A stretch of 64,000 bases of DNA from positions 248,001 through 312,000 of the forward strand of contig JAIMAU010000003.1 of the NCBI GenBank assembly GCA_023511795.1, given 5' to 3'. The notes below the pieces were generated by a model. That model saw only the letters and a list, made by a program, of their open reading frames with translations, did not search any database and had not been told where the DNA came from. Of this stretch, positions 1 through 64,000 are shown piece by piece. The stretch's first letter is position 1. Each line of letters begins with the position of its first letter. The position numbers and the translations under genes are program-made. The DNA is from Armatimonadota bacterium (GTDB taxonomy: Bacteria > Armatimonadota > UBA5829 > DTJY01).

Positions 1-735
1 AAGCCCATATTTGTTATTGGCTCCGGGACAAACCTCTTAGTTTCGGACAGAGGGTTAAAGGGTTTAGTACTAAAACTTGGTTCGGCATTTACACACATTC
101 ATACCCAGGGAACACGGCTGGTTGCAGGGGCGGCAGCGCGACTTCCGGCACTCGTGAAGCAAGCCCTGGATAGCGGACTCTCGGGCTTAGAAGGTTTGGT
201 GGGCATTCCCGGTTCAGTCGGTGGAGCAGTATGCATGAACGCCGGCATCCCATCATGTGAAATTAAAGACACACTTTACTCAATTAAGGCTCTGGATTCC
301 GAAGGCCGCCCGTGTGAATTAAAAAGAGACGAATTACATTTTGCCTATAGAACTAGCGATATCAGTGACCGCGGGCTAATTATTCTCGAGGCGACCTTTG
401 AGCTTAAGCACGGTGAAAAAGCTGAAATAGCGCGTACCGTGAACCAGCTAATGGCAAAGCGCCGTGAGAAGCAACCTGTCAGCATGAAAACGGCAGGGTC
501 GGTATTTAAGAACCCGCCGAACGGATATGCTGGCCAATTGCTTGAGTCCGCCGGTGCAAAGGGGATGTCCGTTGGAGGTGCAAGAGTTTCGCCAATGCAC
601 GCGAACTTTATTGAAAACATTGGCAGAGCATCCGCCGCGGACATCCACGAGCTCGTTCAACGCCTTCAGCAACTTGTTGAAGAAAAACATGGAATTAAAT
701 TGGAAACCGAAATACGAATAGTCGGAGAGTGGTAG
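1..735 (+). CDS. murB: UDP-N-acetylenolpyruvoylglucosamine reductase MurB (5' end cut off)
   Basis: MurB reduces UDP-GlcNAc-enolpyruvate to UDP-MurNAc with NADPH and FAD in the cytoplasm, an early peptidoglycan step. The frame is open from base 1, so the N-terminus lies outside the window. The visible part begins in the FAD-binding region with GSGTNLLVSDRGLKG, then GIPGSVGGAVCMNAG. It continues with the YRTSD segment carrying the conserved Tyr-Arg, the GSVFKNP segment with the catalytic serine, and a C-terminal GIKLETEIRIVG segment with the conserved glutamate. About 245 residues are visible of a family length near 290-300. It is followed by ddl with one base between stop and start, so the two are surely co-transcribed. 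Identity is secure; only the start is missing. Confidence 0.95.
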   Translation, partial: KPIFVIGSGTNLLVSDRGLKGLVLKLGSAFTHIHTQGTRLVAGAAARLPALVKQALDSGLSGLEGLVGIPGSVGGAVCMNAGIPSCEIKDTLYSIKALDSEGRPCELKRDELHFAYRTSDISDRGLIILEATFELKHGEKAEIARTVNQLMAKRREKQPVSMKTAGSVFKNPPNGYAGQLLESAGAKGMSVGGARVSPMHANFIENIGRASAADIHELVQRLQQLVEEKHGIKLETEIRIVGEW

Positions 736-736
736 A

Positions 737-1780
737 GTGTCGCAAAAAATTAGAGTTGCCGTCTTAATGGGAGGAAGATCTAAAGAGCGGGAAGTCTCAC
801 TCTCAACGGGCCGAATGATTATGAACGCTCTAGACCCGCAAAAGTACGACGCCTTTGCGGTTGATAGTGCACTGATTGGGGTATCGGCCGCAACTCAACC
901 GAAAACTGCCTTTACAGGGTCGTCGGCGAAGGCTGAACCTTCATCCAATGCGTCGATTGAACTGCGGCCTCTTGACGACATAGTTCGAATGGACGACCAT
1001 TCTCCAAAACCTGATGTAGTAATTATCGCACTCCATGGAAAGTTTGGCGAAGATGGCACCATTCAGGGACTACTTGAGCTACTTGAAATACCATATGTCG
1101 GCTCGGGCGTGCTTGCCAGCGCCCTAGCTCTCAATAAAATCATGGCTCGCAAAGTGCTCCAATACGAGGGAATCCCTGTTCCTAAGGGTCTTTCAATTCG
1201 CCGAGGCAGCGATATAAAAGAATTCCAGGCCGAAGTCGAGCGCATATTAGGTTACCCCGTCATCGTTAAGCCCAATGAGGAAGGTTCTACCATTGGCATC
1301 AGCATAGTTCGAACTGCAGGGGACTTCGCTAAGGCCATCGAATCTGCCTATGAATACGACAGCGACATTTTAGTTGAGGAATTCATCGAGGGCGGAGTTG
1401 AGATTACCGGCGCAGTGCTTGGCAATGAAAAGCCTTTCGTTCTACCGTTAGTTGAAATTGTACCCGAAGGTGGGTTCTATGATTACCATGCCAAATATAC
1501 ACCTGGCGCAACCGAGGAAATCTGTCCAGCTCGCATCCCAAGGGAACAATACCGCGAAGCCGAGCGCTTGGCACTCGCATCACATAAAGCTCTTGGATGC
1601 AGGGGGATGTCGCGCACAGACATGATAGTCAAAGGAACGAACATTTGGGTGCTAGAGGTAAACACAATCCCGGGAATGACCCCAACAAGCCTGCTACCGC
1701 GTGCGGCACAAGCCGCGGGTATTTCTTTCCCAAAGCTGCTTGATATGTTAATCGAGTACGCATTGGAAGGCAGAGCTTAA
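737..1780 (+). CDS. ddl: D-alanine--D-alanine ligase
   Basis: Cytoplasmic ATP-grasp ligase that joins two D-alanines for the peptidoglycan pentapeptide. The 347-residue protein has HGKFGEDGTIQGLLELL near residue 96, the ATP-grasp lysine segment GYPVIVKPNEEGSTIG near 172, VEEFIEGGVEITGAV near 215, and the metal-binding VLEVNTIPGMTPTSLLP near the C-terminus. The start is GTG at 737, one base after the murB stop. A serine- and alanine-rich insertion around residues 55-75 is slightly longer than in enterobacterial DdlB. The stop codon shares one base with the ftsQ start (TTAATGA), indicating translational coupling in the cell-wall/division operon. Confidence 0.95.
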   Translation: MSQKIRVAVLMGGRSKEREVSLSTGRMIMNALDPQKYDAFAVDSALIGVSAATQPKTAFTGSSAKAEPSSNASIELRPLDDIVRMDDHSPKPDVVIIALHGKFGEDGTIQGLLELLEIPYVGSGVLASALALNKIMARKVLQYEGIPVPKGLSIRRGSDIKEFQAEVERILGYPVIVKPNEEGSTIGISIVRTAGDFAKAIESAYEYDSDILVEEFIEGGVEITGAVLGNEKPFVLPLVEIVPEGGFYDYHAKYTPGATEEICPARIPREQYREAERLALASHKALGCRGMSRTDMIVKGTNIWVLEVNTIPGMTPTSLLPRAAQAAGISFPKLLDMLIEYALEGRA

Positions 1781-2550
1781 TGAACGATATTACCTACATA
1801 CAGCCGAGACCAAAGCGCCGACGTCGAAAGCGCTACATCATAAACGCTTGGCGTCTGACATTATCTTGCCTGCTCTTTCTACTTTTCTTGGAACTTGTGG
1901 CAACAGCTTTCACCTCGCCATGGTTCTATATTACTAATATCAGAGTTGAAGGGACAAAAATTCTTTCTCCAAAAGCGGTAGCGCAGGATCTTAATATTCC
2001 ACCAAAGACTAACCTTTTTCGTTTGCAAACCCGCCGGTTAGTTAAGCGCTTACAATGCAATCCAATTGTTTTTCGAGCCTCAGTGCACAAGGTAGTTCCC
2101 GGAACCCTAGTTGTCAGAATTACAGAAAGAAAACCAATACTAACACTAAGTGCGAACGACAAATACTATGAAATTGACCGTTACAGCGTGCCATTTAGAA
2201 TTGTTCCCAAACCATCTGCGAACCTTCCGCTAGTAATCTGCCCAGCCCCGCGAAAAATCCTTTTAGGCAAGCCATTGAAAACGCAAAATTTCAATTCTGC
2301 AATAGAATGCTTGCTTCTTGCGCAACAAAAAAAGAATTTCACCGTAGCCAAAATATTCGTTGACCAAAATGGTGATTTATGTTTAAATACATCCGACGGG
2401 CTTGAGGTCAAAATAGGCCGCCCAGACAAACTCGACGAAAAGCTTGATATAGTCGAGTCGGTAATGAAGCAGTTGCCAAGCGCACGCACTGGTGCGGAAT
2501 ATATTGACGTCAGCTGCGGGCGCGAAGGTTCGGCGATAAAATACAAGTAA
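1780..2550 (+). CDS. ftsQ: cell division protein FtsQ/DivIB
   Basis: Bitopic divisome protein that bridges early and late division proteins and helps control septal peptidoglycan synthesis. The 256-residue product has a strongly basic cytoplasmic tail (PRPKRRRRKRY, residues 10-20), one membrane helix at about residues 28-47, and then a POTRA domain opening with FYITNIRVEGTKILS. A beta domain follows, with the FtsQ-type VVPGTLVVRITERKP segment. It overlaps the ddl stop by one base. Sequence is poorly conserved in this family, so the call rests on the topology, the POTRA opening and the position between ddl and ftsA. Confidence 0.88.
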   Translation: MNDITYIQPRPKRRRRKRYIINAWRLTLSCLLFLLFLELVATAFTSPWFYITNIRVEGTKILSPKAVAQDLNIPPKTNLFRLQTRRLVKRLQCNPIVFRASVHKVVPGTLVVRITERKPILTLSANDKYYEIDRYSVPFRIVPKPSANLPLVICPAPRKILLGKPLKTQNFNSAIECLLLAQQKKNFTVAKIFVDQNGDLCLNTSDGLEVKIGRPDKLDEKLDIVESVMKQLPSARTGAEYIDVSCGREGSAIKYK

Positions 2551-2613
2551 AGCCTTAGGGTTTTGCACTATAATTTAACTCGCTTCTATAAATAAAACGC
2601 AATGATAGGAGAA

Positions 2614-2636
2614 TGTCCTTAGCAATCTAAAGGACA
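2614..2636 (+). other. small hairpin in the ftsQ-DUF881 gap
   Basis: Perfect 7-bp inverted repeat TGTCCTT / AAGGACA with a 9-nt loop. It lies in the 103-bp gap after ftsQ. A perfect TATAAT stands at 2569-2574, but there is no good -35 in front of it. No T-run follows the stem, so it is not a standard terminator. It lies just upstream of the next start (2654) and could affect translation or mRNA processing there. Confidence 0.35.
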
Positions 2637-2653
2637 ATCCTTGGTCAACAAAT

Positions 2654-3415
2654 ATGAGCACTCCCGTTGGCATCAAACACAACTCGTGGATATGGCAGGT
2701 TACAATTCTCAGCATTGTGTTGGGAATGCTACTAGCAGCAGCATTAAAAACTCAGCAACACATCCGCACTGCCTCTGGGATTCCCACTACTCGTTTCCCA
2801 GGGTTGGTTCAAGCCCTTCAAGACGAGCGCCAGCGAGGAGAGCAATTGCGCAAAGAAATCGCAAATTATCAAAAGAAATTAGAGGAGTATCAGTCAGCTC
2901 TCGGGCAGGGGTCGACTCGCACAGAACTCTTGAACAAAGACTTGCAGAAGGCGAAGTTTCTCGCTGGTCTGACCCCCGTTCAAGGAGATGGAATAGTAGT
3001 TATTCTCAAAGACAGCACCAAGGAACCACCGCCGGATGCACCGCCCGATTTAGCACAGGAATATATTATTCACGATCAGGACATTCGCAATTTTGTCAAC
3101 GAGCTCCTTGCGGCAGGAGCGGAGGCAATAGCCGTAAACGGCCAGCGCCTCATAGCAAAATCAGCAATTCGATGCACAGGAGGAAGCATCAAAGTAAATG
3201 ATGTAGCCATTGCTCCTCCATACACAATTGTTGCTATTGGGCCACCGGATGCGATGGAGAGTGCTTTAAAAATCAGGGGCGGGATTGTCGACCAGTTTAA
3301 AATGCTAGAAGACCTAAGCGATATGGTTCGAATTCAAAAAAAGAAAAACCTGATGGTGCCGGCATACAACGGAAGCACAGAATTCCAATATGCCAAGCCG
3401 GTGAGCGTAGAATAG
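2654..3415 (+). CDS. DUF881 family membrane-anchored protein (YlxW-like)
   Basis: The 253-residue protein has a short N-terminus, one membrane helix (about residues 14-32), a coiled-coil stretch (about 60-95, rich in E, K, Q and R) and then the DUF881 domain. Recognisable parts are the GDGIVVILKDS-type segment, the IHDQDIRNFVNELLAAGAEAIAVNGQRL core, and a C-terminal PPYTIVAIGPPDAM segment. DUF881 genes (ylxW/ylxX in Bacillus) sit between ftsQ/divIB and sbp in Gram-positive division clusters; their biochemical role is unknown. The start is the only ATG before the membrane helix. Its Shine-Dalgarno is poor (AAAGGA about 19 nt away), so translation may be weak or structured. It is followed after one base by sbp. 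Confidence 0.85.
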   Translation: MSTPVGIKHNSWIWQVTILSIVLGMLLAAALKTQQHIRTASGIPTTRFPGLVQALQDERQRGEQLRKEIANYQKKLEEYQSALGQGSTRTELLNKDLQKAKFLAGLTPVQGDGIVVILKDSTKEPPPDAPPDLAQEYIIHDQDIRNFVNELLAAGAEAIAVNGQRLIAKSAIRCTGGSIKVNDVAIAPPYTIVAIGPPDAMESALKIRGGIVDQFKMLEDLSDMVRIQKKKNLMVPAYNGSTEFQYAKPVSVE

Positions 3416-3416
3416 G

Positions 3417-3782
3417 ATGGGCAGAATGGTTTGGCTGCCGATAGTTGGCTTACTAATTGGATTCACAATTATATATTTACCAAATGTTACAGTACCAGCT
3501 GGATTTGCAAGCTACCTTTCCCTGGCGACACTTGCCGGATTGGACTCACTTTTTGGCGGTATTCGCGCAGGACTGGAAGAAAAGTTTCGCGCAGACATAT
3601 TTATTAGCGGTTTCTTAGTAAATACGCTTCTCGCCGTTCTGCTAGCTTATCTTGGCGACCAGATTGGAGTTGATTTATTCCTTGCGGCTGTTGTTGCACT
3701 TGGAGGGCGAGTCTTCCTCAACCTGTCGCTTATAAGGCGCTACTGGCTCACCCAGATTGCGCTGACAAAAAAGGAACATTAG
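3417..3782 (+). CDS. sbp: small basic protein Sbp (DUF1290)
   Basis: A 121-residue integral membrane protein with three to four hydrophobic segments. The DUF1290 signature is clear: LAGLDSLFGGIRAGLEEKF (residues 40-58), then FISGFLVNTLLAVLLAYLGDQ, then VDLFLAAVVALGGRVFLNLSLIRR. In Bacillus and relatives sbp is always near ftsA/ftsZ and is thought to be linked to division, with no defined activity. It begins one base after the DUF881 stop and ends 12 bases before ftsA. The family's usual length is about 110-120 residues, so it looks complete. Confidence 0.9.
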   Translation: MGRMVWLPIVGLLIGFTIIYLPNVTVPAGFASYLSLATLAGLDSLFGGIRAGLEEKFRADIFISGFLVNTLLAVLLAYLGDQIGVDLFLAAVVALGGRVFLNLSLIRRYWLTQIALTKKEH

Positions 3783-3794
3783 GCGGGGATTGCT

Positions 3795-5033
3795 TTGGAC
3801 TACAGTTATCTAATAAGCAGTCTAGACATTGGAACCACTAAAATTTGCTGCCTAGTTGCCGAGATAACCACTGGTGCAAGCCTTGAAATACTGGGTGTTG
3901 GAATAACTCCATGCACGGGGTTAAGGAAAGGGGTGGTAGTAGATATTGCCTCGACCGTTTCAGCCATTCGCAAGGCAGTCGAGGAAGCACAAAAAATGGC
4001 AGGCGAAAGGATAGACTCCGTAGTCGTCGGCATAACTGGCGAACATATCGCCTGCCTAAATAGTCGAAGCGTTGTAGCAATAACACATCCGAGGAGAGAA
4101 ATTACCGAGGCCGATTTAGAGCGTGCCTTGGAATCGTCCAGAACTATTGTTCTGCCTTCCGACCGTGAAATAATCCATGCAATCCCGCGGTGGTATTCGG
4201 TTGACGGACAGCGTGGCATTCGTGCCCCAATTGGAATGCATGGAAATCGGTTAGAAGTAGAAACTCATGTTGTAACAGGGGTATCCACATTCCTCCAAAA
4301 TGTGCTAAAATGTGTCCACCAAGCTGGGCTGTCGGTTGATGGCACGGTACTTGAGCCCGTAGCAACCGGCGAGTGTGTACTTCTGCCGGCGGAACGCGAG
4401 CTTGGCGTTGCCCTGGCAGACATTGGCGGCGGCACAAGTGATGTTGCCGCATATATAGAAGGAGAAATATATTTCTCTGGGATTGTTCCCGTCGGCGGAA
4501 ACCATGTCACAAAGGACATATCCGTCGGTCTTCGAACAACAATTGAGGAAGCGGAGCGCATCAAACTAAATTATGGATATGCTGCCATCAAATTTGTGGG
4601 AAATGATGAAAGCTTCGAATTCACCAGTATAGGCAGCAATAAAGTAAGGCGGCTTCCCCAAAAAGTGCTGGCGGAGATAATCGAACCCAGAGCCGCAGAG
4701 ATGTGCCAGCTTATTGGGGAGCAGATAGAAAAGGCAGGATGCCGAGAAAAGCTCTCTGCTGGGCTAGTGCTAACTGGCGGAGGAGCACTACTTCGGGGTC
4801 TGCCGGAGTTGATGTCCGAGGTACTAGGCTTCCCCGTGAGAGTCGGGGCACCGTCAAACCTTACTGGGCATGCAAGCGCGGTGAGCAGTCCAGCATGTTC
4901 GACGGCGGTCGGTCTGCTAGAGTTCTGGCGCAAATACCAGGACAAGCAAATGGATGAAAGGCGCGACGGCACAGTTCTCTTTAACATATTAAAGCGTATC
5001 CGCGAGATATTTGCTAGGATTAACCAAGACTAG
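3795..5033 (+). CDS. ftsA: cell division protein FtsA
   Basis: Actin-fold ATPase that tethers FtsZ filaments to the membrane and recruits later division proteins. The 412-residue product has the phosphate-1 motif SLDIGTTKICCLVAE near residue 9. The SHS2/1C region follows (VVVGITGEHI; REIIHAIPRWYSVDG), then phosphate-2 VALADIGGGTSDVAAY near 207 and LVLTGGGALLRGLPEL near 325. The C-terminus ends in a basic amphipathic helix (LFNILKRIREIFARI), the expected membrane-targeting sequence. The start is TTG with a purine-rich GGCGGGG upstream. It is followed by ftsZ after 33 bases. Confidence 0.95.
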   Translation: MDYSYLISSLDIGTTKICCLVAEITTGASLEILGVGITPCTGLRKGVVVDIASTVSAIRKAVEEAQKMAGERIDSVVVGITGEHIACLNSRSVVAITHPRREITEADLERALESSRTIVLPSDREIIHAIPRWYSVDGQRGIRAPIGMHGNRLEVETHVVTGVSTFLQNVLKCVHQAGLSVDGTVLEPVATGECVLLPAERELGVALADIGGGTSDVAAYIEGEIYFSGIVPVGGNHVTKDISVGLRTTIEEAERIKLNYGYAAIKFVGNDESFEFTSIGSNKVRRLPQKVLAEIIEPRAAEMCQLIGEQIEKAGCREKLSAGLVLTGGGALLRGLPELMSEVLGFPVRVGAPSNLTGHASAVSSPACSTAVGLLEFWRKYQDKQMDERRDGTVLFNILKRIREIFARINQD

Positions 5034-5066
5034 CTTTCTAAATACAGCAAAGGGGGGCAAAGTATT

Positions 5067-6119
5067 ATGGCAAACGGCAGCAATTCGGACCATTACGCAA
5101 AAATCAAAGTGGTCGGCATTGGGGGAGGAGGCACGAACGCAGTCAATCGCATGATTGAGTGCGGCGTTACTGGCGTAGGCTTCCTAGCCATGAACACCGA
5201 TGCACAGGTCCTTGCAATGTCATCTGCTGACGAACGGTTGCAGATTGGCGAGAACCTTACAAAAGGCCTGGGTTGCGGTGGCGATCCTGAGATTGGACGA
5301 AATGCGGCTGAGGAAAGCAAGCAAGACATCAAAAAGGCACTTGAAGGCGCGGACATGGTTTTCATCACCGCAGGCATGGGCGGCGGCACAGGGACCGGCG
5401 CTGCTCCGATTGTGGCCCAAATTTCCAAAGAATTGGGTGCTCTCACGGTAGCTGTGGTCACCAAACCATTCAGCTTCGAGGGGCCCCGAAGGGCGCGCAC
5501 AGCAGAGGAAGGCATAGACAGCCTCAGGGACAAAGTTGATACAATCATCACAATCCCAAATGACCGTCTACTAGCAGTCACCGAAAAGAAAGCCACCCTC
5601 ATTGAGGCGTTCCGGATGGCAGACGACATCCTCAGGCAGGGTGTTCAGGGAATTTCGGATATCATCACTATTCCCGGCATGATTAATGTAGACTTCGCAG
5701 ATGTTAAGGCTGTAATGGCAGACGCAGGAACAGCCCTAATGGGCATTGGCTATGCAACGGGCGACAATCGCGCTGTGGAGGCTGCTCAGGCGGCGATATC
5801 AAGCCCGCTTCTTGAAAGCAGTATCGAAGGAGCCAGGGGAGTTCTCTTCAACATTACCGGTGGCCCAGATTTGACGCTCTCCGAGGTATATGAAGCAGCT
5901 GACGTTATATTCAAGACAAGCGACGAACGCGACGCAAATATCATCTTTGGAACAGTTATTAACGAGCGAATGGAAGGCGCAGTCCAGGTCACAGTTCTAG
6001 CAACTGGCTTCGACGGAGCTAGGACCATGGGCACCGAACGCATGACAGCCCGCGAGAGCATTCCAACCCGCGGCGTGGCAGAAGATTTTGATATCCCTGC
6101 TTTTCTGCGGCGAAGATAA
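5067..6119 (+). CDS. ftsZ: cell division protein FtsZ
   Basis: Tubulin-like GTPase that forms the Z ring. The 350-residue protein has the [15 protein letters not shown] opening, the GTP signature [10 protein letters not shown] near residue 110, NDRLL with the base-contacting region, and the T7 loop [11 protein letters not shown] near 212. It ends in [11 protein letters not shown], the conserved C-terminal peptide that binds FtsA. The linker between the GTPase core and that peptide is very short, about 20 residues ([19 protein letters not shown]). A strong Shine-Dalgarno (AAAGGGGGGC) precedes the ATG. It is the last gene of the dcw segment seen here; a long inverted repeat follows its stop. 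Confidence 0.97.
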
Positions 6120-6156
6120 AAAGACACGCAAAAGGGTAAAAACAAACCAGAGTTAA

Positions 6157-6208
6157 AATGGGAGAATGGGCAAAAGAAAAGAAGAGCAATGATTCCCATT
6201 CTCCCATT
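6157..6208 (+). repeat. 14-bp perfect inverted repeat after ftsZ
   Basis: AATGGGAGAATGGG (6157-6170) is exactly complementary to CCCATTCTCCCATT (6195-6208), with a 24-nt purine-rich loop. The right arm is part of a short direct repeat of CCCATTCT. It lies in the 119-bp gap between ftsZ and the radical SAM gene. It may end or attenuate ftsZ transcription, but only a weak run of T follows. A GGGAGAA-containing long stem also occurs at 22359-22421. Confidence 0.6.
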
Positions 6209-6238
6209 CTCTATTAACCCGTTCCCTGAGGTGCCGGC

Positions 6239-7951
6239 ATGTCAAAGCAGCTAGCAGAGACTATTAGGAAGCGCCTTGAAAAGGAAACGGGCACAATCTA
6301 TAAACCCCATGCTGCAAACATTCGATTCGCCCTCGCTTTCCCAAACACATACTACACCGGCATGTCAAATCTAGGTTTCCAAGTGGTCTACCGTATGCTA
6401 AATGAAACAGAGGGCGCGGTCTGTGAGAGAGTTTTCCTCCCCGATGCCGATGATATGGCAGACCTACTTAGAACCAACGAGCCGCTTATAACCATGGAAT
6501 CCCAAATGCCGGTTCGAAACTTTGATGTGCTAGCTTTTTCAATCTCATATGAGCTTGATTACCTCAATGTGCTTAAAATGCTTTCTCTTTCGAAAATTAG
6601 CGAACTTCCAGAGGAACGTGGGCAAGACCAGCCACTTGTAATCGCAGGGGGAGCCGCCGTTACATTCAATCCTGAAACTCTAGCGCCGTTCTTTGATGCC
6701 TTTATAATCGGTGAGGCGGAAGAACTCATCAAGGAAATGGTTGAGATACTTCGCCGCCCGAACGATCGTGATGCCGTTTTGGAAGCCCTGGCACAAGTCG
6801 AAGGAATCTACATACCGAAGTTCTACCACCCCTCTTATAAAGACGATGGCACGCTCAGCGGCTACAAAGTAACCCACGGCGCACCAGAACGAATTAGGCG
6901 GCGCTGGGTAAGGAACCTCAACTTGTATAACCCAGCAAGCGTCATACAAACGCCCGAGACCGAGTTTTCGAATATGATACTCGCCGAGATTGCACGCGGG
7001 TGCGGTAGGCAATGCAGATTCTGCGTTGCGGGACACATTTATCGCCCTCCAAGACCCCGAAGCCCAGAATCTGTGCTTTCGGGGATAAAGGCTTCCGAGC
7101 GCTCGGCACGACAAACAAGAGTAGGCCTTGTGAGTGCTTCTGTGTTCGACCATCCAAGTTCGCTTTTAATTTGCCAATCGCTTATTGAGCAAAACAGACT
7201 TTTTTCGATATCATCCACTCGCTTGGACACCCTCAACCGCGACATTGTAGGAGCCCTTCATGCAGGCGGCCATGAGACTCTAACATTGGCACCGGAGGCG
7301 GGAAGTGAGCGGCTTCGCTTAGTGATAAATAAGCCAATAAGCGACGAAGCGATACTTAATGCGGCGGCCATTGCCTGGGACGGAGGCTTTCGAAGCTTGA
7401 AGCTCTATTTTATGGTTGGTCTTCCAACTGAGGAAACCAAAGATGTTCATGCAATCATTCACCTCGTTACGAAAATTGCTGAGGCATTTAAATGGCGGCG
7501 GCTTATCGTATCTGCTAGCTGCTTTGTTCCTAAACCCTGGACGCCATTCCAATGGTGCTCAATGGAACATGAAAAAGAACTTTCAGAAAAATTAACGACC
7601 ATCCGAAGGGCGCTTCGAACTGTCAAACATGTGAACGTTTCATGCGAAAGCGCAAGGGAAGCCGTGCTCCAAGGAATCTTCGCTAGAGGCGACCGCAGGC
7701 TGAAAGAAATACTACTCTTGATGCATCGTGAGGGTCTCTCATGGCGCAAAGCTTTTGAGAATGCTCAGATTTCCCCCGAATTTTACGCTCACCGGCAGAG
7801 GCACAAAGATGAAATTTTCCCTTGGGACCACATCCACATCGGAGTAGCAAAAGCATATCTCTGGGCTGAATACGAGCGAGCAATGATAGCTGCTCCTACG
7901 GAAGAATGTTTGGTCGGAATCTGCCGTAGATGCGGCGTCTGCCATACTTAA
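6239..7951 (+). CDS. B12-binding-type radical SAM protein (TIGR03960-like)
   Basis: A 570-residue protein of the uncharacterised radical SAM family that in other genomes is often fused or adjacent to a DUF2344 domain near ribonuclease E/G genes. The N-terminal part (YYTGMSNLGFQVVYRMLN, then LAFSISYELDYLN) is the cobalamin-binding-like region. The Fe-S motif is C255-x3-C259-x2-C262 in ARGCGRQCRFCVAG. LAPEAGSERLRLVINKP and LYFMVGLPTEE are typical radical SAM barrel strands. The C-terminus has a second cysteine group (CRRCGVCHT) where the usual protein would continue. ATG with GAGGTG upstream. No DUF2344 partner follows, which is unusual. Substrate unknown. Confidence 0.85.
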   Translation: MSKQLAETIRKRLEKETGTIYKPHAANIRFALAFPNTYYTGMSNLGFQVVYRMLNETEGAVCERVFLPDADDMADLLRTNEPLITMESQMPVRNFDVLAFSISYELDYLNVLKMLSLSKISELPEERGQDQPLVIAGGAAVTFNPETLAPFFDAFIIGEAEELIKEMVEILRRPNDRDAVLEALAQVEGIYIPKFYHPSYKDDGTLSGYKVTHGAPERIRRRWVRNLNLYNPASVIQTPETEFSNMILAEIARGCGRQCRFCVAGHIYRPPRPRSPESVLSGIKASERSARQTRVGLVSASVFDHPSSLLICQSLIEQNRLFSISSTRLDTLNRDIVGALHAGGHETLTLAPEAGSERLRLVINKPISDEAILNAAAIAWDGGFRSLKLYFMVGLPTEETKDVHAIIHLVTKIAEAFKWRRLIVSASCFVPKPWTPFQWCSMEHEKELSEKLTTIRRALRTVKHVNVSCESAREAVLQGIFARGDRRLKEILLLMHREGLSWRKAFENAQISPEFYAHRQRHKDEIFPWDHIHIGVAKAYLWAEYERAMIAAPTEECLVGICRRCGVCHT

Positions 7952-7957
7952 AGTAGC

Positions 7958-7983
7958 AATACTTTTAAATAAGTCAAAGTATT
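7958..7983 (+). terminator. possible weak terminator after radical SAM gene
   Basis: AATACTTT (7958-7965) pairs perfectly with AAAGTATT (7976-7983) across a 10-nt loop, 6 bases after the stop. A short TTTT follows but the stem is AT-only, so it would be a weak terminator at best. Confidence 0.35.
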
Positions 7984-8022
7984 TTAAAAGCGAATTTTTA
8001 ATCTACTAGTTGCTTAAAGAGA

Positions 8023-8051
8023 TTGACAAGAAGGCTAATATATGCTAATTT
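8023..8051 (+). promoter_or_regulatory. possible sigma-70 promoter for the STAS gene
   Basis: A perfect TTGACA at 8023-8028 is followed after 17 bases by TAATTT (8046-8051), a poor -10 match. The surrounding DNA is AT-rich. It lies about 75 bases before the STAS start at 8125. The -35 is strong and the -10 doubtful. Confidence 0.35.
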
Positions 8052-8124
8052 ATAGGATAAGCAGGCCGTCGTTATCCCCCGAAGTTGAGGGATGGCAAAG
8101 AAAAAATTGATTAGGGGGAAGTAG

Positions 8125-8430
8125 ATGGACTTCAAAGTAAACCTCGAATACGATGGCGAAATGCCTGTCGTCATTGTAACTGGTGATCTCGACTTTGATA
8201 CATCCCCGCACCTCGCCAAATGTCTCCAACAACTAATAGAAAGTAATCATACCACATTTTGCGTAGACCTAACTAGCGTCGAATACATGGATTCGGAGGG
8301 ATTGAAAGCTCTTATTAAAGCTTACCATGAGCTAAAAGGACAAGGGAAAATTCAGGTGAGAGGAACTCATGGCTCAATCCGCCGAATATTTGAAATCTCA
8401 GGTCTACACAAACTTTTCGACATCAAATGA
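8125..8430 (+). CDS. STAS-domain anti-sigma factor antagonist
   Basis: A 101-residue single STAS domain. The order is VVIVTGDLDFDTSPHLAKCL, then FCVDLTSVEYMDSEGLKALIKAY, then IQVRGTHGSIRRIFEISGLHKLF. The segment YMDSEGLKAL carries the serine that is phosphorylated by partner-switching kinases in SpoIIAA/RsbV proteins. Such proteins release a sigma factor by binding its anti-sigma factor. No kinase or sigma gene is adjacent, so the partner must be encoded elsewhere. The ATG has a good AGGGGGAAG ribosome site. It stands alone, convergent with the PD40 gene. Confidence 0.9.
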   Translation: MDFKVNLEYDGEMPVVIVTGDLDFDTSPHLAKCLQQLIESNHTTFCVDLTSVEYMDSEGLKALIKAYHELKGQGKIQVRGTHGSIRRIFEISGLHKLFDIK

Positions 8431-8484
8431 TTTTAGCATTCGAATACGTGGAACGTCTGCTTTTTCGATATAAATACGCTTTTG

Positions 8485-8515
8485 AATTGTTGACAGCGCA
8501 TGAATCTAAACAATT
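8485..8515. other. inverted repeat between convergent genes
   Basis: AATTGTT (8485-8491) and AACAATT (8509-8515) form a 7-bp perfect stem with a 17-nt loop in the 92-bp space between the convergent STAS and PD40 genes. Position fits a bidirectional stop signal. The absence of T-runs makes this weak. Confidence 0.3.
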
Positions 8516-8522
8516 GCCCTTA

Positions 8523-9572
8523 CTAGCGCTTGTGGACAATAGGCGGAGCAGTATAAACATAAGATATCGCGGGGCCACTTTTTTCTGAAAGAGTGGCAAT
8601 GCGGACGCTCAATCTCCCGTCTTCGTAAGTTGCATAAACAAGGCGGTCGTGGTTTGGAGACCACGTCGGCACTCTTAACCAGGTGCTAAATGCTTTTGAA
8701 CGGTCGAACGAAACCTGAAAATGGGGACCAAATCCTGTGGACTTTGCAACGCTAGTAGCAAAAATGTTTGCTGGTTCCTTTCCATATATATAACTAATCC
8801 ACTTACCGGTAGATGACCATACTGGCGACCGATAACTACTTCCCCCTATGGCGACTGGCCTTAACCCCGAACCTGAGATTGATATGGTGTATATTCCGGT
8901 ACGCCCGCCAGTGCGAAGAAATGCTAAGTGCGTACCATCGGGCGACCATGTTGGGTTCTCTTCGTCGTCAGGTGTGTCAATAACACACCGCGCAGAACCG
9001 CCTGCTGAGGAGACGAGATATATGCCAAGGGATTTTCCCTTTCTGCTTGTGAAAGCAATTTTACTACCATCGGGAGACCAAGCTGGCTCAAAATCCATGC
9101 TCCCGCTTGTCAGCTTTTGCTCTCTGCCCGAATCAACCCGAATGCGGTATATATCCACGCTACCGCCGGAGTTCGAAGCGAAGGCGATAGATGTTCCATC
9201 TGGCGACCAAGAGAAATAATTTGGGCTTGCTATTTTCGGTATGTAGACAGCCCTGCTAGAAATTTTCTTAATGACTCCTGAAATATTTAATAGCCACAAA
9301 TAGCACTTGCCATCCGGCTGACGTGCTAAAACTGCAATTGGCTGGTCGCTTGCTGGCCATTTCATCGCAAGAATTTCATGGTGAAATCTTATAAAATTAC
9401 CCCTACATCCATTAGGGTCAAATATATGTATGCCATACGATCCTTCAATTTGGCTGGCTACGGCAATTTTTGCACCGTCACCTGACCAAGCTACTGGTGG
9501 GATTGAGACAGCCGCTGTTGCACCCACAGATAAAACCAAGAAAAGCAAAGTTATATAACAGATTCGGAACAA
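8523..9572 (-). CDS. secreted PD40/TolB-like beta-propeller protein
   Basis: A 349-residue protein with a Sec signal peptide (FRICYITLLFLVLSVGATAAVS). It is built almost wholly of TolB-type propeller blades. The repeated motif W(S)PDG..IAF appears at least four times (YFSWSPDGTSIAFAS, PAWSPDGSKIAFTSR, PTWSPDGTHLAFLR, TWSPNHDRLVYA). Such propellers act as periplasmic or surface protein-interaction modules; no catalytic residues can be assigned. The start is TTG at 9572 with GGAGG seven bases upstream. It follows the MFS gene on the same strand with a 43-bp gap. Confidence 0.82.
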   Translation of the reverse strand: MFRICYITLLFLVLSVGATAAVSIPPVAWSGDGAKIAVASQIEGSYGIHIFDPNGCRGNFIRFHHEILAMKWPASDQPIAVLARQPDGKCYLWLLNISGVIKKISSRAVYIPKIASPNYFSWSPDGTSIAFASNSGGSVDIYRIRVDSGREQKLTSGSMDFEPAWSPDGSKIAFTSRKGKSLGIYLVSSAGGSARCVIDTPDDEENPTWSPDGTHLAFLRTGGRTGIYTISISGSGLRPVAIGGSSYRSPVWSSTGKWISYIYGKEPANIFATSVAKSTGFGPHFQVSFDRSKAFSTWLRVPTWSPNHDRLVYATYEDGRLSVRIATLSEKSGPAISYVYTAPPIVHKR

Positions 9573-9615
9573 ATACTTACCTCCATAATCGGATTAGGCG
9601 GTATCATCTAAAACA

Positions 9616-10812
9616 TCACTTAAGGGACCTTACTTTGGGTTGACATAAGAGCATCAGAGTAGCGGCGCTGCCGCAGATAATACCACCAATAGTCAACGTC
9701 GCTTGCGCTCCAATTATATTTGCCAGCGCCCCCGCTTGGATATGCCCAAGTGGCAAAAGGCCTTGGAATGCAAATAAGTATGCGCTCACAACGCGCCCCC
9801 TAAGATTATCCGGCACAATGCTCTGCACAAGCGTATTTGTCGTTGCAAGGTAAGTTACATTCATAAAACCAAGGCCAACCAAAAAAACCAGCGACAAGGG
9901 AAATATCTTTGAATTTGCAAAAAGTATCAGCATAACTGCAAGCGAGACCGACGCTATGGAGAGAATCAAGCCTTTCCTCTGGGAATTGCTAAAAAAAGCA
10001 AGATTCAATGCTCCAACAAGTGCTCCTATACCTACTGCCGACATTAGGGTCCCGTAGCCAGTCACGCCAACTTTTAGCACTCGGTCTGCAAATACAGGCA
10101 TCAACGTCGTATAAGGCATCGAAAACACACTGGGGAAAGCCACCATAATGATAAGAGTCCTAATGGTGCTGTGCTCCCAAACATATCTCATCCCTTGTCG
10201 AAACTCAGAGAGCACGTCGGCTCGCTCTGCAGTCTTCGGACTTTTAATTCTTATTAATATTAAGGCCGCAATGACCGCCAAAAAACTAACCGAATTAACG
10301 AAAAAACACCGTCCTATCCCGATGTGTTCTACAAGTATCCCTGCAATCGCCGGCCCAATGATACGTGCGCTGTTGAACGCTGCCGACTGCAAAGCAATTG
10401 CATTCATTATGTGCTCTTTTGCAACAAGGAAAGGGATGCTCGAATGGCGTGTGGGGATATCGAAAGCGTTTGCACATCCACTTAAAAACGCCAACCCCAT
10501 TATATGCCAAATTCTAATGCTCCCAATAGTGATGAGCACCCCCAATATGAAAGCCGAAAGTGCCAATATGCTTTGGGTCAGCAGAAGTAACTTTCGGCGG
10601 TCAACCCGGTCTGCAATCACCCCCGCGAAAAGCGACAGCGCTGTGAAGGGAATACTATTTAGAAACAGCACTGTGCCAAGCATCAGGGAGGAGTTTGTTA
10701 GCTTGAAGACAAGCCATCCCTGAGCAATTGTCTGCACCCAGCTACCAATGGCTGAGATCAGTATTCCTGACCAATACAGCCTATAATTTCGGTGTCTGAG
10801 TGCGGCGAACAA
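9616..10812 (-). CDS. MFS transporter, enterobactin-exporter-like family
   Basis: A 398-residue integral membrane protein with about twelve hydrophobic segments. The opening RHRNYRLYWSGILISAIGSWVQTIAQGWLVFKLTNSS is characteristic of the EntS-like MFS_3 family of proton-driven drug or siderophore exporters. The loop 2-3 motif FAGVIADRVDRRKLLLLTQ is the MFS signature. The start is TTG at 10812 with AAGGAAG upstream. Substrate cannot be predicted. On the minus strand a TTGACA is found near 10880, but its -10 partner is weak. Confidence 0.88.
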   Translation of the reverse strand: MFAALRHRNYRLYWSGILISAIGSWVQTIAQGWLVFKLTNSSLMLGTVLFLNSIPFTALSLFAGVIADRVDRRKLLLLTQSILALSAFILGVLITIGSIRIWHIMGLAFLSGCANAFDIPTRHSSIPFLVAKEHIMNAIALQSAAFNSARIIGPAIAGILVEHIGIGRCFFVNSVSFLAVIAALILIRIKSPKTAERADVLSEFRQGMRYVWEHSTIRTLIIMVAFPSVFSMPYTTLMPVFADRVLKVGVTGYGTLMSAVGIGALVGALNLAFFSNSQRKGLILSIASVSLAVMLILFANSKIFPLSLVFLVGLGFMNVTYLATTNTLVQSIVPDNLRGRVVSAYLFAFQGLLPLGHIQAGALANIIGAQATLTIGGIICGSAATLMLLCQPKVRSLK

Positions 10813-10931
10813 CTACTAATCTTCCTTACTGTTGTGGGTACTATAACTTCTTACAGGATGCCATATATCCGTGCGTATGTCAAGCAAACCCTAGAAAGTC
10901 GCCATCGAACCTCTTCGCAGATGACTTATTT

Positions 10932-13088
10932 CTATCGCACCTTCGAGTCGGTCATCTCAAACCTTACAGCATCACCGCTTCTCCAATCTACTTCAAACAA
11001 CCCATCGTGAAGCCTCTTAACCACACTTCCTGATACATCCGATGCTTTCCAACTGCCAGGCAGTGAGATAACGACCGGTTCACATGCTGGTAGACTGGAA
11101 ATTCGGCGAACTTCTACTGAGGTATGCGTCGCCTTGATGGTAAAGATGAAATCGTGCCAGCGGATACGGTCAATGGTCAGCTCAAGCCAGTCTCGCGGAA
11201 GCTTGGGGGCTATTTTAAAACCATCCGCAGTCGGTTTGAAACCAAGGAATCCGTCGAGCATCACTTGCGGAACCATAACACTCTCGAAGAACTCACAATC
11301 AAGGCCGAGGCCGCCTGCGGTTCCACCACCCTGCAAAGTGCCCTCGCGAGAACCGTCGTAGTATTTCCGATATCCGCCTGCCGCCTGGACTTCATCGAAC
11401 CATTTAACGATTTCTTTTAGGCGAGCCCAAGCATCGTCCGCACCGAGAGTGCAAATGCGCGCCATGATGTCATGATAAGAAAATCCAAGTACTGCTCCAC
11501 CGTCTTGAACCTGACCGCCCCAAGGAATGCTTTCAGGTGAGCTCCATGCCCAGAAATAGTAATCCAGATTTCGCTTTGTAGTCGCCCTAGGCGCAAATCT
11601 CCAATGGTAGATATCCAGCCCTTGCGCAGTATCATCCTTTACAGTACGCCTGCCTGACATCCATTCCATAATCGAGCGTGCGTGCTCTGGCGTAGCAAAA
11701 TCATAGTAAATTGCCTCTAGGTTTAAGAAAGTGAATCCATAATCATGCATCTTCCCATCTGCATCGGGACCAGTAGCAAAACGTCCAGTTTTAGAGTTCC
11801 AAAAAATCTTGTTGCCAGTTTCCTTTACTTCCTCTGCATGCTTAATCAGCATTTCGGAATTAAAAGCAAGCGTGCCAAGCGGAATGTTCCATTCCGGATG
11901 CTCAGTAATTTCTTTTTCTATTTCTGCCATTGCCAGAAGTGCACCATAGTAATGAATTGTCGCATACGCATCCATTCTACCAAATGGCAGCAAATCCCAA
12001 TAGTTATTTCCAATTCCCATGCCGGAGAAGATTTCCTTTGACCCATCGGCGTTGCGTTTCAAACCGCTTCGACCATCATGACCAACCCAAGTAGTATAGA
12101 CAACTTTTTTCTCAAGCGTATGATGTTCTGTCATCATATGCCTCAGCGCCATTCTCATGCGGTTAATATTCCGTCGAAGAAAATTGATGTCACCTGTCCA
12201 GTGAAAGTAATTTGAGCAACCAAGTATAAAGTTCTGGCTGTTAACATTGTGCCGCGTATCGTATTGGGTAAAAAAAGCTTGAATAGTAACCAACCCGCCT
12301 GGAACAGAGTTTCCAAAGCAGATTCGAAGCTTTGTGACCTCACCACCCCATTTTGGGTGCTTGTAGAGTGGAATCATCGTATAGGTTATCGCTGTCCCCT
12401 CAACAGGCTCAAAGTACATTCGGCGGTCGGCAGAAAACCTGGGATTTTCCTTGGTTGCCCATTCGATGAAGGGCTTTGCATCTCCAAGGCCGGTCGCTGA
12501 CCAGCGAAGTTGGAGGAATGGCGACTGGAAGGTGTCCACCTTAATCGAAGGCGTAGAAGCAGAGGCATTTGGCTCGGTCAGTTCGAGTTTCCAACCGTCT
12601 TCGCTAATTCCATTATCCTCAGCACCAGATAATTTCCATCCGCTGGTTGTGCTCAAATCATGCTGACGCCAAGGGGGACCCACGGTGTTCTTGAACGAAA
12701 AATGCCACCCTACAGTACCCACGCCCTGATTCCAAAAAGGAAACGGCCAGCCAAGCTGATGAGCTATTGATGCATGCTGATGAGTAGCCACATACCCCTC
12801 GGGGTCAATAATCCTTTCGCTAAGAACACGAGCCCAATCCTTACGCATTTTTTCCATCGAACCACTCACAGCAGGCCACAATGCTGGGCTACTGAGCCAC
12901 TCGTCCCAAAGCGTAGCCTTGGGACCTGAGCCAGGGTAATGCAGCCAGAAAAGCTGACGAATGCTCGCCATCTCCTTTTCATAGCCAGGGACTGAAAACT
13001 TTGGAAAATCGTCTGGAATGCTCACGACATCACCTCTGCAGGGAATAATAATGCCTAAGGCAAGCAAAATAACCCAAATTCTTTTCAT
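10932..13088 (-). CDS. secreted six-hairpin-like glycosidase, family uncertain
   Basis: A 718-residue protein with a signal peptide (MKRIWVILLALGIIIPCRG). An N-terminal beta-rich half (to about residue 270) precedes an (alpha/alpha)6-type region. The latter shows GCSNYFHWTGDINFLRRNINRMR, the LPFGRMDAYATIHYYGALLAMAEIEKE helix pair, and a Gly-rich GGTAGGLGLDCEFFESVMVPQ near the C-terminus, then a beta tail. This layout resembles alpha-L-rhamnosidase and related six-hairpin glycosidases. I cannot name the GH family or the catalytic residues. It is upstream of the MFS gene on the same strand, with a 119-bp gap, and divergent from the ROK gene. Confidence 0.65.
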   Translation of the reverse strand: MKRIWVILLALGIIIPCRGDVVSIPDDFPKFSVPGYEKEMASIRQLFWLHYPGSGPKATLWDEWLSSPALWPAVSGSMEKMRKDWARVLSERIIDPEGYVATHQHASIAHQLGWPFPFWNQGVGTVGWHFSFKNTVGPPWRQHDLSTTSGWKLSGAEDNGISEDGWKLELTEPNASASTPSIKVDTFQSPFLQLRWSATGLGDAKPFIEWATKENPRFSADRRMYFEPVEGTAITYTMIPLYKHPKWGGEVTKLRICFGNSVPGGLVTIQAFFTQYDTRHNVNSQNFILGCSNYFHWTGDINFLRRNINRMRMALRHMMTEHHTLEKKVVYTTWVGHDGRSGLKRNADGSKEIFSGMGIGNNYWDLLPFGRMDAYATIHYYGALLAMAEIEKEITEHPEWNIPLGTLAFNSEMLIKHAEEVKETGNKIFWNSKTGRFATGPDADGKMHDYGFTFLNLEAIYYDFATPEHARSIMEWMSGRRTVKDDTAQGLDIYHWRFAPRATTKRNLDYYFWAWSSPESIPWGGQVQDGGAVLGFSYHDIMARICTLGADDAWARLKEIVKWFDEVQAAGGYRKYYDGSREGTLQGGGTAGGLGLDCEFFESVMVPQVMLDGFLGFKPTADGFKIAPKLPRDWLELTIDRIRWHDFIFTIKATHTSVEVRRISSLPACEPVVISLPGSWKASDVSGSVVKRLHDGLFEVDWRSGDAVRFEMTDSKVR

Positions 13089-13144
13089 CCTTTACTCGCT
13101 CCAGGTCCAATACAACTGTTCGGTTAGTATTGGTATTCAAAAAT

Positions 13145-13169
13145 AATCATAATCAACCTCTTTATGATT
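13145..13169. promoter_or_regulatory. operator-like inverted repeat upstream of the six-hairpin gene
   Basis: AATCATAA (13145-13152) and TTATGATT (13162-13169) form a perfect 8-bp repeat with a 9-nt centre. It lies 57 bases upstream of the minus-strand gene that starts at 13088. The gap 13089-13427 (339 bases) holds this element, then the promoter and operator-like site listed next. I see no gene in it. Confidence 0.4.
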
Positions 13170-13280
13170 CATACTTTCAATAGCAGGTCAAATCCTTCTA
13201 TAAAGATTTGGAATTTGCCAGGTATTTTTGCCGTGTCCTGCATGAACGCCAATTGCTAGGCTGGGAAACGCTCACCCACC

Positions 13281-13309
13281 TTGACAATATCACTCCTGCA
13301 CCGTATTAT
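13281..13309 (+). promoter_or_regulatory. strong sigma-70 promoter for the ROK-like gene
   Basis: Perfect -35 TTGACA (13281-13286), a 17-base spacer, and -10 TATTAT (13304-13309, five of six). Transcription would start near 13316, giving a leader of about 110 nt before the ATG at 13428. The leader contains a short GGCGG/CCGCC hairpin. Confidence 0.7.
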
Positions 13310-13314
13310 TGAAA

Positions 13315-13328
13315 TGCATACGTTTACA
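13315..13328. promoter_or_regulatory. LacI-type operator-like site at the predicted start
   Basis: TGCATACGTTTACA has a CG centre. It matches the LacI/CcpA-type consensus TGWAANCGNTNWCA at 12 of 14 positions and sits exactly over the predicted transcription start. That is where such repressors block RNA polymerase. A LacI regulator is encoded at 53259-54266. Assigning this site to that regulator is inference. Confidence 0.4.
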
Positions 13329-13427
13329 TTGGCAATCGCGTTTTGGCGAAAAAGGCGGGCAAACCGCCGCAATCTCTGTTCAGCAACAATCATACCGCCA
13401 ATTCGCATATAGCAGAGGGGTAATTGT

Positions 13428-14846
13428 ATGAGTAAAGATTTGGAAAAGCTAGCAGAACTCGGCATACCGAAGGTTAAACCGCCATTAGATGACATGTTCC
13501 GCCCAGCGGTCCTGGCAAACCGGGCATTTCGCGAACTTGTCAAAGAATCTGGCAGAGGCGTCCCTCTCGTAATAGGTTTGGAGAGAGGGGACGGAACCAG
13601 GTCGCGATATGAAACGCAGATACTTCCGGCGAGCCATGAGAAAGCAAGCCTCAATTTTCCATACGTTGAGCGCCTGGTAAAGTTCTTTCTATGGCAGAAA
13701 GGCGCATGGAAAGTAACCATCGGCGGACCGAGAGAGATTGGCGAATACATTCAAGAAGTGTATTCGCCAAATGGGGAGCGCGCCTTTGATTGGGACTTCA
13801 TGGGCCCAACTACGTACGAGAAGCCGTTCGAAGTTGAAATTACCGACCCTGAAAAGGTTGCCCCACCACACGAAGTTAGCGCCGCTCTTGGCAGACACTT
13901 AGATGGATGCCGCATAGGATTTGATCTCGGCGCAAGCGATCGGAAAGCCGCCGCTGTGATTAATGGCGAGCCTGTTTTCAGCGAGGAAGTTGTATGGGAC
14001 CCACGCGGACAGAGCGATCCTGAGTACCACTACCGCGAAATCATGGCTGGGCTCAAATCGGCCGCCGCCCATATGCCTCGGGTAGACGCAATAGGCGGAA
14101 GCTCTGCTGGGGTTATTATCAATAACCGCCCAATGGTTGCCTCGTTATTCCGTGGCGTCCCGAAGGAGCTGTTTGAGACAAAAGTAAAATCGATATTCAA
14201 TCGAATGGGCGAAGAATGGGGTGTTCCACTAGTTGTTGTAAACGACGGCGATGTGACCGCACTTGCAGGTGCAATGTCTCTAAATGACAACGCCGTTCTT
14301 GGCATTGCAATGGGGTCAAGCGAGGCGGCAGGATACGTCAACCAAGAAGGAAATATCACAGGGTGGCTGAATGAACTTGCTTTTGCGCCGATTGACTATC
14401 ATCCTGATGCCCCGGTAGACGAATGGTCAGGTGACGCAGGCTGTGGCGTTCAATATCTTTCCCAGCAGGGAGTATTCAGGTTGGCAAGCGCAGCAGGAAT
14501 CGAACTTAATGAGAATCTGAGTTTAGCAGACAAGCTAAAATCGGTTCAAAACTTGCTTGAGGCAGGCGAAGAACGTGCAAAGCAAATTTGGCACACAATT
14601 GGTTGCTATGTAGGATACGCCATCGCCCACTACGCTGACTTTTATGAAATCAGGCACATGCTAGTTCTTGGCCGCGTAACCTCAGGCAGTGGAGGACCAA
14701 TAATAATCGAGCGTGCGAAGGAAGTCTTACGGACGGAATTTCCTGAGCTCGTGGACCGGATATCGCTTCACCTGCCAGAGGATGAAGCCACACGTCGTGT
14801 TGGCCAAGCCGTTGCGGCGGCAAGCCTTCCGGAGATTAAGAAATAA
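13428..14846 (+). CDS. ROK-like actin-fold protein with extra N-terminal domain
   Basis: A 472-residue protein. Residues 1-160 form an unrecognised domain (FRPAVLANRAFRELVKES; VVIGLERGDG-like start). The ROK-type fold begins with the phosphate-1 motif IGFDLGASDRKAAAV near 164. It then has the conserved VVVNDGDVTALAGAM near 266, where ROK kinases carry the catalytic Asp, and VLGIAMGSSEAAGYV. The usual ROK zinc motif CxCGxxGC is missing; only GDAGCGVQYL remains. It could be a sugar kinase or a non-catalytic sensor. ATG with AGGGG upstream and a strong promoter. A PIG-L deacetylase gene follows after 56 bases, which suggests amino-sugar metabolism. Confidence 0.75.
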   Translation: MSKDLEKLAELGIPKVKPPLDDMFRPAVLANRAFRELVKESGRGVPLVIGLERGDGTRSRYETQILPASHEKASLNFPYVERLVKFFLWQKGAWKVTIGGPREIGEYIQEVYSPNGERAFDWDFMGPTTYEKPFEVEITDPEKVAPPHEVSAALGRHLDGCRIGFDLGASDRKAAAVINGEPVFSEEVVWDPRGQSDPEYHYREIMAGLKSAAAHMPRVDAIGGSSAGVIINNRPMVASLFRGVPKELFETKVKSIFNRMGEEWGVPLVVVNDGDVTALAGAMSLNDNAVLGIAMGSSEAAGYVNQEGNITGWLNELAFAPIDYHPDAPVDEWSGDAGCGVQYLSQQGVFRLASAAGIELNENLSLADKLKSVQNLLEAGEERAKQIWHTIGCYVGYAIAHYADFYEIRHMLVLGRVTSGSGGPIIIERAKEVLRTEFPELVDRISLHLPEDEATRRVGQAVAAASLPEIKK

Positions 14847-14902
14847 TTCAAACCTCGCTCTCTTTCACAAGAATAGGGAGCGACGGATGCGGAGGAAAAC
14901 TA

Positions 14903-15751
14903 ATGCAACTCACAAATCCAAATGCCGAAATATTTGTCCCAGATGGCGAACTAGTTGAAAAAGCAATTGCTCGAACAACCCATATGGCAATAGGGTGTCA
15001 CCAAGATGATATTGAAATTATGGCATACGACGGCATTCTAAAATGCTTTGGAAGCCCAACAAATTGGTTCACGGGCGTTGTAGTGACAAATGGAGCCGGC
15101 AGTCCGAGGGACGACTTGTATGCCAACTACACCGATGAAGACATGCAGAAGGTCCGGCGAACGGAACAAAAGAAAGCAGCTGTTGTAGGTGAATACGCAG
15201 CGGTTGCGCTTCTCGATTACAGCAGTTCAGCGGTAAAAGATCCGTCTAACAAGAACGTAGTTGAGGATATTAAAAAACTGCTGCTAGCGGGCCGCCCACA
15301 GATTCTTTATACTCATAACCTAGCGGACAAACACGACACCCACGTGTCGGTCGCCCTCCGCACAATTCAAGCATTGAGAGAGCTTCCGGACGATGCCAAA
15401 CCCAAAGCCGTCTATGGATGCGAAGTTTGGCGGGACCTCGACTGGATGACTGATGAGGACAAAGTAGCCTTCGACCTTGCGGGGCATGAGAATTTGGCAG
15501 CAGCGCTCCTAGGAGTCTTCGACTCCCAAATCTGCGGAGGAAAGCGGTATGACTTAGCGACAATTGGGCGGCGCAGGGCAAATGCAACCTACTTCGAGTC
15601 TCACGGCACTGATATTACAACCCAGATGAGCTTTGCGATGGACTTAACTCCCCTAATTAAGAACCCATCGCTAGACGTGAAGGAGTACGTTGCAGGCTAT
15701 ATTTCGCGATTTGCAAACGAAGTCTCCAATCGCTTAACTAAGTTCAGCTAG
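14903..15751 (+). CDS. PIG-L (LmbE) family deacetylase
   Basis: A 282-residue cytoplasmic zinc deacetylase of the N-acetylglucosaminyl-PI/mycothiol-deacetylase fold. The metal motif AHPDD is present as CHQDDIE (residues 33-39). The third ligand region is THNLADKHDTHVSV (near 138), containing the HxxxH-type histidines. Such enzymes remove acetyl groups from N-acetylglucosamine-type substrates; the substrate here is unknown. GGAGG eight bases before the ATG. Located between the ROK-like gene and mtnA on the same strand. Confidence 0.88.
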   Translation: MQLTNPNAEIFVPDGELVEKAIARTTHMAIGCHQDDIEIMAYDGILKCFGSPTNWFTGVVVTNGAGSPRDDLYANYTDEDMQKVRRTEQKKAAVVGEYAAVALLDYSSSAVKDPSNKNVVEDIKKLLLAGRPQILYTHNLADKHDTHVSVALRTIQALRELPDDAKPKAVYGCEVWRDLDWMTDEDKVAFDLAGHENLAAALLGVFDSQICGGKRYDLATIGRRRANATYFESHGTDITTQMSFAMDLTPLIKNPSLDVKEYVAGYISRFANEVSNRLTKFS

Positions 15752-15772
15752 AAAAAGTACACAGGTATTGCG

Positions 15773-16807
15773 GTGGCTGCCGAACTTCGACCAGTTGATT
15801 GGAAAGATGGTAAGGTAGTTCTTATAGACCAGACAAAGCTTCCAGACGAGCTGGCATATATTGAATATGCCGACTACCAAGGCATCGCGGAAGCAATAAG
15901 AAGAATGCAAGTACGAGGCGCACCCGCCATAGGAGTTGCGGTTGCCCTTGGGATTGCTCTTGCTGCTCAGTCAATTCCAGAAAACAATTTTTGGGAACAA
16001 ATCGCGAAAGTAGCCAATGATTTCCGCGCCACCCGGCCCACTGCCGTAAACCTTTTCTGGGCGATTGAACGGATGCTACGCGCGGCAAACGAAAATGCTA
16101 GCCTTCCAATAGACCAAATCCGGCGCAGACTCGTAGACGAGGCTATCACAATACTCGAAGAAGATATTGAGGTAAACCGACGCATCGGCAAGAATGGCTC
16201 CGAGCTTATTCAAGATGGGGACACCGTGCTCACTCATTGCAATGCAGGAGCCCTTGCAACCGCAGGATATGGAACAGCTATTGGGGTAATCCGAGCCGCC
16301 GTTGAGTCTGGCAAAAAAGTCAAAGTCATTGCCGACGAGACACGCCCTCGCTTCCAAGGCATGCGCCTTACAGCATGGGAACTTCAGCAACTTGGCATTC
16401 CGGTCACGGTTATTACAGACAACATGGCTGGCTATGCCATGCAAAAAGGTTTAGTCAATTGCGTGATTGTCGGAGCAGACAGAATTGCAGCCAATGGCGA
16501 TGTTGCAAATAAGATTGGCACGTACAGCCTCGCCATTCTAGCGAGAAAACACAACATCGCGTTCTACGTCGCAGCTCCCATGTCAACCGTGGACCTTTCG
16601 CTTCCCAACGGCGAAATGATCCCCATTGAGGAACGACCGTCTGAGGAAGTTACCCATATTTCTGGTATTCGAATTGCCCCGGAGGGCGTGCGTGTAATGA
16701 ACCCAGCCTTCGACGTGACTCCAGCCGAATATGTGACCGCTATCATCACCGAGCGCGGCATCCTAAAGCCGCCATATGAGGAAAGCCTAGCAATTGGGAG
16801 GAGGTAA
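15773..16807 (+). CDS. mtnA: S-methyl-5-thioribose-1-phosphate isomerase
   Basis: MtnA isomerises 5-methylthioribose-1-phosphate to methylthioribulose-1-phosphate in methionine salvage. The 344-residue protein contains [19 protein letters not shown] (residues 46-64), [16 protein letters not shown] with the catalytic cysteine near 160, [17 protein letters not shown], and [19 protein letters not shown] with the catalytic aspartate near 239. The start is GTG at 15773, 22 bases after the PIG-L stop. With apt next door, the pair would recycle both halves of methylthioadenosine. The eIF2B-alpha relatives are excluded by the exact MtnA motifs. Confidence 0.95.
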
Positions 16808-16817
16808 TAAACTATTG

Positions 16818-16845
16818 TTGTAATTACTGTATCTTATAATTACAA
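16818..16845. promoter_or_regulatory. operator-like inverted repeat upstream of apt
   Basis: TTGTAATTA (16818-16826) and TAATTACAA (16837-16845) form a perfect 9-bp repeat with a 10-nt centre. A perfect TATAAT (16835-16840) lies inside it. A repressor bound here would cover the -10 box. No clear -35 is seen. The repeat starts 10 bases after the mtnA stop. Confidence 0.5.
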
Positions 16846-16870
16846 TAGCTCACAGAGAGGAGCTGACGCC

Positions 16871-17392
16871 ATGTCTGAACAGCTTTTAAAGAACCTAATT
16901 CGAGATATACCCGATTTCCCTAAGCCGGGGATAATCTTCAAAGATATCACCCCAGTCCTATTGCATCCACAAGCATTTACTGAGGTTATACAAAGGATGG
17001 CTGACTTTGCCAGAGAGAAAAAGGCAGAGGCAATCGTTGGTATTGAGTCAAGGGGTTTTATGTTCGGGACTCCAATTGCGCTAGAGCTAGGCGTTGGGTT
17101 TATCCCCGTGCGGAAACTAGGCAAACTCCCACATGAAACAATCCAGTGCGAGTATGCCTTGGAATATGGGACAAACGTAGTCGAGATGCATCGTGATGCA
17201 ATTGTTCCTGGACAGCGAGTAGTAATTGTGGATGATTTATTGGCAACGGGCGGCACTGCGGCGGCTTCGGTGAAGCTCGTTGAGGAGCTTGGCGGAAAAG
17301 TTGCTGGCCTTGTCTTCCTTGTAGAGCTTACTTTCCTTCGTGGTCGAGATCAACTCAAAGGCTATGATGTGAAAAGCTTTGTAACTTACTGA
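16871..17392 (+). CDS. apt: adenine phosphoribosyltransferase
   Basis: Converts adenine and PRPP to AMP in the cytoplasm. The 173-residue product has the family opening LIRDIPDFPKPGIIFKDITPVL (residues 9-30, adenine and hood region), VGIESRGFMFGTPIA, and the PRPP-binding loop RVVIVDDLLATGGTAAA near 118-134. The length is typical. AGAGGAG precedes the ATG by about ten bases. Adenine released from methylthioadenosine would be its substrate, fitting mtnA next to it and a purine permease downstream. Confidence 0.96.
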   Translation: MSEQLLKNLIRDIPDFPKPGIIFKDITPVLLHPQAFTEVIQRMADFAREKKAEAIVGIESRGFMFGTPIALELGVGFIPVRKLGKLPHETIQCEYALEYGTNVVEMHRDAIVPGQRVVIVDDLLATGGTAAASVKLVEELGGKVAGLVFLVELTFLRGRDQLKGYDVKSFVTY

Positions 17393-17502
17393 TATAAATC
17401 GCTCGATTCTTGTTATCGTCCATGGTAAAAAAGACACAACGGCGCTAGAAAAGTCGGCTAGAGCCGGGCATTGAAACAATAGCAACAGTTTGGGGTGGCA
17501 GA

Positions 17503-18792
17503 ATGCTCGAACGCATATTCCGACTCAAAGAAAGAAACACTGACATAAGAACCGAGGTAATTGCCGGCTTAACTACGTTTATGACCATGGCGTATATTAT
17601 CTTCGTCAACCCGAGCATACTTCAGGCAGCCGGGCTACCCCTTGTCCCAACTATCGCGGCCACTGCCCTTGCTGCTGCAATCCCAACACTTTTGATGGGG
17701 TTCTACACAAACTACCCCTTTGCGCTAGCAAGCGGAATGGGCTTAAACGCTGTGCTCGCCTATTCGGTTGTAAAGGGCATGAATATCCCATGGCAGACAG
17801 CCATGGGAATTGTTTTTGTTGAGGGAGCAATCATTACAATTCTAGTGCTTACCCGAATTCGCGAGTCCGTTATGCATGCTATCCCTCTAAGCTTAAAGCG
17901 AGCAATTGGGGTTGGAATTGGACTTCTAATCGCATATATCGGCATGCAGCAAGCCGGCTGGGTAATTGGAGACTCAGCGACGCTAACAAGCTTTGGTTCT
18001 TTTCGAAACACCGGCACGTTAGTTTCGACATGCGGCTTAGTTATCATGCTTGTGCTCATGGCTCGGCGAATTAAAGGATCTATACTTCTCGGGATTTTAA
18101 TCACCACCGGCATTGCCATCGCCGCCGGAATTGGTAAGATACCCGATAAGCTAATCGCCCCTCCAGACTTTTCGACGTTTGCAAAGCTGGACATCTTGGG
18201 GGCGTTGAATCTCAGCTTAGTTGCAACGATATTTGCTTTTCTAATCACTGACTTCTTTGACACCATGGGCACAGTAATCGCAGTTGGAGGCGAAGCAGGC
18301 TATCTGACCCCTGATGGACGCCTTCCGCGCCTGAACCGAGTGCTCCTTGTGGATTCACTTGCGGCAGTGTGGGGTTCGATATGTAGTGCAAGCTCAGTAA
18401 CTACCTATATTGAAAGCGCTTCTGGAGTTTCGACGGGCGGCCGAACTGGGCTGACTGCAGTGGTTGTAGGCGTTCTATTCCTGCTTGCCGTGTTCTTTGC
18501 ACCAGCAATCAGCATTGTTCCCGCCGTAGCAACCGCGCCAGCGCTCATAGTCGTTGGCTTTCTTTTAATGGCTGTAGTCTGCGAGATTCCATTCGGCAAC
18601 TTAGAGGAATCGTTCCCAGCATTCCTAACCATCCTCGTAATCCCTCTCACACTAAGCATATCGCGAGGAATCGGATACGGATTCATTGCCTACACTCTAG
18701 TTAAGCTGATGGTTGGGAAGTGGAGGGAATTGCACCCTTTGATGGTTGTTGTTTCCGCCCTATTCGCCCTAAGCTTCGCCTTGCAGAAATAA
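17503..18792 (+). CDS. AzgA-type purine (adenine/guanine/hypoxanthine) permease
   Basis: A 429-residue inner-membrane nucleobase:proton symporter of the NCS2/AzgA branch. The N-terminus RLKERNTDIRTEVIAGLTTFMTMAYIIFVNPSIL is diagnostic for AzgA/PbuG proteins. ASGMGLNAVLAYSV and FLITDFFDTMGTVIAVGGEAG carry the conserved substrate-site residues. Some twelve hydrophobic segments are visible. It lies 110 bases after apt; that gap holds a small CGGCT/AGCCG hairpin near 17452. Together with apt it forms a purine uptake and salvage pair. Confidence 0.93.
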   Translation: MLERIFRLKERNTDIRTEVIAGLTTFMTMAYIIFVNPSILQAAGLPLVPTIAATALAAAIPTLLMGFYTNYPFALASGMGLNAVLAYSVVKGMNIPWQTAMGIVFVEGAIITILVLTRIRESVMHAIPLSLKRAIGVGIGLLIAYIGMQQAGWVIGDSATLTSFGSFRNTGTLVSTCGLVIMLVLMARRIKGSILLGILITTGIAIAAGIGKIPDKLIAPPDFSTFAKLDILGALNLSLVATIFAFLITDFFDTMGTVIAVGGEAGYLTPDGRLPRLNRVLLVDSLAAVWGSICSASSVTTYIESASGVSTGGRTGLTAVVVGVLFLLAVFFAPAISIVPAVATAPALIVVGFLLMAVVCEIPFGNLEESFPAFLTILVIPLTLSISRGIGYGFIAYTLVKLMVGKWRELHPLMVVVSALFALSFALQK

Positions 18793-18831
18793 GCTAAGCG
18801 ATTGTTCGCCGAAATAGCCATCGCCATGCCG

Positions 18832-19911
18832 TCACCAGCCTAGTGTGATGTTTCTGCGCGTTTCTTCTAGAAGCTGCTGCACCTTAACGGGGCTACCTGT
18901 TTTGCTACTTTTGATTGCCGCGAAGATTAGCGCAACCGACTGGAGATTGTCCTCCACATTTGTTTCCATTGGTTCGCCGCCGTCGAGCCAACGCACGAAT
19001 TTCTCAATAAGCCATGTATTTGCCCATTTTGGCTGCTCGATGAGCGGTATTGTTTCGCCTGTGCCTTCATCCGAATATGAACCAGATGGGTTGTACCAAA
19101 ATCGCTCAATCCGGCGGTGGTTTAGGATAATAGTTGCCTTCTCGCATTCGGCGCGAATGTATTCCTGGCCCCAGCCATTGAGCCCCGTAGCATTGGTCTT
19201 GGCACCCTCATAGAAAGCGCGCGCTCCGTTTTGAAAAGACATCATAACAAGACCTTGGGAGTCACCAGCAAATTCACCCCACGGCGGATTCCAGGTCTGT
19301 GCGTAAATAGTATCGCACTTTGCCCCAGCTAGGTCTGCAAGTATGTCGAGATGGTGAACAGCTCCTTCAACCATTAGGGTGTCGGGTATTTCATGACGGA
19401 ATTTGCCCCAGCTTCCAAACCGCCGGCAATCACATGTGAATCGGCAAATTAAATAGTCAAGCTGGCCATACTGCCCCGACCTAAGCTCCTGCCGAAGAGT
19501 AGTCTTGTCTTGGTCAAAGCGGTGGCTCATGGTAACGCCCATTTTCTTTCCTGCGCGTTTGACTTTTTCGGCAATGCGGACGGATGCTTCCAAGGTGTCT
19601 GCGATTGGCTTCTCGGATAGTATATGCATATCATGAGCAAGCGCCACGTCGACTATATCCTCGTGAAATGCCGGTGGTACGACTATAGTGCAGAAATCGG
19701 CAGGGTTTTCGCCGAACGCTTTTTTAATATCGGTATAGCACCTATCCTCTGGCAAACCAAGATGCTCACGAGCATTTAATAAAGCTTCCGAATTAATATC
19801 CACAGCAGCTACTACTTCAACAAGTCCTTCTTTGATGTTTGGTGGGAGAAATACTTTGCACCACCAGGCACCAAAGCCTCCCGTGCCAACTTGAATCATC
19901 TTGTAAGCCAT
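18832..19911 (-). CDS. Gfo/Idh/MocA family oxidoreductase
   Basis: A 359-residue NAD(P)-dependent sugar or inositol dehydrogenase-type protein. It has a Rossmann motif VGTGGFGAWWCKVF (residues 7-20), the conserved SEKPIADTLEASVRIAE near 95, and the HRFDQDKT and VEGAVHHLDILADLAG segments of the C-terminal domain with the putative catalytic histidine. ATG with AAAGGAGGAG. It is convergent with the purine permease and follows the sulfatase pair on the minus strand. Function in breakdown of the released sugar is inference. Confidence 0.88.
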   Translation of the reverse strand: MAYKMIQVGTGGFGAWWCKVFLPPNIKEGLVEVVAAVDINSEALLNAREHLGLPEDRCYTDIKKAFGENPADFCTIVVPPAFHEDIVDVALAHDMHILSEKPIADTLEASVRIAEKVKRAGKKMGVTMSHRFDQDKTTLRQELRSGQYGQLDYLICRFTCDCRRFGSWGKFRHEIPDTLMVEGAVHHLDILADLAGAKCDTIYAQTWNPPWGEFAGDSQGLVMMSFQNGARAFYEGAKTNATGLNGWGQEYIRAECEKATIILNHRRIERFWYNPSGSYSDEGTGETIPLIEQPKWANTWLIEKFVRWLDGGEPMETNVEDNLQSVALIFAAIKSSKTGSPVKVQQLLEETRRNITLGW

Positions 19912-19953
19912 TTTCTCCTCCTTTGAAGACCAATATATTCAAATGCACAAGCC

Positions 19954-20730
19954 CTATAATTTGTGGTCCTCTTCTTCCACATTAATATGACCAATGCATT
20001 TGTCGCCATTTAGGAATTCTATGCGCCCATTGGAGTAGCGCAATTTAATTTTGCCCTCACCGTCTAAAGCTATGGCATTCCCATGCATTTGAATGCCAAC
20101 GTCAAACTTCGCAGGCAGGTCAATCCCAATCGAACCGCTGCTTTCAAGCGATATTTGCTTTTCAAAGATAGCACCTGGGCCTGAGCCATTATTCTTGATG
20201 ACAATGCCGCTCTGGCATGGATTTGGTCCACAAGCCATGACATTGACGCCATACAATACCGTCTGCTCTGAGCCTGCATAAAGATTGCTCATTTCAACAT
20301 TAACGCCTAGACCAACCATTGGAGCATTGCTGAAAACTTCCGAATGAAGACCACAAGACCAACCCCTACCGTTTTTATGCAGGCGAGAACAGATTACACA
20401 AGCATCTCCTTCGACATGATGAGTGGTCAAGTGAGAATAAATTGTCCAAGGATAAGACTTTGTGCCCTTTTCTTCATGCATTAGGGACAGGATTTCGTGA
20501 GTCATAGCCCGCCCGTTATTGTTATCCGAGCGCTCAAAGCGAATCATTGTATCAAGCGGCTCAATAGGCGGCCGTCCTTTATATACACAGGTTTTGAGCA
20601 CCTCCCCTTCGGTTTCTAATCCAGAAGAATTCTCCTCGGCCAGCACGCGCCTGCCAATGAGTCCACCTAATAATGCCAGCAAGCCTTTCAATATAAAACC
20701 ACGGCGATTTTTCGAACTGTCACTCATCAT
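19954..20730 (-). CDS. Tat-exported tail-fibre-like beta protein, uncharacterised
   Basis: A 258-residue protein with a twin-arginine-type signal (KNRRGFILKGLLALLGGLIG). The C-terminal half resembles the trimeric beta-structured ends of phage tail fibre or hyaluronidase-type proteins (GIQMHGNAIALDGEGKIKLRYSNGRIEFLNGD). The middle has several cysteines (ACVICSRLH, WSCGLHSE, ACGPNPC) that could bind metal. No enzyme motif is seen. Its ATG overlaps the sulfatase stop by one base (TAATG), and its AAGGAG ribosome site lies inside the end of that gene, so the two are translated together. Function unknown. Confidence 0.6.
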   Translation of the reverse strand: MMSDSSKNRRGFILKGLLALLGGLIGRRVLAEENSSGLETEGEVLKTCVYKGRPPIEPLDTMIRFERSDNNNGRAMTHEILSLMHEEKGTKSYPWTIYSHLTTHHVEGDACVICSRLHKNGRGWSCGLHSEVFSNAPMVGLGVNVEMSNLYAGSEQTVLYGVNVMACGPNPCQSGIVIKNNGSGPGAIFEKQISLESSGSIGIDLPAKFDVGIQMHGNAIALDGEGKIKLRYSNGRIEFLNGDKCIGHINVEEEDHKL

Positions 20731-22127
20731 TAATCACTCCTTAGTTCGGCGAACCAACCTTGGACGGCAGTCGTCAGCTCTTCTACGAGGGACGGATGCT
20801 TATCTGCTAGATTGGTCTTTTCGCCAGGGTCTGTCTCTAGATTAGAAAGATGAACAGCATCGGGCTGGGTTTGGTTGAAATCAAGCTTGCCATTCAGCAC
20901 GAGCTTCCACTCTCCCTGTCGAACTGCAAGTTGGCCATCATACTCCCAAAAGAGCCGATGATGTGGGGACTTTGCACCTTCGACTACCATCTGCCGGATA
21001 CTTATGCCGTCAATACTTCGGCCAGCTGGGAGCTTACCGCCAGCAAATTCAATGAATGTCGGAAAGATGTCCATCATTGCGCCTACTTCGTGGCAAACTT
21101 TTCCTGCTGGAATGCGGCCAGGTGCGCTCATGATTGCCGGCATGCGTATTCCTCCCTCGAAAAGGCTCCCCTTGTGTCCGCGAAAGATTCCCGCACTGCC
21201 GCCGAGATATGGATCAACCCTGCCATCGAGCCAATTGCGGGTCTCATTAGATGGTCCATTGTCGCTTGAGAAAAAGATTACGGTATTCTCATGTTGACCC
21301 GCCTGCTTGAGCGCTTTGACTATCTCGCCGACTCCATCATCCACAGCGGCAATCATAGCGGCCATGATTCGGCGGTCGGGAGGCATGTTAGAAAAGCGGT
21401 CAAGATACTTTTTAGGCGCATGCATTGGATAGTGCGGTGCGCTGTAAGGCACATAGAGGAAAAACGGCTGGTTGCTTTGATGCTTGATAAACTCCACTGC
21501 TTTCTCGGTGATTAACTCAGTTAGATAGCGCCCATTTTCCCACACCTCTCTGTCGTTGTGCCAAAGGTCGTGCACGGGATTTTCGCCGCGTCCCTGGCCC
21601 CAGTAGTAAATATGCGAATAGTAATCAACACAGCCAGCCAGAAACCCAAAAAACTCATCAAACCCATGAGCATTTGGCCGGTATTCTTCTGCCGTGCCAA
21701 GATGCCATTTGCCGAAAATCGCTGTTCGATACCCGAGGGGCTTCAGGGCTGTTGCCAACGTAACCTCTGTTGGCGGAAGGCCAGCCAAACCCCGCTTCCC
21801 GCCGAGAATACGAGGAACTCCGGCGCGCATTGGATAGCGGCCGGTCAGCAAAGATGCGCGAGATGGAGAACATACAGGGGAATTCGAATACCAATTTGTA
21901 AAGCGTACGCCGCTTTTAGCAAGAGAATCTAGGTTTGGAGTTTTCGCCTCCTTCGACCCGAAGCACCCCAAGTCGCCATATCCCAGGTCGTCGCAGTAGA
22001 TAATAACAAAGTTGGGCTTCTTTGCAGCAGGCTCTTTTGCAAAAGGCATACCGATACCTCCGATTCCAACGGCGACTGCCGCGGACGATTTGAGAAATTC
22101 CCGCCTAGTTACTTTTTGCTCTAACAT
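20730..22127 (-). CDS. Tat-exported arylsulfatase-type sulfatase (S1 family)
   Basis: A type I sulfatase that hydrolyses a sulfate ester using formylglycine. The Tat signal is KVTRREFLKSSAAVAVG. The first metal-binding DD is in NFVIIYCDDLGYGDLG. The formylglycine motif is CSPSRASLLTGRYP, with the cysteine near residue 87. FGKWHLGT and FFSSDNGPSN provide further active-site residues. The length of about 465 residues is normal. A TTG at 22145 is possible, but ATG at 22127 has AAGGA ten bases upstream and begins close to the Tat motif, so I prefer it. Substrate unknown. Confidence 0.92.
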   Translation of the reverse strand: MLEQKVTRREFLKSSAAVAVGIGGIGMPFAKEPAAKKPNFVIIYCDDLGYGDLGCFGSKEAKTPNLDSLAKSGVRFTNWYSNSPVCSPSRASLLTGRYPMRAGVPRILGGKRGLAGLPPTEVTLATALKPLGYRTAIFGKWHLGTAEEYRPNAHGFDEFFGFLAGCVDYYSHIYYWGQGRGENPVHDLWHNDREVWENGRYLTELITEKAVEFIKHQSNQPFFLYVPYSAPHYPMHAPKKYLDRFSNMPPDRRIMAAMIAAVDDGVGEIVKALKQAGQHENTVIFFSSDNGPSNETRNWLDGRVDPYLGGSAGIFRGHKGSLFEGGIRMPAIMSAPGRIPAGKVCHEVGAMMDIFPTFIEFAGGKLPAGRSIDGISIRQMVVEGAKSPHHRLFWEYDGQLAVRQGEWKLVLNGKLDFNQTQPDAVHLSNLETDPGEKTNLADKHPSLVEELTTAVQGWFAELRSD

Positions 22128-22358
22128 GACTAATTTTCCTTGCAAAGCGAAGCAATTAATATACCCTTAAGATTCGCCAAACTGCTTTCACCTTCATAAT
22201 TTAAGGGGTTCACGCCGCTAACCAGAATAAATATCAAGCAGTTAATTATTGCATGCAAGGGAGTTATGTGTTCGGTTGGGGAATGCAAGATGGTCCTAGG
22301 AAAAAATATATCAGCATTCAACTGGAAAATGTTGATTGGGATTTGGAATCTACTCACA

Positions 22359-22421
22359 AGGCTCCTCTTCTCCCTTTTGGGCCTTTTTTCCTTCTCATTA
22401 GGCAAGGGAGAAGAGAAGCCT
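22359..22421 (-). repeat. 18-bp stem-loop between ferritin and sulfatase
   Basis: Left arm 22359-22376 and right arm 22404-22421 pair over 18 positions, with one C/A mismatch that becomes a G-U pair in minus-strand RNA. The loop is 27 nt. It starts 20 bases after the ferritin stop and may end that transcript, though no T-run follows. The arms carry the purine-rich motif AAGGGAGAAGAG, like the repeat at 6157. The 313-base gap 22128-22440 otherwise shows no gene. Confidence 0.55.
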
Positions 22422-22440
22422 ATATTGCGAACGACAGGGG

Positions 22441-22977
22441 CTAACCCGCGGACGCTGCTTCACCGCCTGTTAGAATTGCGGGAGGCACAAAGACACGCGT
22501 GGCAAGCTCACGATCAATTATCAGCAAACCGCCAGGTGCATCGCCTGTTAACTTGAGTTGCTGGAGAATGTCCGCTGGGTTTTTCTCCTCTTCTACCTGT
22601 TCGGTTACAAACCACTGAAGCATGGCATTTGAGGCAAAATCCTTTTCTTCCAGCGCAAGGTTCACCAAATCATTAATCATTGCGGTAACCTTTTGCTCGT
22701 GTTTGAGGGCGTCTTCAAAGGGTGCGATAGGTCCTGACCAATCAGTCGGCGGCGCCTCAATTGCTTTGAGGATGACCCGCCCACCGCGGTCAATTACGTG
22801 ATTGTAGATAATCTGGGCATGGGCTTGCTCCTCTTGATTCTGCACAAAGAACCAATTTGCGAAACCGGGCAAGCCAATTGATTGGTAGTAGGCAGACATT
22901 GAGAGGTAAAGGTAGCCCGAATACATCTCTGCATTTATCTGCTTGTTTAATGCATCTAACATTCTCTGACTTAACAT
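22441..22977 (-). CDS. ferritin (non-heme iron storage)
   Basis: A 178-residue prokaryotic ferritin that oxidises and stores iron as a 24-subunit cage in the cytoplasm. It opens with LNKQINAEMYSGYLYLSMSAYYQ (A helix, ferroxidase Glu). It continues with FVQNQEEQAHAQIIYNHVIDRGG (B helix ExxH), a long loop, and WFVTEQVEEEKNPADIL (D helix). The C-terminal tail is short. GGAGG precedes the ATG. It is followed on the same strand by a stem-loop, and rubrerythrin is upstream with 42 bases between, so the two may be co-transcribed. Confidence 0.95.
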   Translation of the reverse strand: MLSQRMLDALNKQINAEMYSGYLYLSMSAYYQSIGLPGFANWFFVQNQEEQAHAQIIYNHVIDRGGRVILKAIEAPPTDWSGPIAPFEDALKHEQKVTAMINDLVNLALEEKDFASNAMLQWFVTEQVEEEKNPADILQQLKLTGDAPGGLLIIDRELATRVFVPPAILTGGEAASAG

Positions 22978-23019
22978 TCTTGCCTCCTATTGCAAGTTAA
23001 TGGGATTTGATAGCGATGG

Positions 23020-23592
23020 CTACCAATTCTCTGCTAGCAATTCAAAATATGCCTGGGGATGCTCGCAAGCTGGGCAAACTTTCGGCGCCGATGTTCCTTC
23101 ATGAATATATCCACAATTCCTGCAACGCCAAACCACCGGTTGGCTTTTTTGGAACACGGTTCCAGCCTCAACATTTGCCAAAAGCCCCCGATAGCGCTTT
23201 TCGTGTTGTTTCTCGGAGATTGAAATTGCGCGGAATACAGCTGCAATCTGGCGGAAGCCTTCTTCTTCGGCAACTTTGGCGAACTCCTGATAAAGCTTTG
23301 CCCATTCGAAGTATTCGCCTTCTGCTGCCTCCTTGAGATTTTCAGCGGTTGTACCAATCACACCTGCGGGATAGGTGGCTTGAATTTCAACATCGCCGCC
23401 TTGGAGAAACTTGAAAAATCGCTTGGCATGCTCCTTCTCTTGCTCAGCTGTCTCGAGGAAAACGTCAGCGATTTGCATATAGCCTTCGTTCCTCGCGACG
23501 CTTGCAAAAAAGGTATAACGATTCCTTGCCTGAGATTCTCCGGCAAATGCTTTTAATAAGTTCTTTTCTGTCTGCGTTCCTTTCAAGTCCAA
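23020..23592 (-). CDS. rubrerythrin
   Basis: A 190-residue diiron peroxidase with a C-terminal rubredoxin domain; it reduces hydrogen peroxide in microaerobes and anaerobes. The four-helix domain shows NLLKAFAGESQARNRYTFFA, EKEHAKRFFKFL, FEWAKLYQEFAKVAEEEG and ISISEKQHEKRY. The rubredoxin end has WRCRNCGYIHEGT and CPACEHPQAYFE, both CxxC pairs intact. The start is TTG at 23592 with GGGAG upstream. Co-located with ferritin, which points to joint handling of iron and peroxide. Confidence 0.95.
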   Translation of the reverse strand: MDLKGTQTEKNLLKAFAGESQARNRYTFFASVARNEGYMQIADVFLETAEQEKEHAKRFFKFLQGGDVEIQATYPAGVIGTTAENLKEAAEGEYFEWAKLYQEFAKVAEEEGFRQIAAVFRAISISEKQHEKRYRGLLANVEAGTVFQKSQPVVWRCRNCGYIHEGTSAPKVCPACEHPQAYFELLAENW

Positions 23593-23700
23593 AGTGCTTT
23601 TCTCCCTTCTACATCATTTTGACCCTTATAGGCTTAGCGCTTAACCTGCCTATCCTAAATATACTACCAACCTAGGCGCAATTTAAAACACTAAATTGTG

Positions 23701-25584
23701 CTATGAGATAATCCAAATTGGGCTCGACCAGGCAATTGCGCCATCTTCTTGGGTAATGCGAACGTAGTAGAAGGTGAATGGCTTGGGCAAGTGCACTGTA
23801 GGCGGCAGATTAACATCGTCAAGCGGTTCGCAATCCACCCATTCTAGTTCGACGTCGAGCCTGCCAGGAGTTGAAGTATAGATATCTTTATTATTCCTTA
23901 CTATTTCGATTAGCTTGATTGGTGCAGTGCCGCAGACCGAAACCAGGATTTTTCGAGATGACGCAAGGTTCGGATGTTCTGCAAGCAGGAATTCCGACCC
24001 CATAAAACCATTGTTCATTTGAAAATTCAAAATAATGCGCTCGCCTGTAGTTCCATAGCACCGACGATTCCAAAGTGCCTCCCAGATTGCTTGCCGGGTA
24101 TTTTCTTTCGCCCAAACAGCAGTAAGCCCGCCAGTCTGCCCACGACCGCGCGTTGTTCGGTCGCCCACATGACCAAGATGGTCATCAAAATCCGCTGTAA
24201 AACCCACACGCCATCCGAGCGCAAGGGCGCGCTGCACGTAGCCTAAGGGGTTCATTGGCGTGTTATCCTCGCGAAGGACAGGACTACCAGGCAAAGGATT
24301 GCCATCCTCGGGGCTGCGTTCAGAGCATCCCCATATCGAATATATCTCGACCAGCCGCTCCTTATCCGACTCATGAAAGGTCCAATCGTTGTGGTTGCCC
24401 GGATGTGGAGGATGATGTGGGATGATGATTGCTGATTCATTCTTCAGTGCACCAAAAAGATCCAGCGGCGTCGGATAATGGCCCTCATCAGAGCGGTAGA
24501 TTGGCCTATAATCTTCTAGATAATACACATTGCGGTCACCGTGACCAAGCTTGCGCCATTTTGCCCATTCATAACCAAGGAAAACTGTGAATCGGTGAGG
24601 TTCATTATATCGAGCCACAGCTTTCTGAACTAAGTGCCAAAGGTTGTCTGGCGTTTCCTTCTCATTGTCGTGATCGCTTGAGGCGGCAAAATCAAGCGCA
24701 CATTCGTCCCTAATGTATTTGAAATACCTATCGAGAGAGCCGACGCCATCGGAAATTTCAGTATGGCCGTGGAAAGCACCCCATAAGAGTTTATATTCGG
24801 CGTTGCCGCATATGATTGGATTAGTAACAGATTTCATACCATTTGCGGCATCCTCCACCTCGAATCGGTAGATACCCTCCTTGGAAATTGAAGCGGCAAT
24901 GCGGACGCAGTTCGAGCCATCAACCTCAAAGCGGCTGGTGAGTATCCTTTCGCCATTCAAGTGCACGACAATATCACCGGGGGTTTGGCACGCCGTATTC
25001 CGATTCGCATCCTCAGGCCTCACAAGCAGGGAGAACCCTTCCGCAGGAGGAACGGTGCTCGGCGCTATTGCCCTGATGCCAACAGGAACACTTCCTATGA
25101 TTGGAAACATGCACGCACCAACGATGCGATTCAGCGTATCTCCGAAAAGGCCGTGAATTTTGATTTCCTCAATAGGAGAGGCAACCATAAGCAGAACAAA
25201 CCGATCGGGGTGAGACAGCCGAGGTGCGGTAACTCCAGTCAGATGTGCTGTCAAAACCTCTCCTTTTTCAAACCCTTCTAAGGGAACCCTGAATGAAAAG
25301 ATGCCGTTATCTTCGCTACGATTGATGGCGCTCAGCAGTTCGCCAGATGCGGTTTGCAGGGAAACATATCCTTCTTGGGATGGATTATCGGTTTGAAACC
25401 CTTGCCATGGAGGCTTAAGATTGCGGCCGCCATGAAAGCAAAGCCAGAGCACTTGGTCAGACGAAACCGGCTTAGAGAGGATAAAGGAGAGAACCCATGA
25501 CCCTTTTTCGCCGGCACATGCGATTGGAGGATTAGGCTTGCTAATTAACACATCCTTTGGTATTCTAAGCGGACGACTTTGCAT
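23701..25584 (-). CDS. DUF3604/PHP-domain metal-dependent protein
   Basis: A 627-residue protein without a signal peptide. An N-terminal beta region (1-260) precedes a PHP-type metal domain. That domain starts LWGAFHGHTEISDGVGSLDRYF near 267 and has DFAASSDHDNE, IIIPHHPPHP and FTADFDDHLGH with many histidine and aspartate ligands. A C-terminal beta region follows. DUF3604 proteins are often found with carbohydrate loci; activity is not established. GAGG precedes the ATG by eight bases, ten bases after the preceding stop, so it is the third gene of the operon that starts with GH29. Confidence 0.82.
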   Translation of the reverse strand: MQSRPLRIPKDVLISKPNPPIACAGEKGSWVLSFILSKPVSSDQVLWLCFHGGRNLKPPWQGFQTDNPSQEGYVSLQTASGELLSAINRSEDNGIFSFRVPLEGFEKGEVLTAHLTGVTAPRLSHPDRFVLLMVASPIEEIKIHGLFGDTLNRIVGACMFPIIGSVPVGIRAIAPSTVPPAEGFSLLVRPEDANRNTACQTPGDIVVHLNGERILTSRFEVDGSNCVRIAASISKEGIYRFEVEDAANGMKSVTNPIICGNAEYKLLWGAFHGHTEISDGVGSLDRYFKYIRDECALDFAASSDHDNEKETPDNLWHLVQKAVARYNEPHRFTVFLGYEWAKWRKLGHGDRNVYYLEDYRPIYRSDEGHYPTPLDLFGALKNESAIIIPHHPPHPGNHNDWTFHESDKERLVEIYSIWGCSERSPEDGNPLPGSPVLREDNTPMNPLGYVQRALALGWRVGFTADFDDHLGHVGDRTTRGRGQTGGLTAVWAKENTRQAIWEALWNRRCYGTTGERIILNFQMNNGFMGSEFLLAEHPNLASSRKILVSVCGTAPIKLIEIVRNNKDIYTSTPGRLDVELEWVDCEPLDDVNLPPTVHLPKPFTFYYVRITQEDGAIAWSSPIWIIS

Positions 25585-25594
25585 GCAAAAACCT

Positions 25595-27631
25595 CTACAT
25601 TAGCGGTACTTGAAGCTCTTTACCTTCATAAAGTTTAATGCTGAGCGCTCTGCCTTCGGGCTTCTCTTTTATCATTACACTTTCCGATATTAGAGAAGTC
25701 TCTTCCGGTGTTGTTTCAACAAAGAAAACAATTAACCTATATGCAATCTGATCGCCTGCTTTGAATTGCCGCCGGCGATTTGAGAAAGAACCATAGAGTG
25801 TATCTGCATAGACTGCCTGACTATTGTACGCCGTGGCTTGCACATAAGCTATTCCAGATCCAGCAACAGACACAACACCCAACCGTCCATCTACATTGAC
25901 CCACTTGCCATGGAATGCAACTGGCTTCTGCGGGTTCCGCCAGTCGAAGTTAATTTTGCCGCCCTGGTGATATACAGTTCTCAAGCCGCCAGTGAGAATA
26001 TCATTTTCAATACCAACTGGAACGCCGAGTTCGCTTTCAATTAATACGTCATCTAGAGCGGTCACCTTGTCTTCATAGACCACTACTTTCTCACCAACCG
26101 ATGTCACCTTGAGCTCCTGTTTAAGAAGTCCGCCGTTTGTAAGCAGCTCACCAAATGTCTCGAATCCATTCTCCGCTTTTCGCCATGAGTGCTTTACAAC
26201 CGTCAGCGCCTGGCTCCCTTCTTCGCCCAATTGGAACGTGCCTATAAAGCCATTCGTTATCGGGACGGCGAAATGACAATTGCCTTCGTGCTTCTCTCCA
26301 ATGGGTGCCAGCGTGCCCATGATTCGATTTTTCCAGGAGAAAGAGACGAGCTTGCTAGGGGTGCGATGAAGAATAACGCCAATTGGACCGAATTGCCGCA
26401 CGCATTCCAATTGGCGAGTGGCGGCGTTAGGCTCGCATGCCGGACCAAATAGCTTATGCGAGAGAAAGCCGTATGTCACCTGTTCGGCAAAGATGGCATG
26501 TCGCGTGAATCCTAATTTTGACCCAGGAATTGCCAGGTTGCCATCCTGCATATTCTGCCACGTCCTTATGTACTGCAAGTGAATGCTTTCCAACCTTGCG
26601 GCAAGGGAATCGTGCATTTTGGTGGATAGAAAAGCAAATAGATTTATATAGGGAAGCCCGTGCAACTCCCAGTCCATCCCTTGTGGGAAAATGGTTTCTC
26701 CGCAGGGAAGCACTAAAGTTTGGAACATTGCCCAAGTATCCATGAGGTGGTGAGTTGCTGCTTGTGGAATTGGACGTCTTGCATAGGCATAGTGCATCGA
26801 AGCCACTGCGAGGAAATAACTACTGCAGGCAACGTAGGATGGATGGAAGAAGTTGTGGTTCTCGAGCGTGAAATCGGGATGTAAATTTGCACCCTTGACC
26901 CATTCTTTGACCGGTCTCCCATCTATTAGCCTCTCATCCCTAAGGTCGCGGGGAACCGAAAGGGTATTCATCATATATTCGATTGCCTTTTTGCTCCATT
27001 CAGATGCATTGGGATGCCGGGCAAACATATTTGATGCAATAGATATGCAAGTAAGGTCCCAACCATTCTCCTCAGCCTTGGTATCACCCCAGCGATTAGT
27101 TGGCAGGGTTCGATTAAGGAGGCGGTCTGCCTCCTTAGAAATGACGCGCTCAATCCCTTCCCGCAATTCATTATCAAGGTCGTCCCAAATAAGCCACGCA
27201 CCGAACGCCAGGTTGCTCGCCCACATCCCTGACTGCCAACTGCAGCCCCACTTTTTGCCGTCGGTGCACTTTTGCGTCCCGGTGACATGGGTTGCAACAG
27301 CATACCGAATTGCGCGTAGAGCCCTGCTTTTGAGATATTGGCGCTCAGCATCTTTTAGGCGAGAGTACTTTAAAAGTGCGGCACTCGAGAGAACCATGTT
27401 TCCAATTGCACGAATGCCCTCATTACCCTCGCTTATTCCGTTGCCCCAATATCCAGCTTCGACATCGAAGGCTGACTCATGCCAATCTCTGTCCGAGAAT
27501 CGGCAGCAGTCAAGCATTATATTCTCGTAGGTTTTCAGCAACTCATGCTCAGAAAGCCTGCGGACCTGGTATACATCCCTTGCATACACGCAGGCTGGGA
27601 TAATAGCAAGAAAAAGCATGATTTGCTTCAC
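25595..27631 (-). CDS. secreted alpha/alpha-toroid protein, lyase- or hydrolase-like
   Basis: A 678-residue protein with a signal peptide (MKQIMLFLAIIPACVYA). The first 380 residues are helical with repeated W, Y and N-rich motifs (WGCSWQSGMWASNLAFGAWLIWDD; TLENHNFFHPSYVACSSYFLAV; ETIFPQGMDWELHGLPY). The rest is beta-rich (IGVILHRTPSKLVSFSWKN; GTFQLGEEGSQALTVV). Toroid-plus-sandwich is the layout of heparinase-, alginate- and hyaluronate-lyase-type enzymes, and the NHN(F)..Y pattern is compatible with that, but I cannot name a family. The start is GTG, overlapping the GH29 stop by four bases (GTGA). Confidence 0.55.
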   Translation of the reverse strand: MKQIMLFLAIIPACVYARDVYQVRRLSEHELLKTYENIMLDCCRFSDRDWHESAFDVEAGYWGNGISEGNEGIRAIGNMVLSSAALLKYSRLKDAERQYLKSRALRAIRYAVATHVTGTQKCTDGKKWGCSWQSGMWASNLAFGAWLIWDDLDNELREGIERVISKEADRLLNRTLPTNRWGDTKAEENGWDLTCISIASNMFARHPNASEWSKKAIEYMMNTLSVPRDLRDERLIDGRPVKEWVKGANLHPDFTLENHNFFHPSYVACSSYFLAVASMHYAYARRPIPQAATHHLMDTWAMFQTLVLPCGETIFPQGMDWELHGLPYINLFAFLSTKMHDSLAARLESIHLQYIRTWQNMQDGNLAIPGSKLGFTRHAIFAEQVTYGFLSHKLFGPACEPNAATRQLECVRQFGPIGVILHRTPSKLVSFSWKNRIMGTLAPIGEKHEGNCHFAVPITNGFIGTFQLGEEGSQALTVVKHSWRKAENGFETFGELLTNGGLLKQELKVTSVGEKVVVYEDKVTALDDVLIESELGVPVGIENDILTGGLRTVYHQGGKINFDWRNPQKPVAFHGKWVNVDGRLGVVSVAGSGIAYVQATAYNSQAVYADTLYGSFSNRRRQFKAGDQIAYRLIVFFVETTPEETSLISESVMIKEKPEGRALSIKLYEGKELQVPLM

Positions 27632-28923
27632 TTGAGGAACAACTCCACCACCGGAATTGCCACGGGCGGCTTCTGAAGCGGTAGCTCAAGGGTAAGAGTC
27701 CCAGGCGTGCCCTTCATCGTAGTGTTTTGCGGTTCTTGATGAGGGTCAATCTCGATTCTCTTTACTTCAGATGCGTCGTTCAGCAACTGAGCATAGGCAA
27801 CCCTGCCCGCAAGTCCTTCCAGGTGGATGTGTTTATAAGGCCATGCAAAGATATGCAGGTACAGCCGCTTGCCATTTTGAGTATACGCGCAATTAGGAGG
27901 AGGCACAAAGTCGCTGGCAGTACAGCCGTAGATTGATCTATTATGCAGGCGCATCCACTCGCCGATTCCCCGAAGTCTTTCAATAGCCCTTGGATCAAAC
28001 TCGCCTCGAGCATTCGGCCCAACATTCAGTAGGAAGTTGCCGCCCTTGGAAACACAATCTATTAGCGTCCGAATCAACTCATCTGTCGAGCGCCAATTGC
28101 ATTCATCGCGGTAGTATCCCCAACTTCCGCTGAAGGTCTGGCATGCTTCCCAAACAACCGGCTTGCCATCAACCTCCAGCCATCCTTTTGGTTGATACTG
28201 TTCCGGCGTTCGGAAATCCGCACTTTCCGGCAGGTCGATGCGGTCATTAAGGATTATGTGCGGCTGAAGCTCCCGAACCATTTTGGCTAATTTTTCGGAC
28301 TGCCAGTCGTCGCGGCCTTTGCCCTTTGACCAGCCCCAATCGGCTTTTGGATATGAGAAATCAAACCACATGATGTCGACACGCCCAAACATGGTAAGCA
28401 ATTCTCGAGTCTGTCCGTGGAGGTATTCGACATACTTTCTGATATCCCGCCCTTTTTGGGCTTCGCGAAACTCTAGGTTGTCACGCATTGGGTGCAAGCC
28501 ATCAATTGGAAACTCAGGGTGATGCCAGTCAATAAGCGAGTGATAGAATCCGACTTTTAGGCCCTCTGCCCTGAACGCCTCAACCATTGGTCTGAGGAGA
28601 TCGCGCCCAGCCGGGGTGTTGGTAGCCTTGTAATCGGTGAGCGCAGAATCCCAAAGGCAAAATCCGTCATGGTGTTTGGTTGTAACAACAAAGTATTTCA
28701 TTCCTGCGTTCTTTGCTTCCCTAGCCCAGACGGTGGGGTCATAAAGGTCAGGGTCGAAGTGGTCAAAATATACTTGATAATCCTCATCGCTGATTTTCTC
28801 TCGGTTCTTGACCCATTCGTGGCGGGCCGCAGCGGAGTAAATTCCCCAATGAATAAACAAGCCGAATCTATCATGAACAAACCAACTAGTGTCGCCAGGC
28901 GTAGGATCTGGTAGCTTTGGCAT
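27628..28923 (-). CDS. alpha-L-fucosidase (GH29)
   Basis: A retaining alpha-L-fucosidase of 431 residues, apparently without a signal peptide. GH29 motifs: WFVHDRFGLFIHWGIYSAAARHEWVKN (residues 14-40), GMKYFVVTTKHHDGFCLWDSA, LKVGFYHSLIDWHHPE, and VDIMWFDFSYP with the catalytic nucleophile Asp near 185. GGNFLLNVGPNARGE is near the end of the barrel, followed by a beta domain. AAGGAGG before ATG. It is the first gene of a three-gene minus-strand operon with the lyase-like and DUF3604 proteins. Fucose removal suggests a fucose-bearing polysaccharide substrate. Confidence 0.92.
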   Translation of the reverse strand: MPKLPDPTPGDTSWFVHDRFGLFIHWGIYSAAARHEWVKNREKISDEDYQVYFDHFDPDLYDPTVWAREAKNAGMKYFVVTTKHHDGFCLWDSALTDYKATNTPAGRDLLRPMVEAFRAEGLKVGFYHSLIDWHHPEFPIDGLHPMRDNLEFREAQKGRDIRKYVEYLHGQTRELLTMFGRVDIMWFDFSYPKADWGWSKGKGRDDWQSEKLAKMVRELQPHIILNDRIDLPESADFRTPEQYQPKGWLEVDGKPVVWEACQTFSGSWGYYRDECNWRSTDELIRTLIDCVSKGGNFLLNVGPNARGEFDPRAIERLRGIGEWMRLHNRSIYGCTASDFVPPPNCAYTQNGKRLYLHIFAWPYKHIHLEGLAGRVAYAQLLNDASEVKRIEIDPHQEPQNTTMKGTPGTLTLELPLQKPPVAIPVVELFLK

Positions 28924-29043
28924 AGTACAAGCCTCCTTACAAAAGTCTTCGTTTCACATTTAGGCAGTAAATCCGCAAATCCTTCGCATATACTGCTAAA
29001 TTTGAGCTTCTTATCGCAGTAATATCTATTAAACTGCCGTAAG

Positions 29044-31302
29044 CTATCTGCTAGCTATTCGAACGGCCTTGAAAGACATGTCAAATTTGCCCTTCAGCCC
29101 CGTTATATCTACAGTGCCCTGTCCATCTACATCCAGGTTGCGGTTGCCCACCTTTGCCGAGACAACTTTCCAACCATCCGGAAGCCTGCAGCGGATAAGC
29201 ATGTGCTTCGGCGGCTCGGGCGGCGCGGTTACTTCGGCGATGACCTCGCCTTTGCTAAGGTAGGAGGTCATGGTTACCGAGACTTCCCCAAAGGCAGTTG
29301 GAGCTCGTTCTACTTTGATTAATTTACCATCTTCCATCCATCTCCTTGGTGTGGCAAACATCAACCGCAGAGTATCTGGCTTTCGGTCATCGTCTGTATC
29401 CCAATCCTGAATTAGGATGTACCTAAGCATCCAGAGGAAGAAAGCATTGCTTGCACTATTAGGAGGGAGAGATATCTGACGACCAAACTCGTCCCTTGGC
29501 AGAGGGCAGGTTCCTTCGCCCCCAATAAAAGTATCGCGCGTGAGCCCTTGAGCCAGCTTGCCGTAGAAACTCACAAGAGCACGCTCTACTTCGTCCCGCC
29601 GCAACAGTGTAAGAACATACCGAATCGTGTAGAGATCATCAATGTTTTGATTGACCATCCACCACGATATCCCCGGATGGGTGCGCACCATACCCATCAT
29701 TAGCCCACCCTTTTCCTCAAGGTAGCGCTTGATGCAAGTCTCATAGTACGAACCAGTTTTGAAAATGCCCGAACCGAGTATATACGGTGCCACTAGGTCC
29801 CAGTAGCCGCCAATTCGCGTCCCAGTCAGAGGGTCATATGGCTTTTCTTCTCCAAATAACGCAATGGGGATGAAAGGTGGGTCTATATCTCTACGTATAC
29901 TTTTCTCAAGAGCATCGAATATAGGTGGCAGCCATTCCTCAGCCGATTTTTCAAGACGGACTGCTTCGTCATACTCTTTCATTTCTCTGAGGATAGCTGA
30001 AAGGTCGCGGAGACCTGCCCATCCATTTGCATTCGTGCTCAGGGAATAAACCGGCGTGCCAATATCGCCGCAGTAGCGTTCGCGAGGCAGCAATCCCGTT
30101 TCTTTCTCGCGTTCGTTTGCAAGCCGGTTGGCTTCGAGCATCCATAGGTCCCGATGCTCCTTGAACCACGATTCATCCCTTGTCAGCCAGTAGTAGTGGC
30201 TCAGCATTTGAAGTTTTTTGCCAGCTTGATGGTAAAGTAGACCCTGGCGTCTGAAGTTCATTAGCGGCAAGAGCATTCGGCGTGCGTCTGCTTTATAGCC
30301 CCACAGCAAAACCGCTCGGATTGCGTCTGACCCTTCACTTACATACATCTGCGCATATTGGTTACCGGCGCTATAACGCATTTCATCGCCGTGCACGAGT
30401 TCAAAAATACCAATTATAAGGGCTTTCCAAGCATTGTTAACAATTGGCTCGGGGGTCTCAACTTGCATCCCACGGCTGAGGAGTGCTTCCCAGACATCGG
30501 CACACTTTCTGCGTTGAGCTTGATATAGCGATTGATCAAGAGCTGGTAGCTGTTCCTGTATAGGCTTTGTTGGAACAGCTAGCAGTGCCGGCCTAATAGG
30601 AGACAGTTCAGTAACCAACCTTTGGCCTCCAGGCTCCCATTTCCATCCCTTGCCAAACCACAACACAGCGCCGCCTTCTGAATTGCGAAGTACTCCGTCT
30701 TTGGGGTACATAGCCGCATTTGTGGTCATTGTGAGCAATGCCACCAATTTGCCGCTTCCTTTGAAGCTCAAGAACACGACGCCGCTATCAGAATATGGCG
30801 GCTCAACACATGCGAATGCCTCTTGTTCGATGGTGACGCCGGCATGGCGGTAGCGGTTGTGAACAATCGGGAGGTAACCTTTTTCGTACTTTGGGCCGTC
30901 AAGTTTGCTAAGGTCCTTGCCGAAGACTTCCTCATCCCTTCCAACATAGAAGATAACGGGGTTGCCGGCTTCAGAGCGCCAAGTTAGAGTGCGGGCTAAG
31001 GCGTTGACCGAGCTCCCATTGCTAACCAACCTTGCCTTTACTTTTCCACTGGGTGCGCAGAGCACTATTGGGTAGTGCTCAAATGTGGCACTGACATACC
31101 TAAGTGGTGGAAGAAGCTTTTCGAAAAACTCATAGCTTGGCCCATTAGGCTGTTTCATCGCCAATTCGCCCCATATATCTCGCCGCGAATTAATAGCTTC
31201 TTGGACCGTTGGAATCCTTTCGGTATTTTGTCCGCTGAGTGCTGCAAGTGGCAGAATTGTAAATGCCAACAATACTACTAATCCGCACTTTAGGAATCTC
31301 AT
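29044..31302 (-). CDS. secreted six-hairpin-like protein, family uncertain
   Basis: A 752-residue exported protein from the ATG at 31302, which has GGAGGG upstream and a clear signal peptide (MRFLKCGLVVLLAFTILPLAALSG). A longer in-frame start at 31401 has no such support. Residues 60-270 are beta-rich. Then come helical hairpins with LVHGDEMRYSAGNQYAQMYVSEGSDAI, LLYHQAGKKLQMLSHYYWLTRD, IGGYWDLVAPYILGSG and NQNIDDLYTIRYVLTLL. A small beta domain ends the protein. It resembles six-hairpin glycosidases; no catalytic residues can be named. It lies downstream of the DUF4838 gene on the same strand. Confidence 0.6.
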   Translation of the reverse strand: MRFLKCGLVVLLAFTILPLAALSGQNTERIPTVQEAINSRRDIWGELAMKQPNGPSYEFFEKLLPPLRYVSATFEHYPIVLCAPSGKVKARLVSNGSSVNALARTLTWRSEAGNPVIFYVGRDEEVFGKDLSKLDGPKYEKGYLPIVHNRYRHAGVTIEQEAFACVEPPYSDSGVVFLSFKGSGKLVALLTMTTNAAMYPKDGVLRNSEGGAVLWFGKGWKWEPGGQRLVTELSPIRPALLAVPTKPIQEQLPALDQSLYQAQRRKCADVWEALLSRGMQVETPEPIVNNAWKALIIGIFELVHGDEMRYSAGNQYAQMYVSEGSDAIRAVLLWGYKADARRMLLPLMNFRRQGLLYHQAGKKLQMLSHYYWLTRDESWFKEHRDLWMLEANRLANEREKETGLLPRERYCGDIGTPVYSLSTNANGWAGLRDLSAILREMKEYDEAVRLEKSAEEWLPPIFDALEKSIRRDIDPPFIPIALFGEEKPYDPLTGTRIGGYWDLVAPYILGSGIFKTGSYYETCIKRYLEEKGGLMMGMVRTHPGISWWMVNQNIDDLYTIRYVLTLLRRDEVERALVSFYGKLAQGLTRDTFIGGEGTCPLPRDEFGRQISLPPNSASNAFFLWMLRYILIQDWDTDDDRKPDTLRLMFATPRRWMEDGKLIKVERAPTAFGEVSVTMTSYLSKGEVIAEVTAPPEPPKHMLIRCRLPDGWKVVSAKVGNRNLDVDGQGTVDITGLKGKFDMSFKAVRIASR

Positions 31303-31413
31303 ACTAACCCTCCAAAAAATCCTCTGCTTGTAATTTCTTTCACCGCCGATAAAGATTAGCGCTTGCTTAAAAAGCAAACATCTCTCATCGGCAAAAACCA
31401 ACGGTTTTAATTA

Positions 31414-31430
31414 AAAAGCAAGCGGCTTTT
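31414..31430 (-). terminator. weak stem-loop at the end of the DUF4838 gene
   Basis: AAAAGC / GCTTTT with a 5-nt loop overlaps the stop codon of the DUF4838 gene and is followed on the minus strand by T-rich sequence. It may reduce transcription into the six-hairpin gene 126 bases on. Confidence 0.35.
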
Positions 31431-33360
31431 ACTTTGCAATCCCTTCAATCGCCTTTTCCTCTTCTTCAATCCATCTCTTGACCCCCAGGGTAATAAAACC
31501 AGAAACCTCGTTGCGGTCAATCAAGCCCTCTCCTAGTTCGGCGACGGATGCCATATAAGCGAGAACTCCATCTGTGTATGCCTTCGCCTTTTCCAGCAAC
31601 TTCCTAGCCCCTTTGATGTCGCCCGCTTTGCGCTGTTCGGCAACCTCCTCCCGCATGCGATGCGCCTCCGCCAGCATTTCAGCCACACGGTGAAGCTTGT
31701 CAACCTTGCCAACACGGTGGGATAGAAGGGGGTCGTCCTTAACTGCCTCGACCGCCGGGTCTACCCAGAGGCGGCGCTGTTCGGCAAGCAATTTGCGGTC
31801 CGACTCGCTGGTCCCATCCCTCACATGATAAAGCAAATCTATATTCGTTGCCCACTGAATGTAGTAGGCTGACAGCAATGGACCAGCATTCTCGCCAAAA
31901 TAGCGCACGGCATAGTCTCGAATTAGGTCATATGGGTCTAGGGAAATGTCGTAGAAGCACCTACCAGCCATATAGCTGTTCAGACCGTGGTTCCACCAAT
32001 ATCCCTTCGCCCAATGAAGCACATATACACCTTTGACGCCACTACTTAGGATATATCGCCTATCACCCTTAATGACAATCGCATAAGGTGCAGATATCCA
32101 TGGAGTTGCAAAGTTATCGGTATAATACTGACAGAGGGTGAACCCACCTGGTGCTGCCTTGCGCCACTTCTCCAAATTATCTCTAAGGTCATATCTTGCA
32201 TCGTCATACCCATAGCCATGATAGCGCCCCCAGTGAGCCCAAATGATTCGCAGTTTTGGATGGGGCTTCACCTTTTCTGGCGGCTCTTTTGGGTTGTAGC
32301 CGCCATAGGTCTCGACCAGCAATTTCGGCGCACTTACCGAAAGCCGCTCAATTAGCTCATTCATTAGCACGAACATCAGGTCAGCTGGCGTTGATTTGGA
32401 GCATTCGGGGCACTCGCAGAACTGCCCACCATCGAAGGGAAGCGGGCAAAAAATGTCTAGTCCAGGGCTTTCCAGCACAAACTTCTCAGCATTTTTAATG
32501 AACATTTGCCGAGCCTCAGGGTTTGAAAGGCAGAATTGCGAGCCGGCAAACTCCTGCTTAACACGCTTTCTATTACGCATTCCGAACCATTCTGGATGTT
32601 CGCTGTAGAGGTCGTTCGGAAGGAAATGGGGATAACTGTGCGCCGGGCCATGAAGAATCATGCCTCGCTTCTTTATCTCTTTAATGACGCCCCCAGCCTC
32701 CATCTGTTTATATTGTTCGCCTACGGGAGTACGGTGGTCACACTGCCAGCCCATGCCGTTATACCGTGCTTTCATGGCAACGTCGAGCTGGGCTTTCATT
32801 GCTGGAGGATTAACCTCAAAAAAGAAAGAGCTCGCGTTGCAAATTCGGTATTCGATAGGTGAGGCAATCGCAGTTTTACCAACCTCCAAACGAACAGTAC
32901 TTAGGCGAGGAACAACCTCAACATCTTTGGGATCCTGCTGAGGATAAAACCATCGGCAGCCGATGCGCTCCAAGAGGTCATAAATGCCATAAACAACGCC
33001 GCGTTCATTGTCGCCGCCAACAACAATTCTGTCCGAGGTTATTGCCACAGCATAGCCATCAAAACCAACCGCGGGCTCTGGCAGAAGCATATCATCGTCC
33101 GAAGAAAGGTCCGTGCGGAGGCCTAGCACAATCGCAGGGCCGTCGCCCGGACCTATCGGCAGTTCGCAGCCGCTCATCTCTTTTAGATATTTCTGCAGTT
33201 CGCCTGCCGCAAACTTGCAGACTTCGCCGTCTGATACATTGACTATCCGCCAGTTAGTTTTGCCTTTTTTAACAATCTCAGCCTCCATATTGCCGGCAAC
33301 CCCCATACTGTGGAATAAAAGCAAGGTTAATGCGATTAGCCACACCGACCCCTTTCTCAT
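31429..33360 (-). CDS. secreted DUF4838 protein
   Basis: A 643-residue protein from the ATG at 33360, with a signal peptide (MRKGSVWLIALTLLLFHSMGVAG). The N-terminal alpha-glucuronidase-like domain has FAAGELQKYLKEMSGCELPI and RGVVYGIYDLLERIGCRWFYP. The DUF4838 barrel follows with FCPLPFDGGQFCECPECSKSTPADLMF, LLVETYGGY and IIWAHWGRYHGYGY. The C-terminus is helical with coiled-coil character (HRMREEVAEQRKAGDIKGARKLLEKAK). Related GH67/GH20-like barrels suggest a glycosidase, but activity is unproven. Its ATG overlaps the GH2 stop by four bases (ATGA), so it is translationally coupled to that enzyme. Confidence 0.82.
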   Translation of the reverse strand: MRKGSVWLIALTLLLFHSMGVAGNMEAEIVKKGKTNWRIVNVSDGEVCKFAAGELQKYLKEMSGCELPIGPGDGPAIVLGLRTDLSSDDDMLLPEPAVGFDGYAVAITSDRIVVGGDNERGVVYGIYDLLERIGCRWFYPQQDPKDVEVVPRLSTVRLEVGKTAIASPIEYRICNASSFFFEVNPPAMKAQLDVAMKARYNGMGWQCDHRTPVGEQYKQMEAGGVIKEIKKRGMILHGPAHSYPHFLPNDLYSEHPEWFGMRNRKRVKQEFAGSQFCLSNPEARQMFIKNAEKFVLESPGLDIFCPLPFDGGQFCECPECSKSTPADLMFVLMNELIERLSVSAPKLLVETYGGYNPKEPPEKVKPHPKLRIIWAHWGRYHGYGYDDARYDLRDNLEKWRKAAPGGFTLCQYYTDNFATPWISAPYAIVIKGDRRYILSSGVKGVYVLHWAKGYWWNHGLNSYMAGRCFYDISLDPYDLIRDYAVRYFGENAGPLLSAYYIQWATNIDLLYHVRDGTSESDRKLLAEQRRLWVDPAVEAVKDDPLLSHRVGKVDKLHRVAEMLAEAHRMREEVAEQRKAGDIKGARKLLEKAKAYTDGVLAYMASVAELGEGLIDRNEVSGFITLGVKRWIEEEEKAIEGIAK

Positions 33361-36300
33361 TTCACAATCTCCACAACATACTCGCCTGAAAGGCGGTCGC
33401 CCTTTTTTAGCAAAATCTGGCCAAGACGACACTGAGACAAGATATGCATCCAGACGCCGTCTTTCGAAAGTGCGGTGCGTACGTGAACGTCGGCATTGGC
33501 GTGAACTTTGATGCCTTTTCTATCCGGCGATTCGAGCGATGCTTCGTATATATTGAACTTTACTGAGCGGAAGTCTGCAGTTCCAAGCTCAGTTTGGTCG
33601 AGCGACCAAGGCCAAGCTGGCTTCTTATTCCACGCTTCCTCTCCCCACCTTGAGTCGCGGCGGGCCCTTGCGCTACCCTCAGGTCTAAGAATGCACTCCT
33701 GGGGGAATACATTTCCCCACTCCGACCACCGGCGCCACCTTATCTCGTCGCATTCCGACTTTAGGATAAGCTTTGCGCCTAGCTCCCGCATATTCATCTC
33801 GTCGCCTAAGTAGATATAGTCATAAATAATTCGTCCCATGCCCTCTTTATCTACAAGCCAGCTGGTCCAACCTGCAAAACCTTCATAGCGGTCGCGAACA
33901 GTGAGCTTCAGGCCTTCCTGCGTCTCTTTGGCGGAGACCTCCTCAACAACCCTAGTTCTGATTTCGGGGAATACCGCGTAGGGCGGCGAGTTTGGGCCTG
34001 CCAAATCTCCAAAGTCATATCTAGTCAGGTGGATGGAAGGAAATGCAGTGATTGGAGCATCATGCCGTTTATCATTGACTGCGAAATCGCCTAGAGTGCG
34101 GTCGAGAACCAGCGAGAATCCTCTGCCCCAAATAACGATTGTTTTCCCGTCATCCTGCCATTCCGGCGGGCCGGCCTTACTTCTTGGCAGAGGTTTTTGC
34201 TCAATTTCACCCAATTGAATCGAACGGGCATTAACCAAATTGCCATTTTTATCCCAAACTCGCAGGATGAGACTTTCGCCCATCGGAGTCCCCTCTGGGA
34301 TTGGAATCTCTATATTTCCAATCGAAGAAGGAGGAATGCTAGCTTTTACGATTCCTGATTTACCACAAACTTCCCAGGTTATTTTCAATCCCGACAAACT
34401 TGTGAACGAATAGCGATTCTCTACTGGAACACGCACAAACTCCTTGCCAGGGGTATAATCCACACAACTAGCTGGAAACCAAACAGGGCTGAAGATAAGT
34501 CGTGCAAGATGCCATTCAGGCTTCGGACGGCGCCAGACATCAATCAAGCCCCAAAAGCCATGGTGCCAAGCATACCCGCAATGCTTTCCATCGCGGAAGT
34601 AAAAGGCATCGTCGTGGGAAGCCCATATCGCTCCACCTACTATGTGGTCGGAGTGATAGATGCCGCTCCATGCGCCAGGCTTTGCGCACGGCTTCATGAC
34701 CGGAAGGTCATATTCTGCCGCTATTTCCCTTGCAAATTTCGAATCGGGGTCGGCATGGCCGCGGCCAAAATATTCTCGCAGGCCAGGGTTGATCATAACG
34801 TCGGTCTGCTCATGGCAAACCGGAAACCAATACTCGCCAAAGAGGATGGGACGTGAGCGATCTTTAAACTGCTCATGCCAAGGCATTGGAGGGTAATGGT
34901 AATTCTCGATATCGCAGATTTCTTTCGGGTCTGGGTTGTTGAATGTCGTGGGACGCGTAGGGTCTAGATACTTTATCAGCTTATTTGAGACTTCAAAAAA
35001 CTCATTAAAGTGTGATTCATTGGCAAGCGACCAGATAATCACGCTGGGGTGCGCGTGGCAGTAGTCAACCATTGCTGACGTTGGTACGAGTATTTGCCGC
35101 AGGCACTCCACATCATCTCTAGGGCCCACCCAGCAGAATAGCGCCTCCACCTCGACGTACATTCCAAGTCGGTCAGCGGCATCAAGCAGCTCGTTGGTCG
35201 GCGGGTAATGAGATGTTCGGATATAATTCAAGTTCGCCGCTTTAAGCAAGCGAACGTCCTCTTCGGCATGGTGCATCGTATTCGCTCGACCCGTCAGTGG
35301 GTCAACTTCATGATGGCATGCACCAGCCAGCTTGACTCGCTTGCCGTTGATGAAAAGCTGTTTGTCGTGCCATTCAATCTTGCGAAAGCCGACGGTGCGC
35401 TCAATCCGCTCAACGAGATTTTCGCCATCCATGAGTTCGAGTACAAGGCGGTAGAGATTGGGTTTCTCTGCACTCCATTTGAGCGGATTCTTGACATGAG
35501 CAACCACCTCAAAATCAGTCTGCCCAGCCACTAGGTCAAGCTTCGGAAGGGAATGCTTGATTTGCTTTCCTTGGGGCGAAAAAAGAAGGATATTAAGCAC
35601 CATGCCCGCGTGGTTTGGTGCTCCGTCTACAGAAAATGCAAGCTTGAGGTCGGCATCTTTATAATCTTTGTCCAGGTCTGTATTCAAACGCAGGCTTCTG
35701 ATATGGACCGCCGGCAGTGCATACAAATGCACCGAACGATCAATACCACCCAGGTTGTGGAATGCATACCCTGAAGAATACGAAAGTGCCTCAGAAACGG
35801 TTGCGACAATCATGCGAAGGTCGAGGCGGTTTGTCACACCAACATGGGCGAATTTTGTTATCTCCCATTCGACAGGCGTAAACAGATTCTCGCTGTAGCC
35901 TAGATACCGCCCGTTTAGCCAGTAATCAGTTCCGGCATGAACTGCATCGAACCGCAGAAAGATGCGGTGGCCAGCCCACTCTTGTGGGATTACAAACTCG
36001 AGCGCCATTGCGACCGGCTTATCCTGAGGGATATCGTATCCTTGCTGGAGCCATTGGCCAGGAACTTTTATATCGCCCCAAAGGGTGCTGTCCATTGGAA
36101 GCGGGCGCTTGTCTTCAGGGGGGTTGGGACTGATGCGCCAGGTGCCATCAAGTAGCAGGTGGTTGCTTTTCAAGCCGCCCACCTTGACGGGAATCGGCCT
36201 GAAGCGAATAGGGTCGAAGAATAAGTCCTTAGAAGCCAAGACCTTTTCAATCCTTGACCCTTCAAAGTTCGCCGTGATGCGAACATCCCCCTCCAATCGC

Positions 36301-37052
36301 TCAACCTGCTGTCGGTCGAAGCTGAATGAGCCACCGACTCCAGTGGTAGTTTCTAATACCACGCCAGGTTTATCAGCCGAGGTAAGCTTGACATTAACGC
36401 CCTCAATGCCATCATAGCTCAAACTCAGTATTTTGCCGGTCAACTCGGTCTGAGTGCCGAAAATAGACCCAAAGCGAATAGATGGACCTGGTGGTGGAGA
36501 CGAAGCCCAAAGTTCAATTATCGAAACTGTGGCGTTAACCTCGCCGTGAATTCTCCACTCCAGTGTTACCTTACCATCACTTGTAGCTTCTGGGGGTATT
36601 TTGCATATAAGACGGACTGCCTTCGCCTTTGGAAGCGCATATGGACCATGGAGCTCGACGCCATCCGCCCACATGCTTTGCACTCGGTTGTATACGTGGT
36701 CATTCGCATAAGTTACGGCAACAATGTAGTCCAGCTTTGGATCAAGATTTTCGTATACGGCGATTATCTTTTTATAGCTGAAGACCGCCGACCTAGACTT
36801 CAAATCAGCGTCCGTATCGCTAGTGTTGAAGGTCCAGAGATAGCAGTCGTCCATCCTAACATGCGGCTGCCTACCCTCGATGCCGCAATCGTCATAAGCA
36901 TAAAGGTAATAACCGCACGGCACGGCATCGAGCATATAACCCATAGAGAACACTCCTTTAGATGAGGTTAATGCCGTTAGAGCCAAGCAGGCGAAGGCTG
37001 TAGTCAAACGCAACAATTCAGGCAGGCACCTCCAGGTCAGACAGCCATTCAT
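33357..37052 (-). CDS. secreted GH2 glycosidase (beta-galactosidase-like)
   Basis: A very large 1231-residue exported enzyme. It has GH2 sugar-binding and Ig-like domains (LLDGTWRISPNPPEDKRP; AGHRIFLRFDAVHAGTDYWLNGRYLG). The TIM barrel follows with GACHHEVDPLTGRANTM near 577, NYIRTSHYPP near 613, the acid/base Glu in WSLANESHFNEF near 677, and the nucleophile Glu in PILFGEYWFP near 738. Extra beta domains lie at both ends. The ATG at 37052 overlaps the sialidase gene by 35 bases. A TTG at 37016, with GGAGG upstream, would shorten the signal region and is an alternative start. It probably removes beta-linked sugars from the substrate. Confidence 0.88.
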   Translation of the reverse strand: MNGCLTWRCLPELLRLTTAFACLALTALTSSKGVFSMGYMLDAVPCGYYLYAYDDCGIEGRQPHVRMDDCYLWTFNTSDTDADLKSRSAVFSYKKIIAVYENLDPKLDYIVAVTYANDHVYNRVQSMWADGVELHGPYALPKAKAVRLICKIPPEATSDGKVTLEWRIHGEVNATVSIIELWASSPPPGPSIRFGSIFGTQTELTGKILSLSYDGIEGVNVKLTSADKPGVVLETTTGVGGSFSFDRQQVERLEGDVRITANFEGSRIEKVLASKDLFFDPIRFRPIPVKVGGLKSNHLLLDGTWRISPNPPEDKRPLPMDSTLWGDIKVPGQWLQQGYDIPQDKPVAMALEFVIPQEWAGHRIFLRFDAVHAGTDYWLNGRYLGYSENLFTPVEWEITKFAHVGVTNRLDLRMIVATVSEALSYSSGYAFHNLGGIDRSVHLYALPAVHIRSLRLNTDLDKDYKDADLKLAFSVDGAPNHAGMVLNILLFSPQGKQIKHSLPKLDLVAGQTDFEVVAHVKNPLKWSAEKPNLYRLVLELMDGENLVERIERTVGFRKIEWHDKQLFINGKRVKLAGACHHEVDPLTGRANTMHHAEEDVRLLKAANLNYIRTSHYPPTNELLDAADRLGMYVEVEALFCWVGPRDDVECLRQILVPTSAMVDYCHAHPSVIIWSLANESHFNEFFEVSNKLIKYLDPTRPTTFNNPDPKEICDIENYHYPPMPWHEQFKDRSRPILFGEYWFPVCHEQTDVMINPGLREYFGRGHADPDSKFAREIAAEYDLPVMKPCAKPGAWSGIYHSDHIVGGAIWASHDDAFYFRDGKHCGYAWHHGFWGLIDVWRRPKPEWHLARLIFSPVWFPASCVDYTPGKEFVRVPVENRYSFTSLSGLKITWEVCGKSGIVKASIPPSSIGNIEIPIPEGTPMGESLILRVWDKNGNLVNARSIQLGEIEQKPLPRSKAGPPEWQDDGKTIVIWGRGFSLVLDRTLGDFAVNDKRHDAPITAFPSIHLTRYDFGDLAGPNSPPYAVFPEIRTRVVEEVSAKETQEGLKLTVRDRYEGFAGWTSWLVDKEGMGRIIYDYIYLGDEMNMRELGAKLILKSECDEIRWRRWSEWGNVFPQECILRPEGSARARRDSRWGEEAWNKKPAWPWSLDQTELGTADFRSVKFNIYEASLESPDRKGIKVHANADVHVRTALSKDGVWMHILSQCRLGQILLKKGDRLSGEYVVEIVK

Positions 37053-38406
37053 CGGTTATCTTTTTGCCTAGCAAGAAAAACTTGCGGTCTGGATGCCAGA
37101 GCACAAAGTTATTATTGCGTTTCGTTACACTTGGATAGACCCCGATATCGAGGCGGTTCAGCGGACCAATGCCATGCCCGTCGTTATCCATTAACTGCTT
37201 TGACTGGCTGAACCAAATCGGCTGTTCAGCATTTGGACGGTACTCACCTAGGGCGATAAACGCTGGGCGGCGGTTGAATTTCGTCTCTTCAGGCTGGTGG
37301 CCATCCACACGACCATCGTTATTGTGATGAAGGAGGATGTACCTGCCCGCTGAATATTCGTATATCGGACAACAACAGAGCGGCTGGAGTATTGGAAGGC
37401 CATGGTCGCGTCTGAGGAGTGGCCGTGGATTGCACCAATTAAGACCGTCGTCGTTGGAAATGCTGTACCAAACATAACCAGACATTGTACGCATTGTGCA
37501 AAACAACCGCTTATCGGGAAGTCGCACCAGACTCGGCTCTTGGGCAATACTTAGAAGGGGATTGCTGTAATGAGGGACTCGGAGCGCATTGTTACCCCAA
37601 GCGGAATATGTAACTTCGATATCCTTGGGCTGAGGATTTTCATCTATGTTCTCAAAGCGCATGAACTCAACCACACTTTCCCATGCAGTCCAAGAGTTGT
37701 TATGTGGAGGGGTTCGTACAGCCTTGCTGACCCAGCGGGTAAAGCCTGTAAACCACTTGCCCTTCAAATCTTTTATTGGCTTCTGCCAGACAATCCAATT
37801 GGAGGGCACTTTTGAATCAGGGTGGTCGTAGGGGCTTCGAGCCATGGGTATGGTTTGCGGCTTCGACCAAGTTTTCCCCATGTCATCGCTGTAGATGCAG
37901 TCCATTGTGCCTGTATGTTGGTGGATGACATCGTCTATGCCTTGATACTGATTATAGATTACATAAATGCGCCCTGACTTCGAGACAATGGGGAATCCCC
38001 AGCTTGCCATATATCCATCGCCGGGTTTGGTGGGACCTACCAAGCGCTTTGGTGGAGACCAAGTTGCTCCTTCATCATCAGAACGCGAGAAAACAATGCG
38101 GTGGTCCCCAGCACCTTCATAGCTACTCTGGGTCCACACAGCCATCAGCGAGCCATCCGGCCCATCAAACACCAGGAAATGTTCGTTTCCAGTATCGAAC
38201 GTTGAGCCATCAATGCTTTTAGGCTTATACACTATATAGTCGGGCTTGGTGCGCTGAATTTCTGTGTTTAGGATATCTTCCACATTACCCATTGCCGCTT
38301 CTTCGCCTCTATCTTTGCCTAACAACACACCTGGAGCCAGCTTAAGACCAGCAGCAGACATGCCAAGCTGCCTTAGAAAAAACCGCCGATTAATTTTTCT
38401 GCTCAT
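37018..38406 (-). CDS. Tat-exported sialidase/BNR-repeat protein
   Basis: A 462-residue six-bladed propeller of the sialidase superfamily. The Tat-like signal is NRRFFLRQLGMSAAG. Asp-boxes are SRSDDEGATWSPP, SDDMGKTWSKP and SNDDGLNWCNP. The fold is clear but a catalytic sialidase triad cannot be confirmed; arginine residues at expected places are only partly visible. It may cleave other glycosides. It follows the sulfatases by 41 bases and overlaps GH2, so it is in the same operon. Confidence 0.78.
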   Translation of the reverse strand: MSRKINRRFFLRQLGMSAAGLKLAPGVLLGKDRGEEAAMGNVEDILNTEIQRTKPDYIVYKPKSIDGSTFDTGNEHFLVFDGPDGSLMAVWTQSSYEGAGDHRIVFSRSDDEGATWSPPKRLVGPTKPGDGYMASWGFPIVSKSGRIYVIYNQYQGIDDVIHQHTGTMDCIYSDDMGKTWSKPQTIPMARSPYDHPDSKVPSNWIVWQKPIKDLKGKWFTGFTRWVSKAVRTPPHNNSWTAWESVVEFMRFENIDENPQPKDIEVTYSAWGNNALRVPHYSNPLLSIAQEPSLVRLPDKRLFCTMRTMSGYVWYSISNDDGLNWCNPRPLLRRDHGLPILQPLCCCPIYEYSAGRYILLHHNNDGRVDGHQPEETKFNRRPAFIALGEYRPNAEQPIWFSQSKQLMDNDGHGIGPLNRLDIGVYPSVTKRNNNFVLWHPDRKFFLLGKKITDEWLSDLEVPA

Positions 38407-38447
38407 TTTATAATTGGCGCACTGAACAATCCTGACAAATGAAAAGG

Positions 38448-39968
38448 TTAAATGCCTTTTCCAGCTCGGCTTTTCAGCATTGTCTTGCTTTTCTCAGCAA
38501 TTTCCCGCTCGATTTTCTCTGTGTCAAATGGGTCGCCTGCCTCCTTGAGGAGCCGCTTGAGTCTGCTCTCCATCTCAGTTTGGAGCTTCTTATATGCCGG
38601 GTCGTTTACCAAATTCCTCATTTGGTAGGGGTCATTCTTGTTATCATAAAGTATCCATGGTCCGCCGTCCGCAAGGCGAACGTATGTATGGGTCTTTGTG
38701 CGCACTCCTCGCCACTCAGTGGCCGCGTTTATAATCCAGGGATTGCCACCGGGGAGCATCTTCATAATAAGCAGCGCATCGCGTTGGTCAGAGCGCTTGC
38801 CGAGTGCCGCATCTGCAAGGCTAATTCCCTGAACGCCTTTTGGAATAGGCAGACCTGCCAAACTAAGAAGCGTCGGCATGATATCCATTGGCGACAAAAG
38901 CGCATCAGTAGTTATGCCCTTAGGAACGCGCCTTGGGTAGCGAAGTATGAATGGGATATTTATGGATTCTTCGAACGGCTCCTGCTTATGCGACATCCGA
39001 TGTGAACCAAGCATATCGCCATGGTCAGAGCTGAATACAAGAATTGTATCTTCTGCAATGCCTTCTTCATCTAGAGCCTTCATGATACGACCAATGCAGA
39101 CATCCAAGCCATGGGTAGCGGCATAATATCCCTGCATATTCCGCCGTATACCGTCGTCGGAGTCTATTATCCTCCGCCATTTTGCCCGCTTCATCGCGGC
39201 TTCGGAGTTGCTAGCTGGAATAGGATGCCTCTCAAGTTCGATTCGCACAAGCTCTTTTTCAGCGGTGTTAGGGCGCAACTCCATCTTTTCCGGCGGAAAC
39301 ATTGCCATGTATTCGTCAGGAGCGATGTATGGGTCATGCGGTGGGTTCCAAGATAAAAATAAACAGAAGGGTCTATCCTTGTTAGCTTTAATATAGCTGA
39401 TTGCCTTGTCGGTTTGGACGTTAGGCCGCCATATTTGCTTGCCATCGGGTCCTTCCGAGAGTATCGGTCCCTTCACCGGCTCCCAGTAGTCGAACCCAAG
39501 CCTTCTATCTGGCGGCACTCCACCCTTGCCTTCAGTCTTGCCCTGAAGATGCCATTTGCCGATGTACCCTGTGGCATAGCCCTGTGATTTAAACGCAGTG
39601 CCAATATACGGAAGCCCATCCCATATTGGGAAGTCGTTGTATACAACGCCGTTCGACATAGGATACCGCCCTGTCATTAACATTGCACGGAACGGCGAAC
39701 ACACAGGCCAGGTGCTGATGGCGTTGGTAAATCGCACTCCCTCCGACGCCAGCTTGTCGAGATTTGGCGTCCTCGCCTGCTTGTCGCCATAACATCCCAC
39801 AGAACAGGCTCTGAGTTGGTCAGCAAAAATGAATATTACATTTGGCTTTCGCGCATTATTATCAGCGAATCCAGCAGGAATTCGCCCGCTTAGTGCTACA
39901 CTTGCTGCAATCGCACCAGCTCCCTTTAGAAACTCCCGCCTTGTTTGCCTAGGTTGATTTTCGGACAT
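38448..39968 (-). CDS. Tat-exported sulfatase (S1), CSPFR type
   Basis: A 506-residue type I sulfatase. Tat signal TRREFLKGAGAIAAS. Metal-site opening NVIFIFADQLRACSVGCYGD has Q in place of the second D. The formylglycine motif is CSPFRAMLMTGRYPM (cysteine near residue 89), with Phe where most have Ser or Ala. YIGKWHLQGKT and FSSDHGDMLGSH complete the site. The DQLR form occurs in some choline- and glycan-sulfatase branches, so substrate is open. AGGAGG before ATG; 23 bases after the preceding sulfatase. Confidence 0.9.
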   Translation of the reverse strand: MSENQPRQTRREFLKGAGAIAASVALSGRIPAGFADNNARKPNVIFIFADQLRACSVGCYGDKQARTPNLDKLASEGVRFTNAISTWPVCSPFRAMLMTGRYPMSNGVVYNDFPIWDGLPYIGTAFKSQGYATGYIGKWHLQGKTEGKGGVPPDRRLGFDYWEPVKGPILSEGPDGKQIWRPNVQTDKAISYIKANKDRPFCLFLSWNPPHDPYIAPDEYMAMFPPEKMELRPNTAEKELVRIELERHPIPASNSEAAMKRAKWRRIIDSDDGIRRNMQGYYAATHGLDVCIGRIMKALDEEGIAEDTILVFSSDHGDMLGSHRMSHKQEPFEESINIPFILRYPRRVPKGITTDALLSPMDIMPTLLSLAGLPIPKGVQGISLADAALGKRSDQRDALLIMKMLPGGNPWIINAATEWRGVRTKTHTYVRLADGGPWILYDNKNDPYQMRNLVNDPAYKKLQTEMESRLKRLLKEAGDPFDTEKIEREIAEKSKTMLKSRAGKGI

Positions 39969-39991
39969 GCCAAGCCTCCTAAACTTTGCTC

Positions 39992-41539
39992 TTAAGGTCT
40001 AGCCCTTTTCCAACCACCGCGAAGTTGCTTGCTCAATTTAGCCACAAGTTCCTTATTCTCTGGCAAGCCAGCAATGTTTACGTTGCCCAATGGATCTTTT
40101 TCATAGTCATAAAGCTCAACTGCAACAACATCGCCACCATCCATTTTAATCCATTCGGTGTAGCGATAGCGGTCTGTGCGCATGGAATAACCCATCACAT
40201 TCCCCGGACGTGGATACTGGCTGAATGCAGCCTTCTTCCATTTGCGCTTGGGATCATTCATCACTGGCACAGCGCTAGTGCCCTCAAGGTTATCGGGTAT
40301 GGGCAGTCCTGCAAGCTCGCAGAGGGTCGGATAAATGTCGACAAATTCCACTAGAGCGTCTGTCTTTGCACCCTTGTTCTTTTGTCCGGGGGCGCTTATG
40401 ATGAGAGGCGAGCGAGTTGCAACCTCGAAGTTTGTATGTTTGCACCACAAGCTGTGGTCGCCCAGGTGCCACCCGTGGTCGCCCCAAAGCACAACGATTG
40501 TCTTATCCTTAAGGCCAAGCTTTTCCAACTCATTAAGCACCCGCCCAATCTGAGCATCAGTGTAACTTGCGGCTGCATAATAAGCATAGCGAAGCTCTAG
40601 CGCCTTTTCATCGGATATGGGTCCAACGTCCGGGATATCCGTGTACGAACGCAGTTCACCAAAAGTAGTAAGTGCAATCTCAGGGCTGTCCTTTGGCGGG
40701 AAGGGATTTGGAGATAAGCCTATTTTGGCTTTTTCGCCTGCGTACATATCGAAATACTTTTTAGGCGCCACAAACGGTAGGTGTGGTTTATGGAAGCCGA
40801 CTGCAAGGAAAAACTTTTTATCCTTGATTTCGCATAAGGTTTCGATTGCATGGTCGGCGATCATTCCGTCAGCAAGAGCATTATCGGGACAATCGGGGTC
40901 TTCCCAAGCCGGCCCTTTTAGAATGGATGCCCTGCGGATAATTTTGAGAGGCAATCCAGTTTGGGGGTCTTTTTCTACTACCTCGTCCTTGAGCTTTCTT
41001 CCTTGTGCTTCTAGCTTCTCTCTAAGTTCTTTCTGCTGAGCCAAGCTCTCGGGCTTCAAGTAAGTTGGTGCCTTTGCCGCCCAATGTGGTACACTCCAGG
41101 ACTGGGGATCATCAAGGCCAGGATGGTATATCTTTCCCATCGCCTGGGTGTGGTAGCCATGCTTCTTAAAGTACTCTGGCAACGTTACAACGTTCGGAAT
41201 GAATTTTCGGAAATGATCCTCAAGGTTGTAGACCTTGGTACTGTCAGGACGAAGACCCGTGAGGAGCGAGGTCCGCGACGGACTGCATACCGCTTGCTGG
41301 CAGTAAGCACGGGTGAAGACGGTGCCCCGAGCTGCGAGGGCGTCAATATTCGGCGTCTTGATGACTGGTGCACCATAGCATCCCAAAGTAGGCCTAAGAT
41401 CGTCAACGGCTATGAAAAGGACATTATATTTGCCTTCTTCCTTTCCAAATGCAAGCTCTGGCGAAATGGCAGAAAGCCCGGCAAAAGCACCAGCCATTAA
41501 TGTCGCTTTTAAGAAATCTCTTCGCGTGTATTGCTTCAT
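39992..41539 (-). CDS. Tat-exported sulfatase, iduronate-2-sulfatase-like
   Basis: A 515-residue type I sulfatase with Tat signal YTRRDFLKATLMAGAFAG. Sequence NVLFIAVDDLRPTLGCYGA, then AVCSPSRTSLLTGLRPDSTKVYNLEDHFR (cysteine near residue 84), is characteristic of the iduronate-2-sulfatase-like branch, as is MGKIYHPGLDDPQSW. LWGDHGWHLGDHSLWCKHTNFE provides further metal and substrate residues. Similar bacterial enzymes act on uronic-acid or galactose 2-sulfates. Second from last of four sulfatases in the operon. Confidence 0.9.
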   Translation of the reverse strand: MKQYTRRDFLKATLMAGAFAGLSAISPELAFGKEEGKYNVLFIAVDDLRPTLGCYGAPVIKTPNIDALAARGTVFTRAYCQQAVCSPSRTSLLTGLRPDSTKVYNLEDHFRKFIPNVVTLPEYFKKHGYHTQAMGKIYHPGLDDPQSWSVPHWAAKAPTYLKPESLAQQKELREKLEAQGRKLKDEVVEKDPQTGLPLKIIRRASILKGPAWEDPDCPDNALADGMIADHAIETLCEIKDKKFFLAVGFHKPHLPFVAPKKYFDMYAGEKAKIGLSPNPFPPKDSPEIALTTFGELRSYTDIPDVGPISDEKALELRYAYYAAASYTDAQIGRVLNELEKLGLKDKTIVVLWGDHGWHLGDHSLWCKHTNFEVATRSPLIISAPGQKNKGAKTDALVEFVDIYPTLCELAGLPIPDNLEGTSAVPVMNDPKRKWKKAAFSQYPRPGNVMGYSMRTDRYRYTEWIKMDGGDVVAVELYDYEKDPLGNVNIAGLPENKELVAKLSKQLRGGWKRARP

Positions 41540-41566
41540 ATCGCTCGACTCCCTTTCTTTTGATTA

Positions 41567-43057
41567 TCACTTGTTTTGCTTAGGTTTGGGGTAAACCCAC
41601 TCTCCTTGTCTGCCGAAATAAGGATAGCTATCCCAGCGGTCATCGTTTGGATTAGTCGCACGTGGGTCCCTTGTTTTTGTCATCCAGGTCTGCAGTCTCC
41701 GCGCTAATTTCTCCTTGATGCCGGCATATTCAGGGTCGTCTGCCACGTTGTGGACGGTCCACGGGTCACGCTTTAGGTCATAGAGTTCCTCGGCTGGCCG
41801 CTTTGCGGTTGAAAGCTCGAAGTATGGCTTAATTTTGGGGTCATCCCGCCGGCTCAAGATGAGCTTTTTAGATGGGCTTGTGTCTATATCACCAAAATCG
41901 CCAACTGCCACCCACATTTTTGGGTCGCCTGCAGGCCACCGCTCTGGGTGGAAGTTGCGAATATAAAGGAAATCCTTAGTGCGTATTGCTCTGCAAGGAT
42001 ATCCCAAGTTGCCTTCACGGCAATTTACATGACGCTCCTTTTCCACGAAAACGGCGTCGCGCCGTGCTGGTTCATCTTCGGTCAACAAATCAATCAGGCT
42101 GCGTCCAGTCATGTCAGGAAGCGGCTTCAGGCCAGCCGCCTCCAAGAACGTCGGTGCGAAGTCCGTATGGCTTACGACCTCATCCACTTTTCGGCCGCCC
42201 TTCACTCTTGCTGGCCAACGGATGGCGAGAGGCATATGCGCACCTGCCTCATAAAGGTTTGCCTTCGCCCTTGGGAATGGCATGCCGTTGTCGCTTGTGA
42301 TGACCACTATGGTGTTTTCGGCGCGGCCAGACAATTCAAGATTTTCGAGCACAGCGGCACATTGCTTGTCAAATTGCTCAACGTTCCAATAGTAATCAAG
42401 GATATCGCTTCTCACTTCTGGGGTGTCAGGCAAGAAAGGCGGAACTTCTACATCCTCTAGACGCATACCAGAATTAACACCACAGCCCAATTCATAATCT
42501 CTATGCGGAAAATGGCTGCCAAACCAAAAGCAAAATGGCTTGTTTCTCGGGGCTTGCTCCAAAAACTCTTTGAAGTTTTTAAACTGCGGACCTGCTGGGT
42601 TGCGCGTTCTTCCCGTGCCCTCAAGCTTCCCAGGTCCCCATCCTTTGCCGCTCAGCCCAATAAAGTAACCATCTTCCTCCAGGATATCAGGGAATGTCTT
42701 GAACCTGGCAGGCAAAATGCCGTAGAGGTTTGCACCTTCATCCAGACAGTGTATAGCCTGGCCAGTCAATATGGCTCCCCTTGACGGCGTACATGTTGGG
42801 GCGGCACAAAATGAATTTGTGAATAGTACGCCCTCTCTCGCAACTCTATCGAAGGTAGGGGTCTTCACTACTCTATCGCCAAGAATGCTGGCGTGCGGGA
42901 ATGACCAGTCGTCTGCAATCATGAAGAGGATATTCGGGCGTTCGTCGGACGCCTTTGCAGAAGAAACCACGCCAAAGGTATTGAATGCCAAACCCACTGA
43001 GGCCGCTCCCGCCGCTTTGAAAAAATCCCGCCGGGTGATTGCTCGCTTACTATTCAT
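41567..43057 (-). CDS. Tat-exported sulfatase, heparan-N-sulfatase-like
   Basis: A 496-residue type I sulfatase. Tat signal ITRRDFFKAAGAASVG. NILFMIADDWSFPHASILGD and TCTPSRGAILTGQAIHCLDEGANLYGIL (cysteine near residue 89) resemble the sulphoglucosamine sulphohydrolase branch, whose members act on N- or O-sulfated amino sugars. VVITSDNGMPFPRAKANLYEAG carries active-site residues. GGGAGGGAG before the ATG. 27 bases separate it from the next sulfatase gene. Branch assignment is from motif resemblance only. Confidence 0.88.
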   Translation of the reverse strand: MNSKRAITRRDFFKAAGAASVGLAFNTFGVVSSAKASDERPNILFMIADDWSFPHASILGDRVVKTPTFDRVAREGVLFTNSFCAAPTCTPSRGAILTGQAIHCLDEGANLYGILPARFKTFPDILEEDGYFIGLSGKGWGPGKLEGTGRTRNPAGPQFKNFKEFLEQAPRNKPFCFWFGSHFPHRDYELGCGVNSGMRLEDVEVPPFLPDTPEVRSDILDYYWNVEQFDKQCAAVLENLELSGRAENTIVVITSDNGMPFPRAKANLYEAGAHMPLAIRWPARVKGGRKVDEVVSHTDFAPTFLEAAGLKPLPDMTGRSLIDLLTEDEPARRDAVFVEKERHVNCREGNLGYPCRAIRTKDFLYIRNFHPERWPAGDPKMWVAVGDFGDIDTSPSKKLILSRRDDPKIKPYFELSTAKRPAEELYDLKRDPWTVHNVADDPEYAGIKEKLARRLQTWMTKTRDPRATNPNDDRWDSYPYFGRQGEWVYPKPKQNK

Positions 43058-43099
43058 TTCTTCTCCCTCCCTGCCATTTGAAGGCTTTAAATAAATAAC

Positions 43100-44638
43100 T
43101 TACCAAGGTGCCGTGCGCAAAGGAATTGGGTCTTGAGTAAGCACACTAGCGTCGAAACAAAGTTTAAGCATTTCCATCTTGAGAGCGGTGTGCTCAGGGC
43201 TATCCCACAGATTATCATGTTCGCCAGGATCAGCCTCCAGGTCATACAACTCGCCTATTTTTAAGCCCGCATAAGAAGTCAGCTTATGCTTGCGAGTTCG
43301 CACAGTAGTCAGCAGGGGTTTTTCCTTCAAGCTGTCATGGAAAGGCTGACCAATGTAATACTCTGCGTAGATATAATCTTTGTGCTTATGTGGGTCTGCA
43401 TCTCCGGTACAGATGCCGTAGAACGACTTGCCTTGAACGCGAACTGGAATCTCCATCCCAACGGCGTCAAGTATCGTAGGCACGATATCTACAAGTTCGA
43501 CCAGCGCATCACTCTTGAGCCCAGCTACGAAGTGTCCTGGCCAAGAAATAATAAGCGGCACCCTCAGCGAACAATCGTACATATGGGGTCCTTTGAGGTA
43601 CATACCATGGTCGCCCAAAAGCTCGCCGTGGTCGCTCATGAAGATAACTATCGTGTTTTCTCTTTGGCCGGTTTCCTCCAGCACTCTCAGCATGCGGCCG
43701 ACGTTGTCGTCTATCTGCTCAATCATTGCGTAATATGCGGCAGTTACCTCTCTCCGCTCTCTGCGAGTCATTTTGCTGAATCCCAGCAGCATTCCCCCGT
43801 ATGCGCCGTCGTGGTCTACCTGCTGGAATATTGGCTTGTTGTGGAGTTCTCCTGGCTTATATGCTGGGTCTGGAAGCTTGTCGGGGTCGTAGCGGTCAAG
43901 ATACTCTTTTGGTGGGTCGAATGGGTGGTGAGGGGCAAAGATATTTACACTCATCAGCCAAGGACCCTGACGCTTCTCGGTAATAAAATCAATCGCCCTA
44001 TCAGCACACCACTTGGTCTGGTGCAATTCTGCTGGCACTCCTGCAAAGGCGTGCTTGCCTTTTGGAGGACGATAAATGTCATTCCATTTATAGCCCTTGG
44101 ACTCAAGCCAAGCTGTGTACTGGTTGTCCTTTCCCCAGTGAGGGTGAGGGTCGTGGCTCCAATTGAATACCCTATAGCCGTCGTCAATCCGCTTTTCAAC
44201 TTGCTTATGGCAAGGAGCAAGGTGCAACTTGCCCGATAGGCCGCAGTCATAGCCTGCATCGGCTAGCATTTTGGTGATAAGCACCTCATGCGGCGGAATT
44301 GCCTGGCCATTCTGCCTGGCGCCAGTAGTGCGAGGATAGCGCCCAGTAAGAAAAGAAGCCCTACTGGGGGTGCAGACAGGATTTTGGGCGAAGGCATGCG
44401 TGAAGGCGACGCCTTCTGAAACCAATTTGTCCAAATTTGGTGTGCGTATATAAGGATTCCCAAGGACGGCAATCGTGTCGTATCGCTGTTGGTCGGTGCA
44501 AATCCAAAGTATGTTTGGTCTTTTTTTCTTCATGACTTCCTCCGAGTATGCTTCAGAACTTCCAAGCGCTAGTCCGGCAGCCATGACGCCTGCCGCCTTA
44601 ATAAAATTCCTTCTAGTCATCGCATTGTTTTGCTCCAT
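43100..44638 (-). CDS. Tat-exported sulfatase (S1), CTPSR type
   Basis: A type I sulfatase of about 512 residues. Start ATG at 44638 has GGAGAG nine bases before it, better than the ATG at 44656. Tat signal AMTRRNFIKAAGVMAAG. NILWICTDQQRYDTIAVLGN has a DQ pair at the first metal site. VCTPSRASFLTGRYPRT holds the formylglycine cysteine (near residue 88). FMSDHGELLGDHGMYLKGPHMY is the second metal loop. First of four sulfatases in a row; its loops differ enough from the others to suggest a different sulfate position. Confidence 0.9.
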   Translation of the reverse strand: MEQNNAMTRRNFIKAAGVMAAGLALGSSEAYSEEVMKKKRPNILWICTDQQRYDTIAVLGNPYIRTPNLDKLVSEGVAFTHAFAQNPVCTPSRASFLTGRYPRTTGARQNGQAIPPHEVLITKMLADAGYDCGLSGKLHLAPCHKQVEKRIDDGYRVFNWSHDPHPHWGKDNQYTAWLESKGYKWNDIYRPPKGKHAFAGVPAELHQTKWCADRAIDFITEKRQGPWLMSVNIFAPHHPFDPPKEYLDRYDPDKLPDPAYKPGELHNKPIFQQVDHDGAYGGMLLGFSKMTRRERREVTAAYYAMIEQIDDNVGRMLRVLEETGQRENTIVIFMSDHGELLGDHGMYLKGPHMYDCSLRVPLIISWPGHFVAGLKSDALVELVDIVPTILDAVGMEIPVRVQGKSFYGICTGDADPHKHKDYIYAEYYIGQPFHDSLKEKPLLTTVRTRKHKLTSYAGLKIGELYDLEADPGEHDNLWDSPEHTALKMEMLKLCFDASVLTQDPIPLRTAPW

Positions 44639-44719
44639 GGCTTGTCTCTCCGCCATTCATGCTGCTGGCAACGATTATTCGAGGCGGCCAGCTCTGAGAA
44701 ATATCCTCAATGCATTTGA

Positions 44720-45547
44720 TTACTTTCCGACTGCTTTTTCGATGTTTCTAAGATACTCGACCTCCTGCTTGAATTTCTTGTACATGAGTGGAAAATTGTC
44801 AGTATCGTAGAACGGCATCAATATCATTGGGCCTGAAAAGCCGATGTTGTGGAGCTCGGCACAAATCTGCTCCCAATTTGCTTGGCCTTCGAATGCCGGC
44901 ACAAACTCGCTTACCCAACCTTTGGTAGGAGAATCGGGTTGCCCTGAGCGTACCCTCACTGCATCCTTGGCACCCACGGCGGCGATATACTCCCCCAGCA
45001 GCTGAATTTGATAGTCCCAGCGCTCAAAACCTTCTTGGTGCAGGTTGTTGCCGGGGTCAATCATTATGCCAATATACTTAGGGTCAAGCCCTTTAACCAT
45101 GGGCCAAGCGGCAGTGGAATTGTGGGGATAGCAGTTGCCGTGAAGCTGGATAACAGCCTTTATGCCGGCATCCTCTGCGGCATGCGCAACTCCCTCGGCA
45201 AGATAGCGGGCAAGGTTGGCCAAGTCGCGCATGTGTCCCGCATCATTCTTTGCAATATAACCTAGCCTGACGGCCTCTATGCCATTATCTGCAAGAACCT
45301 TCAGAGGCGTATTATCTCTCGCCAACTCGCCCATTGGGAAGCTAGTATCCGCAAACTTTACCTCTAATCCAGCTTTCTCAGCCGCCTGCACGTATCCCGG
45401 AAGCGCCTCTGCGTATGACTCAGGCTCGAGCCAATACCCCTCACGAATTACGGCAGTCGGTCCATCGACGCCAGCCTCTGCGCAGTGAGCCATTAACTCA
45501 TCTATGGAGAGATGCTGGAAGAATTTTGCAAAAAGATAATATTTCAT
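44720..45547 (-). CDS. sugar phosphate isomerase/epimerase (xylose isomerase-like barrel)
   Basis: A 275-residue cytoplasmic TIM-barrel protein of the AP-endonuclease-2 fold. Visible segments: LSIDELMAHCAEAGVDGPTAV, VIQLHGNCYPHNSTAAWPM (metal His), YIGIMIDPGNNLHQEGFERWD (metal Asp) and ICAELHNIGFSGPMILMPF. The expected Glu/His/Asp metal ligands are partly visible. It probably interconverts a sugar or polyol released from the polysaccharide. AGGAAAC before ATG. Sits between the mutarotase-like gene and the first sulfatase. Confidence 0.82.
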   Translation of the reverse strand: MKYYLFAKFFQHLSIDELMAHCAEAGVDGPTAVIREGYWLEPESYAEALPGYVQAAEKAGLEVKFADTSFPMGELARDNTPLKVLADNGIEAVRLGYIAKNDAGHMRDLANLARYLAEGVAHAAEDAGIKAVIQLHGNCYPHNSTAAWPMVKGLDPKYIGIMIDPGNNLHQEGFERWDYQIQLLGEYIAAVGAKDAVRVRSGQPDSPTKGWVSEFVPAFEGQANWEQICAELHNIGFSGPMILMPFYDTDNFPLMYKKFKQEVEYLRNIEKAVGK

Positions 45548-45594
45548 GGGACGTTTCCTACCATCTAAATAGAAAACACAACGCTTGATGCGCT

Positions 45595-46602
45595 CTATTT
45601 ACATTTTTCAACTATTGGCTTGAGAACCTCATCAAGCGAAGCATCTGTAAGCTCTGCTTTTATGCCGTCGAAAAGGAACCACTCCTCTATATGCTCTGTG
45701 CTAGCCCCGGGGTTAAGTCTGACCATTGGGCCTAATGTCTCGACTTCCATGAACGTGCCGTCGGTATAAGTCTCGCAGTTGCAACCCATGTCTGGGTATG
45801 TTGCGCCTTCCACAAAAGGAAACTTCTTAACGAAAAGCAATTCCTTGCGGAGATATGCAGCCCAGCCCTGCTTGTTCAATACGCCAATCTTCTGCGGGTA
45901 TCGCAGGTTCTCGTCGGTCCGCAGGCAGATGTATTTCTTTAGGAACCTCCACCTGGAATCGCTCAAGTCGGTATAATGCCAAAGCACCATAGGGCGAGCT
46001 GGGAGAAGTTCCTTTTCATGGGGAATAAATGGCTCTTGAGGAATAATTGTTGTCCCCCCGCCCGCCACAATACTCAGTGCCCATGGAGCCAATTCGACAG
46101 GCCAGATACCTTCGTTTGTAAGTTTATGAATCAATGTAACCTTAGTTCCCTCATCTGCCAGCTTTAGCAAAATCTCTTTACGGATGCCGGTGGGTGCTTC
46201 AACAGGCTGTATCAGTCGGATAGCATTTGAACCAACCTTTTCTACCTCAATTGGCGCATTGTCGGGAACATAGCTCCTTGGTATTGATTCTGGTGCATGC
46301 CACAGCCGATGGCCACCCCACGGATGCCAATCGCCGAGGTCGGTTTTCACGACCGCCCCTTGTCCAAGCTCAGCCAAGATATTTTCGCCGCCAATGAACC
46401 GATAAGCAATGACCCGAGGGCCGATGTCGCTAGTGGCGATGACCTCTACCGTGCCATTGGAAAGCCGATAGCAATTTGGTTGATTGAAGTATGCAATCTT
46501 GTCAATCTTCACCTTTCCGCCCTCCGAGATATTTGTATTCGCTAGAATGGCTGCCGCCGCAAGCAGGAAAATCATGCCGCCAATTCGCATTTTTTTCTCC
46601 AT
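45595..46602 (-). CDS. exported galactose-mutarotase-like protein (DUF4380-type)
   Basis: About 335 residues from ATG at 46602, with AAAGGAG 11 bases upstream; the ATG at 46629 is less well placed. Signal peptide (KKMRIGGMIFLLAAAAILANT). The body is a beta-sandwich with GTVEVIATSDIGPRVIAYRFIGGENILAELG and DLGDWHPWGGHRLWHAPESIP. This resembles aldose 1-epimerase-like DUF4380 proteins. Mutarotase function is inference. It is the first gene of the long minus-strand polysaccharide operon and divergent from the GH4 gene. Confidence 0.7.
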   Translation of the reverse strand: MEKKMRIGGMIFLLAAAAILANTNISEGGKVKIDKIAYFNQPNCYRLSNGTVEVIATSDIGPRVIAYRFIGGENILAELGQGAVVKTDLGDWHPWGGHRLWHAPESIPRSYVPDNAPIEVEKVGSNAIRLIQPVEAPTGIRKEILLKLADEGTKVTLIHKLTNEGIWPVELAPWALSIVAGGGTTIIPQEPFIPHEKELLPARPMVLWHYTDLSDSRWRFLKKYICLRTDENLRYPQKIGVLNKQGWAAYLRKELLFVKKFPFVEGATYPDMGCNCETYTDGTFMEVETLGPMVRLNPGASTEHIEEWFLFDGIKAELTDASLDEVLKPIVEKCK

Positions 46603-46688
46603 ATGCCATAGCGCTCCTTTAATGAACAATTCATCGGTGAAAAAGCGTTATCCTTTTAATATGCTCATAAATTGCAAATAACTTTCTC

Positions 46689-46718
46689 TTGACCCAGGAG
46701 AGAGCGCTTGACTAGAAT
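46689..46718 (+). promoter_or_regulatory. sigma-70 promoter for GH4-MttB
   Basis: TTGACC (46689-46694), an 18-base spacer and TAGAAT (46713-46718, five of six). It lies in the 183-base divergent gap (46603-46785). Predicted start near 46725, about 60 bases before the GTG. Confidence 0.55.
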
Positions 46719-46785
46719 GCATAAGAAAGCAGACACCCTGCAGGCAAATGCCGATTCATAAGAACCAAAAAATGTGAGGATAAAA

Positions 46786-48096
46786 GTGGGAGAAAAAATT
46801 GTTCTCATTGGTGCTGGCAGCGCCATGTTTACAAGAGGACTCATCGCAGACCTAATCAATCGGGGGAATGAAATCCAGCTGGGGCTTGTTGATATTAATC
46901 CCGAAGCTCTGGCAGTGGCTGAAGGTTTGGCTCGCAAAATGATTGAAGCTCGAAGAGCACCAATCAAACTCAGCGCTTCGACTGACCGACGCGACATGTT
47001 ACCTGGTGCAACTGCCATCATCTGCACTATAGGCGTTGGCGGGCGGCGGGCATGGGAAAAGGACGTTTTCATTCCCAGAAAGTATGGAATTTACCAGCCG
47101 GTGGGCGACAGCGTTATGCCTGGCGGAAGTTCGCGCGCCCTGCGAATGATTCCAGCGATGGTTGAAATCGCCAAAGACGTGCTCGACCTTGCACCAAACG
47201 CTCTATTCTTTAATTATGGCAACCCAATGGCGCCAGTATGTCGAGGCGTGAGGAAGGCAACCGACGCTGAAGTTGTTGGGCTGTGCCACGGCGTAAATGG
47301 AGTCGCCCATTACCTAGCAAATATGCTCGGCGTCCAAATCTCGCGCTTGAGCTACACAGCGGTGGGGATGAACCATTTGACTTGGTTCACCGAAGTCCAG
47401 GTTGACGGAAAGGATGCGATGCCTAGGCTTCGGGAAATAGCAGCCGTTAGAAAAATCGAAGACGGCGACCCATTCAGCTGGCATTTGCTTAAGTTGTTTG
47501 GCGCATTCCCAGCCGTGTTAGATAGGCATGTATGCGAGTTTTTCACCCAGTTTTTCTCGGATGGAAGCTACTATGGCAAGAAACTGGGGGTAGATGCATT
47601 TAGCTTCGAGGAGACAATCGCCTGGGGCGATAGGATATTTGAAGAAATGAAGGAAGATGCGCTGTCGTCGAAGCCACTTAGGGAAGAATACTTCCTGAAA
47701 ATAGGTGGCGAGCATGAGCAGGTAATCGAAATCATTGACAGCATCAAAACAAATGCTGGGCGAGTTTATTCTGCTAATCTGCCAAACAGAGGACAAGTGC
47801 CAAACCTGCCACCGGAATCAGTCATAGAATCGCCGGCAGTTGCAGATGCATCAGGCTTAAAACCAATCCCCCAGAAGCCTCTTCCCTCCGCATTGGCTGG
47901 AACTCTTGCCACTAGGCTGATGTGGGTAGAAACAATTGTCGAAGCCGCCCTAGAGGGAAGCAGAACTAAATTCGTCCAAGCGCTTGTCCTTGATGGCTCG
48001 GTCAAATCACTTGAGATGGCTGAGAAATTGGCTGATGAGCTTCTAGCCGCTCAAAAGGAGTATCTCCCGCAGGAGCTCTGGGGGTTCGAACACTAA
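46786..48096 (+). CDS. GH4 family NAD-dependent glycosidase
   Basis: A glycosidase that acts by an NAD+ and Mn2+ oxidation-elimination mechanism. From GTG at 46786 (GAGG just upstream) the protein starts [19 protein letters not shown], as GH4 proteins do; the GTG at 46774 lacks a site. Next, [15 protein letters not shown], then [21 protein letters not shown], then [16 protein letters not shown]. The family Cys-His metal motif is [10 protein letters not shown], a CHG form found in alpha-galacturonidase and glucuronidase members, which suggests a uronic-acid substrate. The MTHFT-type [15 protein letters not shown] follows. About 437 residues, normal length. Confidence 0.88.
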
Positions 48097-48137
48097 TTGG
48101 TGATGTTTCGGCTGCGGTTTAAAAGCGGGTTTAATAT

Positions 48138-49562
48138 ATGTTTGCAAAAGTACTTACAGACGACCAAATAAAACGAATACATGACGTTTCGCTTATTATC
48201 CTTGAGCGGGTCGGAATCCATTTACCCCATGATGAAATGCTTCGGCGCTTCGCAGACTCAGGTGCGTCGGTTGACTTCTGCAACAAACGCGTCTACATCC
48301 CTAACGAACTTGTTGCAAAATCGCTGGAACAGGCGGGGAAGAAGTTTGCCATCTACGGACGCGACGTTTCCAAAGAAGCGGCGTTTGGTGTTGGAAAACG
48401 GAATTACAATTCTATCGCCGGCGAAGCATTGTGGGTTGACAATCTCGGCGAAAGCCGACGGCCTGCAACGCTAGCCGATGTTGGAACCGCCTCGCGCTTC
48501 GCCGATGCCCTGGATAATATCAACATTGTAGGCGCAATGGCAGACCCCCGAGAGATTCCGTCCGAATATCGGTGCGTGGAAGTCATGGCAACCATGCTTC
48601 GAAACACAACCAAGCCGATTCACTTCTGGTTCCATGATCGGCTTTCCGCAAAATATATTATTGAGATGATGATTGCCCTGCGCGGCGATGAAAAAAAGGC
48701 GGCAGAATTCCCTGTCTGCTATCCTTTTCTTGAGCCAATCAGCCCTCTGCGCTTCCCATTCAACGGGGTGGACATTCTGTTCGAGACCGCAAGGCTCAAC
48801 CTTCCCGTGCCAGTCGGGCCGATGGCTCAAATGGGTCTTTCGGCACCGGCGACAGTAGCGGGGACATTGGCGCAGGAAAATGCTGAGATACTGGCAGGCA
48901 TCTGCATAACACAACTTATTAAGCCCGGAACGCCAGTATGCTATGGAGGCATTTGTCATGCATTCGACATGAGAACAACACAGCTTATTTTCTCGGGTCC
49001 GGAACAAGCAATTTTCGGGGTGGCAATGACACAAATAGGGAAGCACTACGGCTTGCCGGTATACATTAACGTCGGCCTAACAGATTCGAAACGCGCAGAT
49101 GCCCAAGCAGGGCTAGAGGTTGGAATCACATTGGCTTTGGGAGCCGCCGCAGGAGCGGATATTTTTGGCCACATGGGAATCTCAGGGGTGGACCAGGCAT
49201 CATCGCTGGACATTCTTGTCCTGCAAGACGAAATTATCTCTTATGTAGAAAGCATAATGCGAGAAATTGATTTTTCGGACGATGCGCTTGGGCTGAAAGA
49301 AATAGAAGAAGTTGGACCCGGGGGAATATTTATAGACCGCCCACACACTGTGGAACATTTCCGACGCGAGCTTTGGTTCCCTCGCTTGCTTGACCGAAAT
49401 TACTACCAAGCATGGCTCGAAAGTGGTGCACTCAGCACGGAAGAAAAGTGCCGCCATCTAAAAGAGGAAATACTCAGCACCCACACGCCTGAGCCACTGC
49501 CACCCAAGCTTGAGCAAATATTTGAGGAGATACTGCTGGAAGCCAGAAGTCTGAAAGCCTGA
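48138..49562 (+). CDS. MttB-family methyltransferase without pyrrolysine
   Basis: A 474-residue member of the trimethylamine methyltransferase (MttB/MtgB) superfamily, which moves methyl groups from quaternary amines to a corrinoid protein. Recognisable: DDQIKRIHDVSLIILERVGIHLPH, GNP-like RRPATLADVGTASRFADAL, GGICHAFDMRTTQLIFSGPEQ and GVDQASSLDILVLQDEIIS. The frame runs unbroken without an in-frame TAG, so it is a non-pyrrolysine form. No corrinoid protein or other methyl-carrier gene is adjacent. It follows GH4 by 41 bases. Substrate unknown, perhaps a betaine or methylated sugar. Confidence 0.87.
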   Translation: MFAKVLTDDQIKRIHDVSLIILERVGIHLPHDEMLRRFADSGASVDFCNKRVYIPNELVAKSLEQAGKKFAIYGRDVSKEAAFGVGKRNYNSIAGEALWVDNLGESRRPATLADVGTASRFADALDNINIVGAMADPREIPSEYRCVEVMATMLRNTTKPIHFWFHDRLSAKYIIEMMIALRGDEKKAAEFPVCYPFLEPISPLRFPFNGVDILFETARLNLPVPVGPMAQMGLSAPATVAGTLAQENAEILAGICITQLIKPGTPVCYGGICHAFDMRTTQLIFSGPEQAIFGVAMTQIGKHYGLPVYINVGLTDSKRADAQAGLEVGITLALGAAAGADIFGHMGISGVDQASSLDILVLQDEIISYVESIMREIDFSDDALGLKEIEEVGPGGIFIDRPHTVEHFRRELWFPRLLDRNYYQAWLESGALSTEEKCRHLKEEILSTHTPEPLPPKLEQIFEEILLEARSLKA

Positions 49563-49703
49563 GGGGATGGCCTATTCGTTGGGCAAACCGGATAATTAAA
49601 ATATTTCCATTTCGCCACCGCTACAGCTTTGTATGGTATAGCCGCGAAAACGCGCTACCTGCGGCAAGCAAAATGATAAATCGCTATGGCTTCTTCAAGT
49701 TTA

Positions 49704-50591
49704 CTACCTAACAACAAGTGGATTGGTCCATGCGCGATTTCCCTGAAAATCAACGATTTCTACGCGAAGATACCGCCAGCTATCGCGCAAAGGAATTTCT
49801 GCGTTGGTAATTGGCCCCTCGCCGTCGCTGTAGATGCTTAAGCCGTGTGACCTCTGGGCAATGAAATGTACCTCGGAGGCTGGCGAGCACTTTACAATCA
49901 CCTTTCCATCGCAAACCCGAGCATCTTCTATGATAGGACCGCATGAGGAATAGAAGCATCCTGTACGAAGTGCTTCCATAACAGCCTCGGCAGTAAGATT
50001 CTCAGCCTTGAACCACGTCCAGCCCATAAAGATGTCCCTGCCTCGGTGTGCATCGTCAACAGCTACTGCAGGAAGGATAATCCCGGCGTCGAGCAAGTCA
50101 TCCCACTGAACAGAGCTGAACCCTTTGCCGATTTTTGTGCATGTAGCATTATAGACCTCCAAGGCGATTGCCCCGCTAATCTTCATTAGGTGGTTTATAT
50201 TGTGGCCGCACCAATATGGATGGCAGATAATCGCCTCTCCGCCCGCCTCGCGCGCCATTTTTATCCGAGCATTTGGATTAGGTTCATTTAAGCAATCAAA
50301 ACCATATGGAACGTTTAAGAAAACGAAGTGATACGGGTCAGCACCTGGACAATTCGGATGTGTCTCCGTTCCAGAGATAACGAGAAACTCATCCGTCGAA
50401 AGAGCTGAGACATCGTTCGTTCGGTCGTGGTCGGTGATAGCAAGGATGGAGTACCCTTTCTCGTGGTACTGTTGGATGCGCTCCTGCACGCTAAACCCCC
50501 CGTCCGACGTGGTTGTGTGGGTGTGCAAGTTGGCTTTATACCAATTTCCACTGCTTTCGAAAGGATTTACAAATGGCGATGTTGCACTCAC
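49704..50591 (-). CDS. PHP-domain phosphoesterase-like protein
   Basis: A 295-residue cytoplasmic protein with the PHP metal-binding motifs: NLHTHTTTSDGGFSVQER (residues 19-36), ILAITDHDRTND, SGTETHPNCPG, EAIICHPYWCGHN and AVAVDDAHRGRDIF. The set of His and Asp ligands is complete enough for a metal-dependent phosphoesterase. Start GTG with GAGGT upstream. A small C-terminal beta domain follows. Substrate unknown. Upstream is a 288-base gap to the PQQ-propeller gene with one 6-bp repeat (ATATGC/GCATAT, 50663-50678) and a terminator. Confidence 0.85.
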   Translation of the reverse strand: MSATSPFVNPFESSGNWYKANLHTHTTTSDGGFSVQERIQQYHEKGYSILAITDHDRTNDVSALSTDEFLVISGTETHPNCPGADPYHFVFLNVPYGFDCLNEPNPNARIKMAREAGGEAIICHPYWCGHNINHLMKISGAIALEVYNATCTKIGKGFSSVQWDDLLDAGIILPAVAVDDAHRGRDIFMGWTWFKAENLTAEAVMEALRTGCFYSSCGPIIEDARVCDGKVIVKCSPASEVHFIAQRSHGLSIYSDGEGPITNAEIPLRDSWRYLRVEIVDFQGNRAWTNPLVVR

Positions 50592-50827
50592 GGTACTACC
50601 TCACAACAATTTCATATACCTTGTTAAGTAATCAAAACTCCTCATTAGGACAGCCTCCTAGAATATGCTTGAGCATATCTTCCCAGGCGGCATGTCATCA
50701 TGAATGCAAGGTTATATTTACTTGCTAACCTCGGCACTTTCTCGCTATCCATTATTGCACGCATTGCCAATCTCTGCCAAGCAGTGCAGGCGCCTTCTGA
50801 CTGCCAATGTTTGGATGCAAATAAAAT

Positions 50828-50854
50828 CGGGCAGTGCGCAAAAAGCACTGCCCG
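50828..50854 (-). terminator. rho-independent terminator of the PQQ-propeller gene
   Basis: Ten-bp perfect stem CGGGCAGTGC / GCACTGCCCG with a 7-nt loop; on the minus strand ATTTTAT follows. It begins 26 bases after the stop at 50880. Confidence 0.85.
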
Positions 50855-50879
50855 CTCTAAATCCTTGAGCAGTAAAAAT

Positions 50880-52697
50880 CTAGCGATATCCTGGGGGCGG
50901 GCCTTCCCCGGGAGCGGCCCCTGGCGGCGGGCCTTCGCCCGTTCCGCTAGTCTCCGTGCCACTTGGCTTTGGCTTGGGAGCCAAACGCAGTCTGTTGTCT
51001 ACAAAGAAGCTCCACTGCTCGGTAGTCTTGTTTCCACTCCAGTCTTCAAGCGAAAGAGTAACAATATGGCGGCCATCTTTAAGAGGAGTGATTGGCTGCT
51101 GTCTAACTGTTTTATACCAAATTATGCCTCGCTCTGCCGCAAACTTATAATCAACAGCTTCTCCATCAAGCAACATTGAAATGCTCTTTGGGTTTATCCC
51201 GCTACCAGGGTCGGTAACGAGAGCGGCAAACTCCACGGGCGGCATTCCGGGCAGAACGCTGTCTCGCGAAGGTTTCACGGCTTCGACCACCGGCGGTGTG
51301 CTGTCAGGGGCGTCAGCGCGGAATGCGTTGAGAGACCCATCATCCCCCACGACATAGAGTGTTCCATCGCAAACGGCCGGCGCCGCGGTTATATTCACCT
51401 GTATAAGCGAGCCGGCTTCCGAGATGGTTGGTCCCAAAATGTACTTCCACTTGATTTCGCCCGTGGTTCCGTCAATCGCCGCCAAAACGCCTTTCCTCCC
51501 GCCAACTATCACGGTGTTTCCAGCCACTATAGGAGACCCATAAATGGGGGCACCTAGGTCGGGAGGAGCACTCCATTTAAATTTGCCAGCCGACGTGAGC
51601 GCGTAGACTTTGCCGTCCCTGCATCCAACATAAATGGTTCCGTTTGCAAATGCAGGAACTGTCGAAATATCTGTGGGGAGGTTGACCGCCCACCTCAAGC
51701 GTCCGCTTTGCGCCTGGAAAGCATGGAGGATTACACCGCCGCCAACATATACAGTGTTTTCGGCTACGACAGGCGTTGAATTTCTGGTTGCACTGCCTAT
51801 CCTAACCGACCATTTGAGCTTGCCGCTGGCAGTATAAGCGGCGTACAGAACCATGTCATTTGATACAAAATAAACCAACCCTTCTGCCACTGCTGGCGAG
51901 CATAGAACATCATCGCCCGTACGAAAGCCACCTGGCCATTTCAGTGCGCCGGTAGCCGCATCCAAAGCATAAAGGTTGTTGTCAGTTGCCCCAATGTAGA
52001 TAACACCATCAACAAGAACGGGAGATGAAACAATGCCTCCTTTTGTGCGGAACGTCCACTTCAGAGTGCCGGTTTCTTTGTCAATGGCATAAAGATTTCC
52101 ATCCCCAGCGGCGAAGTAGACTAAATCATCACCTATCAGCGGAGATGTCTTTATGCTGGCGGTTAGGCTCTCCTCAGGATATCTCCATTTGAGCGAACCG
52201 GTTTCCACATTTACAGCGTATATTCTTCCATTCGAACAGAAATAGGCAACTCCGTCGGCAATTGCAGGCGAAGACGGATTTTCAAGAAACCTCTCCGTTA
52301 CATGGCGCCAGGCGAGCTTGAGCGGGAATGTAAGCTGTTCTTCGGTATATCCTGTATGCGCCGCGTTACCTTTGAACATTGGCCACTTCGCACCAGAGCT
52401 TGGGAAAGATGGCGCAAGATTTTCTGTTTGCACATCGGTTGAACCAGGCAAACCATTGTTGCCATTTTCGGCCGGAGGCTTTGGCAAAACCTCTTTTGCT
52501 TCATCGGCAGGGGGCTTCTGCTTGGGCACGGGTGGCGGAGGAGGCGGCGGCATGGGCGGCAGTGCCTCATCAGCCCCAACGCCTTGTTCAGGGGGAAGTG
52601 GCGGGAGCGGCGGTGGTGAGTTATCCTGTGCAAAGGCTACAGCCATGGATAAAAGAGCAAATAAGGTTATAACGCAGACGATTAGCCTTCTGGGCAT
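50880..52697 (-). CDS. secreted PQQ-type beta-propeller protein with Pro-rich linker
   Basis: About 605 residues from ATG at 52697, with GGAGG six bases upstream; the ATG at 52703 is too close. Signal peptide MPRRLIVCVITLFALLSMAVAFA. A Pro-rich stretch (residues 25-65, with PPMPPPPPPP) leads to a propeller of PQQ-like blades. Repeated motifs are GSLKWRYPEE, DLVYFAAGDGNLYAIDKETGTLKWTF, GVIYIGATDNNLYALDAATGALKW and TIYVGCRDGKVYALTSAGKFKWS. A C-terminal Ig-like domain (SKFSWFVDN-type end) and a PG-rich tail follow. Probably a surface or periplasmic interaction protein; no enzyme site seen. Confidence 0.85.
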   Translation of the reverse strand: MPRRLIVCVITLFALLSMAVAFAQDNSPPPLPPLPPEQGVGADEALPPMPPPPPPPVPKQKPPADEAKEVLPKPPAENGNNGLPGSTDVQTENLAPSFPSSGAKWPMFKGNAAHTGYTEEQLTFPLKLAWRHVTERFLENPSSPAIADGVAYFCSNGRIYAVNVETGSLKWRYPEESLTASIKTSPLIGDDLVYFAAGDGNLYAIDKETGTLKWTFRTKGGIVSSPVLVDGVIYIGATDNNLYALDAATGALKWPGGFRTGDDVLCSPAVAEGLVYFVSNDMVLYAAYTASGKLKWSVRIGSATRNSTPVVAENTVYVGGGVILHAFQAQSGRLRWAVNLPTDISTVPAFANGTIYVGCRDGKVYALTSAGKFKWSAPPDLGAPIYGSPIVAGNTVIVGGRKGVLAAIDGTTGEIKWKYILGPTISEAGSLIQVNITAAPAVCDGTLYVVGDDGSLNAFRADAPDSTPPVVEAVKPSRDSVLPGMPPVEFAALVTDPGSGINPKSISMLLDGEAVDYKFAAERGIIWYKTVRQQPITPLKDGRHIVTLSLEDWSGNKTTEQWSFFVDNRLRLAPKPKPSGTETSGTGEGPPPGAAPGEGPPPGYR

Positions 52698-52730
52698 CGT
52701 CATCCTCCTTCAAAAAAACAGTCCGAAAGA

Positions 52731-52759
52731 AGTATAACGCATACGGTGCTTAGCGTCAA
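52731..52759 (-). promoter_or_regulatory. promoter of the PQQ-propeller gene
   Basis: On the minus strand, TTGACG (52754-52759), a 17-base spacer and TATACT (52731-52736), five of six at both boxes. About 35 bases before the start codon. Confidence 0.75.
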
Positions 52760-52844
52760 CCACCAGTGGGTCTATCGACGGCAAGCTATCATACAATTTC
52801 ACTGACGTAGTTAAAGCGATGGCTTGTTCCATTTTCCCAAAAAA

Positions 52845-52869
52845 GAAAGCCGGGATTAACCCGGCTTTC
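52845..52869 (-). terminator. rho-independent terminator of the zinc-ribbon gene
   Basis: GAAAGCCGGG / CCCGGCTTTC, ten-bp perfect stem, 5-nt loop; minus-strand TTTTTT follows. It is 29 bases after the stop of the 68-residue gene. Confidence 0.88.
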
Positions 52870-52897
52870 CTAAGAAACCTATTTTGTTGATTCTGCA

Positions 52898-53104
52898 CTA
52901 GGGAATCTGGTCTTCTAGGACTGGCTTGTCCTTTCGGAGGCACTTTGCACAGCGCCAATCAATATTCATGTGTTCGTACATTGTCGGAACATTTCGCACA
53001 GGTGAGCCGCAAGCACCGCATCGAATTTTACTGCTGTAGCTTGTCGACGTGAAGTGGGTCTCCTGCGGTTCGGCACCCGTGCCTTCGTATTCCGTATTGG
53101 TCAT
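52898..53104 (-). CDS. small zinc-ribbon protein
   Basis: A 68-residue protein with two CxxC pairs: C29-x2-C32 (RCGACGS) and C52-x2-C55 (RCAKCLR), the layout of a zinc ribbon. The N-terminus is polar. It lies between its own extended -10 promoter and a strong terminator, so it is a monocistronic unit, which supports reality despite the small size. GGAGG precedes the ATG. Function unknown; zinc ribbons often bind nucleic acid or proteins. Confidence 0.75.
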   Translation of the reverse strand: MTNTEYEGTGAEPQETHFTSTSYSSKIRCGACGSPVRNVPTMYEHMNIDWRCAKCLRKDKPVLEDQIP

Positions 53105-53138
53105 AAACAGACCTCCGTGAATAAAGTTTGTTTTATTT

Positions 53139-53147
53139 ATTATACCA
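53139..53147 (-). promoter_or_regulatory. extended -10 promoter for the zinc-ribbon gene
   Basis: Minus strand TGGTATAAT: perfect TATAAT with a TGn extension, 35 bases before the start codon. No -35 is evident. Confidence 0.6.
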
Positions 53148-53258
53148 CTTTTCTCATTGAAAGGGGAACTCGAAGTGGCTCATCCAACTGGGAAAACGAT
53201 TGGGTCTCCTTGGGAAATAGGCTATCCTCAATGGTTACTACATCAGCTCTACAGCGCT

Positions 53259-54266
53259 TTAACTCTCCGGAGCTGGGGCACAAGATTCGCGCTCTTTCAA
53301 GTAGCATGGAAGGATATTTTCCATTCGGAATTGGTCCGCGTTCCCTTGGATTTGAGCTACGACCAGCTTAGCCGCAAGGACGCCAATCTCATAAAGCGGC
53401 TGGTGAACGCTGGTGAGCTGAGGAATAGTCAATTCGGCGTAAGTATCGTCAAAGCCGATAAACGAGATATCCTCCGGTATTCTGAGGCCAGCCTGACGTG
53501 CGGCTTGCATTGCTCCAATTGCCATTGCGTCGTTTGCGGCAAAAACAGCCGTTGGTCTGGACTTCATTTCGAGAAACTTCTGCATAGCCTGGAAGCCAGA
53601 TGCCCTAGTGTAGTCGCCCTCGGCTTTTAAATCAGGGTCTACTGGAATGCCTGCATCCCCAAGAGCATCTGCATAGCCCTTCACCCTCATTCGCGAGATT
53701 AGCGTGTGCATTGGCCCAGTTATCATAGCAATGCGCCTGTGTCCCAGCTTGATGAGATATTCGACGGCACCTCGGGCGCCTTTGAGATTGTCGGGCTCAA
53801 CATAATAGAAACCGGTGGTCTCCATTCTTCTTTCGATAATCGCAAGAGGCACCCCGCGTTCTCGAAGAAAAGTTATGTGCTCTGGCAGTATTGGCGACGA
53901 CATTACTATACCATCGGCTCGTCGTTCGAGAAGGATATCTATATATGCCCGCTCCTTCTCTATGCTGTCGTACGAGTTGCAGAGGATGACATTATATCCA
54001 AACTTTTGAGCTTGGTCCTCTACTGCCCTAGCAAGAGCGGGGCTTACTGGTCCTGCAATACTGGGAACGATGTGGCCAAGGAGTCCTGTCCGCCGCTTCT
54101 TTAAGCCGCGCGCAAGGGCATTATAGCGATATCCAAGATCGGCAATGGCACGCTCGACGCGAATTCTCGTTTCCTCCGAAACGGAATCCGCACCGTTGAG
54201 CACGCGAGATACGGTGGCGGTAGACACCCCAGCGAACTTTGCAACATCCTTGATAGTTGGCAGCAC
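53259..54266 (-). CDS. LacI family transcriptional regulator
   Basis: A 335-residue repressor. The N-terminal HTH IKDVAKFAGVSTATVSRVLNG (residues 5-25) and hinge YRYNALARGLKKRRTG are classic. A periplasmic-binding-protein-like sugar domain follows, with LGHIVPSIAGPVSPALARA, FAANDAMAIGAMQAARQAGLRIPEDISFIGFDD and LTSVHQPLYEIGVLAA. Start is GTG with GAGGTGATC upstream. It is divergent from the DegT operon (54511 onwards), so it probably controls that operon and itself in response to a sugar. The 17-nt palindromes at 54280 and 54465 are candidate sites. Confidence 0.93.
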   Translation of the reverse strand: MLPTIKDVAKFAGVSTATVSRVLNGADSVSEETRIRVERAIADLGYRYNALARGLKKRRTGLLGHIVPSIAGPVSPALARAVEDQAQKFGYNVILCNSYDSIEKERAYIDILLERRADGIVMSSPILPEHITFLRERGVPLAIIERRMETTGFYYVEPDNLKGARGAVEYLIKLGHRRIAMITGPMHTLISRMRVKGYADALGDAGIPVDPDLKAEGDYTRASGFQAMQKFLEMKSRPTAVFAANDAMAIGAMQAARQAGLRIPEDISFIGFDDTYAELTIPQLTSVHQPLYEIGVLAAKLVVAQIQGNADQFRMENILPCYLKERESCAPAPES

Positions 54267-54279
54267 GGAAGATCACCTC

Positions 54280-54296
54280 TTCTCCTTCGAGGAGAA
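54280..54296. promoter_or_regulatory. 17-nt palindrome in the lacI leader
   Basis: TTCTCCT-TCG-AGGAGAA, seven-base arms around a three-base centre, between the lacI promoter and start codon. It could be an operator or an mRNA hairpin that hides an AGGAG sequence. Confidence 0.4.
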
Positions 54297-54336
54297 TCTT
54301 TAAAAACCCTTCGAATGAAATTAGACTATTAGTGGC

Positions 54337-54365
54337 ATACTACTCTTTTTGCTGAGGTTTGTCAA
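54337..54365 (-). promoter_or_regulatory. promoter of the LacI-family gene
   Basis: Minus strand TTGACA (54360-54365), 17-base spacer, TAGTAT (54337-54342). It lies about 70 bases before the GTG start. Confidence 0.7.
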
Positions 54366-54464
54366 GCGAAGGCAATTATACCGCTGTCCACACCATCCCC
54401 AGCAGGAATTAGCTACTTCTTTTGCGAAGGGAAATAGACCACCTATGTTGAAACTTTACACGGC

Positions 54465-54481
54465 ATCAAAAATATTTTGAT
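54465..54481. promoter_or_regulatory. 17-nt palindrome upstream of the DegT operon
   Basis: ATCAAAA-ATA-TTTTGAT, seven-base arms and three-base centre, 30 bases before the ATG at 54511. A TTGAAA (54448-54453) with AATATT 17 bases further overlaps it, so a protein bound here could block transcription. Same geometry as the element at 54280 but different sequence. Confidence 0.4.
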
Positions 54482-54510
54482 ACTTCGAGATTCGCAAAAG
54501 GAGCGATAAT

Positions 54511-55743
54511 ATGGGAAAGCTTGCTATAAATGGTGGAGCCAAAGTTCGGACTAAAGGGTGGCCGAGCTGGCCAGTTTTTGATGAAAGTGATGTCAACGCA
54601 GTTGCGGAGGTAGTCCGAAGTGGACACTGGGGCTGTCTCACTGGAAGCAAGGTCGCCGAGTTTGAGAAGAAATTTGCGGCGTTCCACGATGCCAAATATG
54701 GGGTATGCGTTACCAACGGCACGGCGGCGCTGGAGGTTGCACTCAGAGCAGTTGGAGTTAAGCCAGGGGACGAAGTTATCGTGCCGCCGTACACGTTCAT
54801 TGCCTCCGCAAGCGCGGCGCTTCAAGTAAACGCGATACCCGTATTTGCTGACATTGACCCTGACACCTACAATCTCGACCCCAATAAGATTGAACCGGCG
54901 ATAACAGAAAAAACAAAGGCTATAATTGCGGTTCACATTGGCGGCGGGCCAGCAGACATGGACGGCATAATGGCGGTCGCGAGAAAACATGGCCTTAAGG
55001 TTGTCGAGGACGCCGCCCAGGCTCATGGCGCGGCGTGGAAAGGGCGGAGAGTCGGAGCCATTGGCGACGCTGGAACGTTCAGCTTCCAAGCAAGCAAGAA
55101 TCTGACGGCAGGTGAAGGCGGCATAGTAATTACAAATGACCCCGTGGTGTACTCTGCGGCATGGTCGCTTCACAACTGTGGACGCGTGCCGGAAGGGAAG
55201 TGGTATGAGCATCGCATCCTAGGCTGGAACATGCGCATGACGGAGTTTCAGGGGGCAATCCTACTTTCGCAAATGGAGCGGCTCGAAAAGCAGATGAAAA
55301 TCCGCGAGGAAAACGCTCTCTATCTCGACTCAGAGCTATCAAAGATTGAGGGCATTCGACCGCTAAAACGAAACCAAAGGGTTACGGCTCACGCTTATCA
55401 TCTCTATATTTTCCGCTATGATTCCGCAGGCTTCGGAGGCGTTCCGCGGGCGAAGTTTTTGGAGGCACTAAACGCCGAAGGAATACCTTGCAGTGCGGGC
55501 TACGTGCCGCTCTACAAAGAGCAACTTTTCTATGTCGAGCCAAACGGCTGTCCCGTCGGATGCGCTTTCTACGGGCGGGAGATGGACTATTCGAAGGTCT
55601 GCTGTCCAATTGCCGAGAATGCCTGCGCCAACGAAGCCGTATGGCTCACCCAAAACATGCTCCTTGGAACGAAGCAAGACATGGACGATATAGTAGGCGC
55701 AATACGGAAAATCAAAGACAACATCGGGGAGTTGATTAGTTGA
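54511..55743 (+). CDS. DegT/DnrJ/EryC1/StrS family PLP aminotransferase
   Basis: A 410-residue sugar aminotransferase-type protein. GHWGCLTGSKVAEFEKKFAAFHDAKYGVCVTNGTAAL (residues 48-83) forms the cofactor-phosphate region. VVEDAAQAHGAAWKG follows, with the PLP-stacking aspartate. The lysine for the Schiff base is in FSFQASKNLTAGEGG near 195. These enzymes usually build amino sugars on nucleotide carriers, so a place at the head of a catabolic operon is unexpected. AAAGGAG before ATG. The stop overlaps the start of the next gene by four bases (TTGA). Confidence 0.9.
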   Translation: MGKLAINGGAKVRTKGWPSWPVFDESDVNAVAEVVRSGHWGCLTGSKVAEFEKKFAAFHDAKYGVCVTNGTAALEVALRAVGVKPGDEVIVPPYTFIASASAALQVNAIPVFADIDPDTYNLDPNKIEPAITEKTKAIIAVHIGGGPADMDGIMAVARKHGLKVVEDAAQAHGAAWKGRRVGAIGDAGTFSFQASKNLTAGEGGIVITNDPVVYSAAWSLHNCGRVPEGKWYEHRILGWNMRMTEFQGAILLSQMERLEKQMKIREENALYLDSELSKIEGIRPLKRNQRVTAHAYHLYIFRYDSAGFGGVPRAKFLEALNAEGIPCSAGYVPLYKEQLFYVEPNGCPVGCAFYGREMDYSKVCCPIAENACANEAVWLTQNMLLGTKQDMDDIVGAIRKIKDNIGELIS

Positions 55744-56834
55744 AAGGCTGTCCGATTAAGACAATGAAACTGTGCCCTTTAGCGGCAGTCATTCTAATCA
55801 TTATGTGCGCACCGAAGGCAAAGGCATCCGCCGATAATTCGCATGCAAAGCCGGTTTATGCGCAGGTATCGAGCGTCGAGGCGCTTTTAAAATCCGTTGC
55901 TGAGGCGAACGAAAAAGGAGGTACAATCATACTCGAGCCAGGCACTTATACAATCACCGAGCCGATTGTAATTAGGAGAAGCGACGTGTGCTTAGCCGGC
56001 AGCGGCTGGAATACCGTAATCAAGCGAAAAGGCGATGGCGATGCCCTAGTATTCCAAGGCAGCCTTTGGAACTGCTCAGTGCGCAATCTTGCAATCACAG
56101 GAGATTCAAATGCAAAGACTGGGTCGGGCATAGTATTTAAGGATGGCGAATGGTCTGGAATCGCTTACATTGACTACTGCCGCATCATGAACTTTGCCGA
56201 AAGCGGAATTCGCTTTGAGGGAAATCCCAAAGCTCCATTTTCCTCGAATACGGTGAGCAACTGCTGGCTGGTAGGCAACCTAGGCCATCAGCTTTACAGC
56301 CGCTACAATAATGATTTTTACATCACCGGCAATCAGTTTGGAATGCAACCTAATAGGGTTCCTCGAACAGGTGCATATCTCGACCATTCATCCGCAGGAA
56401 CCTACACAAAAAATTATCACTGGGGCAATCAAGTTGCCTTGAGGATAATAGGGAGCCATTTTAATAGGATTGAAAACAACCGGCTGGAGCAGAGTTTGGA
56501 AAGCGGCATCGTAATTGGCGATCCGAAAAGCGATGAGTGGAGCCAGCTAAACATTTTTCTTGGAAATACCATACATACAAATTCCGAGACCAATTCGGGG
56601 AAATTTTCGGCGGTCGTCGCATACAAGGCGGTTGATACAACGTTCTGCTCAAATCAAATATTCAGCTGGGACAGCAATTCAACCAAAATGAAATCCGGCT
56701 TGGTTCTCGGCCAGGGGTGCAGAAATTGGATTGTTAAGGACAACATAATCCGCCACTGTGTGGAAACTCCAATTGTGTATGATAGAAAAGTTGGCCACAT
56801 TGTGAAAGATAATATCCTTGACACGCAGAAGTGA
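55740..56834 (+). CDS. secreted right-handed beta-helix protein
   Basis: A 364-residue exported protein. TTG start at 55740 with GGGGAG upstream; the signal peptide is MKLCPLAAVILIIMCAPKAKA after a short lead, and an ATG at 55764 is an alternative. The body is a parallel beta-helix (GGTIILEPGTYTITEPIVIRRSDVCLAGSGWNTVIKR; NRIENNRLEQSLESGIVIGD; NWIVKDNIIRHCVETPIVYD), as in pectate-lyase and carrageenase-like enzymes. No catalytic residues can be named. Translationally coupled to the aminotransferase gene by the TTGA overlap. Confidence 0.78.
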   Translation: MKGCPIKTMKLCPLAAVILIIMCAPKAKASADNSHAKPVYAQVSSVEALLKSVAEANEKGGTIILEPGTYTITEPIVIRRSDVCLAGSGWNTVIKRKGDGDALVFQGSLWNCSVRNLAITGDSNAKTGSGIVFKDGEWSGIAYIDYCRIMNFAESGIRFEGNPKAPFSSNTVSNCWLVGNLGHQLYSRYNNDFYITGNQFGMQPNRVPRTGAYLDHSSAGTYTKNYHWGNQVALRIIGSHFNRIENNRLEQSLESGIVIGDPKSDEWSQLNIFLGNTIHTNSETNSGKFSAVVAYKAVDTTFCSNQIFSWDSNSTKMKSGLVLGQGCRNWIVKDNIIRHCVETPIVYDRKVGHIVKDNILDTQK

Positions 56835-56861
56835 ATTCAATATCACGCCATCCTATCTGTC

Positions 56862-56890
56862 CTCTCCTGGGTACTTGTTCTACCGGAGAG
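56862..56890 (+). other. hairpin between beta-helix and amidohydrolase-like genes
   Basis: CTCTCC (56862-56867) pairs with GGAGAG (56885-56890), and inner GGTA pairs with TACC. It is not followed by a T-run. It may be an attenuator or mRNA processing site in the 100-base gap. Confidence 0.3.
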
Positions 56891-56934
56891 TGAGTTTTCA
56901 GCACTGAAGTCCTGCCACTATTTGGAGGAGGGAA

Positions 56935-57696
56935 ATGGTTAATCAACAACCGGATATAAACTTTTTCGACTGCAATGCGCAAATCGGAAGGTACAGCGTC
57001 CGCCATCCCGAAGCATTAACTACTGCGGATGAACTGACGAAAGAAATGGAATACATCGGCATCTCGGAGGCACTCGTTTACCACTCCATGGCAAAAGAAT
57101 ATGCGCCATCCGTCGGAAATGAGATGCTGATTCAAGAGATAAAAGGGAAGCCGCTCCACCCCTGCTGGGTCGTGATGCCGCACCACACCGGCGAGATGCC
57201 TCCCCCGGACGAGCTCCTGGCGCAAATGAGAAAAAAAGGCGTCCGCGCCTTGCGTGCGTTCCCTGTGCTCCACCAATTCCGCCTATCGAAGTGGTGTTCC
57301 GGCGAGCTCCTAGAAATGATTGAGGCAAATAATATTCCCTTATTTCTCGACATGGACCAAACGAGTTGGGAGGACGTCGCCCAAATACTCAGGGATTATC
57401 CGAAGATTAACCTTATTCTTCTTAGGACTTCCTACCGAATTGACCGATATATTTATCCACTGTTTGAGAAATACGAAGGCTTGCGCATTGAAACCGCAAC
57501 ATACCAGGTGAACTTCGGGATTGAGGAGGTGTGCAGGCGGTTTGGAGCCTACCGCCTTCTCTTCGGCACCGGTCTTCCATTTACGGAAGCAGGTCCTTCA
57601 ATTGCCCAAATCGCTTATGCCGACATCTCCGACGAAGAGAAAGCAATGATTGCAGGAAAGAATCTCTGCAACTTATTGCAGAATGTAGGGTATTAG
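56935..57696 (+). CDS. amidohydrolase-like protein lacking metal ligands
   Basis: A 253-residue barrel protein clearly related to the amidohydrolase at 59769, but without its metal ligands. The usual DAHCHMG is FFDCNAQIG, with Asn and Gln for both histidines. VKIHPD has become LRAFPV, LLSHTS is FLDMDQ, LGHSG is LLRTS, and FGTDIPF is FGTGLPF. The barrel itself (LRAFPVLHQFRLSK; INLILLRTSYRIDRYIYP) is intact. It is most likely a non-catalytic partner or binding protein rather than an enzyme. GGAGGAGG before ATG. Same operon as agarase and importer. Confidence 0.8.
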   Translation: MVNQQPDINFFDCNAQIGRYSVRHPEALTTADELTKEMEYIGISEALVYHSMAKEYAPSVGNEMLIQEIKGKPLHPCWVVMPHHTGEMPPPDELLAQMRKKGVRALRAFPVLHQFRLSKWCSGELLEMIEANNIPLFLDMDQTSWEDVAQILRDYPKINLILLRTSYRIDRYIYPLFEKYEGLRIETATYQVNFGIEEVCRRFGAYRLLFGTGLPFTEAGPSIAQIAYADISDEEKAMIAGKNLCNLLQNVGY

Positions 57697-57741
57697 GTGT
57701 AAATCACTATTCAGCCAAAAAAAGATTTAGAGAGGCTAAAA

Positions 57742-59778
57742 ATGCTGATGACCATGAGCATAATAGCTCTGCTAGTCCTTCAGGGAAGTGCAGCCAGCGC
57801 CGAGAAAATAATTATTCCGCTGGATGGAAAATCCATTCCGGAAAACGCAGTATTAAACAGCGTCAAAGCGGAGGCTGAAATTAAGGACGGCAGACCCGCA
57901 CTTAGGGTTAAATTCGGCAAGGTAGAGTGGCCAAATATCTTTTTCAAGCCCAAGGAAGGCACCTGGGACTGGTCAGCCTATTCAGGTATTGCCGTGGACG
58001 TCTTCAATCCACAAAAGCAAGCGATTCAGTTCAGCGTTCGCGTTGACAATGAAGGCGCTGACGGGTGGAACCACTGCAATACCGGGTACGCGACCGCTCT
58101 GCCGGGGAAGTGGACTACGCTTTCGATGGCATTTCGCTCAAACAAGCCCGAGCGATTCTGGGGGATGCGAGGAGTGCCAGCTACTGGTCCGCCGGCATCG
58201 GGTACTCCCATCGACCTCTCAAAGATTGTCGGATTCCAGGTCTTCCTTTCACATCCCAATCAAGAGTATACTCTCTTGATTGCAAATATGCGCCTAATTG
58301 CAGATACAATTTCTCTTCCCTTTGTGGACAAGTTTGGCCAATACAAGCACGAAACCTGGCCAGGAAAGCTAAAAAGCGAACGAGAGCTCGCCGAACGCCG
58401 TGAGATGGAGGAGAAGTCGCTGAGAGAATCCAAGTGGCAAGACCGCGACAGATTCGGCGGCTGGGCAAATGGCCCAAAGCAAGAAGCGACCGGCTGGTTT
58501 AGAACCCAAAAAGTGGGAGGCAAATGGTGGCTGGTTGACCCAGATGGCAATTTATTCTTCTCCATAGGCGTGGACTGCGTGCGAACTGGCGACAGCACTT
58601 TCACCGAAAAGCGCGAAGAATGGTTCGAGTGGCTCCCTGGAGAAGATGAGAAGTTCAAGCCAGCGGTTGGATACTCCAGCGGAGCACACTCTATGGCAGA
58701 CGTAATTGGCGGCAAGGGGAAAACCGTCAACTTCTACCGTGCTAACCTAATCCGCAAATATGGAAGCGAATGGGAACGGAAGTTTCGAGAAACAGCTTGC
58801 GCCCGATTGAAGGCATGGGGATTCAACACCATTGGCAATTGGTCGCAGGAAGACGTCATGACAAGCGGCTGTCTGCCATACGTTGCCTGCGCCCATGTGA
58901 CAGGGAAGTTCCGACGAATTGAAGGCGGCGGCGGGTATTGGGCCAAGATGCCGGATGTGTTCGACGCAGAGTATGCTGCTGCGGCTGAAAACTCAATCGC
59001 ACCTGTAGCGAAGAAGCATACGGCAGATAGGTTCTGCATAGGCTTTTTCGTTGACAATGAGCTGGCATGGGATGCCATTGAGAAAGGAACGCTTGCCAGC
59101 CCGCCAGACCAACCCTGCCGAGTTGAGATGATTAAAAGGCTCAAAGAAAAGTACAAAACTTTGGAAGCTTTAAATGCTGCCTGGGAAACAAAAGCCGCCA
59201 GCTGGGATGCGCTAAGAGTCCCTGATTCGCCAAACGCCGCTTGTCAAAATGATTTAAACGAGTGGGTGTATGCATTCTCGCACCGCTACTTTGAAATAAT
59301 CAAGGGTGTGCTCAAGAAATATGCGCCGCATCATCTCTATCTAGGCTGTCGGTTCGCATGGAGTCATCCGCAGGCAGTCCGAGCCGCCGCAGATGTTGCG
59401 GATGTAGTCAGCTTCAACATCTACACCCGCGGAATAAACTGCGCAGATTGGACTGGCGAGAACGACCTTGGGAAGCCTATTCTCATCGGCGAGTTCCACT
59501 TTGGCGCATTGGACCGAGGAATGTTCCACCAAGGGCTCGTGCCGACAGCGAATCAGCGCGAGAGGGCTGAAAGCTTCGTAAAATATGTGCGAAGCGTCAT
59601 CGAATGCCCAGCGTTCGTCGGCTGTCATTGGTTTCAGTATGTTGATGAGCCGCTTACAGGCAGAGTCTACGACGGAGAGAACTACAATATAGGTCTGGTA
59701 GACGTAACCGACACGCCCTACCCTGAGATGATTGCGGCGGCAAAAAAGGTGAATGGAGAAATATACAAATGGAGATGA
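57742..59778 (+). CDS. secreted GH50 beta-agarase-like glycosidase
   Basis: A 678-residue exported enzyme (signal MLMTMSIIALLVLQGSAASA). An N-terminal carbohydrate-binding-like beta sandwich (residues 25-195) leads to a GH50-type barrel. The barrel has GNLFFSIGVDCVRTGDSTF, WGFNTIGNWSQEDV, and the putative acid/base Glu in GFFVDNELAW near 440. The nucleophile Glu is in ILIGEFHFGALDRGMFHQGLVP near 583, followed by GCHWFQYVDEPLTGRVYDGENYNIG, typical of beta-agarases. It would cleave beta-linked galactans; agar itself is not proven. GAGAGG before ATG. Overlaps the next gene by ten bases. Confidence 0.85.
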   Translation: MLMTMSIIALLVLQGSAASAEKIIIPLDGKSIPENAVLNSVKAEAEIKDGRPALRVKFGKVEWPNIFFKPKEGTWDWSAYSGIAVDVFNPQKQAIQFSVRVDNEGADGWNHCNTGYATALPGKWTTLSMAFRSNKPERFWGMRGVPATGPPASGTPIDLSKIVGFQVFLSHPNQEYTLLIANMRLIADTISLPFVDKFGQYKHETWPGKLKSERELAERREMEEKSLRESKWQDRDRFGGWANGPKQEATGWFRTQKVGGKWWLVDPDGNLFFSIGVDCVRTGDSTFTEKREEWFEWLPGEDEKFKPAVGYSSGAHSMADVIGGKGKTVNFYRANLIRKYGSEWERKFRETACARLKAWGFNTIGNWSQEDVMTSGCLPYVACAHVTGKFRRIEGGGGYWAKMPDVFDAEYAAAAENSIAPVAKKHTADRFCIGFFVDNELAWDAIEKGTLASPPDQPCRVEMIKRLKEKYKTLEALNAAWETKAASWDALRVPDSPNAACQNDLNEWVYAFSHRYFEIIKGVLKKYAPHHLYLGCRFAWSHPQAVRAAADVADVVSFNIYTRGINCADWTGENDLGKPILIGEFHFGALDRGMFHQGLVPTANQRERAESFVKYVRSVIECPAFVGCHWFQYVDEPLTGRVYDGENYNIGLVDVTDTPYPEMIAAAKKVNGEIYKWR

Positions 59779-60584
59779 ACAAAGAAACTAAGGGCGGCCT
59801 GATGGATAAAGTACGCCGCGGCATACCTCTAAACGACCTGCTAGTAATAGACGCTCACTGCCATATGGGGCGCTGGCACAACTTCAATATCCCAAAAGGC
59901 GATGCCGCCGGAATGATTGAAATGATGGACCGTTTAGGAATTAGGTCGTGCATCGTCGCTCATCATTCGGCAATTGGTCCCGACTTCCGATATGGGAATG
60001 ATGAAGTGCTTAGTGCGATGGCTAAGTTTCCAAAACGAATTTACGGCTATGCCACCGTGAATCCAAACTACCCCGAAGCCGAGTTAGTCGCCGAGCTGGA
60101 AAGATGCATCTCAGCAGGTATGGTCGGCGTTAAGATTCACCCAGACGTACACCAGTGCAATGTTGACGATGAGAAATACCGCCCAGTGTGGGAGTGGGCA
60201 AATGAGCGCCGACTTCCACTCCTTTCCCATACCTCGACTGGCGGGCGAAACCCTGTTAAAACGTTTGAGAAGCTTGCGGAAATGTATCCAAATGTCAGCA
60301 TTATCCTAGGGCATTCGGGTTTCGGCTCAGAGGGTGCAAACCAGTCAATTCAAGCGGCACTCAAATACCCAAACATCAACCTCGAACTTACAGGGTCGGT
60401 TATAGTGTACGGCACGCTCGAGCGAATGGTAAAGCAAATCGGCGCTGAACGAGTGCTTTTCGGCACCGACATTCCCTTTCTCGACGCCAGGCCGCAAATC
60501 GGGCGTGTTGCTTTTGCGAAAATCTCGGAGGAAGACAAGCAAAAGATACTAGGATTAAACGCCGCTAGAATCTTCGGAATCTGA
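59769..60584 (+). CDS. amidohydrolase family metal-dependent hydrolase
   Basis: A 271-residue TIM-barrel hydrolase with an intact metal centre: IDAHCHMGRW (H30, H32), GVKIHPDVHQC, LLSHTSTGG, ILGHSGFG and FGTDIPFLDARPQIG. The family includes lactonases and decarboxylases; the substrate here is likely a sugar-derived lactone or acid. Starts at 59769, 59775 (an ATGA overlap with the agarase gene) and 59802 are possible; I keep the first, with GGAG ten bases upstream. It is a paralogue of the ligand-free protein at 56935. Confidence 0.85.
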   Translation: MEMNKETKGGLMDKVRRGIPLNDLLVIDAHCHMGRWHNFNIPKGDAAGMIEMMDRLGIRSCIVAHHSAIGPDFRYGNDEVLSAMAKFPKRIYGYATVNPNYPEAELVAELERCISAGMVGVKIHPDVHQCNVDDEKYRPVWEWANERRLPLLSHTSTGGRNPVKTFEKLAEMYPNVSIILGHSGFGSEGANQSIQAALKYPNINLELTGSVIVYGTLERMVKQIGAERVLFGTDIPFLDARPQIGRVAFAKISEEDKQKILGLNAARIFGI

Positions 60585-60589
60585 GTGGA

Positions 60590-61888
60590 ATGAAAAGGAC
60601 GTTCACATATCTTGCAATCATAATCATTGCAATTCCCGCGGTTCACTGGGTGATGAAGCCCAAGGAACGGGTTGAGTACGAGAATGGCAAAGTAGTAATA
60701 GAATGGTACAACTACGCAACTCCCGAATTCCTTGAGCTGTATGAGAAATACCTAATTCCCGAGTTCGAGCGCACCCACCCAAATATCAAGATTCGCCTCA
60801 ACTCAAGCCTCGGCGATACGGGATATGATGCAAAACTGCTTACGCTAATTGCTGGGAAGATTCCGCCTGACATAATTCACGTTACTCAGCAAAACTTTCC
60901 ATTCTATGCGGTAAAAGACATTCTGCTGGACCTCAACCCTTTAATTAAAAAGGACCCGACATTTGATTTAAATGACTACTTCGAGCGAGTATTAGACGGC
61001 ATGCGCTTCAAAGGCAAGCTTCTCGGCTTGCCGAGCGACTTTTCCACCATCGCCCTCGTATACAACAAGGATATGTTCGACAAATACGGCGTCTCCTATC
61101 CCGACGAGACCTGGGATTGGAATAAGTTCCTGTGGGCCGCAAAGAAGCTGACTCGCGATACCAACGGCGACGGCACAATCGACCAATTTGGCTTCGTGAA
61201 CATCAATTCCTACAACCGGTGGCCAGCCTGGGTCTGGATGGCAGGCGGCGACATTCTCACTACCGACATGAAAAAATGTCTAATGGACGATCCCAAGTCA
61301 ATTAAAGGCATGGAGTTCTATGTAAACCTTTCAATCAAAGAGCACGTCGCCCCAACGTCTACGCAAACCCTTGGCCAAAGCTTCGAAGAGATGTTCATTG
61401 CCGAACGTGCGGCGATGATTGCCGACAGCCGATATGCCTACAAAATATTCAGCAAAGGGGTGCCTTTCAGGTGGGATATAGCCCATATGCCAAAGGGACC
61501 AGCATGCCGCGCAACAACGTTCATATGGGGCGGCAACTGCATTCTCAAGACGACAAAACATCCAAAAGAAGCATGGGAGTTCCTGAAGTTTCTATCGGGC
61601 TATGAGGGAGCAGTCCTAAATGTAAAGGCAGGAAACGCATTCCCAGCCTTTAAAAAGGTAGCAATGTCCGATATGGTATTAAAGTCGCCAATCTCGCCGC
61701 CGAACGACAAGATTTTCCTCGATGCGATTGAATATGGGCGGCAGGCTCCTTTCCCACCGCAGTTCACCGAGTTCAACCAAGCGATGACAAAATTCGAAGC
61801 GGCATTCCTCGGCTTCGAACCAGTTGAAAAGGTATGCAAGGAGTTCGCCGCAGAGGTAAATGCCGCTGTCAGCGGTGAAGTATGGTAG
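60590..61888 (+). CDS. ABC transporter sugar-binding protein
   Basis: A 432-residue family 1 extracellular solute-binding protein. N-terminal hydrophobic segment (residues 5-22) is followed by WYNYATPEFLELYEKYLIPEFERTHPNIKIRLNSS, IPPDIIHVTQQNFPFYAVKD, and LGLPSDFSTIALVYNKDMFDKYGV, classic for oligosaccharide binders. No lipobox cysteine is visible, so it may be anchored by its uncleaved N-terminus. It starts five bases after the amidohydrolase stop and precedes the two permeases. Delivers oligosaccharides released by the agarase and other enzymes (inference). Confidence 0.9.
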   Translation: MKRTFTYLAIIIIAIPAVHWVMKPKERVEYENGKVVIEWYNYATPEFLELYEKYLIPEFERTHPNIKIRLNSSLGDTGYDAKLLTLIAGKIPPDIIHVTQQNFPFYAVKDILLDLNPLIKKDPTFDLNDYFERVLDGMRFKGKLLGLPSDFSTIALVYNKDMFDKYGVSYPDETWDWNKFLWAAKKLTRDTNGDGTIDQFGFVNINSYNRWPAWVWMAGGDILTTDMKKCLMDDPKSIKGMEFYVNLSIKEHVAPTSTQTLGQSFEEMFIAERAAMIADSRYAYKIFSKGVPFRWDIAHMPKGPACRATTFIWGGNCILKTTKHPKEAWEFLKFLSGYEGAVLNVKAGNAFPAFKKVAMSDMVLKSPISPPNDKIFLDAIEYGRQAPFPPQFTEFNQAMTKFEAAFLGFEPVEKVCKEFAAEVNAAVSGEVW

Positions 61889-61969
61889 AAGGGCTATCAC
61901 TGCGAAAAATTAAGACAGCAAGCAAAATGCTTGCAATTCTTTAGTTCAACTATCTATTATGGTCAAATC

Positions 61970-62908
61970 ATGAAGCAACGCATGACTAAGAGGCAAAGAA
62001 TAGAGGCTTTTCAAGGCTTTTTGTTTATCCTTCCATGGGTGATTGGCTTTCTTGTATTCGCCCTGGGCCCAGTGATTGCATCGCTTGCGCTCAGCTTCTG
62101 CAAATGGGATATTCTTACGCCGCCTAAGTTTGTCGGCTTTGCGAACTATGCGAAGATGGCTAGCGACCCACTGATTCGAAAGTCGCTGTTTAACACAATC
62201 TACTATGCGGCATTTGCAATTCCACTAGGCATGTGCGGCGCACTCGGCACGGCACTTCTGCTTAACCAAAAGCTAAAAGGCATGAGGCTCTTCCGCACAC
62301 TTTTCTACGTGCCGTCGGTCACCGCGGGCGTCGCAACCTACCTATTGTGGAGCTGGATTTTCAACCCAGAGCTTGGCTTATTGAATCGTGCGCTGAGGCA
62401 TCAGGTATGGTGGCTTGACTTTTCAAATGGGATAAACTGGAAATTGGTGCCGCTGGTGGCGAATCCCCCAAAGTGGCTGGCAGACCCCCACTGGGCAATG
62501 CCAGCGCTCATAATAATGTCGCTTTGGGGCGTTGGGGGCGGAATGCTCATCTATCTAGCAGGACTGCAAGGGATTCCTGAGGAACTTTATGAAGCGGCAA
62601 CGATTGATGGAGCAAACACCGTCCAAAAGTTCCGCTATGTTACCATCCCAATGCTCAGCCCGACCATCTTTTTCAACCTAATAATGAGCATTATTGGCGC
62701 ATTCCAGGTCTTTGGAGCCGCATTTATAATGACTGGCGGCGGCCCGATGAATGCAACTCTGTTCTATGTGCTCTATCTCTTCCAAAACGCGTTCATGTAC
62801 TTCCGAATGGGATATGCTTCGGCGATGGCGTGGCTCTTGTTTATTATCATACTTACGCTTACGCTAATCCAATTCCGTCTTTCCAGAAGATGGGTGCATT
62901 ATCAGTAG
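61970..62908 (+). CDS. ABC sugar transporter permease (MalF/UgpA-like)
   Basis: An inner-membrane permease of about 312 residues with six membrane helices. The EAA loop is EELYEAATIDGANTVQKFRYVTIPMLSP, for contact with the ATPase. GFANYAKMASDPLIRKSLFNTIYYAAFAIPLG is the conserved start of the permease domain. The ATG at 61970 is chosen over the TTG at 61931, although neither has a good ribosome site. It pairs with the permease 28 bases downstream. Confidence 0.9.
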   Translation: MKQRMTKRQRIEAFQGFLFILPWVIGFLVFALGPVIASLALSFCKWDILTPPKFVGFANYAKMASDPLIRKSLFNTIYYAAFAIPLGMCGALGTALLLNQKLKGMRLFRTLFYVPSVTAGVATYLLWSWIFNPELGLLNRALRHQVWWLDFSNGINWKLVPLVANPPKWLADPHWAMPALIIMSLWGVGGGMLIYLAGLQGIPEELYEAATIDGANTVQKFRYVTIPMLSPTIFFNLIMSIIGAFQVFGAAFIMTGGGPMNATLFYVLYLFQNAFMYFRMGYASAMAWLLFIIILTLTLIQFRLSRRWVHYQ

Positions 62909-62936
62909 CAGAAAGGCAGAGTGGCGAGAACAACCA

Positions 62937-63809
62937 ATGGCTGTAGCTTCAAATAAACGAATTGGCAACCCGAAAGTTCGCGCATGGAGAAATGCGAAGA
63001 TTGCGCTAACTTACGCAGTCTTAATTGGGCTGTCGTGCGTCTTTCTCATACCTTTCTTCTGGATGCTTTCAACCTCGCTTACCGAAGCTTCAAAGGTCAT
63101 CGTAAAAAATCGGTCGTGGATACCCAACCCTGTCGTCTGGAAAAACTACAAGGACGCACTGACGGTTCTGCCATTCCACTTATTCCTAAAAAATACGCTC
63201 ATCATCACCATCTCCTGCATAATCGGGCAAGTGCTAAGCGCATCCCTTGTTGCATTCGGCTTCTCGCGCATGAGGTTTCCAGGGCGCGATGCGATTTTTA
63301 TCCTTGTGCTTTCAACGATGATGCTTCCAGCTCAGGTTACGCAGATACCAACATTTATTTTATTTACGTATCTGCGGTGGATTGACACACTTAAGCCGCT
63401 CATTGTACCGGCATTCTTCGGCGGCGGCGCATTCTTTATCTTCCTGCTCAGGCAATTTTTCCTAACTATCCCAACAGAGCTGGAGGACGCCGCAAAAATT
63501 GACGGATGCAGTCCTTTCGGAGTCTACTGGAACGTAGCAATTCCACTCTCCAAGCCAGCGCTCGCAACAGTAGCGGTATTCAGCTTCATGAGCCACTGGA
63601 ACGACTTCATGGGGCCGCTGATTTACATCCAATCTATGGAGAATAAGACGCTCGCGCTCGGACTGGCATCATTCAAAACCCTTCATGGGACTGAGTACCA
63701 CCTGATGATGGCCGCTTCGGTAGCGGTCCTACTGCCGGTGCTGATAATATTCTTCTCGGCGCAGAAGTACTTCGTGAGGGGCATTGTGATGTCGGGGTTG
63801 AAGGGATAG
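62937..63809 (+). CDS. ABC sugar transporter permease (MalG/UgpE-like)
   Basis: A 290-residue permease with six membrane helices. The opening FLIPFFWMLSTSLTEASKVI and the EAA loop PTELEDAAKIDGCSPFGVYWNVAIPLSKPAL are typical of the MalG group. It forms a heterodimer with the preceding permease. No ATPase gene follows; the next gene is unrelated, so a shared MsmX/UgpC-like ATPase must be encoded elsewhere. Last gene of the operon. Confidence 0.92.
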   Translation: MAVASNKRIGNPKVRAWRNAKIALTYAVLIGLSCVFLIPFFWMLSTSLTEASKVIVKNRSWIPNPVVWKNYKDALTVLPFHLFLKNTLIITISCIIGQVLSASLVAFGFSRMRFPGRDAIFILVLSTMMLPAQVTQIPTFILFTYLRWIDTLKPLIVPAFFGGGAFFIFLLRQFFLTIPTELEDAAKIDGCSPFGVYWNVAIPLSKPALATVAVFSFMSHWNDFMGPLIYIQSMENKTLALGLASFKTLHGTEYHLMMAASVAVLLPVLIIFFSAQKYFVRGIVMSGLKG

Positions 63810-63822
63810 GTGGTGAGGCACT

Positions 63823-64000
63823 ATTAAGAAGCCCTGGGGTACAAGTTTAGCAATTATTCTTATGCTGACAGCCATTACCCTACCCGTCTATTGGCAGATG
63901 CTCAGCCACGACTTCATCAACTATGACGACGACAAATACGTTACCCGCAACGATTATCTGAGAACAGGCACGTGGCAGAGCATCCGCTGGGCACTTACTT
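63823..64000 (+). CDS. N-terminus of a membrane TPR/glycosyltransferase-like protein (3' end cut)
   Basis: The open frame runs off the window. Its sequence (KKPWGTSLAIILMLTAITLPVYWQMLSHDFINYDDDKYVT) has one membrane helix and the HDFINYDDDKYVTRNDYL pattern. This begins membrane proteins with TPR repeats and dolichyl-mannosyltransferase-like domains. GGTGAGG precedes an ATT codon at 63823 in good spacing, giving an initial M-K-K-P; the first ATG in frame is at 63862. Start uncertain. Confidence 0.6.
   Translation, partial: MKKPWGTSLAIILMLTAITLPVYWQMLSHDFINYDDDKYVTRNDYLRTGTWQSIRWALT

Follow-up and report, generated by a model that had tools for sequence, protein, structure and literature searches.

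The window analysed here, a stretch of 64,000 nucleotides from an Armatimonadota MAG, encodes two proteins of the Amidohydro_2 family (PF04909), one with a complete metal site and one from which every metal ligand is gone, and it raises the question of what the second protein does beside the first. The two proteins, called P and A in what follows, are encoded at:

56935..57696, plus strand: P, ligand-free Amidohydro_2 paralogue (pseudoenzyme), 253 aa (Pfam, alignment, AlphaFold2)
59769..60584, plus strand: A, intact Amidohydro_2 partner, 271 aa, with H30, H32, K122, H154, H182 and D234 (Pfam, alignment)

The open reading frame of P was found exactly where an earlier note on this DNA had given it. 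P and A are homologous, with 23% identity over about 250 aa (BLASTP, E 5e-17), and both score above the curated Amidohydro_2 cut-off of 26.4 bits (P 38.4 bits, 1.6e-9; A 109.5 bits, 3.4e-31). The metal-site columns were read from an alignment with 57 P-type and 51 A-type domains, numbered by the residues of A. At the six positions A has the H, H, K, H, H and D of a metal-dependent amidohydrolase, whereas P has N14, Q16, R107, D139, R164 and G213. The family alignment thus bears out the claim of the earlier note that all five ligand segments of P are changed (NxQ, Lys/His, His, His and FGTD). The replaced positions, together with two residues specific to P, are:

56974..56982, plus strand: N14-x-Q16, replacing the strand-1 HxH motif (alignment)
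57193..57195, plus strand: E87, P-specific, in 56/57 P homologues (alignment)
57253..57255, plus strand: R107 in place of the strand-4 Lys; Arg in 48/57 (alignment)
57349..57351, plus strand: D139 in place of the strand-5 His; Asp or Glu in 43/57 (alignment)
57424..57426, plus strand: R164 in place of the strand-6 His; variable among P (alignment)
57445..57447, plus strand: R171, P-specific and near-invariant (56/57), at the N-terminus of helix 6 (alignment, AlphaFold2)
57571..57573, plus strand: G213 in place of the strand-8 Asp, giving FGTG and not FGTD (alignment)

The barrel itself remains, as the same note had held. With the 57-row alignment as input, AlphaFold2 models P as a complete barrel (pLDDT 95.5, pTM 0.93), and a Foldseek search with this model retrieves PF04909 structures at E of about 1e-9 to 1e-6, as for a (beta/alpha)8 barrel. 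The best solved match is 3irs (BB4693, TM 0.72), followed by 3cjp and the PF04909 decarboxylases.

P homologues are common in the phylum, and 62 Armatimonadota loci yielded the 57 P-type and 51 A-type domains of the survey. Among the P homologues 41 keep none of the six ligands, 14 keep one and two keep two; none of the 57 keeps more. The A-type partners have the complete HHKHHD set in 49 of 51 cases. Ligands retained in close homologues were what the earlier note had named as evidence against a pseudoenzyme, and none of this kind came to light, the closest homologues (97%, 72% and 70% identity) being all P-type. The replacing residues are themselves conserved, N14 in 47 of the 57 and positions 107 and 139 as listed above, and D12, G18, N62, P82, E87, R171, G204 and P215 hardly vary and are specific to P. 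The conserved polar residues of P include H50, E87, H113 and D139, and several such residues are found at strand ends; the complete set N14/H50/E87/R107/H113/D-E139 is present in only 29 of the 57 proteins. The loops on the active-site face of P are no more conserved than the rest of the protein (p 0.3), and a specially conserved face as a sign of a retained pocket was therefore dropped.

The dN/dS values against a genome of the same genus are 0.066 (P), 0.050 (A) and 0.061 (the DegT gene of the cluster), and that of P indicates purifying selection. This value and the deep conservation rule out a pseudogene or a sequencing error. The P-type close homologues, the low dN/dS and the full-barrel model together argue that the loss of ligands in P is the result of neither chance nor decay.

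At the fetched loci the usual arrangement is P directly 5' of A on one strand, typically with a few bases between them, and 13 pairs have an overlap of exactly 4 bp. In many genomes, and in several separate clades of Armatimonadota, the two are fused into proteins of about 550 aa with P at the N-terminus. Adjacency breaks down in few cases: where a contig ends, at L084, whose P has no A visible nearby, and at loci with an inserted gene. The insert is glycoside-hydrolase-like in the window and in its sister genome. At L057 and L063, from two related genomes, it is an Eco57I-type restriction-modification methylase gene lying exactly between the pair (L057:2195-4441, L063:8516-10825). The distance matrices of P and A are correlated (r 0.775 for 50 pairs, against a permutation maximum of 0.26), a correlation that partly reflects shared species history.

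The inserted gene in the window and the other members of the cluster are:

53259..54266, minus strand: LacI-type regulator, divergent from the cluster (Pfam)
54511..55743, plus strand: DegT/StrS aminotransferase (Pfam; nearest solved relatives given below)
55740..56834, plus strand: parallel beta-helix protein (NosD/Beta_helix), a genus-specific neighbour (Pfam)
57742..59778, plus strand: glycoside-hydrolase-like gene, 678 aa, between P and A (weak agarase-CBM and GH42 similarity)
60590..63809, plus strand: apparent sugar ABC transporter genes, directly 3' of A (function read from ORF translations)
60590-61888, plus strand: solute-binding protein of this transporter (translation)
61931-62908 and 62937-63809, plus strand: its two permeases (translation)

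The glycoside-hydrolase-like gene was seen only in the window's genus, and its 3' end runs 10 bp into the start of A. The loci L052 and L053, from two further genera of the window's family, lack this gene and have 3 bp between P and A, which makes it probable that their separation in the window arose secondarily. The gene at L052 that corresponds to the window's solute-binding gene is assigned to Pfam SBP_bac_1, and the nearest solved relatives of the DegT protein are AHBA synthase and L-glutamine:2-deoxy-scyllo-inosose aminotransferase. The LacI, DegT, beta-helix and glycoside-hydrolase-like genes and the apparent sugar ABC transporter suggest that the cluster degrades or otherwise uses a sugar or cyclitol derivative, and the substrate in the window is probably, on this weak support, a compound derived from a sugar or cyclitol. 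Neighbours at other loci vary and include glycoside hydrolases, sugar transporters, QueC, FtsW and SurE, from which it appears that the P-A pair probably serves several related substrates. Elsewhere in the window (48138-49562) there is an MttB-family (trimethylamine methyltransferase-like) gene, which scores 364 bits against a curated NCBIfam cut-off of 525.

Several loci have further genes in their vicinity. At L092:3399-9414, on contig C3 of the window's own genome, a DegT gene and a fused P-A (502 aa) come before genes for a heavy-metal P-type ATPase and a ZIP transporter, all on one strand. At L075:9660-11348 and L079:9426-11171 a single frame just 3' of P-A combines a nitroreductase domain, a response-regulator receiver and a histidine kinase. 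A triple tandem is found at L128:2542-4905, with one ligand-free member and then two intact, similar members.

As a control, the same ligand columns were read in other members matching the A profile from the 28 genomes of the window's class. All 16 solitary Amidohydro_2 members have HHKHHD (L093, L147-L156, L158-L160, L164, L166), and in these genomes ligand-free members occur only beside or fused to another member, cases at contig ends aside. The ligand-free arrangements are in P-A order, split with A before P (L129, L130, L144-L146), or fused, and some tandem pairs consist of two intact or nearly intact members (L131, L132).

Three hits from a protein search of a plasmid collection extend the pairs beyond Armatimonadota, to Bacillota, Actinomycetota and one archaeon. 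In Subdoligranulum (L119) the pair lies by glucosamine-isomerase and Amidohydro_1 family genes and an apparent sugar ABC transporter, as read from the sequence; in Nonomuraea (L121) a DegT-like gene comes after it; and the archaeon Halomontanus has a fused P-A directly before a fusion of the opposite order, A-P. In this second fusion (Halomontanus rarus, L120:8682-10370) the N-terminal domain is intact and the C-terminal domain ligand-free. The archaeal fusions are annotated as "amidohydrolase family protein", yet half of each would not be expected to bind metal, and more generally P proteins pass the PF04909 cut-off despite their missing ligands, which is a warning for annotation.

On a tree of 190 domains the ligand state changes only twice, once for the P clade and once for the partners in pairs in which both members are ligand-poor; the tree was built quickly, without the six ligand columns, and many of its inner branches have weak support. 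The split between P and A was recovered in a smaller tree too. The archaeal and actinobacterial rows form long branches and are the most divergent, so that their exact places are unsure. The topology of the 190-domain tree agrees with the P clade having arisen once.

The near-obligate adjacency, the fusion in both orders, the one apparent origin and the intact solitary relatives point to P as a subunit of the enzyme of A. We consider it probable that P is the obligate non-catalytic subunit of a heteromeric P-A enzyme that arose by an ancient duplication, with A as the catalytic subunit. After this duplication A would have kept the metal centre and the chemistry, and P, with its barrel kept and its metal site lost, would be needed to assemble, stabilise or complete A, in analogy to other pseudoenzyme partners. 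We infer that P and A bind each other where they are made as separate proteins. P shows the features of a pseudoenzyme with an active paralogue as its partner, namely lost catalytic residues with fold and selection retained; the exceptions to the active partner are L084 and the sub-lineage in which both members are ligand-poor. The earlier note had proposed a ligand-free partner for the catalytic paralogue, and near-obligate adjacency, both-order fusions and intact solitary members give this core idea strong support. The association with DegT that it had pointed out is real, and is seen near only about 15 of some 60 loci, about a quarter, so the pair is not specifically a feature of a DegT pathway; a DegT pathway partner was accordingly rejected as the general role of P.

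The natural P-A fusion L078 (545 aa) was modelled with AlphaFold2 at pLDDT 93.0 and pTM 0.91, values at which both barrels and their mutual arrangement are confidently predicted. How a ligand-free subunit could serve an intact one is suggested, by analogy, by ACMSD, a PF04909 enzyme in which Arg239 of the adjacent subunit is essential (PMC11650718), a role that the title of PDB entry 4ifk covers likewise. R171 is near-invariant in P and lies close to the position from which ACMSD uses its Arg239. The A family has no conserved Arg at this place, where helix 6 starts, and such a residue could therefore come from P. That R171 acts as an ACMSD-like residue in trans is speculative; in the HMMER alignment it is R168 (38/57), and not R171, that falls on the matching Arg of a related structure, which makes the idea an uncertain one and a lead only. 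A scaffold or activating role of P is equally possible, on the model of the inactive dihydroorotase that Pseudomonas ATCase requires or of the trypanosomatid prozymes, both described below.

A competing explanation, which we consider unlikely, is that P is a separate enzyme, metal-free or with another metal site (N14, H50, E87, R107, H113, D139), that acts one step before or after A, fusion and overlap then reflecting a two-step pathway. P does have conserved polar residues of its own, several at strand ends, and adjacent pathway enzymes fuse too. The superfamily also offers a case of metal-free catalysis in LigI (2-pyrone-4,6-dicarboxylate lactonase), an amidohydrolase-superfamily barrel that works without metal and whose structures 4d8l and 4di8 are among the fold matches of P. 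However, the catalytic strand-8 Asp and the HxH residues, which LigI retains, are lost in P and in nearly all of its homologues, the full polar set is confined to about half of the P proteins, and paralogues of similar size fused either way round are more typical of a heteromer. It is less probable still that P is a sensor or regulator which binds the substrate of A but forms no lasting complex with A: the retained fold and the sugar-uptake genes at several loci would suit such a role, but it would leave the both-order fusions unexplained, and a Pfam search of P found no DNA-binding or signalling domain. That P is a decaying duplicate heading for loss, as the disappearance of every catalytic ligand might suggest, has next to no probability in view of an old clade spread across bacteria and an archaeon, its purifying selection, its full-length confident fold and its invariant residues.

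Tandem pairs with most or all ligands missing from both members were found at L091:8129-9624, which is the pair of the window's own genome (C1:53128-54590), and at L094-L096, L133-L140, L157 and L161-L163; they are conserved in several families of the class. In the window's genus the two members of such a pair have dN/dS of 0.11 and 0.07, again indicating purifying selection. At C1:53128-54590 the pair is preceded by a SurE gene and followed by a WbsX/GH99-like gene. A further-reaching reading is that P-A pairs are composite enzymes, with the live subunit's active site completed in trans by the dead one, and that the pair of the doubly dead Armatimonadota lineage is a conserved metal-free heteromer with a new role; we put this forward tentatively, as the two parts together seem rather doubtful.

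With regard to known systems, P shares its Pfam family and fold with ACMSD and with the gamma-resorcylate and 5-carboxyvanillate decarboxylases. ACMSD is a dimer of one zinc enzyme (PMC11650718), as opposed to the live and dead paralogues of P-A. The top fold match and second-best profile match of P, BB4693 of Bordetella (PDB 3irs, 3k4w), is an uncharacterised protein whose metal-site segments also look ligand-poor (FGTA for FGTD). A close parallel in kind is the inactive dihydroorotase homologue required for ATCase activity in P. aeruginosa (PMC7053772): PyrC'/pDHO and the fungal CAD-like pseudo-DHO are, like P, ligand-less barrels of the amidohydrolase superfamily with an obligate partner, separate or fused (PMC7053772). 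The partner of pDHO, however, is a different enzyme, ATCase, and pDHO belongs to the dihydroorotase branch, whereas the partner of P is an intact PF04909 paralogue. As a pair of dead and live paralogues P-A may be likened to AdoMetDC-prozyme and deoxyhypusine synthase of trypanosomatids, in which a dead paralogue activates the active enzyme (PMC5201418, PMC3663545), but those pairs are of unrelated families, eukaryotic and encoded by separate genes, and for P-A activation is a possible role. A literature search for dead/live pairs within PF04909 found none, so that such pairs, known as a kind, are new for this family as far as that search shows. The pairs described previously are, as far as found, single cases. 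Here one dead clade, apparently of one origin, extends over Armatimonadota, Bacillota, Actinomycetota and a haloarchaeon, and occurs as neighbouring genes, as fusions in both orders and in doubly dead pairs. With so many arrangements across phyla the successive steps in the evolution of a pseudoenzyme can be traced, and the natural fusions open the proposed P-A complex to a direct test.
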